Position numbers and translations under genes: made by a program
Notes under the pieces: generated by a model
Databases searched by the model: none
Told to the model about the DNA's origin: nothing
The model's input: only the letters and a program-made list of their open reading frames with translations
Part shown: positions 1 to 62,138 of the stretch, one piece after another
Layout of the letters: the number at the start of each line of letters is the position of its first letter
How positions within the stretch are numbered: the first letter of the stretch is position 1
Source: Herbidospora yilanensis
GTDB lineage: Bacteria > Actinomycetota > Actinomycetes > Streptosporangiales > Streptosporangiaceae
Direction: 5' to 3'
DNA: 62,138 nt
NCBI RefSeq assembly: GCF_001570565.1
Contig: NZ_BBXE01000049.1
Span: forward strand, 1 to 62,138

Positions 1-1
1 T

Positions 2-1081
2 CCGAGTGCCACCGGGCCGTGGACGTACCGGGGGACGGTCATGCCGCGGCAGGGGGCGAGCTTCACCAACCACGCCGGGGTCGTCGACTTCGCGGGCGGG
101 TCGTACTTCTTCTACCACAACGGCGCGCTGCCCGGCGGCAGCGGTTACACCCGGTCGGTGGCGGTGGAGAAGTTCACCTACAACAGTGACGGCACCATCC
201 CGCAGTTCAACATGACCACGGCCGGACCACCCCAGGTCGGCACCCTCAACCCCTACGTGCGCCAGGAGGCCGAGACCAGCGCCTGGGCCACCGGAGTGGA
301 GACCGAGGCCTCCACCGAAGGCGGAATGAACGTCGGCTTCATCGAGAACGGCGACAACCTCAAGGTCAAGGGTGTGGCCTTCGGCACCGGCGCGTCCTCC
401 TTCACCGCCCGGGTCGCCTCCGGCGCCGGCGGCGGCCGGATCGAGGTCCGGCTCGGCTCGGCCACCGGCACGCTCGTCGGCACCTGCACCGTGCCCGGCA
501 CCGGCGGCTGGCAGAACTGGACCACCGTCACCTGCCCCGTCTCGGGCGCGACCGGCACGCGCGACCTCTACCTGCGCTTCGCGGGCAACAGCGGCTACCT
601 GTTCAACTTCAACTGGTGGCAGTTCACCGGCGGAGGCGGCGGCACCGGAGAATTGCTGACCAACGGCTCGATGGAGAACGGCACCACCGGCTGGACCACC
701 TCCGGCGGCACCCTCACCTCCACGACCCCCGCCTACGCGGGCAGCCGATCACTGCTCAACACCGGACGCACCGCCGCCTGGCAGGGCCCCAACCAGAACG
801 TCACCACCCAGCTCACCAACGGCAAGAGCTACACCACCAGCGTCTGGGTCCGCTCGCAGACCGGCAGCCCGAGCGCGAAGGCCACCCTGGCGCTCACCGC
901 GAACGGCACCACCAGCTATCTCCAGCTCACCCCGACCCAGACGGTCAACACGAACGGCTGGACCCAGCTCACCGGCACCGCGACGGTCTCGTGGACCGGC
1001 ACGCTCACCAACGCCTCCTTCTACGTCGAGACGGCCGCCGGCACCGACGGCTTCCACATCGACGACGCCTCCTTCCAGTGA
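2..1081 (+). CDS. C-terminal part of secreted GH43 arabinofuranosidase with CBM6 and second CBM
   Basis: The reading frame is already open at the left edge (residues read GPWTYRGTVMP), so the start and most of the catalytic propeller lie outside the window. The segment NHAGVVDFAGGSYFFYHNG followed by GYTRSVAVEKF is the end of the GH43 blade set seen in arabinoxylan arabinofuranohydrolases of the XynD type. A CBM6 module follows (about residues 85-200, starting RQEAE and ending in an NFNWWQF aromatic strand), then a CBM4/9-like beta-sandwich (LLTNGSMENGTTGW to IDDASFQ). Likely role: extracellular removal of arabinose from arabinoxylan or arabinan. The catalytic acids are not in view, so substrate is inferred from family resemblance. 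A strong hairpin follows 21 bp after the stop. Confidence 0.85.
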   Translation, partial: PSATGPWTYRGTVMPRQGASFTNHAGVVDFAGGSYFFYHNGALPGGSGYTRSVAVEKFTYNSDGTIPQFNMTTAGPPQVGTLNPYVRQEAETSAWATGVETEASTEGGMNVGFIENGDNLKVKGVAFGTGASSFTARVASGAGGGRIEVRLGSATGTLVGTCTVPGTGGWQNWTTVTCPVSGATGTRDLYLRFAGNSGYLFNFNWWQFTGGGGGTGELLTNGSMENGTTGWTTSGGTLTSTTPAYAGSRSLLNTGRTAAWQGPNQNVTTQLTNGKSYTTSVWVRSQTGSPSAKATLALTANGTTSYLQLTPTQTVNTNGWTQLTGTATVSWTGTLTNASFYVETAAGTDGFHIDDASFQ

Positions 1082-1101
1082 CGGACCCGGACGGGACCTG
1101 A

Positions 1102-1126
1102 CCGGCTCACTCGGCGCGTGAGCCGG
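1102..1126 (+). terminator. Hairpin terminator after GH43 gene
   Basis: Perfect 9-bp stem CCGGCTCAC / GTGAGCCGG with a 7-nt loop, 21 bp after the GH43 stop. There is no T-tract, which is usual in actinomycetes. A possible GTG start for the next gene (1118) sits inside the stem, which argues against using it. Confidence 0.7.
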
Positions 1127-1230
1127 GCCCGCGGAGCGGCTGTTCCTCCCGTTCCGCGGGCGGTTCGGCCGCACTGTGATCAGTGTGAGCGGGGTTCCAG
1201 CGTCGCGCTCGGGGTCCGCAGGCCGTCCAG

Positions 1231-1236
1231 TACGCT
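1231..1236 (+). promoter_or_regulatory. Putative -10 of a leaderless LacI transcript
   Basis: TACGCT (TAnnnT) ends 7 bp before the ATG at 1244, the spacing expected when transcription starts on the start codon. No Shine-Dalgarno sequence precedes that ATG. No convincing -35 is visible. Confidence 0.45.
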
Positions 1237-1243
1237 TTCAGTC

Positions 1244-2296
1244 ATGGGCGTTATCGGTCACATTCCCGAACGGGAAGCCCCACGGCCCCGGTCGGCGAGC
1301 ATCTGGGACGTCGCCCGGGTGGCCGGAGTCTCCCAGCAGACGGTCTCCCGTGTCATCAACGGCAAAGACCGGGTGAGCGAGTCGACCAGGGCCAAGGTCC
1401 TCCAGGTCATCGACGAGCTCGACTTCCGGCCCAACCGGCTGGCCCAGGCGCTGGCCGGCGGCCCGATCAGGTCGGTCACCGTGCTGACCTCCGACACCGC
1501 GCTCTACGGCGCCGCCGCCACCCTGCGGGGCATGGAGCAGGCGGCCAGGGCGGCCGGCTTCTCCGTGGGCATCAGCGTGCTGGAGCGGAGTCTCGACGCG
1601 GCCGAGGCCGCGGTGCGGCTCAACCGGTCCGGGCAGGCGGTCATGGTGATCGCCTTCGATGAGGCCGGGGTCCGCACGCTGGGCGCGCTGCCGCCCGAGA
1701 TCCCGATGACCGCGACCATCGAGCGCCCGCCCGACGACCACGCCGACGCCGCGTGGCAGGTCTGGCTGGACGATCGCGCGGCGGCCGCCCACGCCACCCG
1801 CTACCTGCTGAGCCTGGGGCACTCGACCGTCCACTACGTCGCCATCCCTTCGTCGACCAGTCCGACGGCGCAGCGGACCCTCGGATGGCGGGAGACGCTG
1901 ACCGACGCCGGACGCCCGGTGCCCGAGCCGCTGCAGGGTGGCTGGAGTCCCCGGTCCGGCTATCTCGCCGCGCGCTCTCTGCTGGCCGACCCGACGGTGA
2001 CGGCCATCCTGTGCGGCAACGACGACCTCGCCCTGGGCGTCATGCGGGCCGCCCGCGAGGCCGGGCGGCGCATCCCCGGCGACCTCAGCGTGGTCGGGTT
2101 CGACGACTCACCGCAGTCGGCCTACCTGAACCCCTCGCTCACCACGGTGCGCCTCGACTTCGAGGGGCTCGGCCGGGCGTGCTTCGGCCTCCTGCGCCGC
2201 AGGCTCGATCCGGACGGCCCGGCGGCCGTGCCCGTGTGGAGCGAACCGGAGCTCATCGTCAGGGAGAGCAGCGGGCCACGCCCGCCCGCCCGCTGA
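1244..2296 (+). CDS. LacI-family transcriptional regulator
   Basis: About 350 residues. The N-terminal LacI helix-turn-helix reads SIWDVARVAGVSQQTVSRVIN (residues about 19-39), followed by the hinge helix NRLAQALAG and a periplasmic-binding-protein fold ending in the typical GFDDSPQSAYLNPSLTTVR segment. It should bind an operator and release it on binding a sugar. I chose the ATG at 1244 because translation from the upstream GTG at 1118 would begin inside a terminator hairpin, and because a -10 box lies exactly one leaderless spacing upstream. It lies just downstream of the GH43 gene, so control of that arabinoxylan locus is the natural guess. The effector is not deducible. Confidence 0.9.
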   Translation: MGVIGHIPEREAPRPRSASIWDVARVAGVSQQTVSRVINGKDRVSESTRAKVLQVIDELDFRPNRLAQALAGGPIRSVTVLTSDTALYGAAATLRGMEQAARAAGFSVGISVLERSLDAAEAAVRLNRSGQAVMVIAFDEAGVRTLGALPPEIPMTATIERPPDDHADAAWQVWLDDRAAAAHATRYLLSLGHSTVHYVAIPSSTSPTAQRTLGWRETLTDAGRPVPEPLQGGWSPRSGYLAARSLLADPTVTAILCGNDDLALGVMRAAREAGRRIPGDLSVVGFDDSPQSAYLNPSLTTVRLDFEGLGRACFGLLRRRLDPDGPAAVPVWSEPELIVRESSGPRPPAR

Positions 2297-2299
2297 CCG

Positions 2300-2337
2300 A
2301 CGCCGGCCGCCGGGCCCGATCCAGGGCCCGGCGGCCG
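2300..2337. terminator. Bidirectional terminator between convergent units
   Basis: Perfect 16-bp inverted repeat GCCGGCCGCCGGGCCC / GGGCCCGGCGGCCGGC around a 6-nt loop (GATCCA). It separates the convergent LacI gene (ends 2296) and the long glycosidase operon arriving on the minus strand (ends 2354). Confidence 0.8.
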
Positions 2338-2353
2338 GCTCCCGCGGCCGGTG

Positions 2354-5300
2354 CTACGCCGTGCCGCCGTTCTCGGCGATCAGCGCCTCGGCGTCACGCA
2401 GCAGCGTGGCCTTCACCTCGGCGTTCGAAACGATCTTCGGGTCGTCGACGGCGTCCACGAACCTTTCGAGCTTCTTGACGATCTTCTTCTTGTCCCGCTC
2501 CCGGCCCTTGTCCTCCGACACCATGACCTTGGAGATCTTGTCCTCCAGTTTGGCCGCGCCGCCGGCGGTGAGCTTGCCCGCGTTCAGGAAGCGGCCGATC
2601 AGGGCGGAGATGTCGTCGGTGGAGGTGCCGGTGGTGAACGTCACCGTCGCGGCGGCCTGGTTGCCGGCGTTGTCGGTGGCGGTGACGACGAGCGTGTGCT
2701 CACCCAGGGGCAGCTCGTACAGGACGAGCATGCCCTCCTCGAACGGCTGCCCGTCGAGCGTCGCGGCGACCGTCTTGACCCCGGACTCGGCGTCGTCGGC
2801 CGCCCAGCCGATCTCCAGGTCCCGGCTGTCGCCGTAGCGCTCGCCGTCCTCGACACCAGAGATCGTCACGCTGGGCGCGAGGTCGTCGACCTTGATCGGC
2901 GCGATGGCGAACCTGTCGAGGTTGGGAGCCCACGGGCTGTCGAGCTCGGCGATGCACGGGGCCGGGCAGCCCGTGGCCTTCGCGCCGTTGGCGGGGTCGT
3001 TGTACAGGGTGATCGTGTTCGTGCCGGCCTTGAGGGTCACCGGCACGCCGCGGTCCCACCAGTTCCCCCACGACCAGGTGTTCTTGAACCAGTACCGGGT
3101 CGAGGCGGCGTCGTTGACGGCGATGTCGATCGGCCGCGAGATGATGTCGGCGTTGTACACGTGGCCGGTCTTGCGCTCGTCGTTGGCGTAGCTCACGACG
3201 AACATGTAGTCACCCGCCACGTCCACGTCGACCTGGAGGGTGAGCCGGTTCTGCGGCCCCTGCCCGATCTGGCCGACGTACTGCCCGCCGGATGCGTAGC
3301 CGTGGCTCGCCACCACGGCGGTGCCGCCTGTGACGGCCGACTCGGCCTCGATGACCCGCACCGGCTGCGAACCGGACGTCGCCCGGGTCACGCTCACCCG
3401 GTCGAGGTCCACCGGCGTGCCGCCGGCGGGCTCCACGGTCACCCGGTTGACGCCCGCCGACAGGAACAGGCGGTGCCGGTCGCTCCGCCAGAACGCGCCG
3501 TCGCCCGAGCCGGCCCGCAGCACCGCGCCCGCGACCGGGCGCCGGTCGAGTTCGACGGTCGCGGTGACCGCGCCGGGTTCGCCGGTGCCGTGGTGCCGGA
3601 AGTCCAGGTCGTAGTATCCGTCCTCCTCGGCGTACACCGTGAACATGGCCTCGCCGCCGTCGCCGAGGGTCAGGTGACCCGCCCCGGACTGCTGCGGCTG
3701 GTCGTAGGCGTAGGCGACCTCGCCCTTGGTCTGCGACCGCTCGGCCTCGTAGTCGCGGGTGACCGGGGCGGTGCGGGCCGGCTCCAGGTCGATGCGGTCC
3801 AGCGTCGCCTGGCCGACGGCGGTGCCCAGCTCGGGGTGCGACTTGGCCAGGGTGATCTGGTTGGCGCCCTCCTGGAGCTGGATCACCACGTCCTTGCGGG
3901 TGCGCCACTGGAAGTTCAGCGTCGCCTGGTAGTCGACGAGCCGCGCCTGCGCGCCGTTGACCGTGAGCACCTGCTGGGAGGCCTGGCCGGTCTGGTTGCC
4001 GTACAGGATGCCCAGCTTGTACGCCCCGGCGGCCGGCGCCTCCACGTTGAAGGTGACCGCGCTGGTCGCCTGGGTGAGGTTGCCCACGTGGCGGGTGCCG
4101 GAGGTGGCGGCGGCGTTCCAGTTCGCCGGTGTGCCGAAGGTCTGGACCGTGCCCGCGGTGACGGTGGCGAGCTCCGCCTCGTAGGAGGCCCGCCACGGCT
4201 GCTCCACGGACTGGCGGGAACCCTGGCCGCCGGGCGACAGGACGATCTCGTACGCCGCCATCAGGTCGACGTTCGCGCCGCCGTCGCCGGTGAAGCCGAG
4301 ACCGCGGACCGGGATGGTCAGCGAGCCGTCCTCGGGGGTGAGGTCGGTGTCGAGCAACACGACCGGCGGCGGGGCGTCGGAGTTCTGGCCGCTCCACGTG
4401 GTCGCCGACAGGGTGACGTTGACCTGGCCGCCGAACAGGTCCTCGTCGATGTTGTCGACGACCACGTCGAAGTCGGTCGCCGTGCCGCCACCGGCGATGA
4501 TGCGGGCCTGGCGGCGTTCGTCGTCGATGGCGGCGATGGCCTCCAGCTTGTCGATCGTCGTCGCGGCGGGCGGCGTGACCTTGACGGTGTCGCTGCCGGC
4601 CATGTCGGCGTACATCTTGTAGAACCACCAGCCGCCGCCGGGCTTGTTGGTCTCCACGACGTCGCCGCCGAGGAGGCCGGCCGCGGTCCAGTAGGCCTTG
4701 CCGCCCGCGTCGACCTTCGCCTCCTCCAGCATGGCGACGTACTGGATGAGCTGGCCGGGCACGGTGAGGTCGCGGTTGCCGCCGTACTCGTTGATGTTGA
4801 TGGGGATCGGGGGGATGCCCCGGGCCTGCTCCAGGTTCCGGTACGTCTGGTAGTTGGTGCGGAAGTAGTTGCCGTTCAGCGGGTTGAGGCCGGTGGAGTC
4901 GAGCTGGTGCCACGAGGTGAAGTCGGGCAGCACGTCGTTGTCACGGGCGTAGGTGAGGAAGTCGCCGTAGTTGCGGGCCCGGAACACCGCGTCGTTGGTG
5001 CCCATGACCCGCGCGCCGGGGTGGTGCGCCCTGATGTACTGGACGGCGGCCTTCCAGTGGGCGAGCAGGGCGTTGATCCGCGTCTGGTACTGGGCGGCGT
5101 TGCCGGTCGAGGTGCCGTACCAGATGCCGTCGGGCTCGTTGAACGGCACGTAGACGATGCGGTCGGCGTACGGGCTGTTGGAGACCTGGTCGACCACCCA
5201 GGCCAGTTTCTGCATGTAGACGTCGAAGCAGACCTGGTTGCAGGGGGTGACGCCGCCCGCGTTCTCGTAGGTCCACTGGGCGAACATGTCCTGGACGTTG

Positions 5301-5650
5301 ATCTGGATGTACTGCCCGCCGTTGCGGAAGAACGAGGGCGCGACCGACAACGCGTCGCCGTTCGGGTGCTGGGCGCCCGCGGGCGGTTTCTGGTTGACGG
5401 TGGTCAGGCGCAGCGGCTCCAGCGTGTTGTCGCTGGGCACGCCCTCGTCACTGAGCCCGTACAGGGATCCGCTCGCGGCGCCGCGGAAGGCGCCGGTGCG
5501 TTCGCCGAGGTCGACGAGGAGCCGCGTGGCCGCGGGCTCCTCGGCATGGGCCGGCGGCAGGGCCGTCAGCCCGGTGACGAGCAGGGCGAGGGCGGTCGTC
5601 ACGGTCGAGGCGACTCGCCGTGTCCGCCGGGGTATTCTTAATCTGGACAT
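2354..5650 (-). CDS. Secreted GH39-like (clan GH-A) glycoside hydrolase with CBMs and FIMAH domain
   Basis: 1,098 residues. A Sec signal peptide (to about AHA-EE, residue 36) precedes a TIM-barrel catalytic region with the acid/base motif FNEPDG (E172) and the nucleophile motif NINEYGG (E288), the layout of clan GH-A families such as GH39. After about residue 470 there are three CBM6/CBM35-like sandwiches, each opening with a YEAE/IEAE motif, then an Ig-like module (SVTISGVEDGERYG) and a C-terminal FIMAH-type helical domain (FLNAGKLTAGG) rich in Lys/Asp. The start at 5650 has AGGAGAGG upstream; the frame stays open further but overlaps the next gene. It is the last gene of the GH36/ABC operon. 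Some GH39 members release alpha-galactosyl-arabinose from arabinogalactan, which would fit the alpha-galactosidase neighbour; that substrate is inference. Confidence 0.8.
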   Translation of the reverse strand: MSRLRIPRRTRRVASTVTTALALLVTGLTALPPAHAEEPAATRLLVDLGERTGAFRGAASGSLYGLSDEGVPSDNTLEPLRLTTVNQKPPAGAQHPNGDALSVAPSFFRNGGQYIQINVQDMFAQWTYENAGGVTPCNQVCFDVYMQKLAWVVDQVSNSPYADRIVYVPFNEPDGIWYGTSTGNAAQYQTRINALLAHWKAAVQYIRAHHPGARVMGTNDAVFRARNYGDFLTYARDNDVLPDFTSWHQLDSTGLNPLNGNYFRTNYQTYRNLEQARGIPPIPININEYGGNRDLTVPGQLIQYVAMLEEAKVDAGGKAYWTAAGLLGGDVVETNKPGGGWWFYKMYADMAGSDTVKVTPPAATTIDKLEAIAAIDDERRQARIIAGGGTATDFDVVVDNIDEDLFGGQVNVTLSATTWSGQNSDAPPPVVLLDTDLTPEDGSLTIPVRGLGFTGDGGANVDLMAAYEIVLSPGGQGSRQSVEQPWRASYEAELATVTAGTVQTFGTPANWNAAATSGTRHVGNLTQATSAVTFNVEAPAAGAYKLGILYGNQTGQASQQVLTVNGAQARLVDYQATLNFQWRTRKDVVIQLQEGANQITLAKSHPELGTAVGQATLDRIDLEPARTAPVTRDYEAERSQTKGEVAYAYDQPQQSGAGHLTLGDGGEAMFTVYAEEDGYYDLDFRHHGTGEPGAVTATVELDRRPVAGAVLRAGSGDGAFWRSDRHRLFLSAGVNRVTVEPAGGTPVDLDRVSVTRATSGSQPVRVIEAESAVTGGTAVVASHGYASGGQYVGQIGQGPQNRLTLQVDVDVAGDYMFVVSYANDERKTGHVYNADIISRPIDIAVNDAASTRYWFKNTWSWGNWWDRGVPVTLKAGTNTITLYNDPANGAKATGCPAPCIAELDSPWAPNLDRFAIAPIKVDDLAPSVTISGVEDGERYGDSRDLEIGWAADDAESGVKTVAATLDGQPFEEGMLVLYELPLGEHTLVVTATDNAGNQAAATVTFTTGTSTDDISALIGRFLNAGKLTAGGAAKLEDKISKVMVSEDKGRERDKKKIVKKLERFVDAVDDPKIVSNAEVKATLLRDAEALIAENGGTA

Positions 5651-5751
5651 GCCTCTCCTGGTAGGGGATTCACGGGGTGGCCGACCGCTCCCGGCCAGGG
5701 GTGTTCGCGGTCGGTCCCCCTCAAACGGTGGTGCGGGTGGCTGGCCCAGGA

Positions 5752-7116
5752 TCACTGGAACAGCGCGTTGACCTCCTCGTTCGCCTTGGTGAGCGACGAC
5801 GGTTCGGCCTCGAAGCTCAGCACCGCGTCCATGGCGGGGCTCATGACGGCGCTGACGTCGCTGGCGTGATCGGTGATCGGGTAGAGCGACGTGGTGTTCT
5901 CGTGGATCTGCACGGTGAACGCGCTGATGTCGACGCCCTTCGCGGCGAACTTCTGTTCGGCGACGGTGAGCGCCTCGGGGATCGCGGGGAAGACGACGGC
6001 CTTGTCGCCGACCGTCTTCTGGCAGTCGGCGGAGGCCAGGTACTTCACCCACTGCCACGCCTGGTCCTTGTGCTCGCTGCCGGCGTAGATGGAGTCGGCC
6101 AGGCCGTTGTAGATGGTCGCCCGCTTGCCCGAGGGGCCGATGGGAGTGGGCGCGGTGCCGACCTCGACGCCGTCGTAGCCGTAGTAGGTGTTGATCATCC
6201 AGGAGCCGTTGGTGGACAACGCGTACCGGCCGGCGCCGAAGCCGTCGTTGACGCTGGTGCCCGACCTGGCGATGGCCAGGCTCGGCATGTAGCCCTTCTC
6301 GATCAGGCCGCGCCACCAGGCGACGGTCTCCTGGAAGCGGGGGTCGTCGTACTTGAACGAGGTGCCCCACGGGTTCTTGTCGGTGAACTGCCAGCCCGTG
6401 GAGAGCGCGTACATGCTCCACATCTGCTGGCCGACGCCGGCGCCGTTGTTCTCGTCGAGGCCGAGGCCGTAGACCTCGACCTTGGACTTGTCGAAGCCCT
6501 CCTCGTCGCCGCGCTTGCCGTTCTCGTCGACGGTGAGGCGGGCGATCACGTCCTCGTAGGTGCCGCCGTCGGTCGGATTCCAGGTGAGCGTCTTCATCTG
6601 CTCTTCGGTGACGCCGGCGTCGGCGAGCATCTTCTTGTTGTAGAAGACCGCGATGGTGTCGAAGTCCTTCGGCAGCCCGTACCTCTTGCCGTCGGCCGAC
6701 ACCCACAGGTCGGCCAGGCCGGGGGCGTAGACGTCGGTTCTGGTGCCGTCGGCGGCGATGAAGTCGTCCAGCGGCTGGATCTGCTGCTTGCCGGCGAACT
6801 CGGGATAGTAGTTCAGGTGGTTGGTGAAGACGTCCGGTGCGGTGCCGGAGACGAGGTTGGTCGTCAGGCCCGTCCAGTAGTCGGCCCAGCCGAACTGTGA
6901 GATCTTCACGGTGACGGCGGGGTTGGCGGCGTGGAAGGCGTCCGCGCAGGCCTGGTAGGCGGGCAACTGGTTGGAGTCCCACAACCAGTAGCTGATCTCG
7001 GTCGGGGCCGCGGCCGTGCCGCCGCCGCTCTCAGCGGGGTCGTCGCCGCCTCCGCACCCGGCCAGGGCCAGGGACAGTATGGTCGCGACGGCGGTGAGGC
7101 GTGTCGTCCGTCTCAT
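5752..7116 (-). CDS. Sugar-binding lipoprotein of ABC importer (family 1 SBP)
   Basis: 454 residues. A lipoprotein signal with lipobox LALAGC (Cys21) precedes a family 1 extracellular solute-binding fold: ISYWLWDSNQLPAYQ near the N-terminus, APDVFTNHLNYYPEF, and the closing GSWMINTYYG and HKDQAWQWVKYLA segments typical of oligosaccharide-binding proteins. It should be anchored outside the membrane and deliver an oligosaccharide to the two permeases encoded just upstream in the operon. AAGGAG lies 10 bp before the ATG. The ligand is unknown; the GH36 alpha-galactosidase in the same operon suggests a galactose-containing oligosaccharide. Confidence 0.92.
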   Translation of the reverse strand: MRRTTRLTAVATILSLALAGCGGGDDPAESGGGTAAAPTEISYWLWDSNQLPAYQACADAFHAANPAVTVKISQFGWADYWTGLTTNLVSGTAPDVFTNHLNYYPEFAGKQQIQPLDDFIAADGTRTDVYAPGLADLWVSADGKRYGLPKDFDTIAVFYNKKMLADAGVTEEQMKTLTWNPTDGGTYEDVIARLTVDENGKRGDEEGFDKSKVEVYGLGLDENNGAGVGQQMWSMYALSTGWQFTDKNPWGTSFKYDDPRFQETVAWWRGLIEKGYMPSLAIARSGTSVNDGFGAGRYALSTNGSWMINTYYGYDGVEVGTAPTPIGPSGKRATIYNGLADSIYAGSEHKDQAWQWVKYLASADCQKTVGDKAVVFPAIPEALTVAEQKFAAKGVDISAFTVQIHENTTSLYPITDHASDVSAVMSPAMDAVLSFEAEPSSLTKANEEVNALFQ

Positions 7117-7161
7117 GCCAGATCTCCTTGTTGCGATGGGGGGTGGTGATTCACGGGGAGG

Positions 7162-8058
7162 TCATTTGATCCCGGAGAACTGGATGGAGTTGACGATCCA
7201 TCGGCCGAAGACGGCGAACAGGGCGATGATCGGCAGCGCCGCCAGCAGGGTCGCGGCCATGAGCCCGGCCCAGTCGGGTCCCGCCTGCGGGGTCTGGGAG
7301 CGGAAGATGCCCAACGCCACGGTGAGCACCCGCACGTCGTCCTCCTGCCCGACGAGCAGGGGCCAGAAGTACTCGTTCCAGGCTCCGATGTAGACGAGCA
7401 GGGAGATGGTGGCGATCGGCGCCGAGCTCATCGGCACGATCAGCCGGAAGAAGATCCGGGCGTGACCGGCGCCGTCCACGATCGCCGCCTCCTCCACCTC
7501 CCTGCTGATGTTGAGGAAGAACTGCCGGAGGAAGAACACCGCGAAGGGCGTCATGAACAGGTACGGCAGCATGATCCCGGCGTAGGTGTTGAGCAGCCCG
7601 AGTTCCTTGACCGTCACGAAGTTGGGCAGCGCGGTGAAGATCGGCGGCACCATCAGCGCGGTGAGGAAGACGAAGAAGACCTGCTCCCGTCCGGGCCACC
7701 GCAGCCGGGCGAACGCGTAGGCGGCCATGGCGCTGAAGAACACCTGGCAGACGGTGATGACGGCCGACGTGGCCACCGAGTTGGCCAGGTATCGCCAGAA
7801 GTTGATGTTCGCGCCCGACCCGCCCTGGGCGGCGGCCTCCTCCAGCGTGGCGATGCCCAGCACCCGCCGGAACGCGCCGAAGGTGAAGTCCGACGGCAGC
7901 AGGGAGCCCGCGCCGGCGAACAGGGTGCGGTTGTCGGACAACGAGATCCGCAACATCCAGTAGAACGGCGCCAGCGTGATCAGGACGAACAGCACCAGGA
8001 TCGCCCAGGCCGCCAGCCGCTGCCAGCTCGGCCGCCGCCGGTTCGGTGCGTGGCTCAT
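7162..8058 (-). CDS. ABC sugar permease, MalG type
   Basis: 298 residues with six predicted membrane helices. The binding-protein-dependent transport signature is visible as EEAAIVDGAGHARIFFRLIVP (the EAA loop that contacts the ATPase). The C-terminus reads FAVFGRWIVNSIQFSGIK, typical of MalG-type subunits. It pairs with the MalF-type permease 10 bp upstream and the binding protein downstream. No ATPase gene is in the operon, so a shared ATPase of the MsiK kind encoded elsewhere is expected. Confidence 0.92.
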   Translation of the reverse strand: MSHAPNRRRPSWQRLAAWAILVLFVLITLAPFYWMLRISLSDNRTLFAGAGSLLPSDFTFGAFRRVLGIATLEEAAAQGGSGANINFWRYLANSVATSAVITVCQVFFSAMAAYAFARLRWPGREQVFFVFLTALMVPPIFTALPNFVTVKELGLLNTYAGIMLPYLFMTPFAVFFLRQFFLNISREVEEAAIVDGAGHARIFFRLIVPMSSAPIATISLLVYIGAWNEYFWPLLVGQEDDVRVLTVALGIFRSQTPQAGPDWAGLMAATLLAALPIIALFAVFGRWIVNSIQFSGIK

Positions 8059-8068
8059 GGCTTGCCTC

Positions 8069-8968
8069 TCAGTCCAGGTCCGTCTCGCCGGCGCGCAGCA
8101 GCTTGAGCTGCATGAGCGCGAGGGTGGCGAGAATCGCGAAGAGGGCGACGCAGACGGCGGCGGCGTAACCGAAGTTGAAGCGCTGGAAGGCCTGCTCGTA
8201 GATGTAGTAGTAGATGACCCGGGTCGCGTTGACCGGGCCGCCCTTGGTCGTGACCGCCACCGTGTCGAAGATCTGGAACGATCCGATGATCGTCAGCACG
8301 AGCACCAGCGCCAGGGCCGGCCGCAGCAGCGGCAGGGTGATGCGCCAGAACATCCTGATCTCGGAGGCCCCGTCGGTCTGCGCCGCCTCGTAGAAGGTCT
8401 TCGGGATGGCCTGCAAACCGGCGAAGATCAGCAGGGCCGTGTAGCCGACGTGCCGCCAGACGTTGACCAGGGCGATCGTCGGGATGGCCGTGGACGTCTC
8501 GCCGAAGAAGGCGACGGGGTCGACGCCGATCCACTCCAGCGCCTGGTTCACGATGCCGAGCTGGGCGTCGAGCATCGTGTACCAGATCAGCGCGACCACC
8601 ACGTTGGCGACCAGGTAGGGCAGCAGCAGCACCCCGCGGATCAGCCCGGAGCGGGTCAGCCGGTGCATGAGCACCGCCATCCCGAGGGCGACGACCGTCT
8701 GGATGCCGATGTTGATGACGACGTACTCGACCGTGACCTGGAGCGAGTTCCAGAACAGCCGGTCGCCGAACACCTTCTGGTAGTTCTCGACGCCGATCCA
8801 CTCCGGCGGGGCGAGCAGGCTGTACTCGGTGAAGCTGAGGTACATGGTGCGCAGCGTCGGCCACAGGTAGAAGACGGCGAACCCGACCGCGGCGGGCAGG
8901 AGGAAGACCATCGCGACCGGCAGGTCGCCCGCCCGCCGCCCGAGCGGCCGTAATGTGCTGGTCTTCAT
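8069..8968 (-). CDS. ABC sugar permease, MalF type
   Basis: 299 residues. About six transmembrane helices, beginning FLLPAAVGFAVFYLWPTLRTMYLSF, with the EAA loop YEAAQTDGASEIRMFWRITLP. It is the second permease half of the importer. The gene starts 4 bp after the GH36 stop codon, so it is translationally tied to the alpha-galactosidase. Substrate is unproven; the operon context points to an alpha-galactoside. Confidence 0.92.
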   Translation of the reverse strand: MKTSTLRPLGRRAGDLPVAMVFLLPAAVGFAVFYLWPTLRTMYLSFTEYSLLAPPEWIGVENYQKVFGDRLFWNSLQVTVEYVVINIGIQTVVALGMAVLMHRLTRSGLIRGVLLLPYLVANVVVALIWYTMLDAQLGIVNQALEWIGVDPVAFFGETSTAIPTIALVNVWRHVGYTALLIFAGLQAIPKTFYEAAQTDGASEIRMFWRITLPLLRPALALVLVLTIIGSFQIFDTVAVTTKGGPVNATRVIYYYIYEQAFQRFNFGYAAAVCVALFAILATLALMQLKLLRAGETDLD

Positions 8969-8972
8969 GACG

Positions 8973-11165
8973 TCATGCCTTCGTGAGGTGCAGCAGGAGC
9001 AGTTGTTCCGGGTGGAGCGGCGGGGCCGACAACCCGACCTCCGCCAGCATCTGGCCGGTGACCACGACGCCCTCGGCCAGCCAGGGGTTGGGCGCCACCG
9101 CGGTCGTGCCCGGCCGGTCGCCCGGCGCCAGCGGATGGACGCGGTAGCGCCGGTGCGGGTCCAGGCCCGGGATGCGCACCCGGCCGGGCTGGGTGCGCGC
9201 CCCGGTGGCCATCGCCACCACCGCGAACAACGCCTGGTCCCGGTCGGCGGAGACGATCCCGTGCACCCACAGGGCGGGGTCGGGATGGTCGGCCCGGACG
9301 ACCGTCCCTCGGTGCGTCCACTCGCGTGTCCGCTTGTAGAGCGACACCCACTGCCGCAACTCGGCGCGCTCGTCGTCGGTCGCCGCGGTCAGGTCCCACT
9401 CGATGCCGAAATGGCCGAACAGCGCCGTGCCGGCGCGTAGTGACAGGCTCTGCGTCCGGCCGGTGGTGTGCGAGCGGGCCGACCCCACGTGCGAGCCGAT
9501 CAGCTCCGGCGGGAGCAGCAGCGCCGTCCACCGCTGGATCGCCTGCCGTTCCACGCCGTCGATGCAGTCGCTGGCCCAGACGCGGTCGGTCCGCTCCAGG
9601 ATGCCGAGGTCCACCCGCGCGCCGCCCGAGGAGCACGACTCGATCTCCAGTTCCGGGTGGCGGGCCCGCAGCTCGTCCATCAGCCGGTAGACGGCCCGGG
9701 TCTGCCCGTGCACGTCGGCGTCGACGAGGTCGCGGTTGTGGTCCCACTTCAGGAACGCGATCCGGTATTCGCTCACGAGGGCGTCCAGCCGTTCCAGGAT
9801 GTACTGGTAGGCCTCCGGCCGGCGCAGGTCGAGCGCCTGCTGGTGCCGGACCGGCGGAGGCAGCCGGCCCATGGTCGCCATGATCCAGTCGGGATGGGCG
9901 CGGGCGACGTCGGAGTCGGGGTTGACCATCTCCGGCTCGACCCACAACCCGAAGTCCATGCCCCGGGCCCGGACCCGCTCGACGAGCGGGTGCAGTCCGC
10001 GCGGCCAGCGGGTCTCGTCGACGAACCAGTCGCCCAGCCCGGCCCGGTCGTCGCGCCGGCCGCGGAACCAGCCGTCGTCGAGGACGAACCGCTCGGCCCC
10101 GACGTCGGCCGCCGCGTCCACCAGGGCCGTCAGCCGGTCGAGGTCGTGGTCGAAGTAGACCGCCTCCCAGGTGTTGACGATCACCGGTCGCGGTGTCGTC
10201 CGCCGGCTCCGGACCTGGCGGTGGAAGCGGCCGGCCATCTCGTCGAGGCCGTCGCCGTGGGCGGCGTAGACCCAGGGGGTCTCGTACACCGCCCCGGGCG
10301 CGAGGCCGACCTCGCCGCTCCGCAGCAGCTCCCCTCCCCCGACGACCGACTCGCCGGTGGGCAGCCGTTCGGCGTAGGTCCGGTGGTTGCCGCTCCAGCC
10401 GACGTGCACGCCCCACACCTGGCCCGACCGGAACCCGAACCCCTCCTCGCCCGTGACCAGGATGAAGGCAGCGTCCGAGCCGGTACGCCCGCGGCGGCCG
10501 TCGCGGACGTGGGCGCCGGCCGAGAACACGCGCCGCTGCGGGATGCGCTCCCGGCTCCAGCGGCCGGTGAAGTCGAGCAGTTCGGTCGCCTCCGCCGGGA
10601 CGGGCAGGGCCATCACCAGGCCGTCGAGCGTGTAGCGCTCCGAGGCGGTGTTGCGGAGCGCGGCGCGCATGCGGAGCACGCCGCTGCGCGCCAGATCCAG
10701 GTGGAGTTCGAGGGCCAGCCCGCAGCGGGCGTCGGTGGCGAGGACCGTGACCTCGCCGCCGTCCTCCGGAGCGCGGTGGGCGACGCCGACGTGCTCGACC
10801 TCGAACAGCGGGGACCAGTGCCGGCCGTCGCGGTGACCCCGCAGACCCGGCAGGCCGAACCAGCCGGTCGCCGATTCCGGGACAATCGTGACCGGGGCCG
10901 GCGTGTCGAGCGAGTTGGGCACCGTCGCCGGCAGCGACGCCAGGGCCAGCGCCGTGAGGTCGGCGTCGGTCGTGTGCGGCAACGCCCGTCCCCAGTGCAG
11001 CACGCGGGGCAGGCGGACGCCGCGGCAGTCGAGCACCAGCCCCACTCCCGACGCCTGGAGATGGACGAAGCCGTCGACGCCGCGCCCGGCCGGGCGGGCG
11101 GCGAGGCCCCCGTCCGGGCCGGAGTAGGGGTCGCCGGCGTCGGCGACGGTCTCCACGATTGCCAC
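8973..11165 (-). CDS. GH36 alpha-galactosidase
   Basis: 730 residues, the usual length for bacterial GH36. There is no signal peptide, so it should act in the cytoplasm on imported oligosaccharides. Diagnostic motifs are VLDDGWFRGRRDD, DFGLWVEPEMVNPDSD, the nucleophile motif FLKWDHNRD (central Asp), ESCSSGGARVD and the acid/base motif VWASDCIDG. The N-terminal supersandwich domain and C-terminal sandwich are also present. Reaction: hydrolysis of terminal alpha-D-galactosyl residues. It is the first gene of a five-gene operon with an importer and a secreted GH39-like enzyme, and it is divergent from a LacI gene that probably controls it. Confidence 0.95.
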   Translation of the reverse strand: MAIVETVADAGDPYSGPDGGLAARPAGRGVDGFVHLQASGVGLVLDCRGVRLPRVLHWGRALPHTTDADLTALALASLPATVPNSLDTPAPVTIVPESATGWFGLPGLRGHRDGRHWSPLFEVEHVGVAHRAPEDGGEVTVLATDARCGLALELHLDLARSGVLRMRAALRNTASERYTLDGLVMALPVPAEATELLDFTGRWSRERIPQRRVFSAGAHVRDGRRGRTGSDAAFILVTGEEGFGFRSGQVWGVHVGWSGNHRTYAERLPTGESVVGGGELLRSGEVGLAPGAVYETPWVYAAHGDGLDEMAGRFHRQVRSRRTTPRPVIVNTWEAVYFDHDLDRLTALVDAAADVGAERFVLDDGWFRGRRDDRAGLGDWFVDETRWPRGLHPLVERVRARGMDFGLWVEPEMVNPDSDVARAHPDWIMATMGRLPPPVRHQQALDLRRPEAYQYILERLDALVSEYRIAFLKWDHNRDLVDADVHGQTRAVYRLMDELRARHPELEIESCSSGGARVDLGILERTDRVWASDCIDGVERQAIQRWTALLLPPELIGSHVGSARSHTTGRTQSLSLRAGTALFGHFGIEWDLTAATDDERAELRQWVSLYKRTREWTHRGTVVRADHPDPALWVHGIVSADRDQALFAVVAMATGARTQPGRVRIPGLDPHRRYRVHPLAPGDRPGTTAVAPNPWLAEGVVVTGQMLAEVGLSAPPLHPEQLLLLHLTKA

Positions 11166-11213
11166 GCTCTACGTCCTTCTCATCCGAAGCGGCCGGGCTC
11201 GATGTGACCGGTA

Positions 11214-11248
11214 ACATGTATCGTTCAATGGCGCTGAGACTTACATGT
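11214..11248. promoter_or_regulatory. Possible operator pair in GH36/LacI intergenic region
   Basis: Two ACATGT palindromes, at 11214-11219 (context GTAACATGTAT) and 11243-11248 (context CTTACATGTCC), lie 29 bp apart, close to three helical turns. They sit between the divergent GH36 operon and the LacI gene, where operators are expected. The flanking bases are only partly conserved, so this is tentative. Confidence 0.3.
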
Positions 11249-11391
11249 CCCCGGCGTTACGTCAAGATGTCATTCCTGGTTGCGCGGCCCCCCGCCGGAG
11301 CCCTCGAATCGGCACGGCGGGCCCGAATTCGCCCCGTGCTAGAGTCCGGAGGCGTTGGGTCAGGGCGCCTGCAACACGATGAGTGGTGCGA

Positions 11392-12447
11392 ATGTCAGAC
11401 ACAGCCGATCGGGAGAAGATGACCGGTACGAACGATCGTCGCTCGAACCGCCGCCCCAGCATTGATGATGTCGCGAAGCTCGCCGGTGTATCGCGGCAGA
11501 CCGTTTCCAATGTGCTCAACGGGCGCAGAGATTACTTTTCGGCGCAGACCCACGCACGGGTGACGGCCGCCATGGACACGCTTTCCTACAAACCGAATCG
11601 CGCGGCCCAGACGCTCAGATCCCGGCGCAGCATGCAGATCGGCTACCACATGTCCGGCGAGGAACTGGAGACGGTCAAGGGATTCACCCTCAGTTTCCTC
11701 CAGGCGCTGATCAAGGCGGCGGCCCGGCGCGAATACCAGATCCTGGTGTTCACGCACACCCGCGAAGACCCCTTGCGGGTGTTCTCCGAACTGATCAACC
11801 GGGGCAACGTCGACGCGCTCATCGTCTCCGAGTCACAGGTCGACGACCCCCGCGTGCGCATGCTCTCCCAGCGCGACCTGCCATTCGTCTCTTTCGGCCG
11901 GCTCGCCTCCCACCTGCCCCAGCAGTGGGTCGACATCGACAACGCCGACGGAATGGCGACGCTGGTCGACTATCTCGCGGATCGGGGATATCGCCGTTTC
12001 GCCTATGCCGGCGCCGACGGCGACGAATATTGGAAACGCGAACGATTCCACGGTTTTCAGCGGGCCCTTGAGCGTCATGCGCCGGGCGCGGCGGCCGTCG
12101 ATGTGTTCCAGGGCTCCGGAAACGCGATCCGGGAACACGTCCGGCACATTCTGAGCCGGCCCGACCGGCCCGACGCGATCGTCACCGGCAGCGATTCGAT
12201 AGCGGCCGTGGTGGTGAACGTCTGCCATTTCCTCGGGCTGCGCGTCGGCCGCGACGTCGCCGTCACCGGCTTCGACGGCGGGGCGATGGGGCTCATAACC
12301 GAACCGACGATCACCAGTGTCCGGATACCGCTCGACGAGGTCGCGCGCGAATTGATCGACCGGTGCCTCGCGGAAATCGACGGCGGGCCGACCGGCCGCC
12401 CCGGAATGGTCGTCCCGACCGAGATATTCCGGGGCGGCAGCGCCTGA
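11392..12447 (+). CDS. LacI-family transcriptional regulator
   Basis: About 351 residues. The LacI helix-turn-helix SIDDVAKLAGVSRQTVSNVLNG is followed by the hinge NRAAQTLRSRR and a sugar-binding core with VTGFDGGAMGLITEPTITSVR near the end. It is divergent from the GH36/ABC operon, so it most likely represses that operon until an inducer sugar binds. The start is uncertain: ATG 11392 (MSDTAD) has no clear ribosome site, while ATG 11419 (MTGTND) has GGGAG only 3 bp away. Both keep the DNA-binding domain whole. It has somewhat lower third-position GC than its neighbours (codons such as AAT, ATT, TTT). Confidence 0.9.
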   Translation: MSDTADREKMTGTNDRRSNRRPSIDDVAKLAGVSRQTVSNVLNGRRDYFSAQTHARVTAAMDTLSYKPNRAAQTLRSRRSMQIGYHMSGEELETVKGFTLSFLQALIKAAARREYQILVFTHTREDPLRVFSELINRGNVDALIVSESQVDDPRVRMLSQRDLPFVSFGRLASHLPQQWVDIDNADGMATLVDYLADRGYRRFAYAGADGDEYWKRERFHGFQRALERHAPGAAAVDVFQGSGNAIREHVRHILSRPDRPDAIVTGSDSIAAVVVNVCHFLGLRVGRDVAVTGFDGGAMGLITEPTITSVRIPLDEVARELIDRCLAEIDGGPTGRPGMVVPTEIFRGGSA

Positions 12448-12452
12448 AAGGA

Positions 12453-12486
12453 TTGTTCCCCGGGCCTTTTCCGGCCCGGGGAACAA
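12453..12486. terminator. Bidirectional terminator between LacI and GH39-like gene
   Basis: Perfect 14-bp stem TTGTTCCCCGGGCC / GGCCCGGGGAACAA around a TTTTCC loop, between two convergent genes (stops at 12447 and 12496). Confidence 0.85.
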
Positions 12487-12495
12487 CGGGGCCGG

Positions 12496-15400
12496 CTACC
12501 GGTGGACGGGCGCCAGCGTGATCTTGTCGAGGTCGGGGGCGAACCGCGATCGCAGCAGCACATCGGGGAAGGTGTCGGAGATGTAGGTGACGCCGTCGAA
12601 ACTCGGCGCCTCCTCGGAGGCGAACGTGATCGTGTTGCCGCCCTTCTTGAGGATGACCGGGACCGACAGGTCCCAGAAGTTGCCGGCGTGGAAGGTGTGC
12701 GGGAACAGCACCTTCCGCGGCGCCGCGCCGTTGACCGAGATGTCGGCCCGCCGGGCCAGCGGGTCGGGGTTGTAGTGGGTCGCCGGAGACTGCTCGGGGT
12801 TGGAGTAGCGGACGGTCAGCACGTACCGGCCCGACTTGGGCGCGGCGACGGTGAAGGTGAGGGTGTTCGGGTTGCCGGGAGCGCCGCCGATGCCGGTCAC
12901 CGCCTTGCCGCCGCTCGCCAGGATCCGATCGTCGGTCCGCACCGTGCCCGCCGGCTGCGCCGACTCCGCCTCGTAGGAGACGGGCGTCAGTTTGCGGACG
13001 GCCGGCTTCTCCACGGTCAGCCGGTCCAGGCGCACCTGGCCGGTGCCCGCCGTGTACGTGATCTTGTTGATGCCGCCCGACAGGAGCGCGTTGATCCTGC
13101 TCGAACCGCTGAACTCCTGAACGTCCTGGCCGTTGACGGTCAGCGTGCCGGTGCCGCCGCCGTCGAGGTCGACGCGCAGGACCGACTCGTCGTCGTCACG
13201 GGAGTAGACCCAGAACGTGGCCGAGTCGTCCTTGTCCAGGGTGGCCACGCCGGAGCCGGAGACCTTCTCCCGGGTGTAGTCGAGGACGGCGCCGGTGAGT
13301 GAGGCGTACTCGGCCTCGTAGACGGTCTGCTCCGCCGCGGGGTTGCGGAGGGTCAGGTCGATCTTGTCGAGGAGCGCGTCGCCCTTGGTGGCGCGGGTCC
13401 CGTCCAGGCTCCGGGCGGCGACGGTGATCACGTGGTCGCCCTTGGTCAGCTCGACCGTGGTGTCGGCGTGGTCCCAGACCACCCACTTGTAGCCCAGGGG
13501 CAGGTAGAGCTCCTGTTCGGCCGCGCCGTCCACCCGCAGGAAGACGTTGGTCGGGCCCTGCTCCTGGACCGCCGCGGCGGTGTTGAGGGAGTTGGCGAAG
13601 ACCGACAGGTCGTACGTGCCGTCGGCCGGCACCGAGACCGCGAAGTTCAGCGCCAGGGTGGAGCCGGTGCGCAGGCCGCCGACGTCGTACGCGCCCGAGG
13701 TGTAGAACCTGCTGACGGCCGACGGCGAGCCTTCGGGGCCGTTGCGGCTGTAACCGGTGCCGGTGTGGGTGGCGTTCTCCGCCTCGTAGCTGGCCTGCCA
13801 GAGCTTGGTGGCCGCCGCGGTGGAGGTGGTGTCGCCTCCGGGGGTCAGGATGATCTGGTACGCCGACGACTCGGTGAGCCGGGGCAGCGCCGCGCCGAAG
13901 TCGAACGCGACCGTGCCGTCGACCACCTTCTGGTCGAGTTCGGCCAGGACGTCGGGCTGGGCGGAGTCGCCGATCTGCCCCGTCCACGGGATCTCGCGGA
14001 CGAGCGCGTGCACGGAGTCGCCGAACAGCTCCCGGTCGAGATTCTCGAAGCGGACGTGGGAGTCGCCGGACGCCCCGCCGAACAGGACCTGGGCCTGCGC
14101 CTTCGCCGGGTCGAGGGTGGCGACGCCCTGGATGGTGTAGCTCACGTTGGGGCGCGGCGGCGTGACCTTCACGGTCTCGCCGGACATCTGGCCGTAGGCG
14201 TGCAGCAGCCACCACTGCCCGTTGCCCCGGTTGGCCTGCACGGCCGAGTCGCTGAGGTTGCCGTCGATGTTCCAGTACGCGATGTCGGCGTCCACCTTCG
14301 ACTCCTCGATCGCCGAGACCCACTGGATCATCTGGCCGGGCACCGAGGTGTGGTAGTTGTACGCGTACTCGTTGATGTTGATCGGCAGTTCCCGGCCCTG
14401 GTAGGGCGTTCCGGCGAAGATGGTCTTCTCCCACGAGCGATACTTCGCCACGTTCGTCCGGATGCGCGCGGGGTCGCTGAGTTCGTGCCAGGTGATGACG
14501 TCGGGCACGGTGCCGGCGGCGAGCGTGTGCCGCAGGTAGCCCTGGACCTGGTCGTAGAGGACGCTGGTGTTGGGCCCGGCGATCCTGGCCGAGGGGAGCT
14601 TGGCCTTGATCAGCCGGTAGACCTCGTCCCAGGCCTTGAAGTAGTACTGCGGGTCGTTCAGCCAGCTGATCCGGTTATAGCTCCAGGTGCCGGTGCCGAA
14701 CATGTTGCCCTCGGGCTCGTTGAACGGCACCCAGACGATGTTGTCCTGGTATTCGGGGTCGAGTTCCAGGACCTGGTCGACGTGCTTGGAGATCTTGTCC
14801 TTGAAGTCGTCCAGCCGCGCCTCGGGCGTGCTGCCGGGCCACTGGTAGGGGAAGCCCCGGTAGATGTCGGTCATGTAGATGTACACGTCGCCGTCGGTGC
14901 TCTCGGCCAGCGGCCGCACCACCTCCAGGGCGTCGGCGCCCGGGTGCTGCGGGCCGTCCTGCGCCTTGGTCGACACCGTGCGCAGCTTCATGCCCTCGAT
15001 GAGGTTGCGGCTCGGGATGCCCTCGCCGTACAGGCCGTAGAGGGTGCCGGACGCGCCGCCGTGGAAGGCGCCCGTGGTCGTCGCGAGGTCGACGACGAGC
15101 TCGTTGCTGAGCGTGACGGTCACGGTCGCCTCGACGGGGACGCCCAGCGCCGAGCCCTTGACGGTGAAGCGGCCGCGGTCGGCGTAGGCGGCCGGGTCGA
15201 TCGGCTCCCACGCGATCGGGACCCCGCGGCGGATGCCGTCGGAGAACCGGGCGTCGGCGGTCGCCGGCAGGCTCGGGGCGGTGCCCTTGAACGTGGTCAC
15301 CTCGAAGGAGGTCTGCTCAAGCTGCGTCGGCGTGGCCAGGAAGTCTCCGGCGAGGTCGGCCACCTGGGCGGCGTTCATCGCCCCGTCGTAGACGCGGACG

Positions 15401-16140
15401 TCGTCCAGGGCGCCGGCCAGGAAGGGGTGGCCGCTCCAGAACGGCTTGCCGAGGAAGCCGGAGGTGGTGGTGGAGTGCATGACCGCGGCCAGGTCCAGCA
15501 CCGCCGCCCGGCTCCCGATCAGGGCGCCGTTGACGTAGTAGCCGATGGTCTGGCCGTCGATGACGGTGACCACGTTCGCCCAGCGGCCGGTGGGGAGCTT
15601 GGCGGTGGCCGGCACGCCGACCTCGGCGTTGCCGTTGACGGGTTTGATGGACGACCGGGTGGTCGGGTCGCCCCCGAAGGAGGGGGTGACGAAGGTGGCG
15701 TTGTTGTTGTCGCGGCCCAGGTTGTAGATCCACTGGAAGTCGGCGCCGCCGGCCCAGTTCACCCAGGCCGAGATGGTGGTGGCGTGCAGGTTCCGGAACA
15801 GCCCGCCGGGGATGCTCACGTAGGGGGCGGTGGTGGCGCCGGTGGCGCCGCCGGGCAGCGACAACGCCCGCGATCCGTCGGGGCCGGTCGCCGTGCCGGC
15901 CGAGGCCGCGTTGACCAGCGTGCCGGTGAGGCCGGACGAGGACCGGTCGGCGACGACGCCGCCGGCCAGGTCCCCTTCGAAGTCGTAGTGCAGGACCAGG
16001 TTGGGGGTCTCGTCCGCGACACTGTGCGCGACACCGTGCGCGGGCGGGGCGGTGAGCTGGACGGCGGAGAGGGTGAGTGCGGACGCGACGACGACGCGGG
16101 GGACGGTCCGTCGTGCTCGCCGGGACAGAAAATTGATCAT
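12496..16140 (-). CDS. Secreted LamG + GH39-like (clan GH-A) hydrolase with CBMs
   Basis: 1,214 residues. A signal peptide (cleavage near AHG, residue 36) is followed by a LamG/concanavalin-like lectin domain (about 45-268), a bacterial Ig-like module (about 275-345), and a TIM barrel with acid/base motif FNEPEG (E475) and nucleophile motif NINEYAY (E591). Three CBM35/CBM6-like sandwiches follow (ASYEAENATH, VYEAEYASL, SYEAESAQ). The catalytic part is clearly paralogous to the 2354-5650 enzyme (shared LVVDL..TTGAFHGGASGTLYGL, VPGQMIQW, WWLLHAYG blocks) but lacks the FIMAH end. I chose ATG 16140 (GGGAAG 5 bp upstream) over an in-frame ATG at 16200, because the region between them holds the operators and start point of the promoter. 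It is its own unit in the GAATCGATTC regulon. Substrate unproven. Confidence 0.8.
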   Translation of the reverse strand: MINFLSRRARRTVPRVVVASALTLSAVQLTAPPAHGVAHSVADETPNLVLHYDFEGDLAGGVVADRSSSGLTGTLVNAASAGTATGPDGSRALSLPGGATGATTAPYVSIPGGLFRNLHATTISAWVNWAGGADFQWIYNLGRDNNNATFVTPSFGGDPTTRSSIKPVNGNAEVGVPATAKLPTGRWANVVTVIDGQTIGYYVNGALIGSRAAVLDLAAVMHSTTTSGFLGKPFWSGHPFLAGALDDVRVYDGAMNAAQVADLAGDFLATPTQLEQTSFEVTTFKGTAPSLPATADARFSDGIRRGVPIAWEPIDPAAYADRGRFTVKGSALGVPVEATVTVTLSNELVVDLATTTGAFHGGASGTLYGLYGEGIPSRNLIEGMKLRTVSTKAQDGPQHPGADALEVVRPLAESTDGDVYIYMTDIYRGFPYQWPGSTPEARLDDFKDKISKHVDQVLELDPEYQDNIVWVPFNEPEGNMFGTGTWSYNRISWLNDPQYYFKAWDEVYRLIKAKLPSARIAGPNTSVLYDQVQGYLRHTLAAGTVPDVITWHELSDPARIRTNVAKYRSWEKTIFAGTPYQGRELPININEYAYNYHTSVPGQMIQWVSAIEESKVDADIAYWNIDGNLSDSAVQANRGNGQWWLLHAYGQMSGETVKVTPPRPNVSYTIQGVATLDPAKAQAQVLFGGASGDSHVRFENLDRELFGDSVHALVREIPWTGQIGDSAQPDVLAELDQKVVDGTVAFDFGAALPRLTESSAYQIILTPGGDTTSTAAATKLWQASYEAENATHTGTGYSRNGPEGSPSAVSRFYTSGAYDVGGLRTGSTLALNFAVSVPADGTYDLSVFANSLNTAAAVQEQGPTNVFLRVDGAAEQELYLPLGYKWVVWDHADTTVELTKGDHVITVAARSLDGTRATKGDALLDKIDLTLRNPAAEQTVYEAEYASLTGAVLDYTREKVSGSGVATLDKDDSATFWVYSRDDDESVLRVDLDGGGTGTLTVNGQDVQEFSGSSRINALLSGGINKITYTAGTGQVRLDRLTVEKPAVRKLTPVSYEAESAQPAGTVRTDDRILASGGKAVTGIGGAPGNPNTLTFTVAAPKSGRYVLTVRYSNPEQSPATHYNPDPLARRADISVNGAAPRKVLFPHTFHAGNFWDLSVPVILKKGGNTITFASEEAPSFDGVTYISDTFPDVLLRSRFAPDLDKITLAPVHR

Positions 16141-16158
16141 GCGACTTCCCAGGGCGTA

Positions 16159-16219
16159 TCGAATCGATTCGAGCAATCGATTCGACCGGACAATAGACAT
16201 ACCCGCGACACATGGTCAA
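16159..16219 (-). promoter_or_regulatory. Promoter with tandem LacI operators before GH39-like gene
   Basis: On the minus strand, TTGACC (16219-16214), an 18-bp spacer and TATTGT (16195-16190) form a promoter. Directly downstream lie two GAATCGATTC-type operators, 16159-16172 (TCGAATCGATTCGA, perfect palindrome) and 16175-16185 (an 11-bp partial copy), covering the expected start point. The same sites precede three other units in this window. Confidence 0.8.
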
Positions 16220-16286
16220 GAGATCGGAAACCTCGGCGTAACCGGGTTTCCCGGCGCGGCGCCCGCGACCTGGGATTCCCCGGACG

Positions 16287-17303
16287 TCAGCCGCGCGGTC
16301 GCGCGGGACCGGTCGTCTCGCGCAACGAGATCGGGGGCGCGACGAGCAGGTGCCGATGCGGGACCGCCGGATCGGCGATGCGCTGGATGAGCAGTTCGAC
16401 CGCGTGGGCCCCCAGCTCGTCGGCCAGGATGTCGGCCGAGGTCAGCGGAGGATGCAGGTTCTCCGCCCAGCGCCGGGCGGCGACCCCGGTGAGCGAGAAG
16501 TCGCCGGGCACCGCGAGGCGGGCGTGCGCCAGCGCGCGGTACATCCCGGGCATGGCCGCCTCGTTGAGGGTGGCGATGGCGGTCAGCTCCGGATGCGCGG
16601 CCAGGAGCCGCTCGGTGCACGACCGGCCCGCCTGGGCGTCGTCGGCGCAGCAGACCTCGACGCCGTCGAGCCCCCGTTCGGCGACCGCCCGGGTGAAGCC
16701 GCGCTGGGCCCGGTGGCTCGGGCCGTATCCGGCCGCGACGAGCTCGGCGGAGCGGTTGACCAGGGCGATGTGCCGGTGGCCGAGGTCGGCGAGGTGGTGC
16801 ACGCACCGGGCGATCAACGTCTCGTAGTCGATGTCCACCCAGGTCATCTCCTCGGGACGGCGGGTGTGGCCGATGCCGACGAACGGCAGGCCGGCCTGCC
16901 GCAGGCGGGTGACGCGGTCGTCCTCCAGCCGTATCTCCATGAGGACGACGCCGTCCACGCGCCTGCCGGTGACGACGCGCTCGAAGGAGCGGTCGTGCTC
17001 TCCCCCGGACGGGGAGAGCAGCACGTCGAGGTCGGCCCGCGCGGCCGCGTCGACCACGCTGGCCACGAAACCGAGCTGGACGTCGGTGAGACGCTGGCTG
17101 GCCGGCGGGATGACCAGGCCGATCGTGCGGGTCCTGCCCTCCTTGAGGGCTTTGGCCATGGCGTTGGGGCGGTAACCGAGCTCGTCGATGACCGCCTGGA
17201 TGCGCCGCCGGGTCTCCTCGGCCACGGGGCGTTTGCCGCTCAGCGCGTACGACACCGTGCTCCGCGAGACACCCGACCGCTTGGCGATCTCCCCGATGTT
17301 CAA
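16287..17303 (-). CDS. LacI-family regulator of the GAATCGATTC regulon
   Basis: About 338 residues. The helix-turn-helix NIGEIAKRSGVSRSTVSYALSG begins at residue 2, the hinge helix reads NAMAKALKEGR, and the effector domain follows. I placed the start at TTG 17303, with GGGGAG 5 bp upstream; GTG 17309 is possible. The longer open frame upstream is non-homologous. It sits between two units carrying GAATCGATTC-type operators, and a related half-site (17349-17361) lies before its own start, so it is the obvious repressor of the regulon and may repress itself. The inducer is not known; the target genes suggest an arabinose-containing oligosaccharide. Confidence 0.88.
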   Translation of the reverse strand: MNIGEIAKRSGVSRSTVSYALSGKRPVAEETRRRIQAVIDELGYRPNAMAKALKEGRTRTIGLVIPPASQRLTDVQLGFVASVVDAAARADLDVLLSPSGGEHDRSFERVVTGRRVDGVVLMEIRLEDDRVTRLRQAGLPFVGIGHTRRPEEMTWVDIDYETLIARCVHHLADLGHRHIALVNRSAELVAAGYGPSHRAQRGFTRAVAERGLDGVEVCCADDAQAGRSCTERLLAAHPELTAIATLNEAAMPGMYRALAHARLAVPGDFSLTGVAARRWAENLHPPLTSADILADELGAHAVELLIQRIADPAVPHRHLLVAPPISLRETTGPARPRG

Positions 17304-17348
17304 CGGCACTCCCCAGCTCGCTCGCCTGTGACCTCGCCTCATAGTAGG

Positions 17349-17361
17349 TCGAATCGGTTCC
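17349..17361. promoter_or_regulatory. Partial operator before the LacI gene
   Basis: TCGAATCGGTTCC matches the left arm and centre of the regulon operator but has a weak right arm. It is 46 bp upstream of the regulator start, which suggests weak autoregulation. Confidence 0.4.
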
Positions 17362-17437
17362 CGATGAGGACCGGCGATGTGACGAGGACGATCGTGCGCC
17401 GGACCGCCGCGTCCGTCGGCGAGATGCGCCGGACCCA

Positions 17438-17496
17438 TTGACGCCGGTGAGGCTCCGACATATGTTCGGTCGAACCGATTCGAGGAATCGGTTCGA
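17438..17496 (+). promoter_or_regulatory. Promoter and double operator of ABC/GH63 operon
   Basis: TTGACG (17438-17443), a 17-bp spacer and TATGTT (17461-17466) form a near-canonical promoter. Operators TCGAACCGATTCGA (17470-17483) and AATCGGTTCGA (17486-17496) follow at the expected start point. This rules out the nominal ATG at 17440-17450 as a start for the binding-protein gene. Confidence 0.8.
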
Positions 17497-17545
17497 CACA
17501 TCAGCGAAACAGGCGTGCAACGCCCGGTCAACGGAGGCCGGAACC

Positions 17546-18880
17546 GTGCGGACAACGAACTCACCGATACCCACACCACCTCACCCCCGAAGGGCGGCTG
17601 GATCAGTGACAGCAGTCGGATCACCCGGATGGAGCCGGCGCGCGCTCGGCACGGGCCTGGCCGTCGTGGCCGCGGGCTGCCTGGCCGCGTGTTCGGCCGC
17701 CCCCTCGGGCGAGGCCGCCGCGCCCAGTCAGCAGGCGGGTGGCGGGACGTACACCATCTGGGATCCCTATCCGCAGTACGACGGCGGCTCCGCCTGGGTG
17801 AAACTGCTGGAGACCTGTGGCACGCAGGCCGGCGTGACGGTCGAGCGCACCGGTTATGACACCAGCGACCTGACCAACAAGGCGCTGCTGGCCGCGCAGC
17901 AGGGCAACGCGCCCGACGTGATCGTCGTCGACAACCCCGTGATCTCGACCCTCGCCGAGGCCGGCGTGCTGACCACGACCGCCGAGAACAAGCTCGACAC
18001 CTCGGCGATCTCGCCGAACCTGCTCGGCGCCGGGCAGAGCGGGGGCAACACCTACGGCGTCCCGATCGGCGCCAACACCCTGGCGCTGTACTACAACAAG
18101 GCCGTGCTCGACGAGGCCGGCGTGGAGATCACCTCGGTCACCGACTGGGCCTCCCTGACCGCCGCCCTGGAGCGGGTCAAGGCGGCGGGGAAGAAGGGCA
18201 TCACCTTCTCGGCCATCGGCACCGAGGAGGGCAGCTTCCAGTTCCTGCCCTGGTTCTGGGGATCGGGCGCGCAGCTCACCAAGCTCGACTCGCCGGAGGG
18301 CGTGTCGGCGGTGGCGTTGTGGACCGACTGGCTGAAGAAGGGGTACGCCCCCAACTCGGTCATCAACAACACCCAGACCACGAGCTGGCAGGAGTTCGCC
18401 AGCGGTGACTACGCCTTCGCCGAGAACGGCACCTGGCAGCTCGCCAACGCCAAGGAGGCCGGCTTCGAGTACGGCATCATCCCGGTCCCCGGCAAGAACG
18501 GCGGAACCGCTCCGGCGCCCACCGGCGGCGAGTTCGTCAGCATTCCGGTGCAGCGGGACACCGCGCGCTACGCCACCTCCCAGCAGCTGGTCACCTGCCT
18601 GACCAGCACCGACAACTCCTTCACCACGGTGGGCACGTTGTCGTACATCGCGCCGACCGAGGCGGTGCAGACCCGCCAGGTCGCCGAGAACCCCGAGCTG
18701 GAGGTGTGGGTGGCGGCGGTCAAGGCGGCCAAGGGCCGCACCGGCGACGACCTCGGCACCAAGTATCCGAAGATCTCCGAGCCGATGTGGGGCGCGGTGC
18801 AGGCGGCGCTGAGCGGGGCCAAGAGCCCGGAGCAGGCGATGGCCGATGCGCAGACCGCGGCGGCGAGCGCGACCCAGTAG
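17546..18880 (+). CDS. Sugar-binding lipoprotein of second ABC importer
   Basis: About 444 residues. The lipobox is GCLAAC, followed by a Ser/Ala/Gly linker and a family 1 solute-binding fold (TYTIWDPYPQY; NAPDVIVVDNPVISTLAEAGVL; YALYYNKA-like ALYYNKAVLDEAG; FAENGTWQLANA). I chose GTG 17546 because GGAGG lies 8 bp upstream; GTG 17606 would give a more ordinary signal peptide length but has a poorer ribosome site. First gene of a four-gene operon with two permeases and a GH63-like glucosidase. Ligand unknown; likely an oligosaccharide released by the secreted GH39-like enzymes of the same regulon. Confidence 0.9.
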   Translation: MRTTNSPIPTPPHPRRAAGSVTAVGSPGWSRRALGTGLAVVAAGCLAACSAAPSGEAAAPSQQAGGGTYTIWDPYPQYDGGSAWVKLLETCGTQAGVTVERTGYDTSDLTNKALLAAQQGNAPDVIVVDNPVISTLAEAGVLTTTAENKLDTSAISPNLLGAGQSGGNTYGVPIGANTLALYYNKAVLDEAGVEITSVTDWASLTAALERVKAAGKKGITFSAIGTEEGSFQFLPWFWGSGAQLTKLDSPEGVSAVALWTDWLKKGYAPNSVINNTQTTSWQEFASGDYAFAENGTWQLANAKEAGFEYGIIPVPGKNGGTAPAPTGGEFVSIPVQRDTARYATSQQLVTCLTSTDNSFTTVGTLSYIAPTEAVQTRQVAENPELEVWVAAVKAAKGRTGDDLGTKYPKISEPMWGAVQAALSGAKSPEQAMADAQTAAASATQ

Positions 18881-18888
18881 GCGCCGGC

Positions 18889-19839
18889 ATGAGTCGAATC
18901 GTCCAGACGCCCGCGGCCGCCGGTCCCGTGACGACCTCACGGGACCGCCGCGGGCGGGTGGCGCCGGAGCGGTGGGCGGCCTGGGGCTTCCTGGTGCCGA
19001 TCACCCTGTATCTGGCGGTGTTCCACGCCTACCCGCTCTACCGCAACGTGGAGCTGAGCCTGCGCGACTACACCGTGCGCTCGTTCGTCCAGGGTGACGC
19101 GCCGTTCACCGGGTTCGCGAACTACCTGAAGGTCTTCGGCGACGCCACCTTCTGGCCCGCCCTGTGGCACACGGCGGTGTTCACGGCGGTGTCGCTGGCC
19201 TTCCAGTTCTCCCTCGGGCTCGCGCTGGCGCTGTTCTTCGTCAACAACTTCCGGTTGTCGGCGGTTCTGCGGGCGCTCTTCCTGGTGCCCTGGCTGCTGC
19301 CGCTGATCGTGTCCGCCTCGACCTGGGCGTGGATGCTGAACAGCGACTCCGGCGTGGTCAACGCGGTCCTCGGCGTGGTCGGGCTCGGCCCGGTCAACTG
19401 GCTGACCTCCCCCGACTGGTCGCTCTGGTCGGTGATCATCGCCAACGTCTGGATCGGCGTGCCGTTCAACCTGGTGGTGCTCTACTCCGGCCTCCAGGCG
19501 ATCAACCCGGCCGTGTACGAGGCCGCCGCGCTGGACGGCGCGTCGGGCTGGCAGCGGTTCTGGCGGGTGACCTTCCCCCTGCTCCGCCCGGTCTCGGCGA
19601 TCACGCTGCTGCTCGGGCTGGTCTACACGCTGAAGGTGTTCGACATCATCTGGATCATGACCAAGGGCGGGCCGAGCGGCTCCTCGACCACGTTCGCCAC
19701 CTGGTCCTACCGGCTGGGTTTCGGGAACCTCGTGCCCTCGTTCGGGCCGGGCGCCGCGGTCGGCAACCTGCTGATCGTGACGGCGCTGGGCTTCGGGCTC
19801 CTCTACGTCCGCGTCCAGCGACGGCGGGAGGCCGCGTGA
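18889..19839 (+). CDS. ABC sugar permease, MalF type
   Basis: 316 residues, about six membrane helices starting WGFLVPITLYLAVFHAYPLYR. The EAA loop reads YEAAALDGASGWQRFWRVTFP. It starts 8 bp after the binding-protein stop and its own stop overlaps the next permease. No ATPase gene follows, so a shared ATPase encoded elsewhere is needed. Confidence 0.92.
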   Translation: MSRIVQTPAAAGPVTTSRDRRGRVAPERWAAWGFLVPITLYLAVFHAYPLYRNVELSLRDYTVRSFVQGDAPFTGFANYLKVFGDATFWPALWHTAVFTAVSLAFQFSLGLALALFFVNNFRLSAVLRALFLVPWLLPLIVSASTWAWMLNSDSGVVNAVLGVVGLGPVNWLTSPDWSLWSVIIANVWIGVPFNLVVLYSGLQAINPAVYEAAALDGASGWQRFWRVTFPLLRPVSAITLLLGLVYTLKVFDIIWIMTKGGPSGSSTTFATWSYRLGFGNLVPSFGPGAAVGNLLIVTALGFGLLYVRVQRRREAA

Positions 19840-20654
19840 GAACCCCGCGCCGCGTGTGGAAGACCCTGGTCGGCACGGCGCTGACCGCCGTGATGCTGTT
19901 CCCGGTCTACTGGATGGTCAACGTCTCGTTCACCCGTGACCGGGACATGCGCAAGAGCCCGCCGTCCTGGTTCCCCGCCGACCCCACCCTGGAGGGGTAC
20001 CGCGCGGTCCTCGACCAGCAGCTCCCCTATCTCGGCACGAGCCTGGTGGTCGGGCTGGGGACCGTGGCCGTGACCCTGGCGGTCGCGGCGCCGGCCGCGT
20101 ACTCGCTGGCCAGGCTGCGCCCGCCGGGCGGCGGGGTGCTGAGCTTCCTGCTGCTGATCGCGCAGATGGTCCCGGGGATCATCATGGCGATGGGCTTCTA
20201 CGCCATGTATCTCAACCTCGGCGTGCTCAACACGCTCCCCGGGCTGATCGTGGCCGACTCGACCCTCGCGGTCCCCTTCGCGGTGCTCATCCTCACCGCG
20301 TTCATGTCCGGCGTCCCGCAGGAGCTCCTGCACGCCGCCAGGGTCGACGGGGCCGGCGCCGTACGGACCTTCTGGTCGATCGTGCTGCCGGTCAGCCGTA
20401 ACGCGATCATCACCGTGTCCCTGTTCGCGTTCCTGTGGGCGTGGTCGGACTTCATCTTCGCCAGCACGCTGGCCGGCGGCGGCGACCACCAGCCGATCAC
20501 CCTCGGCATCTACCGCTACATCGGCAACAACAACCAGCAGTGGAACGCGATCATGGCCACCGCGGTCGTCGCGTCGATCCCGGCCGCCGTTCTGCTCGTC
20601 ATCGCACAGCGTTACGTCACCGCGGGCGTCACCGCGGGCGCCGTCAAGGACTGA
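19836..20654 (+). CDS. ABC sugar permease, MalG type
   Basis: 272 residues, six membrane helices, with the EAA-type loop HAARVDGAGAVRTFWSIVLPV. The GTG start overlaps the previous stop by 4 bp (GTGA), which couples translation of the two permeases. It completes the second ATPase-less importer. Confidence 0.92.
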   Translation: MRTPRRVWKTLVGTALTAVMLFPVYWMVNVSFTRDRDMRKSPPSWFPADPTLEGYRAVLDQQLPYLGTSLVVGLGTVAVTLAVAAPAAYSLARLRPPGGGVLSFLLLIAQMVPGIIMAMGFYAMYLNLGVLNTLPGLIVADSTLAVPFAVLILTAFMSGVPQELLHAARVDGAGAVRTFWSIVLPVSRNAIITVSLFAFLWAWSDFIFASTLAGGGDHQPITLGIYRYIGNNNQQWNAIMATAVVASIPAAVLLVIAQRYVTAGVTAGAVKD

Positions 20655-20688
20655 CCGGGCTCCCTCCCATGGAAAGGACCATCCCTTC

Positions 20689-22407
20689 ATGACCGTCGTC
20701 GCCCCCGGCCCGGTGTTCTCCCTGCGGGAGATCCCGTTCGGTTTCCGCGGGTCCTGGTTCGGTTTCTCGCCCGTCACCGGGGAGAACGTGTACGCCGAAG
20801 ACGTGCATCTGGTCTCCCACCAGACCGGGATGCATCCGGTTCTGCGGCTGGTCCCCGTCGCCGGGGCCGCCCGTGCCGAGAGCGTCGTCACCGGCACGCC
20901 GCATCAGCTCACCTGGAGCCACGACGCGGGCCGGATCGAGCTCGCCTACGAGAGCGTGGACACGGTGCGGATCCGCGGCCGGGGCCTGGGCCTGCGCCTG
21001 CTGGCCGCCGACCCGGTCCTCACCCCGTTCAGCGGCCCCTACTTCTTCGAGGACCCCCTCGACGGCGCCGCGGTCTTCACCCTCTACCAGACGGGGCGCC
21101 GCTACCGCCTCACCCTGCTGCGCGGCCGGATCGCCGAGCACCTGGGCGCGCAGGCGCTGGGCACCACCGAACGCGGCATCGTCGTCACGGGCGACGAGCA
21201 GGAGTGGGAGATCGCCGTCGAGGAGTACGAGACCGCGCGCCCCCCGTACACGAGCGGACGCGGGTTCGACGACGTGGCCGCCGGGGCGCGGCGGGACTTC
21301 GAGGCGTTCCTCGGCGCGGTCGCGCCGTGGCGGGACGAACGCACGCCCGCCGCCGAACTCGCCGTCTACGTCCTGTGGTCGGCCTCGGTGCGCGCCGCGG
21401 GCTTCGTGCCCCGTCCGGCGGTGCTGATGTCCAAACACTGGATGGGCAAGGTCTGGAGCTGGGATCACTGCTTCAACGCGATCGCCCTCGCCGAAGGCCT
21501 GCCCGCGCTGGCGTGGGACCAGTTCCGGTTGCCATTCGACCATCAGGACCCGGCCGGCGCGCTCCCCGACTCCGTCACCCACTCCGAGATCCTCTACAAC
21601 TTCGTCAAGCCGCCCATCCACGGCTGGGCGCTGCGCCACCTGCCCCCGGCGCCCCCGGACGACCTGGCCGAGACCTATCGCCTGCTCGAACGATGGACCA
21701 CGTTCTGGCTGGACGCACGCCGCGTGCCCGGCCGGGAACTGGCGCACTACCAGCACGGCAACGACAGCGGCTGGGACAACGCGACCACCTTCCTGCCCGA
21801 ACGCCTCGTCGAGACGGCCGACCTGGCCTCGTTCCTGGTCATCCAGATGCGCACGCTGGCCCGCCTGGCGACCGTGCTGGCCCGGCCCGACGAGGCGGCC
21901 GAATGGTCGCGGAAGGCCGACCGCATGCGCGAGGCGGTGCTCGCCGAGCTCTGGCGCGAGGACCGTTTCGTCGCCCGGGGCGCACGTTCCGGCGAGGTCT
22001 GGCCGAGCGCCAGCCTGCTCGACCTCATGCCGATCGTGCTGGGCGAGGAACTCCCCCAGCGGGTCCACACGACCCTGGCGGCCAGGATCAAGACCCACCT
22101 GACGGAGTTCGGCCTGGCCACCGAACTGCCCTCCTCCCCGCACTACCAGGACGACGGCTACTGGCGCGGTCCCATCTGGGCCCCCTCCACGATCCTGATC
22201 GAGGACGGGCTGCGCCGCGCCGGCCACGCCGTCCTGGCCGACGAGATCAGCACGCGCTTCCGCGCCCTGTGCGAGAAGTCGGGGTTCGCGGAGAACTTCG
22301 ACGCCCGGACCGGCGCGGGCCTCCGCGACCGCGCCTACACCTGGACGGCCAGCGCCTACCTCATCCTGTCCGCGGCCCACCTGCGCCGCACCACCCGACA
22401 GGACTGA
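20689..22407 (+). CDS. GH63-like (alpha/alpha)6-barrel glucosidase, cytoplasmic
   Basis: 572 residues with no signal peptide. The C-terminal two thirds form an (alpha/alpha)6 barrel with the motifs KVWSWDHCFNAIAL, FDHQDPAGALPDS, HGNDSGWDNAT and DDGYWRGPIWAPS, characteristic of GH63 and related inverting glucosidases (bacterial YgjK-like proteins); the Asp/Glu-bearing loops GNDSGWDN and the late ENFDARTG segment probably hold the catalytic acids. The N-terminal 190 residues look like a beta-sandwich. It lies 34 bp after the permeases, so it should trim the imported sugar. Its bond specificity cannot be read from sequence; alpha-glucosidase, alpha-mannosidase-like or another alpha-glycosidase are all possible. 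Confidence 0.75.
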   Translation: MTVVAPGPVFSLREIPFGFRGSWFGFSPVTGENVYAEDVHLVSHQTGMHPVLRLVPVAGAARAESVVTGTPHQLTWSHDAGRIELAYESVDTVRIRGRGLGLRLLAADPVLTPFSGPYFFEDPLDGAAVFTLYQTGRRYRLTLLRGRIAEHLGAQALGTTERGIVVTGDEQEWEIAVEEYETARPPYTSGRGFDDVAAGARRDFEAFLGAVAPWRDERTPAAELAVYVLWSASVRAAGFVPRPAVLMSKHWMGKVWSWDHCFNAIALAEGLPALAWDQFRLPFDHQDPAGALPDSVTHSEILYNFVKPPIHGWALRHLPPAPPDDLAETYRLLERWTTFWLDARRVPGRELAHYQHGNDSGWDNATTFLPERLVETADLASFLVIQMRTLARLATVLARPDEAAEWSRKADRMREAVLAELWREDRFVARGARSGEVWPSASLLDLMPIVLGEELPQRVHTTLAARIKTHLTEFGLATELPSSPHYQDDGYWRGPIWAPSTILIEDGLRRAGHAVLADEISTRFRALCEKSGFAENFDARTGAGLRDRAYTWTASAYLILSAAHLRRTTRQD

Positions 22408-22410
22408 TCC

Positions 22411-22424
22411 CCGAATCGATTCGA
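22411..22424. promoter_or_regulatory. Upstream regulon operator
   Basis: CCGAATCGATTCGA, the regulon operator with one arm mismatch, 4 bp after the GH63-like gene. Its centre is 120 bp from the second operator of the same intergenic region, a spacing that would allow looping by a tetrameric LacI-family protein. Confidence 0.65.
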
Positions 22425-22497
22425 GTCGGTTTCGCCGTTTGGCACGTTCTTCTTCTCCCTGCTGAGCTCGCGGATTTCACATCCAGGAAACATGTCA

Positions 22498-22544
22498 TTG
22501 ACAGCTTTCTTGACCGGTTTTACGATTCACGCGAATCGATTCGA
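22498..22544 (+). promoter_or_regulatory. Promoter plus operator of third GH39-like gene
   Basis: TTGACA (22498-22503), exactly 17 bp, TACGAT (22521-22526): the strongest promoter match in the window. The operator GCGAATCGATTCGA (22531-22544) starts 4 bp after the -10, over the expected start point. Confidence 0.85.
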
Positions 22545-22609
22545 TTGCCATCGCTCATGACCCCGGGATCTTGTCGCGGCACCCCCGTCCTCCGTCCGAG
22601 GAGCCATCA

Positions 22610-24430
22610 ATGAGCACATCCCTCCGTAGGCGTCTCGCCGTCCTGTCAGCCGTCGGCGCGCTCGCCCTGACCCCCCTCGTCACGGCCCCGGCTCCGGCTC
22701 AGGCCGCCGACGAGTCGATCACCGTCAACTTCGCCACGGCGGGCGGCAGCCCGACCTACCGGGCCTCCGGCTGGATCTACGGCATGACGGAGAACGCCTC
22801 CGGACCGGCCGACCACTTCTTCCGGGACGTGAAGTTCCGCTACATGCGCGCCGGCGGGGCGCAACTCGACGCCCCGGGCGGCTGGGTGTCGGGCAGGTAC
22901 GACCGCCGGTGGAACTCCACCCGGGCCCAGTTGCTCCGCACCCGCGCCCTGGGCGGCGAGTTCATCCTCCTGGTCCACGACCTGTGGGGCGCCGACGGCT
23001 ACCCGATCTCGCGTTTCCCGGGTGACAACGGCAACTGGACCGACTACGACAACTTCCTCACCCGCCTGATCGCCGACGTGCGGGCGACCGGCGCCCCCGT
23101 CCAGTGGGACCTGTGGAACGAGCCCAACATCACGCTGTTCTGGAACCGGCCCCAGTCCCAGTACTTCGAGTTGTGGCGACGCACCTACCAGCGGATCAGG
23201 GCCGAGTTCCCCGGCCACCTGATCGTGGGGCCGAGTTGCGCCTGCGTGCCCTCCACCAGCCACACCTGGTGGAACCAGTACCTCGACTACATCCGCGCCA
23301 ACAACGTGATCCCCGACATCGTGAGCTGGCACTCGCTGCCGGGCGATCCGGTCGCCAACGTCGCGGCGGCCGACGCCACGCTGAACCCGCGGGGCATCCC
23401 CCACCCCCGGCCGTACCAGATCAACGAGTACGGCGCCTCCAACGAGCAGAACGCGGGCGACGGCGCCTGGTACATCGCGCGGCTGGAGCGGGCCGGCGCC
23501 GACGGCCTGCGCGCCAACTGGGCCAGCAGCGGGAACCTGCACAACGACCTGGGCAACCTGCTGGTGCGCAACTCGGCGGGCGCCCACCAGCCGAAGGGCG
23601 AATGGTGGGCCTACCGCTTCTACGGATCGCAGACGGGCCAGATCGTCTCCGTCACGCCCAGTTCGTCGTACGACGCCTTCGCCACCAAGGCGAGCGGCGG
23701 CGCGAAGATCCTCGTCGGCGGCGGCCGGACGACCGGCAACATCGCGGTCAACCTGCAACGGCTCGACACCACGAGCGGGATCGTGCAGAACAACCAGGTG
23801 CGGGTGGTCGCCCAGCGCATCCCGAACAACGGCGGCGGCGCGGTCCAGGGCCCGGTCACCGTGCAGAACTCCGTGGTCACCCTCTCGGGCAACGCCACCA
23901 CGGTGAACCTGCCGAACGTCAGCGCCGACGACGCCTTCACCGTCACCGTGCTGCCCCCCTCCGACGGCGCCTTCCAGACGGTCGCCGTCGCCCAGCACTC
24001 CCAGCAGTGCCTGGACAACACCGGCGCCGGCACGTCCGACGGCAACCGGCAGCAGCAGACCCACTGTGACGGCGACGACCGGCAACTGTGGAACCTGCGC
24101 CCCGTCTCCGGGGTCGCCGACACCTACACCGTCGTCAACCAGCAGTCCGGCAAGTGCCTGGACGTCAACGGGGTCTCCACCGCCGACGGCGCCGCCGTGA
24201 TCCAGTGGACCTGCGCCGCCGGATCGCTGAACCAGCAGTTCACGTTGCGGAAGGTCACCTACTCGGGCAACGACGCGCACGACTACCAGCTCGTGGCCCG
24301 GCACAGCGGCAAGTGCGTCGACGTGAGCACCGTCTCCACGGCGCCCGGCGCCCTGATCCACCAGTGGACCTGCAATCCCGTGGGTCAGAGCACCCCGCGC
24401 AACCAGACCTGGCGGTTGTGGGGCCGATGA
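22610..24430 (+). CDS. Secreted GH39-like hydrolase with ricin-type lectin domain
   Basis: 606 residues. A Sec signal peptide (to about AQA, residue 32) is followed by a TIM-barrel catalytic domain with acid/base motif LWNEPN (E171) and nucleophile motif INEYGA (E273), a beta-domain to about residue 460, and a C-terminal ricin-B/CBM13 lectin of three repeats (QCLDNTGAGTSDGN, KCLDVNGVSTADGA, KCVDVSTVSTAPGA, with QxW ends such as RQLW, NQQF, NQTW). GAGGAG lies 7 bp upstream of the ATG. Controlled by two regulon operators. It is smaller and more divergent than the two GH39-like enzymes upstream. Probably acts outside the cell to supply oligosaccharides to the importer. Substrate not deducible. 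Confidence 0.82.
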   Translation: MSTSLRRRLAVLSAVGALALTPLVTAPAPAQAADESITVNFATAGGSPTYRASGWIYGMTENASGPADHFFRDVKFRYMRAGGAQLDAPGGWVSGRYDRRWNSTRAQLLRTRALGGEFILLVHDLWGADGYPISRFPGDNGNWTDYDNFLTRLIADVRATGAPVQWDLWNEPNITLFWNRPQSQYFELWRRTYQRIRAEFPGHLIVGPSCACVPSTSHTWWNQYLDYIRANNVIPDIVSWHSLPGDPVANVAAADATLNPRGIPHPRPYQINEYGASNEQNAGDGAWYIARLERAGADGLRANWASSGNLHNDLGNLLVRNSAGAHQPKGEWWAYRFYGSQTGQIVSVTPSSSYDAFATKASGGAKILVGGGRTTGNIAVNLQRLDTTSGIVQNNQVRVVAQRIPNNGGGAVQGPVTVQNSVVTLSGNATTVNLPNVSADDAFTVTVLPPSDGAFQTVAVAQHSQQCLDNTGAGTSDGNRQQQTHCDGDDRQLWNLRPVSGVADTYTVVNQQSGKCLDVNGVSTADGAAVIQWTCAAGSLNQQFTLRKVTYSGNDAHDYQLVARHSGKCVDVSTVSTAPGALIHQWTCNPVGQSTPRNQTWRLWGR

Positions 24431-24439
24431 ACGCAGACG

Positions 24440-24480
24440 CCCCGGCCCGGCGGCGCGGAACACGCACCGCCGGGCCGGGG
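24440..24480 (+). terminator. Hairpin terminator after GH39-lectin gene
   Basis: Perfect 14-bp stem CCCCGGCCCGGCGG / CCGCCGGGCCGGGG with a 13-nt loop, 10 bp after the stop. Confidence 0.85.
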
Positions 24481-24572
24481 TGTTCCCGTCAGCGGGCGCG
24501 CGCCGAATCGACCACGGCCTCGATCTCCATGGCGGCGGGAGCTCCTGGCCTCCGCCGGTTCGGCAAATCGGG

Positions 24573-24658
24573 CAGGCGGCGTGGAACGGCGGCGACAACC
24601 AGCAGTGGCGGCTCAGCAGCCTGAGCCTGGACCTGTGGGCGCCGGACAACCCCGCTCT
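24573..24658 (+). pseudogene. Ricin-type lectin remnant
   Basis: In one frame the sequence reads AAWNGGDNQQWRLSSL, which carries a QxW lectin motif, followed by a stop at 24658 or soon after. There is no start or full domain. It may be a leftover of a duplicated lectin tail. The rest of 24481-24810 shows no gene. Confidence 0.4.
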
Positions 24659-24813
24659 AACCGGGGCAGGTCGCGGCCAGAGGGACTTCGAGCGCATCAG
24701 GGCGCCCGACATGAAGATCCCCCGTCAGTGCGAGGACGTACTCCCCTCCACTCCGTCCCGGGCACAGACCTGGTCAAATGGCCGGAGTCACCCCGAAGCG
24801 TCCCCTAACCTGG

Positions 24814-24928
24814 GAGGACGGGGGGAGTACTTCCCAAGAGCCGATCCGGTCATGACGGACGTGACGCACGTCCCCGGATGGCCGCCCGCACGGGCGAAGG
24901 AGACCTCGAACAGCTCGTTCGAGGAGGT
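24814..24928 (+). promoter_or_regulatory. Probable yybP-ykoY manganese riboswitch before terC
   Basis: The leader carries GGGGAGTA (24822-24829) near its 5' side and GGAGACC (24899-24905) at its 3' side, with internal hairpins GGACGTG / CACGTCC and CGCCCG / CGGGCG between them, the general layout of yybP-ykoY elements. It precedes a TerC-family gene, a classic target. An expression platform is visible: CCTCGAAC (24904-24911) pairs perfectly with GTTCGAGG (24917-24924), which includes the first part of the GAGGAGG ribosome site (24921-24927). CCTC could instead pair with GAGG at 24814-24817 to close the aptamer and free the ribosome site. That suggests translational ON control by manganese. 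The fold was judged by eye. Confidence 0.65.
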
Positions 24929-24931
24929 TTC

Positions 24932-25990
24932 ATGCCCGCCGATCTCCAGACGATCGGTACCCCGGCTCTGTGGGCGATCACCGTGGCCGCACTGGCGGTG
25001 CTGCTGACCGTCGACTTCGTCCTGACCCGGCGTCCGCACGAGGTGCGGATGCGCGAGGCCGTGGGCTGGTCGGTCTTCTACCTGGCACTGCCGCTGATCT
25101 TCGGTGGGTACGTGTGGGCGGTCCACGGATCAGGCGTCGCGGTGGAGTTCTACACCGGCTACATGGTGGAGAAGTCGCTGTCGGTCGACAACCTGTTCGT
25201 GTTCATGTTGCTGCTGTCGTCGTTCGCGGTGCCGGACGTGCTGGCCCAGCGGGTCCTGCTGCTGGGCATCGTCGGGGCGCTGGCCCTGCGGGCGATCTTC
25301 ATCGCGCTCGGGGCGGCCGTCCTGCAGAGCGGCACGTGGGCGTTCCTGCTGTTCGGCGCGGTCCTGATCGCCGCCGCCGGGAAGATCGTCAAGGACGCGG
25401 CACGCGGGCACGGGCACGAGGTCGACATCTCGTCCATGCGCACCGTCCGCCTGCTGCGGCGCCTGATGCCCATCACCGACGACTACCGGGGCTCCCGCCT
25501 GGTCGTGCGCGAGGGCGGCCGGCGCGCGCTGACCCCGCTGGCGCTGGCCGTGGTGGCCGTCTTCGCCACCGACATCGTCTTCGCCGTCGACTCGGTGCCC
25601 GCCGTGTACGGCGTCACCCAGGACCCGTTCCTCGTCTTCGCCACCAACGCCTTCGCCCTGCTGGGCCTGCGCGCGCTCTACTTCGTGCTCATGGACGTCC
25701 TGACGAGGCTCCGGCACCTCAACCACGGCCTCGGCGTGATCCTGGCGTTCATCGGGGTCAAACTGATCCTGCACTGGGCCCACGGCGTCTGGGCGTGGGT
25801 GCCGGAGATCCCCACACTGCTCTCGCTGGGGGTCATCGTGGCGATCCTGGCCACGGTCACGGCCACCAGCGTGCTGGCCAACCGCCGGGCCCCTACGACC
25901 GCGCCCGGCCGACCACCCGCGGCAGCTCCGTCAGGCCGAAGCCGAGCTGACTGTACAGCTCAAGCTGATCGTAGTAATCCCGATGCGTGA
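24932..25990 (+). CDS. TerC-family integral membrane protein (probable metal exporter)
   Basis: 352 residues with about nine membrane helices. The family signature VEKSLSVDNLFVFMLLL and the second acidic motif FATDIVFAVDSVPAVYGVT are present. TerC/Alx/YkoY proteins are linked to manganese export and to metalation of secreted proteins, and the probable manganese riboswitch upstream agrees. The ATG at 24932 has GAGGAGG 4 bp upstream. The C-terminal tail after about residue 318 (NRRAPTTAPGRPPAAAP) is low-complexity and reads through the 3' end of the convergent gene on the other strand by 98 bp. Confidence 0.9.
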   Translation: MPADLQTIGTPALWAITVAALAVLLTVDFVLTRRPHEVRMREAVGWSVFYLALPLIFGGYVWAVHGSGVAVEFYTGYMVEKSLSVDNLFVFMLLLSSFAVPDVLAQRVLLLGIVGALALRAIFIALGAAVLQSGTWAFLLFGAVLIAAAGKIVKDAARGHGHEVDISSMRTVRLLRRLMPITDDYRGSRLVVREGGRRALTPLALAVVAVFATDIVFAVDSVPAVYGVTQDPFLVFATNAFALLGLRALYFVLMDVLTRLRHLNHGLGVILAFIGVKLILHWAHGVWAWVPEIPTLLSLGVIVAILATVTATSVLANRRAPTTAPGRPPAAAPSGRSRADCTAQADRSNPDA

Positions 25991-26345
25991 CGACCAGGTC
26001 GTCGACCACGTAGGTCATGCACGCCGCCCGGACGGTGACGTGACGGCCGGTCGCCTCGATCTCCCGCCCGTCGGGCAACAGCAACGGCCCCAGATGGGTT
26101 CCGGTGAACACCCACTCCCTGACCATGGGATCGTCACCGGGCACCTCCAGCCACGCCGTCTGGCGATAGTCGGGAAAGGCGCCGAAGGCCTGCTCGTAGA
26201 ACCAGGAGATCTGGTCACGGCCCTCCGCCATGCCCGACGGGGCGACGAGAACGGCGTCGGGACTGTAGATCGCGAGCAGCCGGGGCAGATCGTGGGCGTT
26301 GATCGCGTCGGTCAACCGGCGTCTGATCTCCCAAGGATCGGACAT
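25893..26345 (-). CDS. SnoaL-like / NTF2-fold protein
   Basis: 150 residues with the pattern of SnoaL-like polyketide-cyclase or limonene-epoxide-hydrolase-like domains: RRLTDAINAHDLPRLLAIYSPDAVLVAPSG, then FPDYRQTAWLEV and HRDYYDQLELYSQLG. These small cone-shaped folds include enzymes and binding proteins, so the reaction cannot be named. Its 3' end overlaps the convergent terC gene by 98 bp. Confidence 0.75.
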   Translation of the reverse strand: MSDPWEIRRRLTDAINAHDLPRLLAIYSPDAVLVAPSGMAEGRDQISWFYEQAFGAFPDYRQTAWLEVPGDDPMVREWVFTGTHLGPLLLPDGREIEATGRHVTVRAACMTYVVDDLVVTHRDYYDQLELYSQLGFGLTELPRVVGRARS

Positions 26346-26530
26346 GACGAGAACCCTCCTCAGTGCGGGAGGAGACGTCCGCCTCACCGAGGCCGTGGAT
26401 CGGGATGACATCGAGTCGGCCGAAGCCTCATCCCCTGCCTTCTTGAGGTTACCCAGCAGGGAGTCAGCCGCCGTTCCCGATTGTGTTGTGCGCGCACCCG
26501 GGAAGGTGCCGCAACCTCATGCCGACGCCA

Positions 26531-26935
26531 TCAAGACAAAGGCGTGGACGCGGCCTTGCGTCCGAAGACCGGATACAGGATGTCGGCCATCACGGCCCAC
26601 ACCACCGTGGCGATCACCAGCGCCAGCCAGGCGGGCACCGTCACCGCCAGGCCCCAGACGCATCCGGCGAACCCGATCAGACCGGCCGCTCCGAGCGCCG
26701 CGCCCTTGACGTCCGGACGACCCCGCCGTTCCCTGGCCTCGACCAGGGCCAGCGCGGCGGCCACGACGGCGGGGACGGCCAGGAAGATCCCGCCCACCAC
26801 GGGACCCCACCGGTCGGCGATCAGACCGGCGACCACGAAGATCAACGCACCGACGGCGAACCGGACGGCGAGTCCGCGCACCGACAGGGAGCGCAGCCGC
26901 GACGGGTGCAGGCGGATGCCCTCCTCCCGGCTCAT
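26531..26935 (-). CDS. Small membrane protein, unknown function
   Basis: 134 residues with four predicted helices (VRFAVGALIFVVAGLIAD, GGIFLAVPAVVAAALALV, LGAAGLIGFAGCVWGLAV, WLALVIATVVWAVMADILY). It resembles small actinobacterial DUF3147-type membrane proteins in layout, but I cannot assign it. ATG 26935 is one option; an in-frame ATG at 26953 adds six residues. No strong ribosome site is seen for either. Confidence 0.6.
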   Translation of the reverse strand: MSREEGIRLHPSRLRSLSVRGLAVRFAVGALIFVVAGLIADRWGPVVGGIFLAVPAVVAAALALVEARERRGRPDVKGAALGAAGLIGFAGCVWGLAVTVPAWLALVIATVVWAVMADILYPVFGRKAASTPLS

Positions 26936-27048
26936 GAGACCACCGCCGTCCATGCGGCGAGGCGGTACGCGACGAGGTGCCTGATCCCGTCCATGGGCGT
27001 CCTCCGGTGTCGGGGCCGGATGAAGGTCACTGCCCGCCGATGACGATC

Positions 27049-27681
27049 TCACGCCATCCGCGGGAGACGAACCTCGGCGGCGTCGGCGGGGGGCGTCGAG
27101 CCGTTCCCCGGCGCCTTGGCCGTCAGCCGCCTCAGCGCCGTCAGGGTCTGGTCGATCACGGCCGGGAGGTCGGGGTCGCCGTGCTGGTCGAGCCAGCGGG
27201 TCACCGCTACCCGGAAGGTGGTCACCGCGAGCTCGGCCGCCAGCCGGGCGGTCAGGTCGTCGGCGCCGCGGTCGCGGAAGCCCCGCTGCAGGGCCTCCGA
27301 CATCAGCGCCCATTTGCGCAGCTCACGCTCGTGCAGGGCGGGTTCGGCGTCGATCGCGGCCCGCCGGCGGAGCAGGTAGTCGAGGCTGCGGCCCGCGAAG
27401 AGCTCGACCGTGGCGGGGGCCAGGCGTTCGGCGATCACTTCCATCGGGCCGAGCGACGGCGGGGCGCCGGCCATGAGGCGGGCCACCTGGTCGGGCACCG
27501 ACTCCTCGCCGGCGAACAGGACCTCGCGTTTGTCGGCGAAGTGGCGGAAGAACGTGCGGGTGGTGAGCCCGGCGCGGGCCGTGATCTGCGGCACGGTGGT
27601 CTCGGTGAAGCCCTGCTCCAGGAAGAGATCGAGCGCGGCCTGTTCGAGACGTTCCCGCGCACCCGGCTGCCATCGGCCCAT
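27049..27681 (-). CDS. TetR-family regulator
   Basis: 210 residues. N-terminal TetR helix-turn-helix: ERLEQAALDLFLEQGFTETTVPQITARAGLTTRTFFRHFADKREVLF (given here as known family order; the recognition part is TTRTFFRHF). The C-terminal helical domain is of the MftR/TetR_C type. I chose ATG 27681; the frame continues upstream to 27714 but through the operator. It is divergent from the dehydrogenase-like gene at 27763, with two near-identical palindromes between them, so it probably represses both. Confidence 0.9.
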   Translation of the reverse strand: MGRWQPGARERLEQAALDLFLEQGFTETTVPQITARAGLTTRTFFRHFADKREVLFAGEESVPDQVARLMAGAPPSLGPMEVIAERLAPATVELFAGRSLDYLLRRRAAIDAEPALHERELRKWALMSEALQRGFRDRGADDLTARLAAELAVTTFRVAVTRWLDQHGDPDLPAVIDQTLTALRRLTAKAPGNGSTPPADAAEVRLPRMA

Positions 27682-27697
27682 GCCGCAGATCCTACTG

Positions 27698-27745
27698 ATG
27701 ACATGTCGTGTCATGCCATGCGATAGTCATGACACGACGTGTCAT
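27698..27745. promoter_or_regulatory. Two 17-bp TetR operators
   Basis: ATGACACG-A-CGTGTCAT (27729-27745) is a perfect palindrome about a central base; ATGACATG-T-CGTGTCAT (27698-27714) has one mismatch. Centres are 31 bp apart, three helical turns. They fill the TetR/dehydrogenase divergent region. Confidence 0.8.
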
Positions 27746-27762
27746 TACTTGCGGAGGCGAAC

Positions 27763-28818
27763 ATGGCGGGTGAGGTCTGGGTGCTCGGCGCGACTGGGCG
27801 GGTCGGCCGGGAGGCGGTCGGGCTGCTGCGGCGGGCCGGGGTCGAGGTGGTGGCGGCGGGCCGCGATCGGGAGCGGCTCACACGGGTCGATCCGGACGTC
27901 CGGGCGGTGGCCGGATCGCTCGACGAGGTCTGCGCGCGGCTGGCGGCCGAGGCGCCGGCCGTCGTCATCAACACGGTGGGGCCGTTCGCGGTCACGGCGC
28001 CGCGGGTCGTCGCGGCCTGTCCCCCGGGCACCCACTACGTCGACGTCGCCAACGAGCTGAGCGCGTTCGAGCTGCTCGACGCCATGGACGCGGAGGCGGC
28101 GGCGACCGGGCGCGTGCTGGTGTCCGGAGCGGGCTTCGGCGTGCTCGCGACCGAGAGCATCCTGCTGCGGCTGCTGGCGGGCGAGGAGACGCCGTCGCGG
28201 GTGAGAATCGACGCCGTCGCGTCGGTCGCGGTCGAGGCCGGCGCCCTCGGCGAGGCGCTGGCCGCCACCATCGTGCACACGATGCGCGACGGCGGCCGGG
28301 AGGTGCGGCGGGGCCGGTTGACGCGCACCCGGGCCGGGCGGGCCGCCGAGCGGCTGACCACGCCCGAAGGGGACGTGGTCACCACCGCCTCTCTGGGCAG
28401 CGGCGAGCTCTTCGCGGCCTGGCGGGGCAGCGGCGCCCCGTCGGTGATCGGCGCCTCCGCGCTCGTCCCGGCCAATCGCGCCGTGCGGGCGGCTCTGCCC
28501 GTGATCGGCGGCGTGTTGCGGCTGCCCGGCGTGGCCGGGTTCGCCGTCCGGCGGCTCGCCCGCGTCACGACGACCACGGCCAGGGAGCGTCCGCGCCCGT
28601 CCTCGTGGGCGCGGGCCCGCGTCGAGTGGCCGTCCGGCCGGGTGCGTGAGGGCTGGTTGCGGACCGGCGAGGCGATGACGTTCACGGTCGCGGCCGTGAC
28701 CGAGGTGGCCCTGCGCCTGGCCAAGGGGGAAGGGCGGCCCGGCGCGTCCACCCCGGCCAGGCTCCTCGGGCCCGAGGTGGCACTGGCGGCGGGCGGCGAG
28801 TTCATGGTCACGCGCTGA
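27763..28818 (+). CDS. Saccharopine dehydrogenase-like NAD(P)-binding oxidoreductase
   Basis: 351 residues. The Rossmann motif VLGATGRVGREAVGLL opens the protein, and AAEAPAVVINTVGPFA, CPPGTHYVDVANE and GFGVLATES match the saccharopine dehydrogenase-like/trans-acting enoyl reductase group. The substrate is unknown. GGAGG lies 6 bp upstream of the ATG. Expression is probably controlled by the divergent TetR protein through two palindromic operators. Confidence 0.85.
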   Translation: MAGEVWVLGATGRVGREAVGLLRRAGVEVVAAGRDRERLTRVDPDVRAVAGSLDEVCARLAAEAPAVVINTVGPFAVTAPRVVAACPPGTHYVDVANELSAFELLDAMDAEAAATGRVLVSGAGFGVLATESILLRLLAGEETPSRVRIDAVASVAVEAGALGEALAATIVHTMRDGGREVRRGRLTRTRAGRAAERLTTPEGDVVTTASLGSGELFAAWRGSGAPSVIGASALVPANRAVRAALPVIGGVLRLPGVAGFAVRRLARVTTTTARERPRPSSWARARVEWPSGRVREGWLRTGEAMTFTVAAVTEVALRLAKGEGRPGASTPARLLGPEVALAAGGEFMVTR

Positions 28819-28865
28819 CGTGGGGAACTTCCGACCGTCGACGCGGGCCTGAAGCCCGGGCCGCC

Positions 28866-29033
28866 ATGGCCGCGCTGCGCGACTACCTGGGCACCCGGCC
28901 CGGCGCCACGGAGCTGCTGACCAGCGTGCATCCGGGTGAGGTCGGCTCCCCGACGGGCTTCTACCTGCGGCTGGGCTTCCAGGACACCGGGACCGACCAC
29001 GAGGGTGAACGGGTTCTCCGGCTGCCGCTCTGA
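28866..29033 (+). pseudogene. C-terminal fragment of a GNAT acetyltransferase
   Basis: A 55-codon frame reads MAALRDYLGTRPGATELLTS and then GSPTGFYLRLGFQDTG, ending GERVLRLPL. GFYxxLGF and the terminal ExVLRLPL are the last strands of GNAT acetyltransferases. The acetyl-CoA-binding N-terminal part is absent, so this is a truncated remnant. Confidence 0.7.
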
Positions 29034-29578
29034 CCACGCGCACCCGTCCGGTGAGACCGGCCGAGGCGAAGACCGCAGGATCGGACGGCCGCGTGTTGGC
29101 GAGAGTCGGCTTCGGCACGGGGATCTCCACGCCGGGTGCGGAGCTCCGCCCGTTCCGCCAGGTCGTCGAACGGCGGGGCTCGACGCCCGGGTCGCCGATC
29201 GCCGGGAGCGGCTCATCAGCGCCGCCTACGGCCTGTTCGCCGGCCAGGTCGTCGAACAGCGGGGGTCGACGCGTTGCCCGCCGCCCGGCGACTCGCCTGT
29301 CGGCGTTCTCGTCGTCTCCCTGGGAAGCGGGGATCCGCCGGACGCGCCGGCGCAGGCCCCTCGATCACGGTCCGCCGGGCGTGTGCTCGCCGCGGAAAAC
29401 CTTTCGCGTCCGGTCGGGGCGATCTTGCATACTCGTGGTCACACGGCCGGACGGAGAACAGGAGGGGGCGCCATGCGACGCCGAATGCCCTCGCGTCGTG
29501 AGGCTCACGTGTGACGCCGGTCGCGTCGATCGCGTGAGCCGTCTCGGACCGGTCGGGTCCGGGGCGGCTTTCTTTTCC
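29034..29578. other. 545-bp gene-poor stretch with scars and a direct repeat
   Basis: No intact gene is apparent. It contains a TetR-like N-terminal snippet on the plus strand at 29197-29241 (DRRERLISAAYGLFA) that goes nowhere, and a 29-bp direct repeat (29158-29186 and 29244-29272, 27 of 29 bases equal) flanking that snippet. It looks like decayed or rearranged DNA next to the tRNA-like gene. Confidence 0.5.
29158..29272. repeat. 29-bp imperfect direct repeat
   Basis: Copies beginning CCAGGTCGTCGAAC at 29158-29186 and 29244-29272 differ at two positions. They bracket a TetR N-terminal fragment, so they could be a duplication scar. Confidence 0.6.
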
Positions 29579-29651
29579 GGCGGGTGAGGGCGCTGGTGTG
29601 CTCGACGGTTTCATACGCCGTTCCGGGTGGGTTCGATTCCCACACCCGCCA
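29579..29651 (+). tRNA. tRNA-like gene with CAT anticodon (Met), divergent
   Basis: A 73-nt cloverleaf folds by eye. The acceptor stem is GGCGGGT / ACCCGCC (7 perfect pairs), the D-stem GGGC / GCTC, the anticodon stem ACGGT / GCCGT with loop TTCATAC (anticodon CAT), and the T-arm GTGGG-TTCGATT-CCCAC; the discriminator is A. The G1-C72 pair speaks against initiator tRNA, leaving elongator Met or the tRNA-Ile read with a modified C. Conserved positions are off: position 8 is G rather than T, and position 14 is G rather than A. No CCA is encoded. It may be a divergent functional tRNA of mobile origin or a decaying copy. Confidence 0.7.
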
Positions 29652-29710
29652 CCGACGGACGACGCCTTCGCGGGGGTCGCGAGAACCGGCCGGCCTGGCC
29701 CTCCCAGGCG

Positions 29711-30230
29711 GCCACCCCGGTGACCAACGGCGTCTACACCCTCGCCAACGCCTCCAGCGGCAAATGCCTCAACTCAACCGGCACGGCGCCCATCACGTCT
29801 GGATCGACCACAACCACATCACCCGGATGAACGACGGCCTGATCGACACCACTTACCTGACCGTGTCGTGGAACATCATCGCGGAGGGTCGTAAGGCCTC
29901 CGGCATCGGCTGGACCCCCAACGCCTCCCGCAATCCGTCGACCGACAACGTGGCGCACGCGCACCTGTACAACAACTATCTGCAGAACATCACCGGGTAC
30001 GGCAACTACGCGCGCGGCGCCACCAAGATGGTGATCGAGAACTGCTACACGACGACGCGGCGCAGCTCCGGCAGACGGGCAGCATCTGCTCCTCCTGCAC
30101 GGGCCAGAGGGAGACGGGCGGCTCCGCCTTCACGCCGAGCTCGTTCTACTCCTACACCCTGAACAGCGCGAGTGACGTGCCGAACCTGGTCCGCACGTAC
30201 GCGGGGCCGCAGGCGAACATCGGCCTGTGA
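29711..30230 (+). pseudogene. Broken ricin-lectin / pectate lyase (PL1) gene
   Basis: Three frames carry parts of one gene. At 29711-29780 a lectin start reads VTNGVYTLANASSGKCLN. At about 29782-30062, in another frame, the pectate lyase core reads HHVWIDHNHITRMNDGLID and VSWNIIAEG, then LYNNYLQNITGYGNYARG. From about 30063 a third frame gives the C-terminus GGSAFTPSSFYSYTLNSASD ending VPNLVRTYAGPQANIGL and a stop at 30228-30230. The N-terminal catalytic part and the signal peptide are missing. Frameshifts plus an internal deletion make it inactive. It fits the pectin/arabinan theme of region 1. Confidence 0.8.
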
Positions 30231-30526
30231 CGCGGCGGGGGAACGTCGCGCCGCCTTCGGGGCCGGGAGATCGGCCGCCGAGACCGGGACGCCGTGAAAG
30301 GACCCGGGCATGCCCTGCCGGCGCGACGGGCGAGCCCCTGGCGGGCGGCGGGGCCTGAACCCGGCCGCCCTGCCAGGGGATTCGTCTGCGCGGACGTCGT
30401 CTATGGGGGCGTGTCGAGGTCCTGCTCGGCCACTCCCCCAGCGGGCCGCGGCCAGCTCCGAACCCTGCTCGGAGCGCTGGACCGGGGGGCCGCACGGCCC
30501 TTTCCGGCTGGAGTCGCTGCGGGGAG
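30231..30526. other. Intergenic stretch, nothing recognised
   Basis: 296 bp between the pectate lyase remnant and the convergent TIGR03943 gene. I see no gene, RNA or clear terminator hairpin in it. Confidence 0.4.
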
Positions 30527-31219
30527 CTACTCGTAGGGTTCGACCGGCTGCGGGATCGGGGTGATCGAGGCAGCGGTCAGTTCGGGGGCGACGGTCCCGG
30601 GTTCGAGCCGCCCGGACGGGGGCCGCCGCCACGTGCCGACCACCTCCACCCAGGTGTTCTCCGGCGGCATGTCGGCGTCCAGCACGGCCACTTTCAGGGC
30701 GACGCCGTCGGCGGCGCAGCAGGCGATCTGGATCCGGGCCAGATACCAGCGGTCCTTCTTCTTCTCCGACGGCACGGCGAACCCGGTCAGCCTGACCTGC
30801 TGCCCCACCAGCGAATCGGCCGACTCGCCCCAGGCCCGGCCGACGAACTCGCCGATGGTCATCTCATGGACCGTCCCGGCCGGGAGGGCGTCGTAGGCCG
30901 CCGCCACCGGCTTCGCCTGGGCCTCCTCCGACTTCGCCGAGAACGCGCCGAGCGCGGGCGGGGCGATCAGGAAGATGGCGAAGACGGGAAGCGTCAGCAG
31001 CCAGGCCACTCCGGGCGTGTGCGAGTCGTCCCGGTCGGACCCGCGCCACTCCTGGACGAGCCCGATCACGCCCAGCGCGAGGACCACCACACCCGCCGCG
31101 ATCAGGAAGGGCCGGAACCCCGGCTTGACGTAGTTCAGATAGGTGGTGGACACGGTGGTGATCCGCAGCACCGCGCCGCCGAGCAGGACGAGGATCATGC
31201 TCTGGGTCAGCCGGTTCAC
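30527..31219 (-). CDS. TIGR03943/YcgQ-family membrane protein
   Basis: 230 residues. Two N-terminal helices (SMILVLLGGAVLRITTV; FLIAAGVVVLALGVIGLV), a third (WLLTLPVFAIFLIAPPALGAF), then a soluble domain with DSLVGQQVRLTGFAV and RIQIACCAADGVALKVAVL, the pattern of the TIGR03943 putative permease-associated family. It starts with GTG, overlapping the stop of the YraQ-type permease by 4 bp, so the two are coupled. The pair is widespread and its substrate is unproven; a metal ion has been proposed. Contains a CC dipeptide that could bind metal. Confidence 0.85.
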   Translation of the reverse strand: MNRLTQSMILVLLGGAVLRITTVSTTYLNYVKPGFRPFLIAAGVVVLALGVIGLVQEWRGSDRDDSHTPGVAWLLTLPVFAIFLIAPPALGAFSAKSEEAQAKPVAAAYDALPAGTVHEMTIGEFVGRAWGESADSLVGQQVRLTGFAVPSEKKKDRWYLARIQIACCAADGVALKVAVLDADMPPENTWVEVVGTWRRPPSGRLEPGTVAPELTAASITPIPQPVEPYE

Positions 31220-32229
31220 AGCAGGACCTCCCCGGCCGCCATGCTGACGGCCACCGCGAGGACGAAGGTGAGCGGGATGAAGCGGGCGGCGAACCGCCGC
31301 CCGAAGGTGCCCGTCTGGAGGGCGATCAGCTTCAGGTCCACCATCGGCCCCACCACCAGGAACGCGAGCTTGGCCGTGGGCGAGAAGGCCGTCAGCGAGG
31401 CCGCCACGAACGCGTCGGCCTCGGAGCAGATCGAGAGGATCACCGCGAGCAGCGCCAGGACCAGCACCGACACCACCGGGATCCCGGCGACCGACTCCAG
31501 CCACGCGCGGGGCACCACCACGTTCATCGTCGCCGCGGTCGCGCCGCCGACGACGAGGAATCCGCCGGCGTGCAGGAAGTCGTGGCGCATGGCCTCGACG
31601 AACGACCGCCACTTCGGCCCGTGGCCGACCGGCCGCGAGGGGATGCGCAACCAGCCGGCGCGGCCGAACCGCAACCACACCCACCCGGCCACGACCGCGA
31701 CGGTGAGCGAGGCCCCGAACCGGGCCACCGCCATCATCGGCTCGCCGGGGAAGGCCACCACGGTGGCGACGATGACCACCGGGTTGATCGCCGGTGAGGC
31801 CAGCAGGAACGCCAGCGCGGCGGCGGGCGTCACGCCCCGCGCCATCAGCCCGGACGCGACCGGCACCGACGCGCACTCACACCCGGGGAGCACCGCCCCG
31901 GCCGCCCCCGCCACCGGCACCGCGAGGAAGGGCCGCCTCGGCAGCGCCCGGGTCCAGAACGAGGCGGGCACGAACGCGGTGATCGCCGCCGACAGCAGCA
32001 CCCCGAAGGCCAGGAAGGGCAGCGCCTGGACGCAGATCGCCACGAAGATCGTCGCCCAGGCCTGCAACGCCGGGGCCGTCAGGTAGGGCGCGAACACCAG
32101 CCGTCCGAGCAGCAGCAGGCCGACGACCACGACGAAGATCCACGGACTGACGGCGCCCAACGGCTGCCGCCGTCCCCACTCGGGCGGCGGCACCTCCTCG
32201 GAGACCTCGACCCCGACCCGTTCAGACAT
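31216..32229 (-). CDS. YraQ/DUF318-family permease
   Basis: 337 residues, eight or so membrane helices. The family hallmarks are GAVLPGCECASVPVASGLMARG and FLLASPAINPVVIVAT, repeated in the second half as ILSICSEADAFVAASL and KLAFLVVGPMVDLKL. The conserved Cys-Glu-Cys is suited to a metal or metalloid. It forms a two-gene unit with the TIGR03943 partner. ATG 32229 is chosen; an in-frame ATG at 32274 lies in the probable operator region. Confidence 0.88.
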   Translation of the reverse strand: MSERVGVEVSEEVPPPEWGRRQPLGAVSPWIFVVVVGLLLLGRLVFAPYLTAPALQAWATIFVAICVQALPFLAFGVLLSAAITAFVPASFWTRALPRRPFLAVPVAGAAGAVLPGCECASVPVASGLMARGVTPAAALAFLLASPAINPVVIVATVVAFPGEPMMAVARFGASLTVAVVAGWVWLRFGRAGWLRIPSRPVGHGPKWRSFVEAMRHDFLHAGGFLVVGGATAATMNVVVPRAWLESVAGIPVVSVLVLALLAVILSICSEADAFVAASLTAFSPTAKLAFLVVGPMVDLKLIALQTGTFGRRFAARFIPLTFVLAVAVSMAAGEVLL

Positions 32230-32250
32230 GCGCCGACGCTCCCGCACTTC

Positions 32251-32274
32251 AATGAAAGTGGTGATGATAACCAT
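32251..32274 (-). promoter_or_regulatory. Possible Fur/Zur-like box before the permease pair
   Basis: AATGAAAGTGGTGATGATAACCAT is AT-rich against the local GC background and has TGAAA and GATAA half-motifs reminiscent of zinc-uptake-regulator boxes. The dyad is poor, so it is a candidate only. Confidence 0.3.
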
Positions 32275-32328
32275 GTGTCGGCGCTGATTGTAGGGACAGA
32301 AGCGGCGAGCCGCCTAGACCCGATCTCC

Positions 32329-33006
<678 letters not shown>

Positions 33007-33026
33007 GACCTCTCCCCGCTCTACAG

Positions 33027-33063
33027 ACTTACGGTGTAAGTAACGTACGCTTACGCTGTAAGT
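33027..33063. promoter_or_regulatory. Two TetR operators
   Basis: ACTTAC-GGT-GTAAGT (33027-33041) is a perfect palindrome; GCTTAC-GCT-GTAAGT (33049-33063) has one mismatch. Centres are 22 bp apart, two helical turns, between the NmrA-like and TetR genes. Confidence 0.8.
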
Positions 33064-33090
33064 CCGTCAATGGCAGGAGGGAACCGCCCG

Positions 33091-33723
33091 ATGATCCGGC
33101 GTGCGCGAGCCGACCGCGAGCCGCTCAGCCGGGAGCGCGTGATCGCCGCCGCGACGGCGCTGGCCGACGAGAAGGGCGAGGCGGGCGTCACCATGCGGGC
33201 CGTCGCCGCCGTCCTCGGTGTCGAGGCGATGTCGCTCTACAACCACGTCGGCGGGCGCGACGACATCCTCGACGGCATGATCGACCTGGTCTTCGCCGAG
33301 ATCGACCTGCCCGGTCAGGACGCCGACTGGAGGCGGGCGATGCGCGACCGCGCCCGGTCGGCCCGCGCGGCGCTGCTGCGGCACCCCTGGGCGGTCGGGC
33401 TGATGGACTCCCGCAAGAGCCCCGGCCCGGCGACCCTGCGCCACCACGACGCGGTGCTCGGCAGCCTGCGGGCGGGCGGGTTCTCCGTGGCCGGGGCGGC
33501 CCGCGCCTTCCTCGTGATCGACAGCTACCTCTACGGGTTCGTGCTGCAGGAGCTGACCATGCCGGTCGGCGAGGCCGAGGAGGCGGCGGGCGAGCTGCCG
33601 CTCGGCGACCACCCCCACCTCGCGGAGACCTTCGCCCAGATGGGGGCGGGCTACGACCCCGGCGCCGAGTTCGAGCCCTGCCTCGACCTGATCCTCGGCG
33701 CGTTGCGCCCCGATTCGTTCTAG
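33091..33723 (+). CDS. TetR-family regulator
   Basis: 210 residues. The helix-turn-helix includes ERVIAAATALADEKG and MRAVAAVLGVEAMSLYNHVGG, typical of the TetR_C_1 group related to tetracycline repressors. I chose ATG 33091 because AGGAGG lies 10 bp before it, while ATG 33070 has no ribosome site. It should control itself and the divergent NmrA-like gene through the two operators. Confidence 0.9.
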   Translation: MIRRARADREPLSRERVIAAATALADEKGEAGVTMRAVAAVLGVEAMSLYNHVGGRDDILDGMIDLVFAEIDLPGQDADWRRAMRDRARSARAALLRHPWAVGLMDSRKSPGPATLRHHDAVLGSLRAGGFSVAGAARAFLVIDSYLYGFVLQELTMPVGEAEEAAGELPLGDHPHLAETFAQMGAGYDPGAEFEPCLDLILGALRPDSF

Positions 33724-33851
33724 GCCGCCGTCCACGACGAGACGAGCTGGGTGCGGGCGCGGGCCACCCGGGAGCGCACGGTGCCGATCGGGCGCGCGGC
33801 CTCCGCATAGGGCACCCCGATGACCTGGGTCAGCACGCGCGCCATGATCGG
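33720..33851 (-). pseudogene. C-terminal scar of an ECF sigma factor
   Basis: On the minus strand about 43 codons read VLTQVIGVPYAEAARPIGTV and then RSRVARARTQLVSSWTAA before a stop. GVPYAEAA and PIGTVRSRVARAR are sigma region 4.2, but about six residues between them (usually ending in GCP) are missing, and there is no upstream gene. The stop overlaps the TetR stop. The rest up to 33949 holds nothing I recognise. Confidence 0.65.
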
Positions 33852-33949
33852 GTCCCCGAAGCGCACGGCCACCACCGGCCGGACGATCGCCGGCCGGTGG
33901 TACCGCGTACGGAGGGATTCGGTACGGAGAGGTCAGCCCAGGAGGCGTG

Positions 33950-35080
33950 TCATGACAGGACCTCCTGGCCGATCCAGCCCTTCTCGTCGCAGCCGGGCGG
34001 GATGACGAACACCGCCGACCCGATCGGGGTGATCCACTCGTTGAGCAGGTCGGCCTCGGCGAGCTGCCGCTGGATCGGCACGAACTGGCGCTCGATGTCG
34101 GCCTGGTAGGAGGCGAAGATCAGGCCCGAGTCGGCGTGGCCCCGCGCGGTGACGTCCTCGTCGTAGTTGTACGGGCGCCGCAGGATGCGGAGCCTCGGGT
34201 CGCCCACGTGGGCGCGGCGGATGTGGGCGTACTCGGAGATGACCGGGAAACCGTGGGCGCCCTTGGCGGCGAAGTCGGGCGGGTCCTGCTCCCGGGTGCC
34301 GGTCAGGGGCGCGCCGGTCGACAGGCGGCGGCCGATGGTGAACTCCTTGGCCACGACGTCGGCGGCGTCCCAGGTCTCCAGTTCGGCCCTGATCCTGCGG
34401 ACGACGAGCTGGGTCGTGTCGTCGGGCCGCCAGACGGCGAGGTCGAAGTCGGGGGTGCCGGGCTTCGGGTTGGCGGTGCCGTCCATCTGGCCCATGACGT
34501 TGCGCTGGGTCTGGCCGCCCGGCTGGGTGCCGGCGGCGCGGCGGAATCCGCGCTGGGTCCAGCGGACCGTCGCGAACGAACGGGCGTCCTTGACGATCAT
34601 CCGGAGGGCGTGGCTGACGGTCAGCGGGTCGTCGGCGCAGATCTGGACCAGGAGGTCGCCGCCGCTCCACCTCTTCTCCAGCTTGTCGACGGAGAACTTG
34701 GGAAGGGGCTCGATCGGGGACGTCAGGTTCGCATGGGCGTACAGGCCCGGACCGAAACCGAACGTCACGGTCAGGCGCGCGGCCGGGGTCGCGAGTTCGG
34801 GCTCGGTGTCGGCGAGCGCCGGGCGGCCCTGGGTGAGCCGCCTGGCGTCGTCGGTGAGCAGCCGCATCATGCGCGCCAGGGCGTCGCGGTCGGTGTCGCG
34901 GCGCAGGTCGAAGGCGACGAAGACGGCGTGGGCCTGCGGCTCGGTGGCGACGCCGGCCTGCCTGGGTCCGTGGAAGGGGACGACGGTCTCCCCGGCGCGG
35001 GCCGACGCGGCAGGGGTGAGCGCGGCCACCCCTGCCACGACGCCGCCGGCGAGCAGTCCCCGGCGGGTCAGGTCAGCCAT
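33950..35080 (-). CDS. Tat-exported Dyp-type peroxidase (EfeB-like)
   Basis: 376 residues. Twin-arginine signal TRRGLLAGGVVAGVAAL, then a DyP fold with the GxxDG motif in VMGQMDGTANPKPG and the heme-binding region around the late HIRRAHVGD and SGLIFASYQADIERQF segments. Such enzymes oxidise dyes or phenols with peroxide, or act on heme in iron uptake. No efeU or efeO homologue adjoins it. It overlaps the PCuAC gene by 8 bp, so in this cluster it is tied to copper handling rather than to the classical Efe iron system. Confidence 0.9.
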   Translation of the reverse strand: MADLTRRGLLAGGVVAGVAALTPAASARAGETVVPFHGPRQAGVATEPQAHAVFVAFDLRRDTDRDALARMMRLLTDDARRLTQGRPALADTEPELATPAARLTVTFGFGPGLYAHANLTSPIEPLPKFSVDKLEKRWSGGDLLVQICADDPLTVSHALRMIVKDARSFATVRWTQRGFRRAAGTQPGGQTQRNVMGQMDGTANPKPGTPDFDLAVWRPDDTTQLVVRRIRAELETWDAADVVAKEFTIGRRLSTGAPLTGTREQDPPDFAAKGAHGFPVISEYAHIRRAHVGDPRLRILRRPYNYDEDVTARGHADSGLIFASYQADIERQFVPIQRQLAEADLLNEWITPIGSAVFVIPPGCDEKGWIGQEVLS

Positions 35081-35615
35081 TGTGCGAGCCGGGCTGGTAG
35101 TCCTCCTTGGCGCCGGCGAAGTCCTTGCCGATCGCGGTGAACTCGAAGGTCCCGCCGTCGGCGAGGGTGAGCGTGAACGGGATCTCGGCGCCGGGCTCGA
35201 CGGCCTGCTCGGCGTCCATGATCATGATGTGGTCGCCGCCGGGGGCCAGCTCGTGGCTGCCGCCCGCCGGGACGACGAACCCGCCCTGCTTGGGCCGCAT
35301 GACCATCTTGCCGTCCTTGTCGACGACCTCGTGGAGCTCGATCATCGGCGACAGCGGGCTGGTGCCGGAGACGACGGTGATGTCGGCGCCGGAGTTGTTG
35401 ACCAGGGTGCCGAACGCGGCGGTCATGCCCTCCTTGGCGGTCTTCACCCACGGGTCGGTGATCGACAGGGCGGCGGCCGCGGGAGCGGCGGGTGTGGTCT
35501 CGGCCGGGGCCGAGGCGACCGGCGCGGCGGCGGTCGGCGTGCCGGACGAGCCGCAGGAGACCAAGGCGGCGGCGGTGGCGAGGGCGAGCAGGGACGACGC
35601 GATGCGCGAAGACAT
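35073..35615 (-). CDS. PCu(A)C-type copper chaperone lipoprotein
   Basis: 180 residues. Lipobox LVSC, an Ala/Pro/Thr linker, then a PCuAC cupredoxin-like domain with the metal ligands ELHEVVDKDGKMVMRP (His and Met) and GGDHIMIM (His, Met). Such proteins carry Cu(I) outside the membrane and supply it to cytochrome c oxidase. Middle gene of a three-gene unit with a small membrane protein and a DyP peroxidase. Confidence 0.9.
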   Translation of the reverse strand: MSSRIASSLLALATAAALVSCGSSGTPTAAAPVASAPAETTPAAPAAAALSITDPWVKTAKEGMTAAFGTLVNNSGADITVVSGTSPLSPMIELHEVVDKDGKMVMRPKQGGFVVPAGGSHELAPGGDHIMIMDAEQAVEPGAEIPFTLTLADGGTFEFTAIGKDFAGAKEDYQPGSHNG

Positions 35616-35674
35616 GGTGAGAAGAACCCTTCGGGGAAGACGGCAACGTCAGAGAGCCGCGCTGAACTTCGTGT

Positions 35675-36241
35675 TCAGGCGGCGAGGAGGCTGACGGTGC
35701 CGGGAGGCCCCCGGCGGCTGATCTCGTGTCGGAGGGACGCCGACGCCGGGATGACGACCCGGTCGGCGGGCACGGCCACCTGCGGATGGGCGGGCTCGAC
35801 CGCCACGCGCAGCAACAGCAGGAGGCGGACTTCGAGCCGGCGCAGCAGCGCCCACAGGAGCGCCTCGCCGCGCGCCAGCCACAGGGCCGTGAGCCCGGCC
35901 GCCCACGCGTGGGTGAGCAGCATGCTCAGGCTGGGCAGCAGCGTGGTCGCGTGGTGGTGCCCGGCCGTCATCGGCTCGACGGTGTGGGCGTAGGAGAACA
36001 GCAGGTGCAGCACGGCCTGGCAGCCCGCCAGCGCCGGGAAGATCACCCGGGCCGACCGTTCGCGCCCCGCCAGGGCGACCCCGACGAGGAACGAGAGGGT
36101 CAGCGCCACCAGCACCGCCGTCGCGGTGGTCGACCCGCCCGCCCAGGCGTGCGCGCCCACGCTCAGCACGACCGAGACCGTCGCGAAGACGGCGGCCCGG
36201 ACGACGCGGAAGGGCGTCGATGCTGAGGTGGCGCTAGTCAT
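35675..36241 (-). CDS. Membrane protein of copper cluster, unknown function
   Basis: 188 residues, four or five helices (FATVSVVLSVGAHAWAGG; TAVLVALTLSFLVGVAL; VIFPALAGCQAVLHLLFSY; MLLTHAWAAGLTALWLA) with a His-rich loop TAGHHHATTLLP and a conserved H in LHLLF. Proteins of this shape recur next to PCuAC and YcnI genes in actinobacteria. A role in copper handling is inferred from the neighbourhood and the histidines. Confidence 0.7.
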   Translation of the reverse strand: MTSATSASTPFRVVRAAVFATVSVVLSVGAHAWAGGSTTATAVLVALTLSFLVGVALAGRERSARVIFPALAGCQAVLHLLFSYAHTVEPMTAGHHHATTLLPSLSMLLTHAWAAGLTALWLARGEALLWALLRRLEVRLLLLLRVAVEPAHPQVAVPADRVVIPASASLRHEISRRGPPGTVSLLAA

Positions 36242-36528
36242 GGCGCGGTCATCATTGCACGGCGTACGGCCGTCTCCCAATACGCCCCGGTCCGGCGAGT
36301 GCGGAAAGAACGGCACGACCGCCGGGAACCAAACCGGGGCCGGCCACGACTCCTCTGTCGGAGCCCTGCCTTCGCCGGCGTCGAGGAGACGTCGATCGAG
36401 GTGCGGCGGGTCACCGCGTTCGAGGACATCGAGCCGGACCTGACCACGTAGCGCAGCGGCGCATCAGGGCGGCGCCGCGCGTCCAGAGCGACGAGGTCGT
36501 GCGGCTGCTCTGAGGAACACCGCGTGCT
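36242..36528. other. Intergenic stretch with unidentified coding-like scraps
   Basis: 287 bp between the copper cluster and the TetR gene. A short plus-strand frame ending near 36450 (VRRVTAFEDIEPDLTT) looks coding-like but I cannot match it. No intact gene. Confidence 0.35.
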
Positions 36529-37185
36529 CTATCGGGCCAGGCGGTCCAGCAGTTCGCCGAGCAGCGCGCGTTCGCCGGGGGTGAGGTCGCCCGGGTCGTC
36601 GCCGACCAGCGCACGCAACGTCAGCGCGGCGCTCGCACGGGTCGCGGGGGCGTCGGCGGAGGGCGTGTGCAGGACTCCGGCCAGCGCGGCCTCGCGGACG
36701 CGTCCGGACAGCCCGAAGTCCGGCTCCGGCTGGCTGATCAAGGTGAGCGTGATGCCGACGTTGGCGGCGAGCACCTGTTCGGCGGCGTCGTCCGCCGGCA
36801 CCTTGAGCAGGCCCTGGGCGGCGGCGGCGGTCAGCCGCTCGCGCAACGCGGCGTGCGCGGGAGCGGTGACGGCGCAGGGCTTTCCCGGCTCGGCGCGGCC
36901 GTAAAGCAGCCCGTAGAACGACGGGTGCTCCAGCCCGAACCGCACGTGCCTGTCCCAGCCCTCGCGCAGGTCCTCCAGCGGGTCGCCAGAGCTCTCGACC
37001 GCCGTGTACTGGGTGAAGCCGTGGTTCACCACGGCGTCGATCAGGCCCTGCTTGCTGCCGAAGTGGTGGTACAGCGTCGGGGCCTGCACCCCGGCGCGTT
37101 CGCACACCGCCCTCGTGGACACCGTGCCGCCGCCCTCCAGCAACTCCGCCGCGGCGAGCAGGAGTCGATCCCGTGCATTCTGCAT
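36529..37185 (-). CDS. TetR-family regulator
   Basis: 218 residues. DNA-binding part: ARDRLLLAAAELLEGGGTVS then RAVCERAGVQAPTLYHHFGSK. The long C-terminal ligand domain is of the common actinobacterial type. Divergent from the SDR gene at 37244; a perfect 14-bp palindrome lies between them, within flanking CTATAG repeats. Confidence 0.9.
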   Translation of the reverse strand: MQNARDRLLLAAAELLEGGGTVSTRAVCERAGVQAPTLYHHFGSKQGLIDAVVNHGFTQYTAVESSGDPLEDLREGWDRHVRFGLEHPSFYGLLYGRAEPGKPCAVTAPAHAALRERLTAAAAQGLLKVPADDAAEQVLAANVGITLTLISQPEPDFGLSGRVREAALAGVLHTPSADAPATRASAALTLRALVGDDPGDLTPGERALLGELLDRLAR

Positions 37186-37187
37186 GC

Positions 37188-37230
37188 TTGCTATAGTAGC
37201 TCATGTAGCGCTACATTGCCCGCTATAGCG
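37188..37230. promoter_or_regulatory. TetR operator region
   Basis: Perfect palindrome ATGTAGCGCTACAT at 37203-37216, flanked by GCTATAGTAGC on the left and CGCTATAGCG (37221-37230, itself palindromic) on the right. The whole TetR/SDR divergent region is dyad sequence. Confidence 0.75.
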
Positions 37231-37243
37231 AGAGGAGAAGTCC

Positions 37244-38074
37244 ATGAGGACTTGGTTCATCACCGGCGGGACGCCCGGAGGGTTCGGCCTGGTCTATGCC
37301 GAGGCCGCACTGAAACAGGGCGATCAGGTGGCAGTGACCGCGCGTCGGCCCTCTGAACTGCAGGAATGGGCTGAACCGCACGGCGACCGTGTGCTGGTTC
37401 TCCAGCTCGATGTCACCGATGCCGAGCAGGTGCGCGCGGCGGTCAAGACGGCCGAGGAGCGGTTCGGCGGAATCGACGTACTCGTCAACAACGCGGGCCG
37501 TGGCTGGTTCGGCTCGGTCGAGGGCGCCCCTGACGAGACGATCCGCCGCACGTTCGACCTCAACCTGTTCGCCGTGGTCGAGGTGATACGCGCGGTCCTG
37601 CCGGGTATGCGGGCACGCGGCGACGGCTGGATCGTGAACATGTCGTCGGTGGCGGGCCTCGTCGGCGCACAGGGGTTCGGCTACTACTCGGCGGCGAAGT
37701 TCGCGCTCGAAGGACTGTCGGAGACACTGCGCCAGGAAGTGGAGCCGTTCGGTGTGCGCGTGCTCGTCGTAGAGCCGGGAGCGTTCCGCACCAAGGCTTA
37801 CGCCGGCTTCCAGGACGAACCCGTCAACGAAACCGTCGACGCCTACGTGCCGATGGTCGAGGGCGTCAAAGCGGCGTTCGTGGCACACGACGGCAAGCAG
37901 GAGGGTGACCCCGTACGCGGAGTGCAGGCCGTGATCAGCGCGATGAACGCACCCGTTCCGCCGCAGCGGATCGTGCTCGGCAACTCCGGCTACGACGTCG
38001 TCGTCGCGATGCACGAGAACGCACTCGCGGAACTGCGCGCGAACGAAGAGCTCTCACGCGGCGCGGACTTCTAA
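37244..38074 (+). CDS. Short-chain dehydrogenase/reductase
   Basis: 276 residues. Cofactor motif TGGTPGGFGLVYAEAAL (an unusual version of TGxxxGxG), NNAG in VLVNNAGRGWFG, the catalytic YxxxK in GYYSAAKFALEG, and a preceding Ser in NMSSVAG. Reaction: NAD(P)-dependent oxidation or reduction of an unknown alcohol/ketone. GAGGAG precedes the ATG. Regulated with the divergent TetR gene. Confidence 0.9.
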   Translation: MRTWFITGGTPGGFGLVYAEAALKQGDQVAVTARRPSELQEWAEPHGDRVLVLQLDVTDAEQVRAAVKTAEERFGGIDVLVNNAGRGWFGSVEGAPDETIRRTFDLNLFAVVEVIRAVLPGMRARGDGWIVNMSSVAGLVGAQGFGYYSAAKFALEGLSETLRQEVEPFGVRVLVVEPGAFRTKAYAGFQDEPVNETVDAYVPMVEGVKAAFVAHDGKQEGDPVRGVQAVISAMNAPVPPQRIVLGNSGYDVVVAMHENALAELRANEELSRGADF

Positions 38075-38295
38075 GCCCGTCGCCGGAAGTCGTGTCTCCA
38101 ACTCGCGGGAGCCGACCTTGCCGCGAACGCGAGGAGCCTCGCCGGAGTGGATCGAGTCACCACACGCAACCGACCCGGCGAAGCCTTCATCAGTATGCGC
38201 CCCGCGCATGTCCATGCCGACTTGACCCCTGCTCGGCACCTCGGGCTGGTCACCGCGGCGCATCGTCATCGTGCCCCTGAGGTGCTGCGGGGACA

Positions 38296-38321
38296 TGCCA
38301 GGACGCGCCCGCGTCCTGGCA
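38296..38321 (+). terminator. 12-bp inverted repeat between SDR and SnoaL-like genes
   Basis: TGCCAGGACGCG / CGCGTCCTGGCA with only two bases between the arms. It lies 222 bp after the SDR stop and 24 bp before the next ATG, so it may be a terminator or an attenuator. The rest of 38075-38344 shows no convincing gene. Confidence 0.55.
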
Positions 38322-38344
38322 CCCGAGAAGACCGGAGAGCAGAA

Positions 38345-38668
38345 ATGAACGACCTCACCCTTCCCGATGCTGTCGCGAACTTCATCGCGGCCACCAACGC
38401 GCACGACGCGAACGCGCTGGCCGCGGTCTTCGGCGACGAGGCCACCGTGCGCGATGACGGGACGACCTACAGCGGCGAGGCCGAGATCCGCGAGTGGATC
38501 CAGGGGCACCTGATCAACCCCAAGATCGTGATCACGCCGACCTCGTTCGCGGGCGACCGTCTGGTGGCCTCCGGGGACGGCGAGTTCCCCGGCGGGCCTC
38601 TGTCCTTCGCGTTCGTGTTCGGCATCAAGGACGACCAGGTCACCGACCTCGCGATCGACCCCGTCTGA
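38345..38668 (+). CDS. Small SnoaL-like / NTF2-fold protein
   Basis: 107 residues. PDAVANFIAATNAHDANALA, AVFGDEATVRDDGTTYSG and GEAEIREWIQGHL match SnoaL-like domains; the C-terminus AFVFGIKDDQVTDLAIDPV is the last strand. Function unknown; it may work with the SDR just upstream. GGAG lies 9 bp before the ATG. Confidence 0.8.
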   Translation: MNDLTLPDAVANFIAATNAHDANALAAVFGDEATVRDDGTTYSGEAEIREWIQGHLINPKIVITPTSFAGDRLVASGDGEFPGGPLSFAFVFGIKDDQVTDLAIDPV

Positions 38669-38722
38669 AGGCTGCCCCGGTCATGAACAGGGACCGGGCA
38701 TGGATCAAAACGACGAGCGCCC

Positions 38723-38960
38723 GTGATGCGACGAGGCGAGCTGACCGACAAGGCCCGGCAACGGATCGAGCCCCTGCTGCCCGCGACGGACGGCAGGGAC
38801 GGCCCTGGCGTGATCACCACGAGGTCATCAACGGGATCTCGTGGCGGTTGCGGCGTCTGGAAGAGGCCGAGCGGGAGACCCAGGCGGTGCTGGAAATCCG
38901 CACCCGCGTGCTGGGAGCCCGGCCCGCGTTGACGGTCCCAGCGCGGCCGTCGCCCGTTCG
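38723..38960 (+). pseudogene. IS5-family transposase scar fused to a TPR fragment
   Basis: MRRGELTDKARQRIEPLLPA is the start of an IS5-type transposase; about 20 codons on, the frame shifts and continues as GRPWRDHHEVINGISWRL, the next block of the same protein. It then joins LEEAERETQAVLEIRTRVLG, a tetratricopeptide repeat of the NB-ARC/TPR kind. This is a recombination scar, not an active element. Confidence 0.7.
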
Positions 38961-38976
38961 TCATCTCCGGCGGTGT

Positions 38977-39450
38977 TCACGGCGACGACGGTTTCCAGCA
39001 CAACAAGGGGTCGGGGTGGTCGGCGAAGCCGAGGTCGCGGTAGAGGGGTTCGGCCTGCCGTGAGGCCGTCAGGTCGACGCGCACGGCGTCGCGTTCGCGG
39101 AACCAGCCGAGCAGTCCGAGCAGGATGGCCCGGCTGTGCCCGCGCCGCCGGTGGGCCGGGTCGGTGACCATGCCGATGACGTGGCCGATCCGCCCGTTGC
39201 GGGAGTGGGGGCCGGGGAACCACTGCTCGACGGTGCCGATGCCGCAGGCGGCCAGGCCGGTGTCGGCGTCCACGACCAGGATCCGGCAGTCGGGTTCGGC
39301 CAGCTTCCGGCCGAAAACCCGGGCGAGAGCGGCCCGCCAGTCGTCGGCGGGGTCGGCGGGAGAGAAGAACTCACCGCCGAGGTCGTCGAAGAGCAGCGCC
39401 CTCAGCCGGACGAGTTCGGGAATGTCATGCCTTGTTGCCGTTCGTACCAT
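38977..39450 (-). CDS. GNAT-family N-acetyltransferase
   Basis: 157 residues. RTATRHDIPELVRLRALLF starts the fold, and the acetyl-CoA motif is GMVTDPAHRRRGHSRAILL; the end LYRDLGFADHPDPLLCWK is the usual last strand. Substrate unknown. The conserved R/QxxGxG/A is RRRGHS, close to canonical. Confidence 0.88.
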   Translation of the reverse strand: MVRTATRHDIPELVRLRALLFDDLGGEFFSPADPADDWRAALARVFGRKLAEPDCRILVVDADTGLAACGIGTVEQWFPGPHSRNGRIGHVIGMVTDPAHRRRGHSRAILLGLLGWFRERDAVRVDLTASRQAEPLYRDLGFADHPDPLLCWKPSSP

Positions 39451-39476
39451 GACGTCCAGGCTGCTGTAATGAGCTG

Positions 39477-39995
39477 GTGCACCTCAACCCTTACGGCGCG
39501 GACGTGGTGAATTTCGCCGCGGGCCTGGCCAACCACCCTCCGGCCACCGCCGGGGAGCTCGCCGACCGCTGCCGCGCGGCCGGGCTGGTGCTGGAACTGC
39601 CCGTCGAGGCCGCCGACCTCGACCGCACCCGCGCCGTCGTCGACCAGTGGACGAGGGTCGTCGACGCCCCGACCGAGCGGGAGAAGGCAGACCTGGTCAA
39701 CGACATGCTGGCCCGCTCGGCCGCCTATCCCCGCCTCACCGACCACGCCCGCGGATGGCACCTGCACTACCGCGACGACCGGCAGCCGCTCGGCGCCGTG
39801 CTGTTCGCGCTGATCTCCGTGGGCACGGCGATGCACCTGGTCAACCGGGGCATGGACCGGCTCGGCCGGTGCGCCGTGGAGGGCTGCGACCAGATCTTCG
39901 CCGACACCTCCCGCACCGCCCGCCGGCGCTACTGCTCCCAGCCGTGCGCCAACCGCGACGCGGTCCGCCGCCACCGCGCCCGCACCCTGGCGTGA
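39477..39995 (+). CDS. CGNR zinc-finger domain regulator-like protein
   Basis: 172 residues. An N-terminal ABATE-like stress-associated part is followed by a C-terminal zinc finger, RCAVEGCDQIFADTSRTARR then RYCSQPCANRDAVRRHRAR. The usual CGNR signature reads CANR here. Such proteins are probably transcriptional regulators. GTG start, 27 bp from the divergent GNAT gene. Confidence 0.85.
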   Translation: MHLNPYGADVVNFAAGLANHPPATAGELADRCRAAGLVLELPVEAADLDRTRAVVDQWTRVVDAPTEREKADLVNDMLARSAAYPRLTDHARGWHLHYRDDRQPLGAVLFALISVGTAMHLVNRGMDRLGRCAVEGCDQIFADTSRTARRRYCSQPCANRDAVRRHRARTLA

Positions 39996-40098
39996 CCGGC
40001 GGCGCCGCTCAGGCTCGTTTCGCGTACCAGCGCCCGCTTGATCTCCGCGTCCGAGAGCGGCGAACCCGCCGGCACCAGAGTCATGAGACTGCACGAAC

Positions 40099-40135
40099 CA
40101 GTGGAGCCGGTCGCCTCGGGCGGCCGGCTCCACTG
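40099..40135 (-). terminator. Hairpin terminator after ThuA-DUF1080 gene
   Basis: 12-bp perfect stem CAGTGGAGCCGG / CCGGCTCCACTG with a 13-nt loop, 18 bp beyond the stop codon at 40153. Confidence 0.85.
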
Positions 40136-40152
40136 TTTGCCTCACGGGTTGA

Positions 40153-41962
<1,810 letters not shown>

Positions 41963-41993
41963 ACCGATGGTTTTCGAGCTGGGGCGCAGGGCC

Positions 41994-44813
41994 TCAGACG
42001 CGGGTCCACTTCTGGTTGGACCCGCCGTTGCAGGTCCAGATGCGCGCCTTGGTGCCGTTGGCGGTGCCGTTCACCTCAAGGCACTTGTTGGCGCCCACGG
42101 CGGTCATGCTGCCGTCGGAGTTCAGGCGCCACTTCTGGTTGTTCTGGCCGTTGCAGTCCCAGATGAGGACCGCGGTGCCGTCGGCCGTGCCGGCGCCGCT
42201 CACGTCCAGGCACTTGTTGCCGTACACCCGCAGCTCGCTCGCGGCGTTGCTGGTCCACGACTGGTTGGTCTGGCCGTTGCAGTCCCAGATCTGGGCCAGC
42301 GCGCCGTTGGTCGTCGACGCGCCGTTGACGTCCAGGCACCGGTTGGATCCGGTGCCCCGCAGCGCGCCCGTCCAGCCGGTCGAGGGGGTGCCGGTGGCGA
42401 AGGTGAAGGAGTCCACGTCGAACAGGTAGCCCGACCCGGTCGCCCCGCGGAAGACGAGGTACAGCGTCGCGGCCCCGGACGGCGCGCCGCTGAGGGTCGC
42501 CGAGACGTTGGCGAAGGTCTCCCAGCTTCCGGTGGCGGCCACGGTGGCCGTGCCCAGCAGCGTGCCCGTGGCCGAGCCCGCCCGGACCTCGATCCGGCCG
42601 CCCACGCCCGCCGAGGAGACCCGCGCGGTGAAGGTCGTGGCGTTGCTCAGGTTGTACGGCTGGAAGGAGATCCAGTCGCCGTCGTCGACGAAGCCCACCG
42701 TCTTGCCGCCCTCGGCGACGGTCTTGTCGGCCGTCTGCACGCCCTGCTGGGCGCCGAAGTGCTCGGCCTGGCGGAGCCTCGGCTGGAGCGTCCGGGTGCT
42801 CGTCGAGGTCAGGCTGCCGTTGTCGGTGTAGGAGGCCGTGAAGACGCCGAAGATGTTCGCCGCCGAGTCGTGCTCACCGTCGACCGGCACCGCGATGGTG
42901 CCGCTGCACCCGGTCCTGGAGGTGATCTGGTGAGCGTGGCTGTCGTGGCCCAGGAAGTAGGTGACCGACACCCGCGAGCAGTCGATCGTGCCGTCCTCCG
43001 GGTCGCTGACCGAGACCTGGTAGGACACGGTGTCGCCGAAGGAGAAGAGCTGGCCGTCGCCGGGGGTGGTGAGCGTGACCGACGGGGCGGTGTTGCCGAC
43101 CGTCACGTTGACGCTCGCGCTGCCGGTCAGGCCCTGCGGGTCGCGGACGGTGAGCGTCGCGGTGTAGGCGCCGTTGGCGGTGTAGGTCTTGCTCGGGTTG
43201 GCCGAGGTGGAGGTGGTGCCGTCGCCGAAGTTCCACGAGTACGTCAGCGCGCCGCCCTCGGGGTCGGAGCTGCCCGACGAGGAGAAGTTCACCGTCAGCG
43301 GGGCCGCCCCGGAGGTCTTGTCGGACGAGGCCCGCGCGATCGGGTTGCGGTTGGCCTGGCCGATGTACTCGACCCGGTAGAGGGCCTGGTTGTTGCTGCC
43401 GGTGCCGTAGTCGAGCACGTACAGCGCCCCGTCGGGGCCGAAGGCCATGTCCATCACCTGCGTGCCCGACCAGGGGAACGCGGAGATCTCGCCGTAGCCG
43501 CCGGAGGAGGTCACCTCGATGGCCTTGATCCAGCGGCGGCCGTACTCGCCGGCGAAGAAGCGGCCGTTGAGCGCCTGGGGGAACTTGACGCTGGAGTTCA
43601 GGTTCGCGTCGTACCGGTAGACCGGGCCGCCCATCGGCGACTCGGAGCCGGAGCCGAACTCGGGCGGCGAGCCGGCGTCACCGGCGTACCTGATCCACGC
43701 CGGCTTGGCCGCGGGGAGCGTGGTCAGGCCGGTGTTGCGGAAGGAGTTGTTGGTCGCCCCGCCGGAGCAGTTGTACTTGCTCCCGGTGCTGTTGCTGGCG
43801 AAGTTCCACTCGTTGTAGGTCTCGCTGGTGGAGTTGCTTCCCGTGCAGTACGGCCAGCCGTAGAAGCCGGGGCCGGTGACCCGGTTGAACTCCACCTGGC
43901 CGCTCGGGCCGCGGTTGGAGTTGGACGACCCGGCGTCGGGGCCGTAGTCGCCGAGGTAGACGACGCCGGTCGCCTTGTCGACGCTCATCCGGAACGGGTT
44001 GCGGAAGCCCATCGCGTAGATCTCGGGCCGGGTGTTCGCCGTCCCCGGCGCGAACATGTTGCCGCTGGGGATCGTGTAGGTGCCGTCGGCCTGGGGCTTG
44101 ATCCGCAGGAGCTTGCCGCGCAGGTCGTTGCTGTTGGCCGCGGAGCGCTGGGCGTCGTACTGCGGGTTGCGGTTGGTGCGCTCGTCGAGCGGCGAGTAGC
44201 CGCTCGACTCGAACGGGTTGGTGTCGTCGCCGGTGGTCAGGTAGAGGTTCCCCTGGGCGTCGAAGTCGATGTCGCCGCCGACGTGACAACACTGGCCCCG
44301 GTCGTTGGCGACCCGCAGGACCACCTTCTCGCTGGAGGTGTTGAGGGTGTCGTCGGAGTTGAGGGTGAACCTGGACAGGTACAGTTCACCCTTCCACGCG
44401 TCGAACTGCGACTGGGTGCCGGTGGCGGGCGCGTCGCCGCTCGGGGTGCTCAGCCGGGGCGAGTAGTAGAGCCAGACGTACCGGTTGGTGGCGAAGCCGG
44501 GGTCGACCGCCACCCCCTGGAGGCCCTCCTCGTCGTGGGAGTAGACGTTGAGCCGGCCGGCCACCTTGGTGTTGCCGTTGACGTCGGTCACGCGGACCGT
44601 GCCGTCGCGGGCGGTGTGGATGACCGAGCGGTTCGGCATCACGGCCAGTGACATCGCCTCGCCCAGCTCGTTGCCGCCGGAGGCGAGCGGCACCTGCTGG
44701 TAGTCGGAGGGCGAGATGGTCAGCGCGTTCGCCGGGGAGGCGGTGAGCGCGACGACCGCCGGCGCGATGAGCGCCATCGTGGTCAGCATTCTGAGCCACG
44801 GACGTCGGGACAT
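41994..44813 (-). CDS. Secreted PQQ-dependent sugar dehydrogenase-like protein with PKD, CBM6 and lectin
   Basis: 939 residues. Signal peptide to about ANA. The beta-propeller (about 35-475) has the soluble glucose/sorbosone dehydrogenase pattern: HTARDGTVRVTDVNG, EEGLQGVAVDPGF, CCHVGGDIDFDAQGNLYL, GDDTNPFES, EIYAMGFRNPFRMSVD. A PKD domain (NPIARASSDKTSGAAPLTVN), a second Ig-like domain, a CBM6-like module and a three-repeat ricin lectin follow. Reaction by family: PQQ-dependent oxidation of a sugar. ATG 44813 is chosen, with AGGAAGGA 8 bp upstream; the frame runs on to 44885 without support. Contains the unusual vicinal CC in GQCCHVGG, common in this subgroup. Confidence 0.88.
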   Translation of the reverse strand: MSRRPWLRMLTTMALIAPAVVALTASPANALTISPSDYQQVPLASGGNELGEAMSLAVMPNRSVIHTARDGTVRVTDVNGNTKVAGRLNVYSHDEEGLQGVAVDPGFATNRYVWLYYSPRLSTPSGDAPATGTQSQFDAWKGELYLSRFTLNSDDTLNTSSEKVVLRVANDRGQCCHVGGDIDFDAQGNLYLTTGDDTNPFESSGYSPLDERTNRNPQYDAQRSAANSNDLRGKLLRIKPQADGTYTIPSGNMFAPGTANTRPEIYAMGFRNPFRMSVDKATGVVYLGDYGPDAGSSNSNRGPSGQVEFNRVTGPGFYGWPYCTGSNSTSETYNEWNFASNSTGSKYNCSGGATNNSFRNTGLTTLPAAKPAWIRYAGDAGSPPEFGSGSESPMGGPVYRYDANLNSSVKFPQALNGRFFAGEYGRRWIKAIEVTSSGGYGEISAFPWSGTQVMDMAFGPDGALYVLDYGTGSNNQALYRVEYIGQANRNPIARASSDKTSGAAPLTVNFSSSGSSDPEGGALTYSWNFGDGTTSTSANPSKTYTANGAYTATLTVRDPQGLTGSASVNVTVGNTAPSVTLTTPGDGQLFSFGDTVSYQVSVSDPEDGTIDCSRVSVTYFLGHDSHAHQITSRTGCSGTIAVPVDGEHDSAANIFGVFTASYTDNGSLTSTSTRTLQPRLRQAEHFGAQQGVQTADKTVAEGGKTVGFVDDGDWISFQPYNLSNATTFTARVSSAGVGGRIEVRAGSATGTLLGTATVAATGSWETFANVSATLSGAPSGAATLYLVFRGATGSGYLFDVDSFTFATGTPSTGWTGALRGTGSNRCLDVNGASTTNGALAQIWDCNGQTNQSWTSNAASELRVYGNKCLDVSGAGTADGTAVLIWDCNGQNNQKWRLNSDGSMTAVGANKCLEVNGTANGTKARIWTCNGGSNQKWTRV

Positions 44814-44928
44814 GCGGTGTTCCTTCCTGACAAAGGAGAAGTCAGGGCAAGGCGCGCGCCGCCACGCTGTTGCCGGGAGGGTCATGCTTCTCGTGCCCGG
44901 AGGTGTGCCGCCTCGGGAGCATCGCTAC

Positions 44929-44970
44929 CTATTACGTTCAGACGGCCCCTGATCGTCAAGGGCTTAAGCC
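44929..44970 (-). promoter_or_regulatory. Promoter of PQQ-dehydrogenase gene with palindrome
   Basis: On the minus strand TTGACG (44959-44954), a 19-bp spacer and TAATAG (44934-44929). Immediately upstream of the -35 is the 10-bp palindrome GGCTTAAGCC (44961-44970), a place where an activator could bind. Confidence 0.5.
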
Positions 44971-45073
44971 TGCTTATTTCTTCGACCATCCGACCGGGTG
45001 CCGATCCGGAAGTGTGGTCGATCCTCGGTGAGCTGCGAATATCACCTCAGCGGCCGGGATACGCGCCGGAAAT

Positions 45074-46722
<1,649 letters not shown>

Positions 46723-46731
46723 CGGAGCGTG

Positions 46732-46768
46732 CCCCGGGGGGTGGCCGCGTGACGGCCGCCCCCCGGGG
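46732..46768. terminator. Bidirectional terminator
   Basis: CCCCGGGGGG / CCCCCCGGGG stem with an inner TGGCC...GGCC dyad, between the convergent GH54 gene (ends 46722) and lipoprotein gene (ends 46769). Confidence 0.8.
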
Positions 46769-47275
46769 TCACCCCGCCTTCGCCTGCTCACGGGCGGCCT
46801 CGCCGATCGCGGCGAGGTCGTCTCCCGAGCCGCTGACGACGACCAGATGGTCGTCGGTGAACACGGCGACGTCGGTCGTTCCGCCGCGCTCCACCACGTT
46901 GGCCGGGCCGGGCCGCGCCTCCACCTTCCCCGCCGAGGAGCACTCGGCGTAGAAGCGCTTGAAGGTCTGGACGACGTCCGTGCCGGACACCACGACCTCC
47001 GAGACCGACGCCCCGCCGGCCGACTCGAACACCCGGAACCGCACCCGGGCGTCGCCCGGGGCGATGCTCCGTCTCCCGCACGGCACCAGCGCCTCCTCCA
47101 GGTCGGCCCAGCGGGTGTCGCCGGTCGGGCCGTTCGTCCAGGGGCCGCCGGGCAGTTGCGACGCGTCGAGGAGCACCTGCGGCTCCGCCGGGCCGGCCGC
47201 GACCGGCCCGCCCTCCCCGGTGCAGCCGGACAACCCGGCCACCGCTACCGCGGCGACGAGCGCCCATCGGCTCAT
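46769..47275 (-). CDS. Lipoprotein, unknown function (last gene of SARP cluster)
   Basis: 168 residues. Lipobox LSGC after a short signal, then a sensor-like domain (DASQLPGGPWTNGPTGDTRW; RVFESAGGASVSEVVVSGTD; ECSSAGKVEARPG) resembling the PknH-sensor-like lipoproteins common in actinobacteria, though I cannot confirm that. It starts 4 bp inside the preceding MauE-like gene (ATGA overlap). Two cysteines remain in the mature part, possibly a disulfide made by the cluster's redox proteins. Confidence 0.65.
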   Translation of the reverse strand: MSRWALVAAVAVAGLSGCTGEGGPVAAGPAEPQVLLDASQLPGGPWTNGPTGDTRWADLEEALVPCGRRSIAPGDARVRFRVFESAGGASVSEVVVSGTDVVQTFKRFYAECSSAGKVEARPGPANVVERGGTTDVAVFTDDHLVVVSGSGDDLAAIGEAAREQAKAG

Positions 47276-47772
47276 CTGATCCTCCTTCGAGGGGACGACG
47301 ACGAAACGGACCACACCGACGCCGCGACGACCGCCAGCAGCGCCGCGAACCCGGCCAGGGCCAGATGCGGCAGCCGGACGGACAGGGACCCCGGGACGGG
47401 GACCACACCCGCCGCCATCGCGGCGCTCGCGGCGGCCCACACGGCGCCGACGCCCGCTTTCACCGGGGACACGGGGGTGACCGCGTCGAGGCAGCCGCAC
47501 GGAACCCGGCCGCGCACCCCGAGCAGGACCAGGAGATACCCGGCCAGGGCGGTGTGCCACACCGCCGCCGCCGTCCAGGCGTACCGGCCGGGATCCCCCC
47601 AGACCCAGAACCCGATCGCCGCGCCGCCGACCACCGGTCCGGCCAGGGCGGCGGCGCGGATCACCCGGGAGGGCAGCAGGCCGTGGCCCCGGGTGACCTC
47701 GCCGGCCCCGAGGAAACCGGCCGCCACGAGGAGCAGCGCGCCGGCCAGGGCCACATCGCCGATCAGGATCAT
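47272..47772 (-). CDS. MauE-like membrane protein
   Basis: 166 residues, four membrane helices (VALAGALLLVAAGFLGAG; AALAGPVVGGAAIGFWVW; WHTALAGYLLVLLGV; LALAGFAALLAVVAASVW) with a periplasmic CGC motif (C92, C94, in VPCGCLDAV), the pattern of the MauE/DoxX-like family. MauE is needed for disulfide formation and maturation of the methylamine dehydrogenase light chain. Here a light-chain-like protein and a thioredoxin-like protein are in the same operon. Confidence 0.75.
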   Translation of the reverse strand: MILIGDVALAGALLLVAAGFLGAGEVTRGHGLLPSRVIRAAALAGPVVGGAAIGFWVWGDPGRYAWTAAAVWHTALAGYLLVLLGVRGRVPCGCLDAVTPVSPVKAGVGAVWAAASAAMAAGVVPVPGSLSVRLPHLALAGFAALLAVVAASVWSVSSSSPRRRIR

Positions 47773-47791
47773 CGTTCACCACACCGATCGT

Positions 47792-48334
47792 TCACCACGC
47801 CAGCAGCAGGACCGTCAGCGTGGCCAGGAACCCGGCCGCGCACCACCGGCCCACCCAGGCGAGCCGCCCCAGCAGGTGGCGGTCCCACCCGGAGGGGTCG
47901 CCGCTCAGGGAGCGGGTGAGCGGCATCAGCACCCGGCCGAGGCCGAACCCGAGCCCGGCCAGCACGCCGGGGAGGAGGCCTCCGACGAGCACGACGGCGA
48001 GCACCAGGGTGTGCGGGAGCGCGGTCGGGGTGAACGTGCGCACGCCCGTGCCCATCTCGAAGCCGAACTGGAAGGGCCCCTCGAACCGGCTGCGCGCAAT
48101 GATCTCCTGCGGCACCAGCCTGCGGTTCTGGATCAGCGCGAGTGGACGTCCGGCCAGCTCGAAGGCGAGCAGCACCGCCGCCACCGGGATCAGCGCCCAG
48201 GTGCGCACGGCCTCCGGCACCACCGAGACGAACCCGCCGAAGGCCCCCGCGACGGTGCCCGACACCAGCCCGCCCAGCACCAGCCCGGACGAGAAGGCCG
48301 TGAGTTGTCCCCGCCAGACCGGCGAGGTCAGCAA
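47792..48334 (-). CDS. Membrane protein of SARP cluster, unknown
   Basis: 180 residues, about four helices (AFSSGLVLGGLVSGTVAGAF; TWALIPVAAVLLAFELAG; HTLVLAVVLVGGLLPGVLAG; WCAAGFLATLTVLLLAW). A polar stretch LVPQEIIARSRFEGPFQFGF follows helix two. The best start is TTG 48334 with a poor ribosome site, so the N-terminus is uncertain. I cannot name a family. Its place between the small membrane gene and the MauE-like gene implies a role in the same membrane system. Confidence 0.65.
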   Translation of the reverse strand: MLTSPVWRGQLTAFSSGLVLGGLVSGTVAGAFGGFVSVVPEAVRTWALIPVAAVLLAFELAGRPLALIQNRRLVPQEIIARSRFEGPFQFGFEMGTGVRTFTPTALPHTLVLAVVLVGGLLPGVLAGLGFGLGRVLMPLTRSLSGDPSGWDRHLLGRLAWVGRWCAAGFLATLTVLLLAW

Positions 48335-48352
48335 ATCCGCTGAGTTGAGGCT

Positions 48353-48505
48353 TCAAACCGAGCCGGACAACGAGAACCCGGCGACCACGCCCATCAACGC
48401 CCAGGCGAGGAAGTCCAGCCTCCCGGGCCAGACCGCGCCGGCCGCGGCCACGAGCGCCGTCAGGGCGAAGAGGAACCCGGCCGTGCGGGTGGCGGGCAGG
48501 GTCAC
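48353..48505 (-). CDS. 50-residue single/double-helix membrane peptide
   Basis: MTLPATRTAGFLFALTALVA then a second hydrophobic run WALMGVVAGFSLSGSV. The GTG start overlaps the stop of the light-chain-like gene by 4 bp, which supports it as a real, translationally coupled gene despite its size. Function unknown. Confidence 0.55.
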   Translation of the reverse strand: MTLPATRTAGFLFALTALVAAAGAVWPGRLDFLAWALMGVVAGFSLSGSV

Positions 48506-48999
48506 GGGTTGGCCCGCGAGCAGATGTAGAAGGTGCTGCCCGCGCCGTACACCACGAAGCGGCCGTCGGCACAGCGGTAGGGGGTGCTGCCGCTCGTCCA
48601 GCGCCAGGCGTTCTTCTTCGTGACCCCGCCCGCGCCGCACTCGACGATCGGCGTGTAGTAGGAGTAGGCGTTGCCGTCGGTGCGGAACCAGCCGTCGCTG
48701 CCGCAGTAGCTGCTGGAGTACGACCCGCCCACGCACACCCGCTGGGTGGTGCCGTCGCGGTAGCCGTCGAAGTCGGTGTAGCCGCTGTTCGAGCAGCCCG
48801 ACCACTCCGTGCCCACGGTCGCCGAGGCGGTCCTGACGCGGGCGGGCGGCAGCGCGCCCACCACGTTCAGCGCCAGCGCGCCGCCGAGCACGCCGACCGA
48901 CCTGACCATCGTGCGCCGCGACACGCGGGCCCGGACCGGCGGACGCGCCGCCACGTCCTCGTCCGCCGCCGGGACGTCGGACCAGTAGTCGCGGGTCAT
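48502..48999 (-). CDS. Tat-exported Cys-rich protein resembling methylamine dehydrogenase light chain
   Basis: 165 residues. A twin-arginine signal (SRRTMVRSVGVLGGALAL, residues 27-45) follows a long N-region, as in MauA precursors. The mature part has six cysteines (69, 89, 99, 121, 143, 160). By eye, SDGWFRTDGNAYSYYTPIVE and the end VVYGAGSTFYIC line up with the MauA segments around its first cofactor tryptophan and its C-terminus. MauA has about twelve cysteines and makes tryptophan tryptophylquinone from two tryptophans; here W104 fits the first, but the second position reads Val, so that cofactor is unlikely. No large subunit or MauG gene is in the window. Probably a disulfide-rich secreted protein of unknown function. 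Confidence 0.6.
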   Translation of the reverse strand: MTRDYWSDVPAADEDVAARPPVRARVSRRTMVRSVGVLGGALALNVVGALPPARVRTASATVGTEWSGCSNSGYTDFDGYRDGTTQRVCVGGSYSSSYCGSDGWFRTDGNAYSYYTPIVECGAGGVTKKNAWRWTSGSTPYRCADGRFVVYGAGSTFYICSRANP

Positions 49000-49006
49000 G
49001 TCGTTG

Positions 49007-49516
49007 TCACCTCACGTTCGACGATTCGGGCAGATCCACCCCGAGAAGCCGGTCGAGGTCCGGGTCGGACCCGACCGCGCGGCGCCACTCCTCTGTGCCG
49101 TCGGGGGCGTACTTCACGAGCGAGGGGGTCGCGCCGACCGCGACCGAACCGAGCAGCTCGGCGTCGACGACCGCCTCGACGTGGGGGGCCGGTCCGGCCC
49201 AGGCCGCGCCCGCCTCCCCCGCACTGAGCAGGACCAGCCGGCCCTTCACCCGGCCGGGCGGCATCCCGGCCAGATGGACGGCGCGGGCCCGGCAGCTCGG
49301 GCACTGCTCGGAGACCACGAGGACGAAGGTCGGCCGCCCGTCGGCGGAGGCGAAGCGGGTCACTCTCCGGACGGTGTCCGGACCGGGGGCGGCGGGCACG
49401 GCCAGCACCGCCTGCTGGAGCTCGCGGACGATCCTGAGCAGCGCGGAGATCGCGAACAGGGCGATCACCATGCCGAGGAAGCCGAACACGGCCAGCGAGT
49501 TGATCACGTTCTGCAC
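49007..49516 (-). CDS. Membrane-anchored thioredoxin-like (MauD-like) protein
   Basis: 169 residues. One N-terminal helix (VFGFLGMVIALFAISALLRIV) anchors a thioredoxin-like domain facing out, with a CxxC motif in VVSEQCPSCRAR (C72, C75) and the cis-Pro segment VGATPSLVKYAPDG. MauD has the same layout and keeps the light chain correctly disulfide-bonded. It lies 7 bp upstream of the light-chain-like gene. Start at GTG 49516. Confidence 0.78.
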   Translation of the reverse strand: MQNVINSLAVFGFLGMVIALFAISALLRIVRELQQAVLAVPAAPGPDTVRRVTRFASADGRPTFVLVVSEQCPSCRARAVHLAGMPPGRVKGRLVLLSAGEAGAAWAGPAPHVEAVVDAELLGSVAVGATPSLVKYAPDGTEEWRRAVGSDPDLDRLLGVDLPESSNVR

Positions 49517-49521
49517 GGCGG

Positions 49522-50193
49522 TCAGCTCAGCCCGCAGGTGAGGGCGTCGGCGACGGCCGCGAACCGGGGGTCGTCGGCGTCCCGCGCGGTGAGGATCGTG
49601 GTCGTCGAGGTGTTGACCAGGACGGCCGAGCGCAGGACCCGCCCGTCGTCGGCCCGCTCGTCGCGTTTCCACAACGCGCCGCCGCGCACCCGTTTGCCGG
49701 TGCCACCGGGCGTGGGCAGCGCTCCGGCCGGGTTGACCTGGATCGAGCAGACGCCCTCCAGGCTGTTGACCGCGAGCAGGCCGTCGAGGCGCACCCGCGC
49801 CCCGAGCCGGGGAGCCAGCACGACCCCGTCGGGGGCGTCGCGGACGTCGAAGGCGGCGAGCAACCCGATGAAGGCCTCGAACGGCACGTTCGTCCCCTGG
49901 ACGAAGGTGTAGACCTCGTGGTGCGGCCCGATCCAGAGCATCGTGGTGCCGCCGTTCTCCGGGTCCTCGTGGGAGACCAGCCGGGCCCCGTGCCACGACA
50001 CCTCGCGGACGGTGAACCGGTCGTACTCGCCGAGGTGGCGGGCGATGAGCTCACGCGCGCCGGCCGCGCCGGTGTGGAAACGCTGCGCGCCGCGGTCGCT
50101 CCGCGCCCAGAGCAGGTAGCTCCAGCCCATGGTGAAGGGCTGCGGGCTGCCGTCGACGGTGAGCGTACGGCCATCTGGTGTTCGCGCTAACAT
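49522..50193 (-). CDS. Unknown protein of SARP cluster
   Basis: About 223 residues, soluble, no signal peptide or membrane segment: MLARTPDGRTLTVDGSPQPF, WSYLLWARSDRG, HEDPENGGTTMLWIGPHHEV, VNSLEGVCSIQVNPAGALP, ending ADALTCGLS. I do not recognise a family. It is first in the row of structural genes, 5 bp before the thioredoxin-like gene, so it is likely needed for the same process. ATG 50193 chosen; the frame stays open upstream to 50247. Confidence 0.6.
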   Translation of the reverse strand: MLARTPDGRTLTVDGSPQPFTMGWSYLLWARSDRGAQRFHTGAAGARELIARHLGEYDRFTVREVSWHGARLVSHEDPENGGTTMLWIGPHHEVYTFVQGTNVPFEAFIGLLAAFDVRDAPDGVVLAPRLGARVRLDGLLAVNSLEGVCSIQVNPAGALPTPGGTGKRVRGGALWKRDERADDGRVLRSAVLVNTSTTTILTARDADDPRFAAVADALTCGLS

Positions 50194-50259
50194 CGCCACG
50201 GCACCAGAGTGAGCGCTCCGCGTCCACGGCCGCCACACGACCGCCATACGGCCGCCACA

Positions 50260-51009
50260 TCACAGGCCTGCGTCCTCCAGGAGGATGCGGTCGTGCAGGG
50301 CCGTCAGCGTGGTCGACGGCCCGACCCCGATGTGCTCGACCAGCGCCGCCCGGCAGTCGTGGTAGACCAGCAGCGCGTCGGCCCGGCGGCCGCTCTTGTG
50401 CAGGGCGAGCATCAGCCGGGCGCGCAGGTCCTCGCGCAGCGGAGCGCGGGCGACCGCCACCCGGAGCTGGTCGATGGCCTCCTCGTAGGCGCCCAAGCGG
50501 ATGCACGCGCCGGCGAAGTCGCCGACCGCGGCCGTCCGGCGCTCGTCGAGCTGGGTGGCGGCGTTGCGCAGCGCGTCGGAGCTGTCGGCGAGGTCCTGGA
50601 GCGCCCCGCCGCGCCAGAGGGCGAGGCCGTCCCTGAGCAGGCGGGCCGCCGCGGCGTCGTCGCGCTCGGCCAGCGCGGTGGCCGCGGCCGACCGCGCGGC
50701 CTCGAACTCGGCCAGGTCGAGCCGGCCCTCGACGTCGGTCATCCGGTAGCCGCCGGGCTCGGTCCGGATCTCGACGCCGGAGCAGGCCAGCCCCTTGCGC
50801 AGGTCGGCGATGTAGGTCTGGAGGTTCCGCCGCGCCGACGGCGGTGCGCCGTCCCCCCACAGGACGGCGATGCAGCGCTCGGTCGGGACCGTGTGGGGCG
50901 AGTCGAGCAGCAGGAGGGCGAGGAGCTGGCGGTGCTTGATCCGGGTCAGGGCGAGCCGGCTGCCGTCCGGCCGCTGGATTTCGAAGTGCCCGAGCAGGAG
51001 AAATCTCAT
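50260..51009 (-). CDS. SARP-type (AfsR/DnrI/RedD family) regulator
   Basis: 249 residues. An OmpR-like winged-helix domain (RFLLLGHFEIQRPDGSRLAL, then HRQLLALLLLDSPHTVPTER, NLQTYIADLRKGL) precedes the bacterial transcriptional activation domain (DLAEFEAARSAAATALAERD; ALLVYHDCRAALVEHIGVGP). This is the minimal SARP form, which activates secondary-metabolite and some other clusters from promoters with direct repeats. It lies between the tRNA-Sec gene and the operon below, on the same strand, so it probably activates that operon. Start ATG 51009. Confidence 0.9.
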   Translation of the reverse strand: MRFLLLGHFEIQRPDGSRLALTRIKHRQLLALLLLDSPHTVPTERCIAVLWGDGAPPSARRNLQTYIADLRKGLACSGVEIRTEPGGYRMTDVEGRLDLAEFEAARSAAATALAERDDAAAARLLRDGLALWRGGALQDLADSSDALRNAATQLDERRTAAVGDFAGACIRLGAYEEAIDQLRVAVARAPLREDLRARLMLALHKSGRRADALLVYHDCRAALVEHIGVGPSTTLTALHDRILLEDAGL

Positions 51010-51039
51010 GGAACTCCAGCCGACTCTGGGGGGAGCAGC

Positions 51040-51131
51040 GGAGACGGACGGGAATCGAACCCGCCGCGCCGAGGTCCTCGGCGCCACCGGTTTTGAAGAC
51101 CGGGAGGGCCACCAGGCACCTGCACGTCCCC
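51040..51131 (-). tRNA. selC: tRNA-Sec (anticodon TCA)
   Basis: 92 nt. The anticodon stem CCGGT / ACCGG holds the loop CTTCAAA, giving anticodon TCA that reads UGA. The long variable arm (CGCCGAG / CTCGGCG) and a T-arm GCGGG-TTCGATT-CCCGT are present, with an acceptor of about seven pairs plus one doubtful eighth (GGGGACGT / CCGTCTCC) and a six-pair D-stem with a bulge. These are selenocysteine tRNA traits. It lies 54 bp downstream of selA on the same strand, so may be co-transcribed. Confidence 0.9.
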
Positions 51132-51185
51132 AATGATAACGCTATCAAAGAAATGTTCTGGTGCCAGCCGAGGCGGTCGAGGCGA

Positions 51186-52472
51186 TCACCTCCACGCGGC
51201 CACCACCGCGTGGAAGAGGTCGTCGTCGCGGTGCGGCGCGACCGCCCGCAGGTCGAGCAGGCAGCGCCCGCCCTCGACCCGGCCGACCACCGCCGGGTCG
51301 CCCGTCCGCAGCGGCCGGGCCAGCGCCTCGGGCACCGCCACCGCCGCGCTGGGCAGCACGACGCCGGGTGCTCCCCCGCCGCCGACGGCGGCCCCGGTGC
51401 CGAGCGCCTCGGCCGGCACGCCCGCCTCGGCCAGCCGGCGCGCCAGGTCGTCGGCGCGGCGGCGCACGACGGCCGGGTCGGCGGTCAGGGCCTCGCGGGC
51501 CGGGTTGGCCGCGTGGGTGAGCGTGGCCTCCACCGCCGCGAGCGTCAGCTTGTCCACCCGCAGTGCGCGGGCCAGCGGGTGGCGGCGCAGCCGCTCGACC
51601 ACGTCGGCCCGCCCGAGCAGCAGGCCGCACTGCGGGCCGCCGAGCAGTTTGTCGCCGCTGGCCGTGACCAGGTCGGCGCCCGCGCGCAACCAGGTCGCGG
51701 CGTCGGGCTCGGCCGGCAGCAGCGGCTCGGGCGTCAGCAGTCCCGAGCCGATGTCGGCGACCAGCGGCACGCCCAGCCCGGTCAGTTCGGCGACGGACGG
51801 CGTGGCCGCGAACCCCTCGATCCGGTAGTTCGAGGGATGCACCTTGAGCACGAAACCGGTCGCGGGCCCGATCGCCCCGGCGTAGTCGGCCACCGAGGTG
51901 CGGTTGGTGGTGCCGACCTCGCGCAGGCGGGCCCCGGTGGAGGCCAGCAGGTCGGGCAGCCGGAAGCCGTCGCCGATCTCGACCAGTTCCCCCCGGCTGA
52001 TCACGATCTCCCGGCCCTGGGCCAGCGTGGTCGCGGCCAGCACCAGCGCGGCGGCGTTGTTGTTGACCAGGTGGACCGCCTCCGCGTCCGGGACGGCCCG
52101 CGCGAGCGCGGCCAGCGCCGCGCGGCCGCGCCGGGCCCGGCGTCCGGTCTCCAGGTCGAACTCGACGTCGGTGGTCCCGCCGGCGTCCCGGACCGCGTCG
52201 AGGGCCGGGGCGGAGAGCGGGGCCCGGCCGAGGTTGGTGTGCAGGAGCACCCCGGTGGCGTTGATCACCTGACGGGGCCCGCCGCCCGGCAGCGACCGCA
52301 CCACCTCGTCCGGCACGTCGGCGGGGCTGATCTCCCCGTCTCTCGCCCGTCGCTGGGCCGCCTGGACGGCTCCCTTGACCCGGCCCCGGCCCAGACGTTC
52401 GACGAACGGGGCGAGGCGGGGATCGTCCAGGAGCGCGTCGGTGCGGGGGATGTGGCGCCGCGGGTCGGTCAC
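51186..52472 (-). CDS. selA: L-seryl-tRNA(Sec) selenium transferase
   Basis: 428 residues, slightly shorter than the usual 460. Converts Ser-tRNA(Sec) to Sec-tRNA(Sec) using selenophosphate and PLP, in the cytoplasm. Motifs: VINATGVLLHTNLGRAPLS, VEFDLETGRRARRG, HLVNNNAAALVLA, EIGDGFRLPDLL, GTTNRTSVADY, LVADIGSGLL and the PLP-lysine motif VTASGDKLLGGPQCG. The start is GTG 52472; a promoter-like TATATC nearly one leaderless spacing upstream agrees. Divergent from selD. Confidence 0.95.
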   Translation of the reverse strand: MTDPRRHIPRTDALLDDPRLAPFVERLGRGRVKGAVQAAQRRARDGEISPADVPDEVVRSLPGGGPRQVINATGVLLHTNLGRAPLSAPALDAVRDAGGTTDVEFDLETGRRARRGRAALAALARAVPDAEAVHLVNNNAAALVLAATTLAQGREIVISRGELVEIGDGFRLPDLLASTGARLREVGTTNRTSVADYAGAIGPATGFVLKVHPSNYRIEGFAATPSVAELTGLGVPLVADIGSGLLTPEPLLPAEPDAATWLRAGADLVTASGDKLLGGPQCGLLLGRADVVERLRRHPLARALRVDKLTLAAVEATLTHAANPAREALTADPAVVRRRADDLARRLAEAGVPAEALGTGAAVGGGGAPGVVLPSAAVAVPEALARPLRTGDPAVVGRVEGGRCLLDLRAVAPHRDDDLFHAVVAAWR

Positions 52473-52476
52473 GACA

Positions 52477-52520
52477 GATCGGGATATACCAATCCGCCGA
52501 TCCGCGCAATGATCCCGATC
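52477..52520. promoter_or_regulatory. selA-selD divergent promoter with 9-bp inverted repeat
   Basis: GATCGGGAT (52477-52485) and ATCCCGATC (52512-52520) are perfect mirror arms filling the 48-bp gap between the two start codons. A minus-strand TTGCGC (52509-52504) with TATATC (52488-52483) could serve selA. The arms may be a shared operator or form a hairpin. Confidence 0.5.
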
Positions 52521-53504
52521 ATGGTGAGACTGACCCAATACGCCCAGGGCGGCGGCTGCGCGTGCAAGATCCCGCCCGGCGAACTCGAAGACGTCCTGGC
52601 GGGTCTCGGCGTCACCCCCACGGACCCCGCCGGAGAACTGCTGGTCGGGCTGGAGACCGGAGACGACGCCGCCGTCGTCCGCGTCGAGGGCGGCACGGCG
52701 GTCGTCGGCACCGCCGACTTCTTCACCCCGGTGGTGGACGACCCCTACGACTGGGGCCGCATCGCCGCCGCCAACGCCCTGTCCGACGTGTACGCCATGG
52801 GCGCCCGCCCCCTCATGGCGCTCAACCTGCTCTGCTGGCCCCGGGAGACCCTCTCGTACGACCTGGCCCGCGAGGTCCTGCGCGGCGGCGCGGACGTGGC
52901 CGCCTCGGCCGGCTGCCACGTGGCGGGCGGCCACAGCGTCGTCGACGCCGAGCCGAAGTACGGCATGGCCGTCACCGGCCTCGCCGATCCCGCCGCCCTG
53001 ATGCGCAACGACGCCGGCCGCGCCGGATTGCCGCTGTCGCTCACCAAGCCGCTCGGCCTCGGCGTGCTCAACAACCGCCACAAGGCGACGGGCGAGGTGT
53101 TCCCGGAGGCGGTCGCCGTCATGACGCGGCTCAACGCCGTCGCGAGCGAGGCCGCCGTCCGGGCCGGGGTGCGCTGCGCGACCGACGTGACCGGGTTCGG
53201 GCTGCTCGGTCACCTCTTCAAGCTGGCCAGGGCCTCGGGTGTGACGGCCGTGCTGGACAGCGGGAAGGTGCCCCTGCTGGAGGGGGCGCGGGAGGCCGTC
53301 AGGGACGGGTTCGTGCCCGGGGGCTCGCGCCGCAACCTCGACTGGGTGGCCGCCCACCTGTCGGGCGGGGCCGACGAGGAGACGATGCTGCTGCTGGCCG
53401 ACGCGCAGACCTCCGGGGGGCTGCTGATCGCCGGGGAGGTGCCCGGCGCCCCGGTGATCGGCGAACTGGTGCCGCGCGGCGAGCACCCGATCGTGATCAG
53501 GTGA
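52521..53504 (+). CDS. selD: Selenophosphate synthase
   Basis: 327 residues. Makes selenophosphate from selenide and ATP. The active-site loop reads QGGGCACKIPP (C13, K16), with Cys where some organisms use selenocysteine, so it does not depend on itself. Further motifs: GDDAAVVRV, ADFFTPVVDDPYDWG, AANALSDVYAMGARP, HVAGGHSV and DVTGFGLLGHL. ATG 52521 overlaps the inverted repeat upstream. Its end overlaps the convergent GntR gene by 8 bp. selB is not in the window. Confidence 0.95.
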   Translation: MVRLTQYAQGGGCACKIPPGELEDVLAGLGVTPTDPAGELLVGLETGDDAAVVRVEGGTAVVGTADFFTPVVDDPYDWGRIAAANALSDVYAMGARPLMALNLLCWPRETLSYDLAREVLRGGADVAASAGCHVAGGHSVVDAEPKYGMAVTGLADPAALMRNDAGRAGLPLSLTKPLGLGVLNNRHKATGEVFPEAVAVMTRLNAVASEAAVRAGVRCATDVTGFGLLGHLFKLARASGVTAVLDSGKVPLLEGAREAVRDGFVPGGSRRNLDWVAAHLSGGADEETMLLLADAQTSGGLLIAGEVPGAPVIGELVPRGEHPIVIR

Positions 53505-54210
53505 CCCGCTCGCCCGGTTCGGGGGCGGCGGACCGCACCAGGTTCTCCCGCAACCAGGTCTCGGTCGTGCTCACGTGCATGAGCGCGGCCGCCTGGGCGA
53601 GCACCGCGTCGCCCCGCTCCAGCGCCCGGTAGATGGCGGCGTGCTCGGAGATCGTGCGGCCGGCCACGTTGCCTTCGAGCACGCCGCGCCAGACCCGGGC
53701 CCGGACGGTGCGGCTGGCTATCCCCACGAGCAGGGCGCACAACGCCCGGTTGCCGGTGGCCTCGAACACGGCGCGGTGGAAGGAGTCGTCGTGGTGGGTG
53801 AGCAGCTCGACGTCGCCCTGGGCGGCGACCATGGCGTCGAGGTGCTTCTGGAGCTCGGCGAGCTGGACCGGCGTGATGCGGGTGGCCGCCAGGCTGGTGG
53901 CCACCGGCTCGAACAACCTGCGCACCTCGGTGATCTCCAGGAGGTCGTCGCCCTGCATCATCTCGACCGCGACGCCGACGCCCTCCAGCAGCAGCGCGGG
54001 GTCGAGTGAGGTGACGTAGGTGCCGTCACCCCGCCGCACCTCCAGCACGCGGGTCGTGACCAGGGAGCGCACGGCCTCGCGGAGGAGGTTGCGGGACAGG
54101 CCCAGCGACGCGGCCAGGTCCTGCTCGGGAGGCAGCCGGGCCCCGGGAGGGAGCGTCCCATCCTTGATGAGCTGCCGGATGCGGACGATCGCCTGCTCGG
54201 TCAGAGACAT
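53497..54210 (-). CDS. GntR-family (FadR/FCD) regulator
   Basis: 237 residues. Winged helix: QAIVRIRQLIKDGTLPPGAR, LPPEQDLAASLGLSRNLLRE; the FCD ligand domain follows with metal/ligand residues in VRRLFEPVA, HDDSFHRAV and EHAAIYRAL. It is divergent from the fucose ABC operon, so it probably represses it. It is a close paralogue of the second GntR (58890-59600), sharing GDGTYVTSLDPALLLEG. Confidence 0.9.
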   Translation of the reverse strand: MSLTEQAIVRIRQLIKDGTLPPGARLPPEQDLAASLGLSRNLLREAVRSLVTTRVLEVRRGDGTYVTSLDPALLLEGVGVAVEMMQGDDLLEITEVRRLFEPVATSLAATRITPVQLAELQKHLDAMVAAQGDVELLTHHDDSFHRAVFEATGNRALCALLVGIASRTVRARVWRGVLEGNVAGRTISEHAAIYRALERGDAVLAQAAALMHVSTTETWLRENLVRSAAPEPGERVT

Positions 54211-54424
54211 AGGTGCATCCTGCCCCTCAATGCCCGCTCACCGGAAACCCGAGACAGACATGTGATGTTCAGAGAACACCTCCTAACGGCGTTCCGGCAT
54301 AACCGCAGGTGATCGCGTTTATGTTCGACAGCTCTAGACACCGGCATGCTTTGGGTCATAGAAAGACATCCCATGTCCGGCGCTCAAAGCGGGCTTCACC
54401 GCAATGGCACCCGAAGGAGTGACG

Positions 54425-55492
54425 ATGAGAATCAGACGCTTACCCGTCGCCGTGACGTTGTCAATGGCGGCCTGCCTGTTGACGGCGTGCGGCGGAGAGG
54501 AGACGCCGGCTCCGGCGGCCGGCGCCCCGGCGAAACCGGTGATCGGGGTCGACTACCCCCGGTCCGACACCGACTTCTGGAACTCCTACATCAGTTACGC
54601 GCCGAAGTTCGCCGGTGAGATCGGCGCCGACCTGAAGACCACCAACTCGCAGAACGACATCGCGAAGCTCACCGCGAACGTGCAGAGCCTGGTGAGCCAG
54701 GGCATCCGCGGGCTGGTCATGGCCCCGCAGGACACCGCGGCGGTGGCCCCCACGCTCCAGCAGCTCGAAGGCAAGAAGATCCCCGTCGTCCTGGTGGACA
54801 CCCGGCCCGACACGGGCAACGCCTTCATGGTCGTGCGCGCCGACAACCGCGCCTACGGCGAGAAGGCCTGCCGCTACCTCGGCGAGAAGCTCAAGGGGGC
54901 CGGCAAGGTCGTCATGCTCCAGGGCGACCTGGCCTCCATCAACGGCCGCGACCGCACCGAGGCCTTCAACGAGTGCATGGCGCAGCACTACCCCGGCATC
55001 AAGGTCTTCGGCGAGGCCACGAACTGGGACGGCGCGGTCGCCTCGCAGAAGCTCTCGACGGTGCTCACCGCCAACCCCGACGTCAAGGGCGTCTACATGC
55101 AGTCGAGCTTCGCGCTGGCCGGCACCCTCCAGGTGCTCAAGCAGCGCGACCTGCTGGTGCCGCCGGACGACCCGAAGCACGTCTTCGTGGTCTCCAACGA
55201 CGGCATCCCGCAGGAGCTCAAGGACATCGCGGCGGGCAACATCGACGCGACCGTGTCCCAGCCCGCCGACCTCTACGCCAAGTGGGCGCTGGAGTACACC
55301 AAGGCGGCGATCGAGGGCAAGACCTTCGCCCCCGGGAAGACCGACCACGACAGCACCATCATCGAGGTCCGGCCGGGCCTGCTCGAAGACCAGCTCTCCG
55401 CGCCGCTCGTCACGCTCGACGGCGGCACCTACGGCGGCATCCCCAGCGTGAAGCACGACGACAAGTCGCTCTGGGGCAACAACCTGAGCTGA
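54425..55492 (+). CDS. Sugar-binding lipoprotein (family 4 SBP) of L-fucose-type ABC importer
   Basis: 355 residues. Lipobox LLTAC, then a ribose-binding-protein-like fold: VIGVDYPRSDTDFWNSYISY, GIRGLVMAPQDTAAVAPTLQ, GKVVMLQGDLASINGRDRTE, DGIPQELKDIAAGNIDATVS. It should capture a monosaccharide and hand it to the permease. ATG 54425 has GGAG 8 bp upstream. The following fuconate dehydratase and fucosidase genes make L-fucose the likely ligand (inference). Confidence 0.9.
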   Translation: MRIRRLPVAVTLSMAACLLTACGGEETPAPAAGAPAKPVIGVDYPRSDTDFWNSYISYAPKFAGEIGADLKTTNSQNDIAKLTANVQSLVSQGIRGLVMAPQDTAAVAPTLQQLEGKKIPVVLVDTRPDTGNAFMVVRADNRAYGEKACRYLGEKLKGAGKVVMLQGDLASINGRDRTEAFNECMAQHYPGIKVFGEATNWDGAVASQKLSTVLTANPDVKGVYMQSSFALAGTLQVLKQRDLLVPPDDPKHVFVVSNDGIPQELKDIAAGNIDATVSQPADLYAKWALEYTKAAIEGKTFAPGKTDHDSTIIEVRPGLLEDQLSAPLVTLDGGTYGGIPSVKHDDKSLWGNNLS

Positions 55493-55503
55493 GAGGCACG
55501 ACG

Positions 55504-57033
55504 ATGGGCGCTTCCACGAGCCCTTCCTCCGTGAACGGCCCCGTCGCCGAGGCGGAGCGCATCACCAAGAGATACGGCGAGACCGTGGCGCTGGACGGCG
55601 CCCACATCACGATCATGCCGGGCGAGACCCACGCCCTCGTCGGGCGCAACGGCGCGGGCAAGTCGACCCTGGTGTCCATCCTGACCGGCCTCCAGGACCC
55701 CGACGAGGGGGAGATCCGGTTCGCCGGGCGGCCCGCGCCGCGCCTGTCGGAGCGGAACGCCTGGCGGGAGCGGGTCGCCTGCGTCTACCAGAAGTCCACG
55801 ATCATCCCCGAGCTGACCGTGGCCGAGAACCTCTACCTGAACCGCCACGACCACAACGGCCTGCGCCTGGTGAGCTGGAAGAGCATGTGGCGGAAGGCCG
55901 CCGACCTGCTGGAGGCCTGGTCGGTGGACGTGGACGTGCGCCTGCCGGCCAAGGAGCTCGGCGTGGAGCAGCGGCAGTTCGTCGAGATCGCGCGGGCGTT
56001 GTCCTTCGGCGCGCGGTTCATCATCCTCGACGAACCGACCGCGCAGCTCGACGGCGCGGCGATCTCCCGCCTCTTCGACCGGATGCGGGCCATGCGCGAA
56101 CAGGGGGTCACCTTCCTGTTCATCAGCCACCACCTCCAGGAGATCTACGAGATCTGCGACACCGTCACGGTCTTCCGCGACGCCCGGCACATCCTCACCG
56201 CGCCGGTCATGGATCTGCCCCAGGGAGACCTGGTGGCGGCGATGACCGGGGAGGCGGCGGGCCTTCGGGAGAGGAAGGCCCGCCCCTCCGTCCCCCCGGA
56301 CGCCGAGGTGATCCTGGACGCCCGCGGGCTGACCGACGGCGACGTCTACGCCGGCGTCGACCTGCGGGTGCGGGCGGGCGAGATCGTCGGGCTGGCCGGC
56401 CTCGGCGGCAGCGGGAAGACCGAGCTGGCCGAGACCATCGCGGGGCTCCGGGCGCCCCGCGAGGGCACGGTCGAGGTCGCCGGACGCCGTCCGCGCGCCG
56501 GGAGCGTGCCCGACTCGCTGGCGGCGGGGGTCGGGCTGGTCCCCCGCGACCGGCACCATCAGGGCCTCATCCCGTTGATGTCGATCGCCGACAACACGAC
56601 GATGACCGTGCCGGAACGGCTCGGCGCCGCCGGGCTCGTGAGCGGCCGCCGCCGCGACGACCTCGCCCGCGAAATGATCACCAATCTGGCCATCAAGACC
56701 CCCGGCCCGGAGCTGCCCGTCAACGGCCTGTCCGGCGGCAACCAGCAGAAGGTGGTGATGGCCCGCGCCCTGGCGAGCGATCCCCGCCTGCTCGTGCTGA
56801 TCACCCCGACGGCGGGCGTGGACGTCCGGTCGAAGGAGTTCCTGCTCGGCAAGGTCGAGGAGATCGCCGGGAAGGGCACCGGCGTCGTGATCGCCTCCGA
56901 CGAACTGGACGATCTGCGGCTCTGCGACCGGGTGCTGGTGATGTTCCACGGCCGGGTCACCACCGAACTGGCCGCCGGCTGGCACGACCACGAGATGGTG
57001 GCGGCCATGGAAGGAGTCGACCTCGATGCCTGA
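55504..57033 (+). CDS. Monosaccharide ABC importer ATPase (RbsA type, two domains)
   Basis: 509 residues with two nucleotide-binding domains. Domain 1 has GRNGAGKST, an atypical signature LGVEQRQFVEIARAL and Walker B FIILDEPTAQLD. Domain 2 has GLGGSGKTE, the signature LSGGNQQKVVMARAL, but a Walker B of LLVLITPTAGVDVRSK in which the Asp-Glu pair is replaced by Ile-Thr. That substitution is seen in some carbohydrate ATPases of this group and implies one active site. Eleven bp after the binding-protein gene; overlaps the permease gene by 8 bp. Confidence 0.93.
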   Translation: MGASTSPSSVNGPVAEAERITKRYGETVALDGAHITIMPGETHALVGRNGAGKSTLVSILTGLQDPDEGEIRFAGRPAPRLSERNAWRERVACVYQKSTIIPELTVAENLYLNRHDHNGLRLVSWKSMWRKAADLLEAWSVDVDVRLPAKELGVEQRQFVEIARALSFGARFIILDEPTAQLDGAAISRLFDRMRAMREQGVTFLFISHHLQEIYEICDTVTVFRDARHILTAPVMDLPQGDLVAAMTGEAAGLRERKARPSVPPDAEVILDARGLTDGDVYAGVDLRVRAGEIVGLAGLGGSGKTELAETIAGLRAPREGTVEVAGRRPRAGSVPDSLAAGVGLVPRDRHHQGLIPLMSIADNTTMTVPERLGAAGLVSGRRRDDLAREMITNLAIKTPGPELPVNGLSGGNQQKVVMARALASDPRLLVLITPTAGVDVRSKEFLLGKVEEIAGKGTGVVIASDELDDLRLCDRVLVMFHGRVTTELAAGWHDHEMVAAMEGVDLDA

Positions 57034-58060
57034 GACCACCGCCGCCCCGGCGGAGACCGGCCGGCCCGCGCGGAAGGGGCCGGGGAGGTCGCCGGGCGGG
57101 CTGCGCCTGGCCCGGTTGCGGGACTTCGCGCTCGTCCCGGCGATCATCGCGATCGCGATCGTCGGGCAGATCGTGCACCCGATCTTCCTGCAGGCCGACA
57201 ACCTGATCAACATCCTGCAGACCATGTCGGAGATCTCGCTGCTCGTCCTGGCCCAGGCGCTCGTGCTCATCGTGGGCAAGATGGACCTGTCGCTGGAGTC
57301 GACCTTCGGCCTGGCGCCCGGCGTGGCCGCCTGGCTGACGGTCGCGGTGGGGACCGGCTCGGGGCTCGGGCTGCTGTCCGGCTTCTGGGCGATCCCCATC
57401 ACCCTGGCGGTCGGGGTGCTGGTCGGGGTGGTGAACGCGCTGTTCATCGTCCGCTTCGGGCTCAACGGGTTCATCGTCACCCTGGGCATGCTCATCGTGC
57501 TGCGGGGGCTGCTCACCGGCATCTCCGGCGGGCAGACCTTCTTCAACCTGCCGGAGTCGATGACCTATCTGGGGTCGGCGATGTGGCTGGGCGTGCCCGC
57601 CTCGATCTGGATCTGCCTGCTGCTGTTCGCGGCCGGCGTCCTGGTCATGGGCTTCACCGGGTTCGGCCGTTCGCTGTACGCCATCGGCGGCAATGTCGAC
57701 GCCGCCAAGGCCGCGGGCATCCGCACCGACCGGGTGCTCTGGATCACCCTGATCGCCGCCAGCGTGCTGGCGGCGATCGGCGGCCTGCTGCTGACCGGGC
57801 GGCTGGCCTCCGTCGCCGCCGCACAGGGCGACGGGGCGATCTTCACGGTGTTCGCCGCCGCCGTCATCGGCGGGGTCAGCCTCAACGGCGGCAAGGGCAC
57901 GGTGTTCGGCGCGTTCACCGGCATCCTGCTGCTCTACATGATCCAGAACGTGCTCACCCTGGCCGGCGTGCCGGCGCAGTGGATCGAGGCGCTCAACGGG
58001 GCGATCATCCTCACCGCCCTGGCCCTGTCGCGGCTCACCGGCGGCAAGACACAGGAATGA
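57026..58060 (+). CDS. Monosaccharide ABC importer permease (RbsC type)
   Basis: 344 residues, eight to ten membrane helices. The RbsC pattern is clear: ISLLVLAQALVLIVGKMDLS, GLNGFIVTLGMLIVLRGLL, GRSLYAIGGNVDAAKAAGI, TVFAAAVIGGVSLNGGKGTV. It completes a full importer with its own ATPase, unlike the two importers in region 1. The gene is convergent with larE, 27 bp apart. Confidence 0.93.
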   Translation: MPETTAAPAETGRPARKGPGRSPGGLRLARLRDFALVPAIIAIAIVGQIVHPIFLQADNLINILQTMSEISLLVLAQALVLIVGKMDLSLESTFGLAPGVAAWLTVAVGTGSGLGLLSGFWAIPITLAVGVLVGVVNALFIVRFGLNGFIVTLGMLIVLRGLLTGISGGQTFFNLPESMTYLGSAMWLGVPASIWICLLLFAAGVLVMGFTGFGRSLYAIGGNVDAAKAAGIRTDRVLWITLIAASVLAAIGGLLLTGRLASVAAAQGDGAIFTVFAAAVIGGVSLNGGKGTVFGAFTGILLLYMIQNVLTLAGVPAQWIEALNGAIILTALALSRLTGGKTQE

Positions 58061-58087
58061 CGCCCTCGTGATCTCGTGTCCGGGCGC

Positions 58088-58897
58088 CTACGACGGCAGC
58101 AGAGGGAGCAGCGCGTTGAGGCGTCCGGACGCGAAGCCGGACAGGTCCAGCGAGCAGAAGGTGAAGCCCGCACCCCGCACGGCGGCGTCGACGCGGTCGC
58201 GCAGTTCGCCAGCGCGGGCGATCTGGTCGTGCGGGACCTCGATCCGGGCGAGCGTGCCGCCCGCGTGGGCGCGCACCCGGCACACCGGGAAGCCGAGGTC
58301 GCGCAGCGCCGCCTCGGCGGCCTCGATCCTGGCCAGCACCTCGGGCGTGACGGGATCGCCGTAGCTCACCCGCGAGGCCAGGCAGGGCGCGGCGGGCTTG
58401 GCGGCGGTCACCAGGCCGAGCTCCCGGCTGGCCGCGCGCACGTCGGCCTTGGTCAGCCCGGCGTCGACCAGCGGGGTGATGACCCCGCGCTCGGCCGCTG
58501 CACGCTGGCCGGGCCGGTGGTCGCCCAGGTCGTCGAGGTTGGTGCCCAGCGCGACGGCCGCGCCCATGGCCGCCGCCAGCGGGGTGAGCGCGTCGAACAG
58601 CGCCGACTTGCAGTGGTAGCAGCGGTCACGCCCGTTGGCGGTGTATTCCGGCCGCTCGATCTCGTCGGTGCACACCTCGACGTGGGCCAGGCCGTGCTCA
58701 CGCGCGAACGCCCGCGCGGCCGCGCGCTCGGACGCGGCCAGGCTCGGGGAGACCGCGGTGACCGCCAGGGCGCGCACGCCCAGCGCCCGGTCTGCCACGA
58801 AGGCGAGCAGGGCCGAGTCGGCGCCGCCGGAGTAGGCGACGACGACCGCCTCCTCGCCGCGCAGCCGGGCCGCCAACCGTTCGACGGGGTCACTCAT
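58088..58897 (-). CDS. larE: LarE, sulfur transferase for nickel-pincer cofactor
   Basis: 269 residues. The PP-loop AYSGGADSALLAF (23-35) is followed by the GRDRCYHCKSALFD segment and the sacrificial cysteine region KPAAPCLASRVSYG (C172), all hallmarks of LarE. In the family, LarE donates its cysteine sulfur, through AMP activation, to build the nickel pincer nucleotide of lactate racemase. larA, larB and larC are not in view. The gene overlaps the GntR gene by 8 bp and follows fuconate dehydratase in the same operon. The fuconate route releases L-lactate, which gives it a role. ATG 58897 has AGAGGA 5 bp upstream. Confidence 0.9.
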   Translation of the reverse strand: MSDPVERLAARLRGEEAVVVAYSGGADSALLAFVADRALGVRALAVTAVSPSLAASERAAARAFAREHGLAHVEVCTDEIERPEYTANGRDRCYHCKSALFDALTPLAAAMGAAVALGTNLDDLGDHRPGQRAAAERGVITPLVDAGLTKADVRAASRELGLVTAAKPAAPCLASRVSYGDPVTPEVLARIEAAEAALRDLGFPVCRVRAHAGGTLARIEVPHDQIARAGELRDRVDAAVRGAGFTFCSLDLSGFASGRLNALLPLLPS

Positions 58898-59600
58898 CGT
58901 TGTCCTCTCTGAAGTCACGCGGGCCGGTCAGGCTCTCTTCGACGCCCAGCACGTGCATCGCGGCGTGGATGCGGGCCCGCTCGGGATCGCGCGCGAGCAG
59001 CGCCAGGTAGACGGCGCGGTGCTCCCCGAGTGTGCGCTGCACGGCCTCCGGGTCGGTCATGCCGCGCCAGATCCTGGCCCGGACCGTGCGGCCGGACATG
59101 TTCTGGATGACGGCGGCCAGCACCGTGTTGCCGCAGTGGGAGGTGATCAGGGCGTGGAAGTCCTGGTCGAGGGCGACGAGCTTGCCGTGGTCGATCTCGG
59201 GGCCCGACGCGAGGCGTTCGGACTCCTCCAGCAGGTTGCCCAGGGCGACGAGGTCGTCGTCGGGGATGCGGACGGCCGCCAGGGCCGTCGCCTCCGCCTC
59301 CAGGATCCGCCGTACGTGCAGGAACTCCCCGGCGCCCGCGTGCTGGTGGATGTCGGCGACGAAGCTCATGCCGTCGAGCAGCAGCGCCGGGGAGAGGCTG
59401 GTGACGTAGGTGCCGTCGCCCTGCCGGGTCTGCAGGACCCGCATGGCGATCAACGCGCGCACGGCCTCGCGCAGGGTGTTGCGGGCGATGCCGAGCTGGT
59501 CGGCGAGCTCCTTCTCGATCGGGAGTTTCTGGCCCGGTCGCAGCTCGCCGTCGACGATCATCTGCTTGATGGTGTCGATCGCGCTCTCGATGACTCCCAC
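58890..59600 (-). CDS. GntR-family (FadR/FCD) regulator, second copy
   Basis: 236 residues. Winged helix IDTIKQMIVDGELRPGQKLP and DQLGIARNTLREAVRALIAM; FCD domain with VRRILEAEA, LDQDFHALITSH and GEHRAVYLAL. It lies 9 bp after the dehydratase gene and overlaps larE, so it is co-expressed with both. Paralogue of the GntR at 53497. One of the two may sense fucose and the other fuconate or a later intermediate (inference). Confidence 0.92.
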   Translation of the reverse strand: MGVIESAIDTIKQMIVDGELRPGQKLPIEKELADQLGIARNTLREAVRALIAMRVLQTRQGDGTYVTSLSPALLLDGMSFVADIHQHAGAGEFLHVRRILEAEATALAAVRIPDDDLVALGNLLEESERLASGPEIDHGKLVALDQDFHALITSHCGNTVLAAVIQNMSGRTVRARIWRGMTDPEAVQRTLGEHRAVYLALLARDPERARIHAAMHVLGVEESLTGPRDFREDNDE

Positions 59601-59609
59601 GCCACATCC

Positions 59610-60902
59610 CTACCGCTGTGCCCACTTCGGTCCATCAGGGTAGCGGTAGGCCTCGACGGAGTCCGGCCGCATCTGGGCGCTGTAGCCCGGCGCCGCGGGG
59701 AGGCGGTAGCGTCCCCCGTCCACCCGGACCGGGTCGGTGAAGTGCTCGTGCAGGTGGTCGACGTACTCCAGCACGCGTCCTTCCAGGCTGCCGCTCACGC
59801 AGACGTAGTCGATCACCGACAGGTGCTGGACGATCTCGCACAGGCCGACGCCCCCGGCGTGCGGGCACACCGGCACGCCGAACTTGGCGGCCATGAGCAG
59901 GATGGGGATGATCTCGTTGACCGAGGCCAGGCGGCAGGAGTCGATCTGGCAGAAGTCGATCGCCTCCGCCTGGAGGAGCTGCTTGAACATCACCCTGTTG
60001 TGGCAGTGCTCCCCGGTGGCCACGCCGACGGGGGCGATCGCCTTGCGGATGGCGGCGTGGCCCAGGACGTCGTCGGGGCTGGTCGGTTCCTCGATCCACA
60101 GCGGCTCGAAGGCGGCCAGCCGGTTCACCCAGGAGATGGCGTCCGGCACGTCCCACACCTGGTTGGCGTCGATCATGAGGTGGCGGTCGCCGAGCTCCTC
60201 CCGCGCGATGGCCAGCCGCCGCACGTCGTCGTCGAGGTCCGCGCCGACCTTGAGCTTGACGTGCGTCCAGCCGTCGGCCACCGCCTCCCTGACCAGCCGC
60301 CGCAGCTTGCCGTCGTCGTAGCCCAGCCAGCCGGGCGAGGTGGTGTAGGCGGGGTAGCCGCGCTCGGCCAGTTCGGCGACCCGCTCCTCGCGGGTGGGGT
60401 GCAGCCGCGCGAGCATCTCGACGGCCTCGGCGGGGGTGAGCACGTCGGACAGGTAGCGGAAGTCGCACGCCGCCACGATCTCCTCCGGCGACATGTCGGC
60501 CACCAGACGCCACAACGGCTTGCCGGCCCGGCGGGCGGCCAGGTCCCAGGCGGCGTTCAGCACGGCGGCCGCGGCGAGGTGCACCACGCCCTTCTCCGGC
60601 CCCAGCCAGCGCATCTGGCTGTCGGCCATGATCTCCCGGTAGAGGCCGCCCAGGTCGGCGGCGAGCTCGTCCACGTCGCGGCCGGCCAGCCGGGTCCCGA
60701 TCTGACGGGCGGCGGCCACGCACAGGTCGTTGCCGCGTCCGATCGTGAAGGTCAGGCCGTATCCCGTCAGGTCGTCGTCGGTGCCGAGGACCACGTACGC
60801 GGCGGAGTAGTCGCCGTCGGGGTTCATCGCGTCCGAGCCGTCGAGGGTGGCGGAGGTGGGGAACCTGACGTCGATCACGTCCACTGAGGTGATCGTCGGC
60901 AT
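59610..60902 (-). CDS. L-fuconate dehydratase (enolase superfamily)
   Basis: 430 residues. Dehydrates L-fuconate to 2-keto-3-deoxy-L-fuconate. The N-terminus [20 protein letters not shown] is distinctive of the FucD/ENOSF1 group. Catalytic residues are in place: KLKVG (K216, K218), metal ligands D245 (MIDAN), E271 (IEEPT) and E298 (TGEH), and base H348 (PHAGG). ATG 60902 has GGAG 6 bp upstream. It heads the operon with GntR and larE. Confidence 0.95.
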
Positions 60903-61250
60903 AATGATCTCCAATTGATCGGATGAATGCTGGTGGGACGGCAGGCCTCAACCCACCTGAGGTCAACAAACTAGCCGATTGGTCGTTTTTCGTCTTCACT
61001 TAACCCGATGAATCTGGCCACCTCTGCGCGGACGAGCGCACAACGGCCGATCCGGCACGGTGATCCGCCTGGACGATCACCTCTGAGACCAATCAATCCC
61101 ATGTCTCACCAAGATCATGTGATGAAAGAGGGCAAATGTCGGCCCTCACAACGACTATTGACCCCATTAATCCCATGTTTGTAACCTGACGGTCACATTG
61201 CCTCGCGTGTGGCAGGCCCACCCGGACCCCAGGGAACGGAGAACCGAGAG
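60903..61250. promoter_or_regulatory. Divergent promoter region of fucose genes with repeats
   Basis: 348 bp without a gene between fuconate dehydratase and the GH95 gene, with lower GC than its surroundings. AATCCCATGT occurs at 61095-61104 and 61169-61178, 74 bp apart (seven turns). GATTGGTC (60977-60984) and GACCAATC (61087-61094) are mirror copies. These may be sites for the GntR regulators; neither is proven. Confidence 0.4.
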
Positions 61251-62138
61251 ATGTCTGACTTATCCCGCAGGCAGGTGCTGCAGTTCGGCGCCGCCGGCGC
61301 CGGAGCCGCGATCCTGCCCCTGCAGTGGACGGCGGTCGCCAGGGCCGCCGCCGCCCCGCCCGCCGAGGCGGGTGACATGGCCCTGTGGTACGACGAGAGC
61401 GCCGGCACCGACTGGTTGCGCGCCCTGCCGATCGGCAACGGCCGCCTGGGCGCGATGGTCTACGGCAACGTCGACGTGGAGCGGTTGCAGCTCAACGAGG
61501 ACACCGTCTGGGCGGGCGGCCCCTACGACCAGAGCAACACCCGGGGTGCGGGCGCGCTCAGCCAGATCCGGCAGCTCGTGTTCCAGAACCAGTGGAGCCA
61601 GGCCCAGAGCCTCATCGACCAGAACATGCTGGGCAGTCCCGCGGGCCAGCTCGCCTACCAGACCGTCGGCAATCTGCGGCTCACGTTCGGCAGCGCCAGC
61701 GGGGTCTCGGAGTACAACCGCTACCTCGACCTGACCACGGCGACCACCGTGACCACCTATGCCCAGAACGGCGTCCGCTATCGGCGCGAGATCCTGGCCA
61801 GCGCGCCCGACCAGGTCATCGCGATCAGGCTGACCGCCGACCGGGCGGCCTCGATCAGCTTCTCGGCGACCTTCGACAGCCCGCAGCGGGTCACCCGCTC
61901 CAGCCCCGACGGCACCAGCGTCGCGCTGGACGGCGTCTCGGGGGACTTCGAGGGCATCACGGGACAGGTCCGTTTCCTCGCCCTGGCCAGGGTGGTGGCC
62001 GACGGCGGGACCGTGAGCAGCTCCGGCGGCACGGTGCAGGTCCGTTCGGCCAACAGCGTGACCGTGCTGGTCTCCATCGGATCCAGCTACAAGAACTACC
62101 GCGACGTCACCGGCGACTACCAGGGCATCGCCCGCGGA
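61251..62138 (+). CDS. Secreted GH95 alpha-L-fucosidase (N-terminal part)
   Basis: The frame is open to the window end (296 codons seen of about 750-800 expected). A Tat-like signal SRRQVLQFGAAGAGAAILPL is followed by the GH95 N-terminal domain: MALWYDESAGTDWLRALPIG, NGRLGAMVYGNVDVERLQLN, EDTVWAGGPYDQSN, then QTVGNLRLTFG. GH95 enzymes remove terminal alpha-L-fucose (some alpha-L-galactose) by inversion; the catalytic residues lie beyond the edge. Divergent from the fuconate dehydratase operon, it would supply extracellular L-fucose. Confidence 0.92.
   Translation, partial: MSDLSRRQVLQFGAAGAGAAILPLQWTAVARAAAAPPAEAGDMALWYDESAGTDWLRALPIGNGRLGAMVYGNVDVERLQLNEDTVWAGGPYDQSNTRGAGALSQIRQLVFQNQWSQAQSLIDQNMLGSPAGQLAYQTVGNLRLTFGSASGVSEYNRYLDLTTATTVTTYAQNGVRYRREILASAPDQVIAIRLTADRAASISFSATFDSPQRVTRSSPDGTSVALDGVSGDFEGITGQVRFLALARVVADGGTVSSSGGTVQVRSANSVTVLVSIGSSYKNYRDVTGDYQGIARG

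Follow-up and report, generated by a model that had tools for sequence, protein, structure and literature searches.

A probable selenocysteine-containing relative of MauF in a redox operon of Herbidospora yilanensis

The window analysed here is a stretch of 62,138 nucleotides from Herbidospora yilanensis (contig NZ_BBXE01000049.1), and its minus strand carries an operon whose reading frames overlap or are separated by small gaps, at the positions given in an earlier note on this DNA. The first gene (gene 1, 50260..51009) encodes a lineage-specific SARP-type regulator (BTAD, 4.9e-37, 128 bits; Trans_reg_C, 26.7 bits for a cut-off of 26.2). Gene 2 (49522..50193) belongs to the core of the module and encodes a soluble protein from a family without a name: no confident Pfam match was obtained in 46 members, and a relationship to MauJ was rejected (profile comparison, 0.2%). 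Gene 3 (49007..49516) encodes a membrane-anchored thioredoxin with a CPSC motif, both cysteines of which are invariant across 45 members. Its start is uncertain, with no ATG and the closest in-frame GTG at 49516. The protein matches MauD at the profile level (96.8%) but differs from it in sequence, with an identity of about 20%. It is followed by gene 4 (48502..48999), whose Tat-exported six-cysteine product has no Pfam family and is the presumed client of the module, and then by the gene at the center of this study (47792..48505). Gene 7 (47272..47772) encodes a membrane protein with a CGC motif that belongs to the MauE family (PF07291, 8.4e-7, 29.8 bits for a cut-off of 27), and gene 8 (46769..47275) a lineage-specific lipoprotein. 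For the SARP, MauD-like and MauE-like proteins, the assignments of the earlier note were thus upheld. Selenocysteine genes adjoin the operon: a tRNA-Sec (51038..51131, minus strand; ARAGORN, and Rfam RF01852 at 75.2 bits), the selenocysteine synthase gene selA (51186..52457, minus strand; TIGR00474, 3.7e-123) and the selenide water dikinase gene selD (52530..53504, plus strand; TIGR00476, 1.4e-116), the starts of the last two being unsettled.

Between genes 4 and 7, two separate genes had been described, a "50-residue membrane peptide" (gene 5, 48353-48505) and a "membrane protein" (gene 6, 47792-48334). They are actually the two halves of a single gene interrupted by an in-frame TGA (48353..48355). 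Read from the GTG at 48505, it has 237 residues, and it probably encodes one membrane redox protein in which UGA is read as selenocysteine (Sec) at residue 51, a reading drawn from sequence comparison. The TGA is present in 72 of 72 comparable gene copies, 71 of which have the shared motif and conserved protein on both sides. Two rows (L036 and L089) were left out of this count because their frames are not comparable, and the minus-strand copy at L028 was excluded from alignments A14-A17 because its flanks differ too much. When 394 genomes were searched with read-through, 17 of 18 matches contained exactly one TGA. A hit in genome G623 with TAG and TAA inside was set aside as fortuitous. In 10 of 10 additional homologues whose frame is stopped at the Sec position, the codon is TGA, while two actinobacterial homologues (L143 and L126) have TGC, encoding cysteine, in an open frame.

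The joined protein aligns over 164 columns with MauF, a membrane protein of the methylamine utilisation cluster of Paracoccus denitrificans (hhalign 95.8%, E 6.5e-9), and the TGA codon lies where MauF has an invariant cysteine, in WSPCG. This position is one of six invariant columns in 19 sequences, three of them MauF. Unlike MauF, the joined protein would have Sec in place of cysteine, is about 40 residues shorter at its N-terminus, and has neither mauA nor mauB as a neighbour. Its structural model is a single confident fold spanning the TGA (pLDDT 90, pTM 0.89). A likeness to the DsbD/CcdA transporters (PF02683, PF13386) is seen in divergent members of the family, which match just below the cut-offs (DsbD_TM, 4.9e-6, 26.4 bits for 27.1; DsbD_2, 4.5e-5, 23.9 bits for 24.9), and in the Sec/Cys position, which ends a transmembrane helix. 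In contrast, the window protein has no Pfam match, DsbD_TM and DsbD_2 included, and Foldseek found no PDB fold for it at E <= 0.001. Gene 6 was also considered as a MauE relative and rejected (profile comparison, 1%). The earlier note missed both the MauF-like member and the single Sec gene.

The RNA downstream from the TGA can form a hairpin (48310..48326, minus strand) of 7 bp, whose apical loop is GUC, or GGUCU when the final G-U pair is open, and lies 33 nt after the TGA. Bacterial SECIS elements have a loop of 3-9 nt with an early G, a stem of 4-16 bp, a loop position 16-37 nt past the UGA, and an energy of at most -7.5 (PMC13188914). The window hairpin is within these limits, with -13.6 kcal/mol. 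All seven pairs are formed in 49 of 50 distinct rows, compared with 5.9% (maximum 14%) of synonymous shuffles. Counted by cell, 99.7% are paired versus 92.9% in the shuffles, a level reached by none of 500. Both-sided changes occur in only one of the seven pairs, and the pair-type count is not above that of the shuffles (219/500). Over the initial 30-48 nt, the raw folding energy improves only slightly on that of synonymous shuffles (mean Z from -0.1 to -1.8). Codon choice is constrained in the vicinity of the TGA, with KL values of 0.72 over 8 codons (p 0.001) and 0.44 over the 5 codons upstream (p 0.0005), versus 0.12 over 32 codons. A hairpin closer to the TGA (about 14 nt) had mild support and is lost in some clades; it was superseded by the 7-bp hairpin chosen by RNAalifold.

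The genome of H. yilanensis contains selA, selB, selD and tRNA-Sec, SelB matching over its cut-off. SelA is present in 14 of 14 genomes with the TGA form, compared with 121 of 394 overall in the first sample, and in 10 of 10 in a second sample, making 24 of 24; it is found in neither of the two genomes with the Cys form. Genome G706 lacks SelA and has a partial match to the joined protein, in which the Sec site is unreadable.

The set of eight genes is whole in all eight of the closest loci examined (own genome, G001-G005, G033 and G037), but part of it is lineage-specific. Among 71 loci collected by means of gene 6, gene 2 is found in 69, gene 3 in 69 and gene 4 in 68, while the MauE-like protein is in only 19 and the lipoprotein in 16, and 7 have a SARP immediately upstream. 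The proposed link to specialised metabolism through the SARP therefore applies to a few lineages only. Gene 4 has no match in G006, one of seven genomes of the genus, was not found in G339 and G362, and has a TAA inside its hit in G039.

In the earlier note, the operon was centered on gene 4 as a MauA relative without its quinone cofactor. The MauD-, MauE- and MauF-like partners would suit such a protein, as would its Tat signal, its many cysteines and its position directly downstream from the MauD-like gene, which is also the order of mauD and mauA. However, no alignment to MauA beats the null. PF02975 matches 0 of 70 members, and the mature part gives 0.4% in hhalign, scoring within the range of the column-shuffle null (shuffle and reverse controls), while in full-length comparison the Tat signal alone is aligned. 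For the Cys protein of distant loci, comparison with MauA likewise gave no match (0.8%). Searches of PDB sequences returned only Tat-signal and chance matches (best E 0.37), and Foldseek returned nothing at E <= 0.001 from a weak query model (pLDDT 58). A MauA relative is thus quite improbable. Since no MauA likeness is supported, the claim that the second cofactor tryptophan reads Val is unsupported too, there being no valid alignment from which to read the position; the invariant tryptophan pair of gene 4 is AWRW. The reported absence of the large subunit and MauG was borne out, as the genome has no match to MauG (PF03150, found in 2 of 14 control genomes) or to MauB (PF06433, searched without a positive control). 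MauA itself (PF02975, which found mauA in a Paracoccus plasmid) has no match there. Alternatively, gene 4 could encode a secreted, RiPP-like product rich in cysteine that is controlled by the SARP and modified by the MauD-, MauE- and MauF-like proteins. The same has been proposed for decRiPPter clusters of Streptomyces, in a passage describing MauE and MauD homologues beside a gene for a Cys-rich product, with precursors of at least 8 cysteines (PMC7794033); that passage names neither MauF nor selenocysteine. A SARP does head the operon in the window, but the small number of loci with one directly upstream argues against this proposal, as does the Tat-exported product, which with its approximately 100 mature residues and conserved Cys, Trp and Asp is more like a folded protein. 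We consider the RiPP-like reading unlikely.

The joined gene itself could be read in other ways. Genes 5 and 6 might be separate and translationally coupled in the same frame, the more so as GTG, CTG and TTG codons occur close to both starts and these operons use TGA as a stop more than any other codon (244 of the 283 ends counted for genes 2, 3, 4 and 6; 71 of 72 for gene 3). Uniform TGA by itself is therefore weak evidence, and was rejected as self-sufficient proof once this stop-codon baseline had been computed. Two genes are nevertheless very improbable: the S.NSA residues after the TGA are conserved as protein ahead of any usable gene 6 start, the homologues with cysteine have an open frame, the halves jointly align to a single MauF and fold as a single chain, and SelA accompanies the TGA form in 24 of 24 genomes. 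If the UGA is recoded, a near-cognate tRNA could for example insert tryptophan, or a recoding other than Sec could operate, and the inserted residue cannot be named from sequence alone. A residue other than Sec is scarcely credible given that the homologues have Cys rather than Trp, that the hairpin agrees with published bacterial SECIS elements (PMC13188914), and that SelA tracks the TGA form. A MauF-like gene with Sec for MauF's cysteine, a hairpin adjacent to the UGA, and a redox operon with a putative electron relay make up the explanation that we hold with high confidence from these comparisons.

The module seems to maintain disulfide bonds in its presumed exported client. The Sec protein would carry reducing equivalents across the membrane in the manner of DsbD/CcdA, the MauD-like thioredoxin would receive them, and it would then reduce or reshuffle the disulfides of the exported protein, leading to its maturation. 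The idea that Mau maturation parts are reused for another exported protein stands without the kinship to MauA: it fits MauD-, MauE- and MauF-like proteins beside a Tat-exported Cys-rich one, with MauA, MauB and MauG undetected. It would provide a concrete case of such parts serving exported proteins besides methylamine dehydrogenase, and the roles of MauD, MauE and MauF should therefore be testable in tractable soil bacteria. We lean slightly towards a broader model in which selenium-dependent Mau maturation extends across the Actinomycetota, Sec-MauF feeding a MauD-like thioredoxin that acts on varied Tat-exported Cys-rich clients. This would be one reason why aerobic actinomycetes keep Sec machinery, and a selenium-dependent process to assign to them: selA or tRNA-Sec is near the operon in 24 of 71 loci (locus DNA examined), about a third.

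The joined gene is very likely to represent a new selenoprotein family, of the MauF/DsbD-like membrane thiol carrier type. Among the 119 prokaryotic families in Table 1 of the 2026 catalogue (PMC13188914), none is MauF-like or has the motif SGS[TV]U, the nearest by name being the rhodanese/DsbD-like TsoB. What it shares with the catalogued families is a Sec at a redox-active Cys site, a SECIS past the UGA and an operon setting. The family is not named by the NCBIfam or Pfam models scanned, and no NCBIfam model matches four fused proteins or, in the outgroup, six TGA and two Cys proteins. Gene finders split the gene at the UGA, and the gene calls here are wrong as a result, one gene being called as a peptide and a truncated protein.

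Gene 6 (47792-48334, minus strand) taken alone gives a 90.6% match to MauF, and this led us to the junction with gene 5 (48353-48505). The two had been read in the earlier note as a separate 50-residue peptide and a membrane protein. That division is very probably wrong. The stop of gene 5 is a TGA (48353-48355), and gene 6 continues in the same frame. Read through as one gene, with the predicted selenocysteine (Sec) entered as Cys, the joined family matches four MauF sequences at 95.8% (E 6.5e-9, 164 columns), and its TGA falls on the invariant Cys of MauF. Among 19 aligned sequences, three of them MauF, the Sec/Cys position is one of six invariant columns, with the Sec at the end of the protein's second hydrophobic stretch. 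AlphaFold2 models the joined chain with a pLDDT of 90 and a pTM of 0.89, and Foldseek finds no match to the model in the PDB at E <= 0.001. Against NCBIfam and Pfam, the joined proteins fall into no family, apart from sub-threshold DsbD matches, those of divergent members to the DsbD transmembrane families lying just under the cut-off.

A profile search of genome contigs with the gene 6 alignment as sole bait yielded 71 loci, spread over many actinomycete genera. The codon is TGA in all 72 comparable rows of 75 (L036 and both L089 rows were left out). The motif AG[FY]..SGS[TV]-TGA-[ST].NSA, or one nearly identical, is common to 71 of these 72, the exception being a minus-strand copy in Nonomuraea sp. 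SBT364 (L028:10192-10761). This copy is a second, divergent MauF-like frame opposite the main cassette, and the in-frame TGA before it is flanked differently (FATA-TGA-GMNAAG). A stop-read-through search matches 15 of 394 class genomes; exactly one TGA is present in 17 of its 18 matches and none in the other (L126, genome G172), which has TGC. In a phylum sample, 14/296 genomes match: H. yilanensis itself, ten with TGA at WSP-TGA-G.SM or STLFSP-TGA-GLSM, one with TGC (L143), one with an unreadable site (G706) and one poor match (G623).

Codon choice near the TGA is tighter than elsewhere. RNAalifold, run on 71 sequences, selects a hairpin of 7 bp whose loop, GUC, lies 33 nt beyond the TGA. Pairing holds in 99.7% of cells as against 92.9% in shuffles, none of 500 reaching the observed value, and slid versions of the hairpin pair in 33-55%. 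In 19 of 51 rows both partners of pair 31-45 change; three pairs are invariant. All seven pairs form in 49 of 50 distinct rows, compared with a mean of 5.9% and a maximum of 14% when codons are redrawn with the amino acids kept. The loop, GGUCU, is similar to the one in the fdhF SECIS of E. coli.

The genes for tRNA-Sec, selA and selD adjoin the operon. The same genome has a second selA, adjoined by selB, on another contig (C39:64230-68660). SelA exceeds the cut-off in 121/394 class genomes overall and in 14/14 with the TGA form (hypergeometric 3.8e-8, the genomes not being independent), in all ten phylum-sample genomes that have the TGA, and in 0/2 Cys-form genomes. At least 24 of the 71 loci have selA or tRNA-Sec in the surrounding DNA. 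ARAGORN also calls a tRNA elsewhere in the window, at 29578-29653, and leaves its two-base anticodon undetermined.

All eight genes are kept in 8 of the 8 closest loci, and gene 4 is matched in 11 of 100 relatives. Because genes 2 (69/71), 3 (69/71) and 4 (68/71) accompany gene 6 in the loci it baited, the core of the module is genes 2, 3, 4 and 5-6. MauE is present in 19/71 and the lipoprotein in 16/71; the SARP lies directly upstream in 7/71, and in one more (L066) with a gap of ~150 nt. A second cassette copy, inverted and with its own TGA, lies near the first in Phytoactinopolyspora limicola (L039:10482-13236).

In the 7.85-Mb genome, where the window is contig C49, the reading frames named earlier are present, and Pfam upholds the SARP (BTAD, 4.9e-37) and MauE (gene 7, 8.4e-7). 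Pfam finds no family for genes 2, 4, 6 and 8 and only weak thioredoxin matches for gene 3, and NCBIfam adds nothing beyond the SARP. In profile comparison, gene 3 matches MauD at 96.8%. Large secreted-looking proteins with, by eye, ricin-type QxW-like repeats flank the operon (45121-46722, plus strand; 41994-44885, minus strand).

The gene 4 product carries six cysteines and a Tat signal, along with the invariant motif AWRW...C.D. The earlier note saw in it a MauA-like protein that had lost its quinone cofactor, and this likeness is not borne out. PF02975, which detects a known mauA, matches 0 of 70 gene 4 members, nothing in the H. yilanensis genome and nothing across the 394 class genomes. 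Aligned by hhalign with mature MauA (5 sequences), mature gene 4 reaches 0.4% and a score of 14.4, and 100 column shuffles reach 17.0. The model that AlphaFold2 yields for gene 4 has low confidence (pLDDT 58, core ~80), and Foldseek finds no match to it at E <= 0.001. For the large subunit and MauG, which the earlier note gave as absent, the H. yilanensis genome has no match to PF06433 or PF03150.

An earlier paper, PMC7794033, had already pointed out that MauE and MauD accompany Cys-rich products in Streptomyces, and it cites the 1997 work on both proteins. No report of a family such as the joined one was found in searches of an open-access library; none of the 119 prokaryotic selenoprotein families is MauF-like in the available portion of a 2026 review (PMC13188914), and the portions of PMC1794560 and PMC5029168 seen hold nothing of this kind.

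We infer that the joined Sec protein is a thiol-redox carrier. It would pass electrons to the MauD-like thioredoxin, which would then act on the exported protein's disulfides. Six distant loci (L146-L148, L150, L151, L153) have, immediately upstream of the Sec gene, a Tat-type protein of another kind with 10 cysteines, and a MauD-like protein is visible by eye in four of them. In L130 and L136 (genomes G339 and G362) gene 4 was not found, and by eye another secreted-looking Cys-bearing protein replaces it. Other Cys proteins thus occupy the place of the presumed client, which suggests a constant carrier with changing clients. The L130/L136 protein, flanked by the thioredoxin gene and the Sec gene, looks by eye like a peptidoglycan-binding-repeat protein with cysteines.
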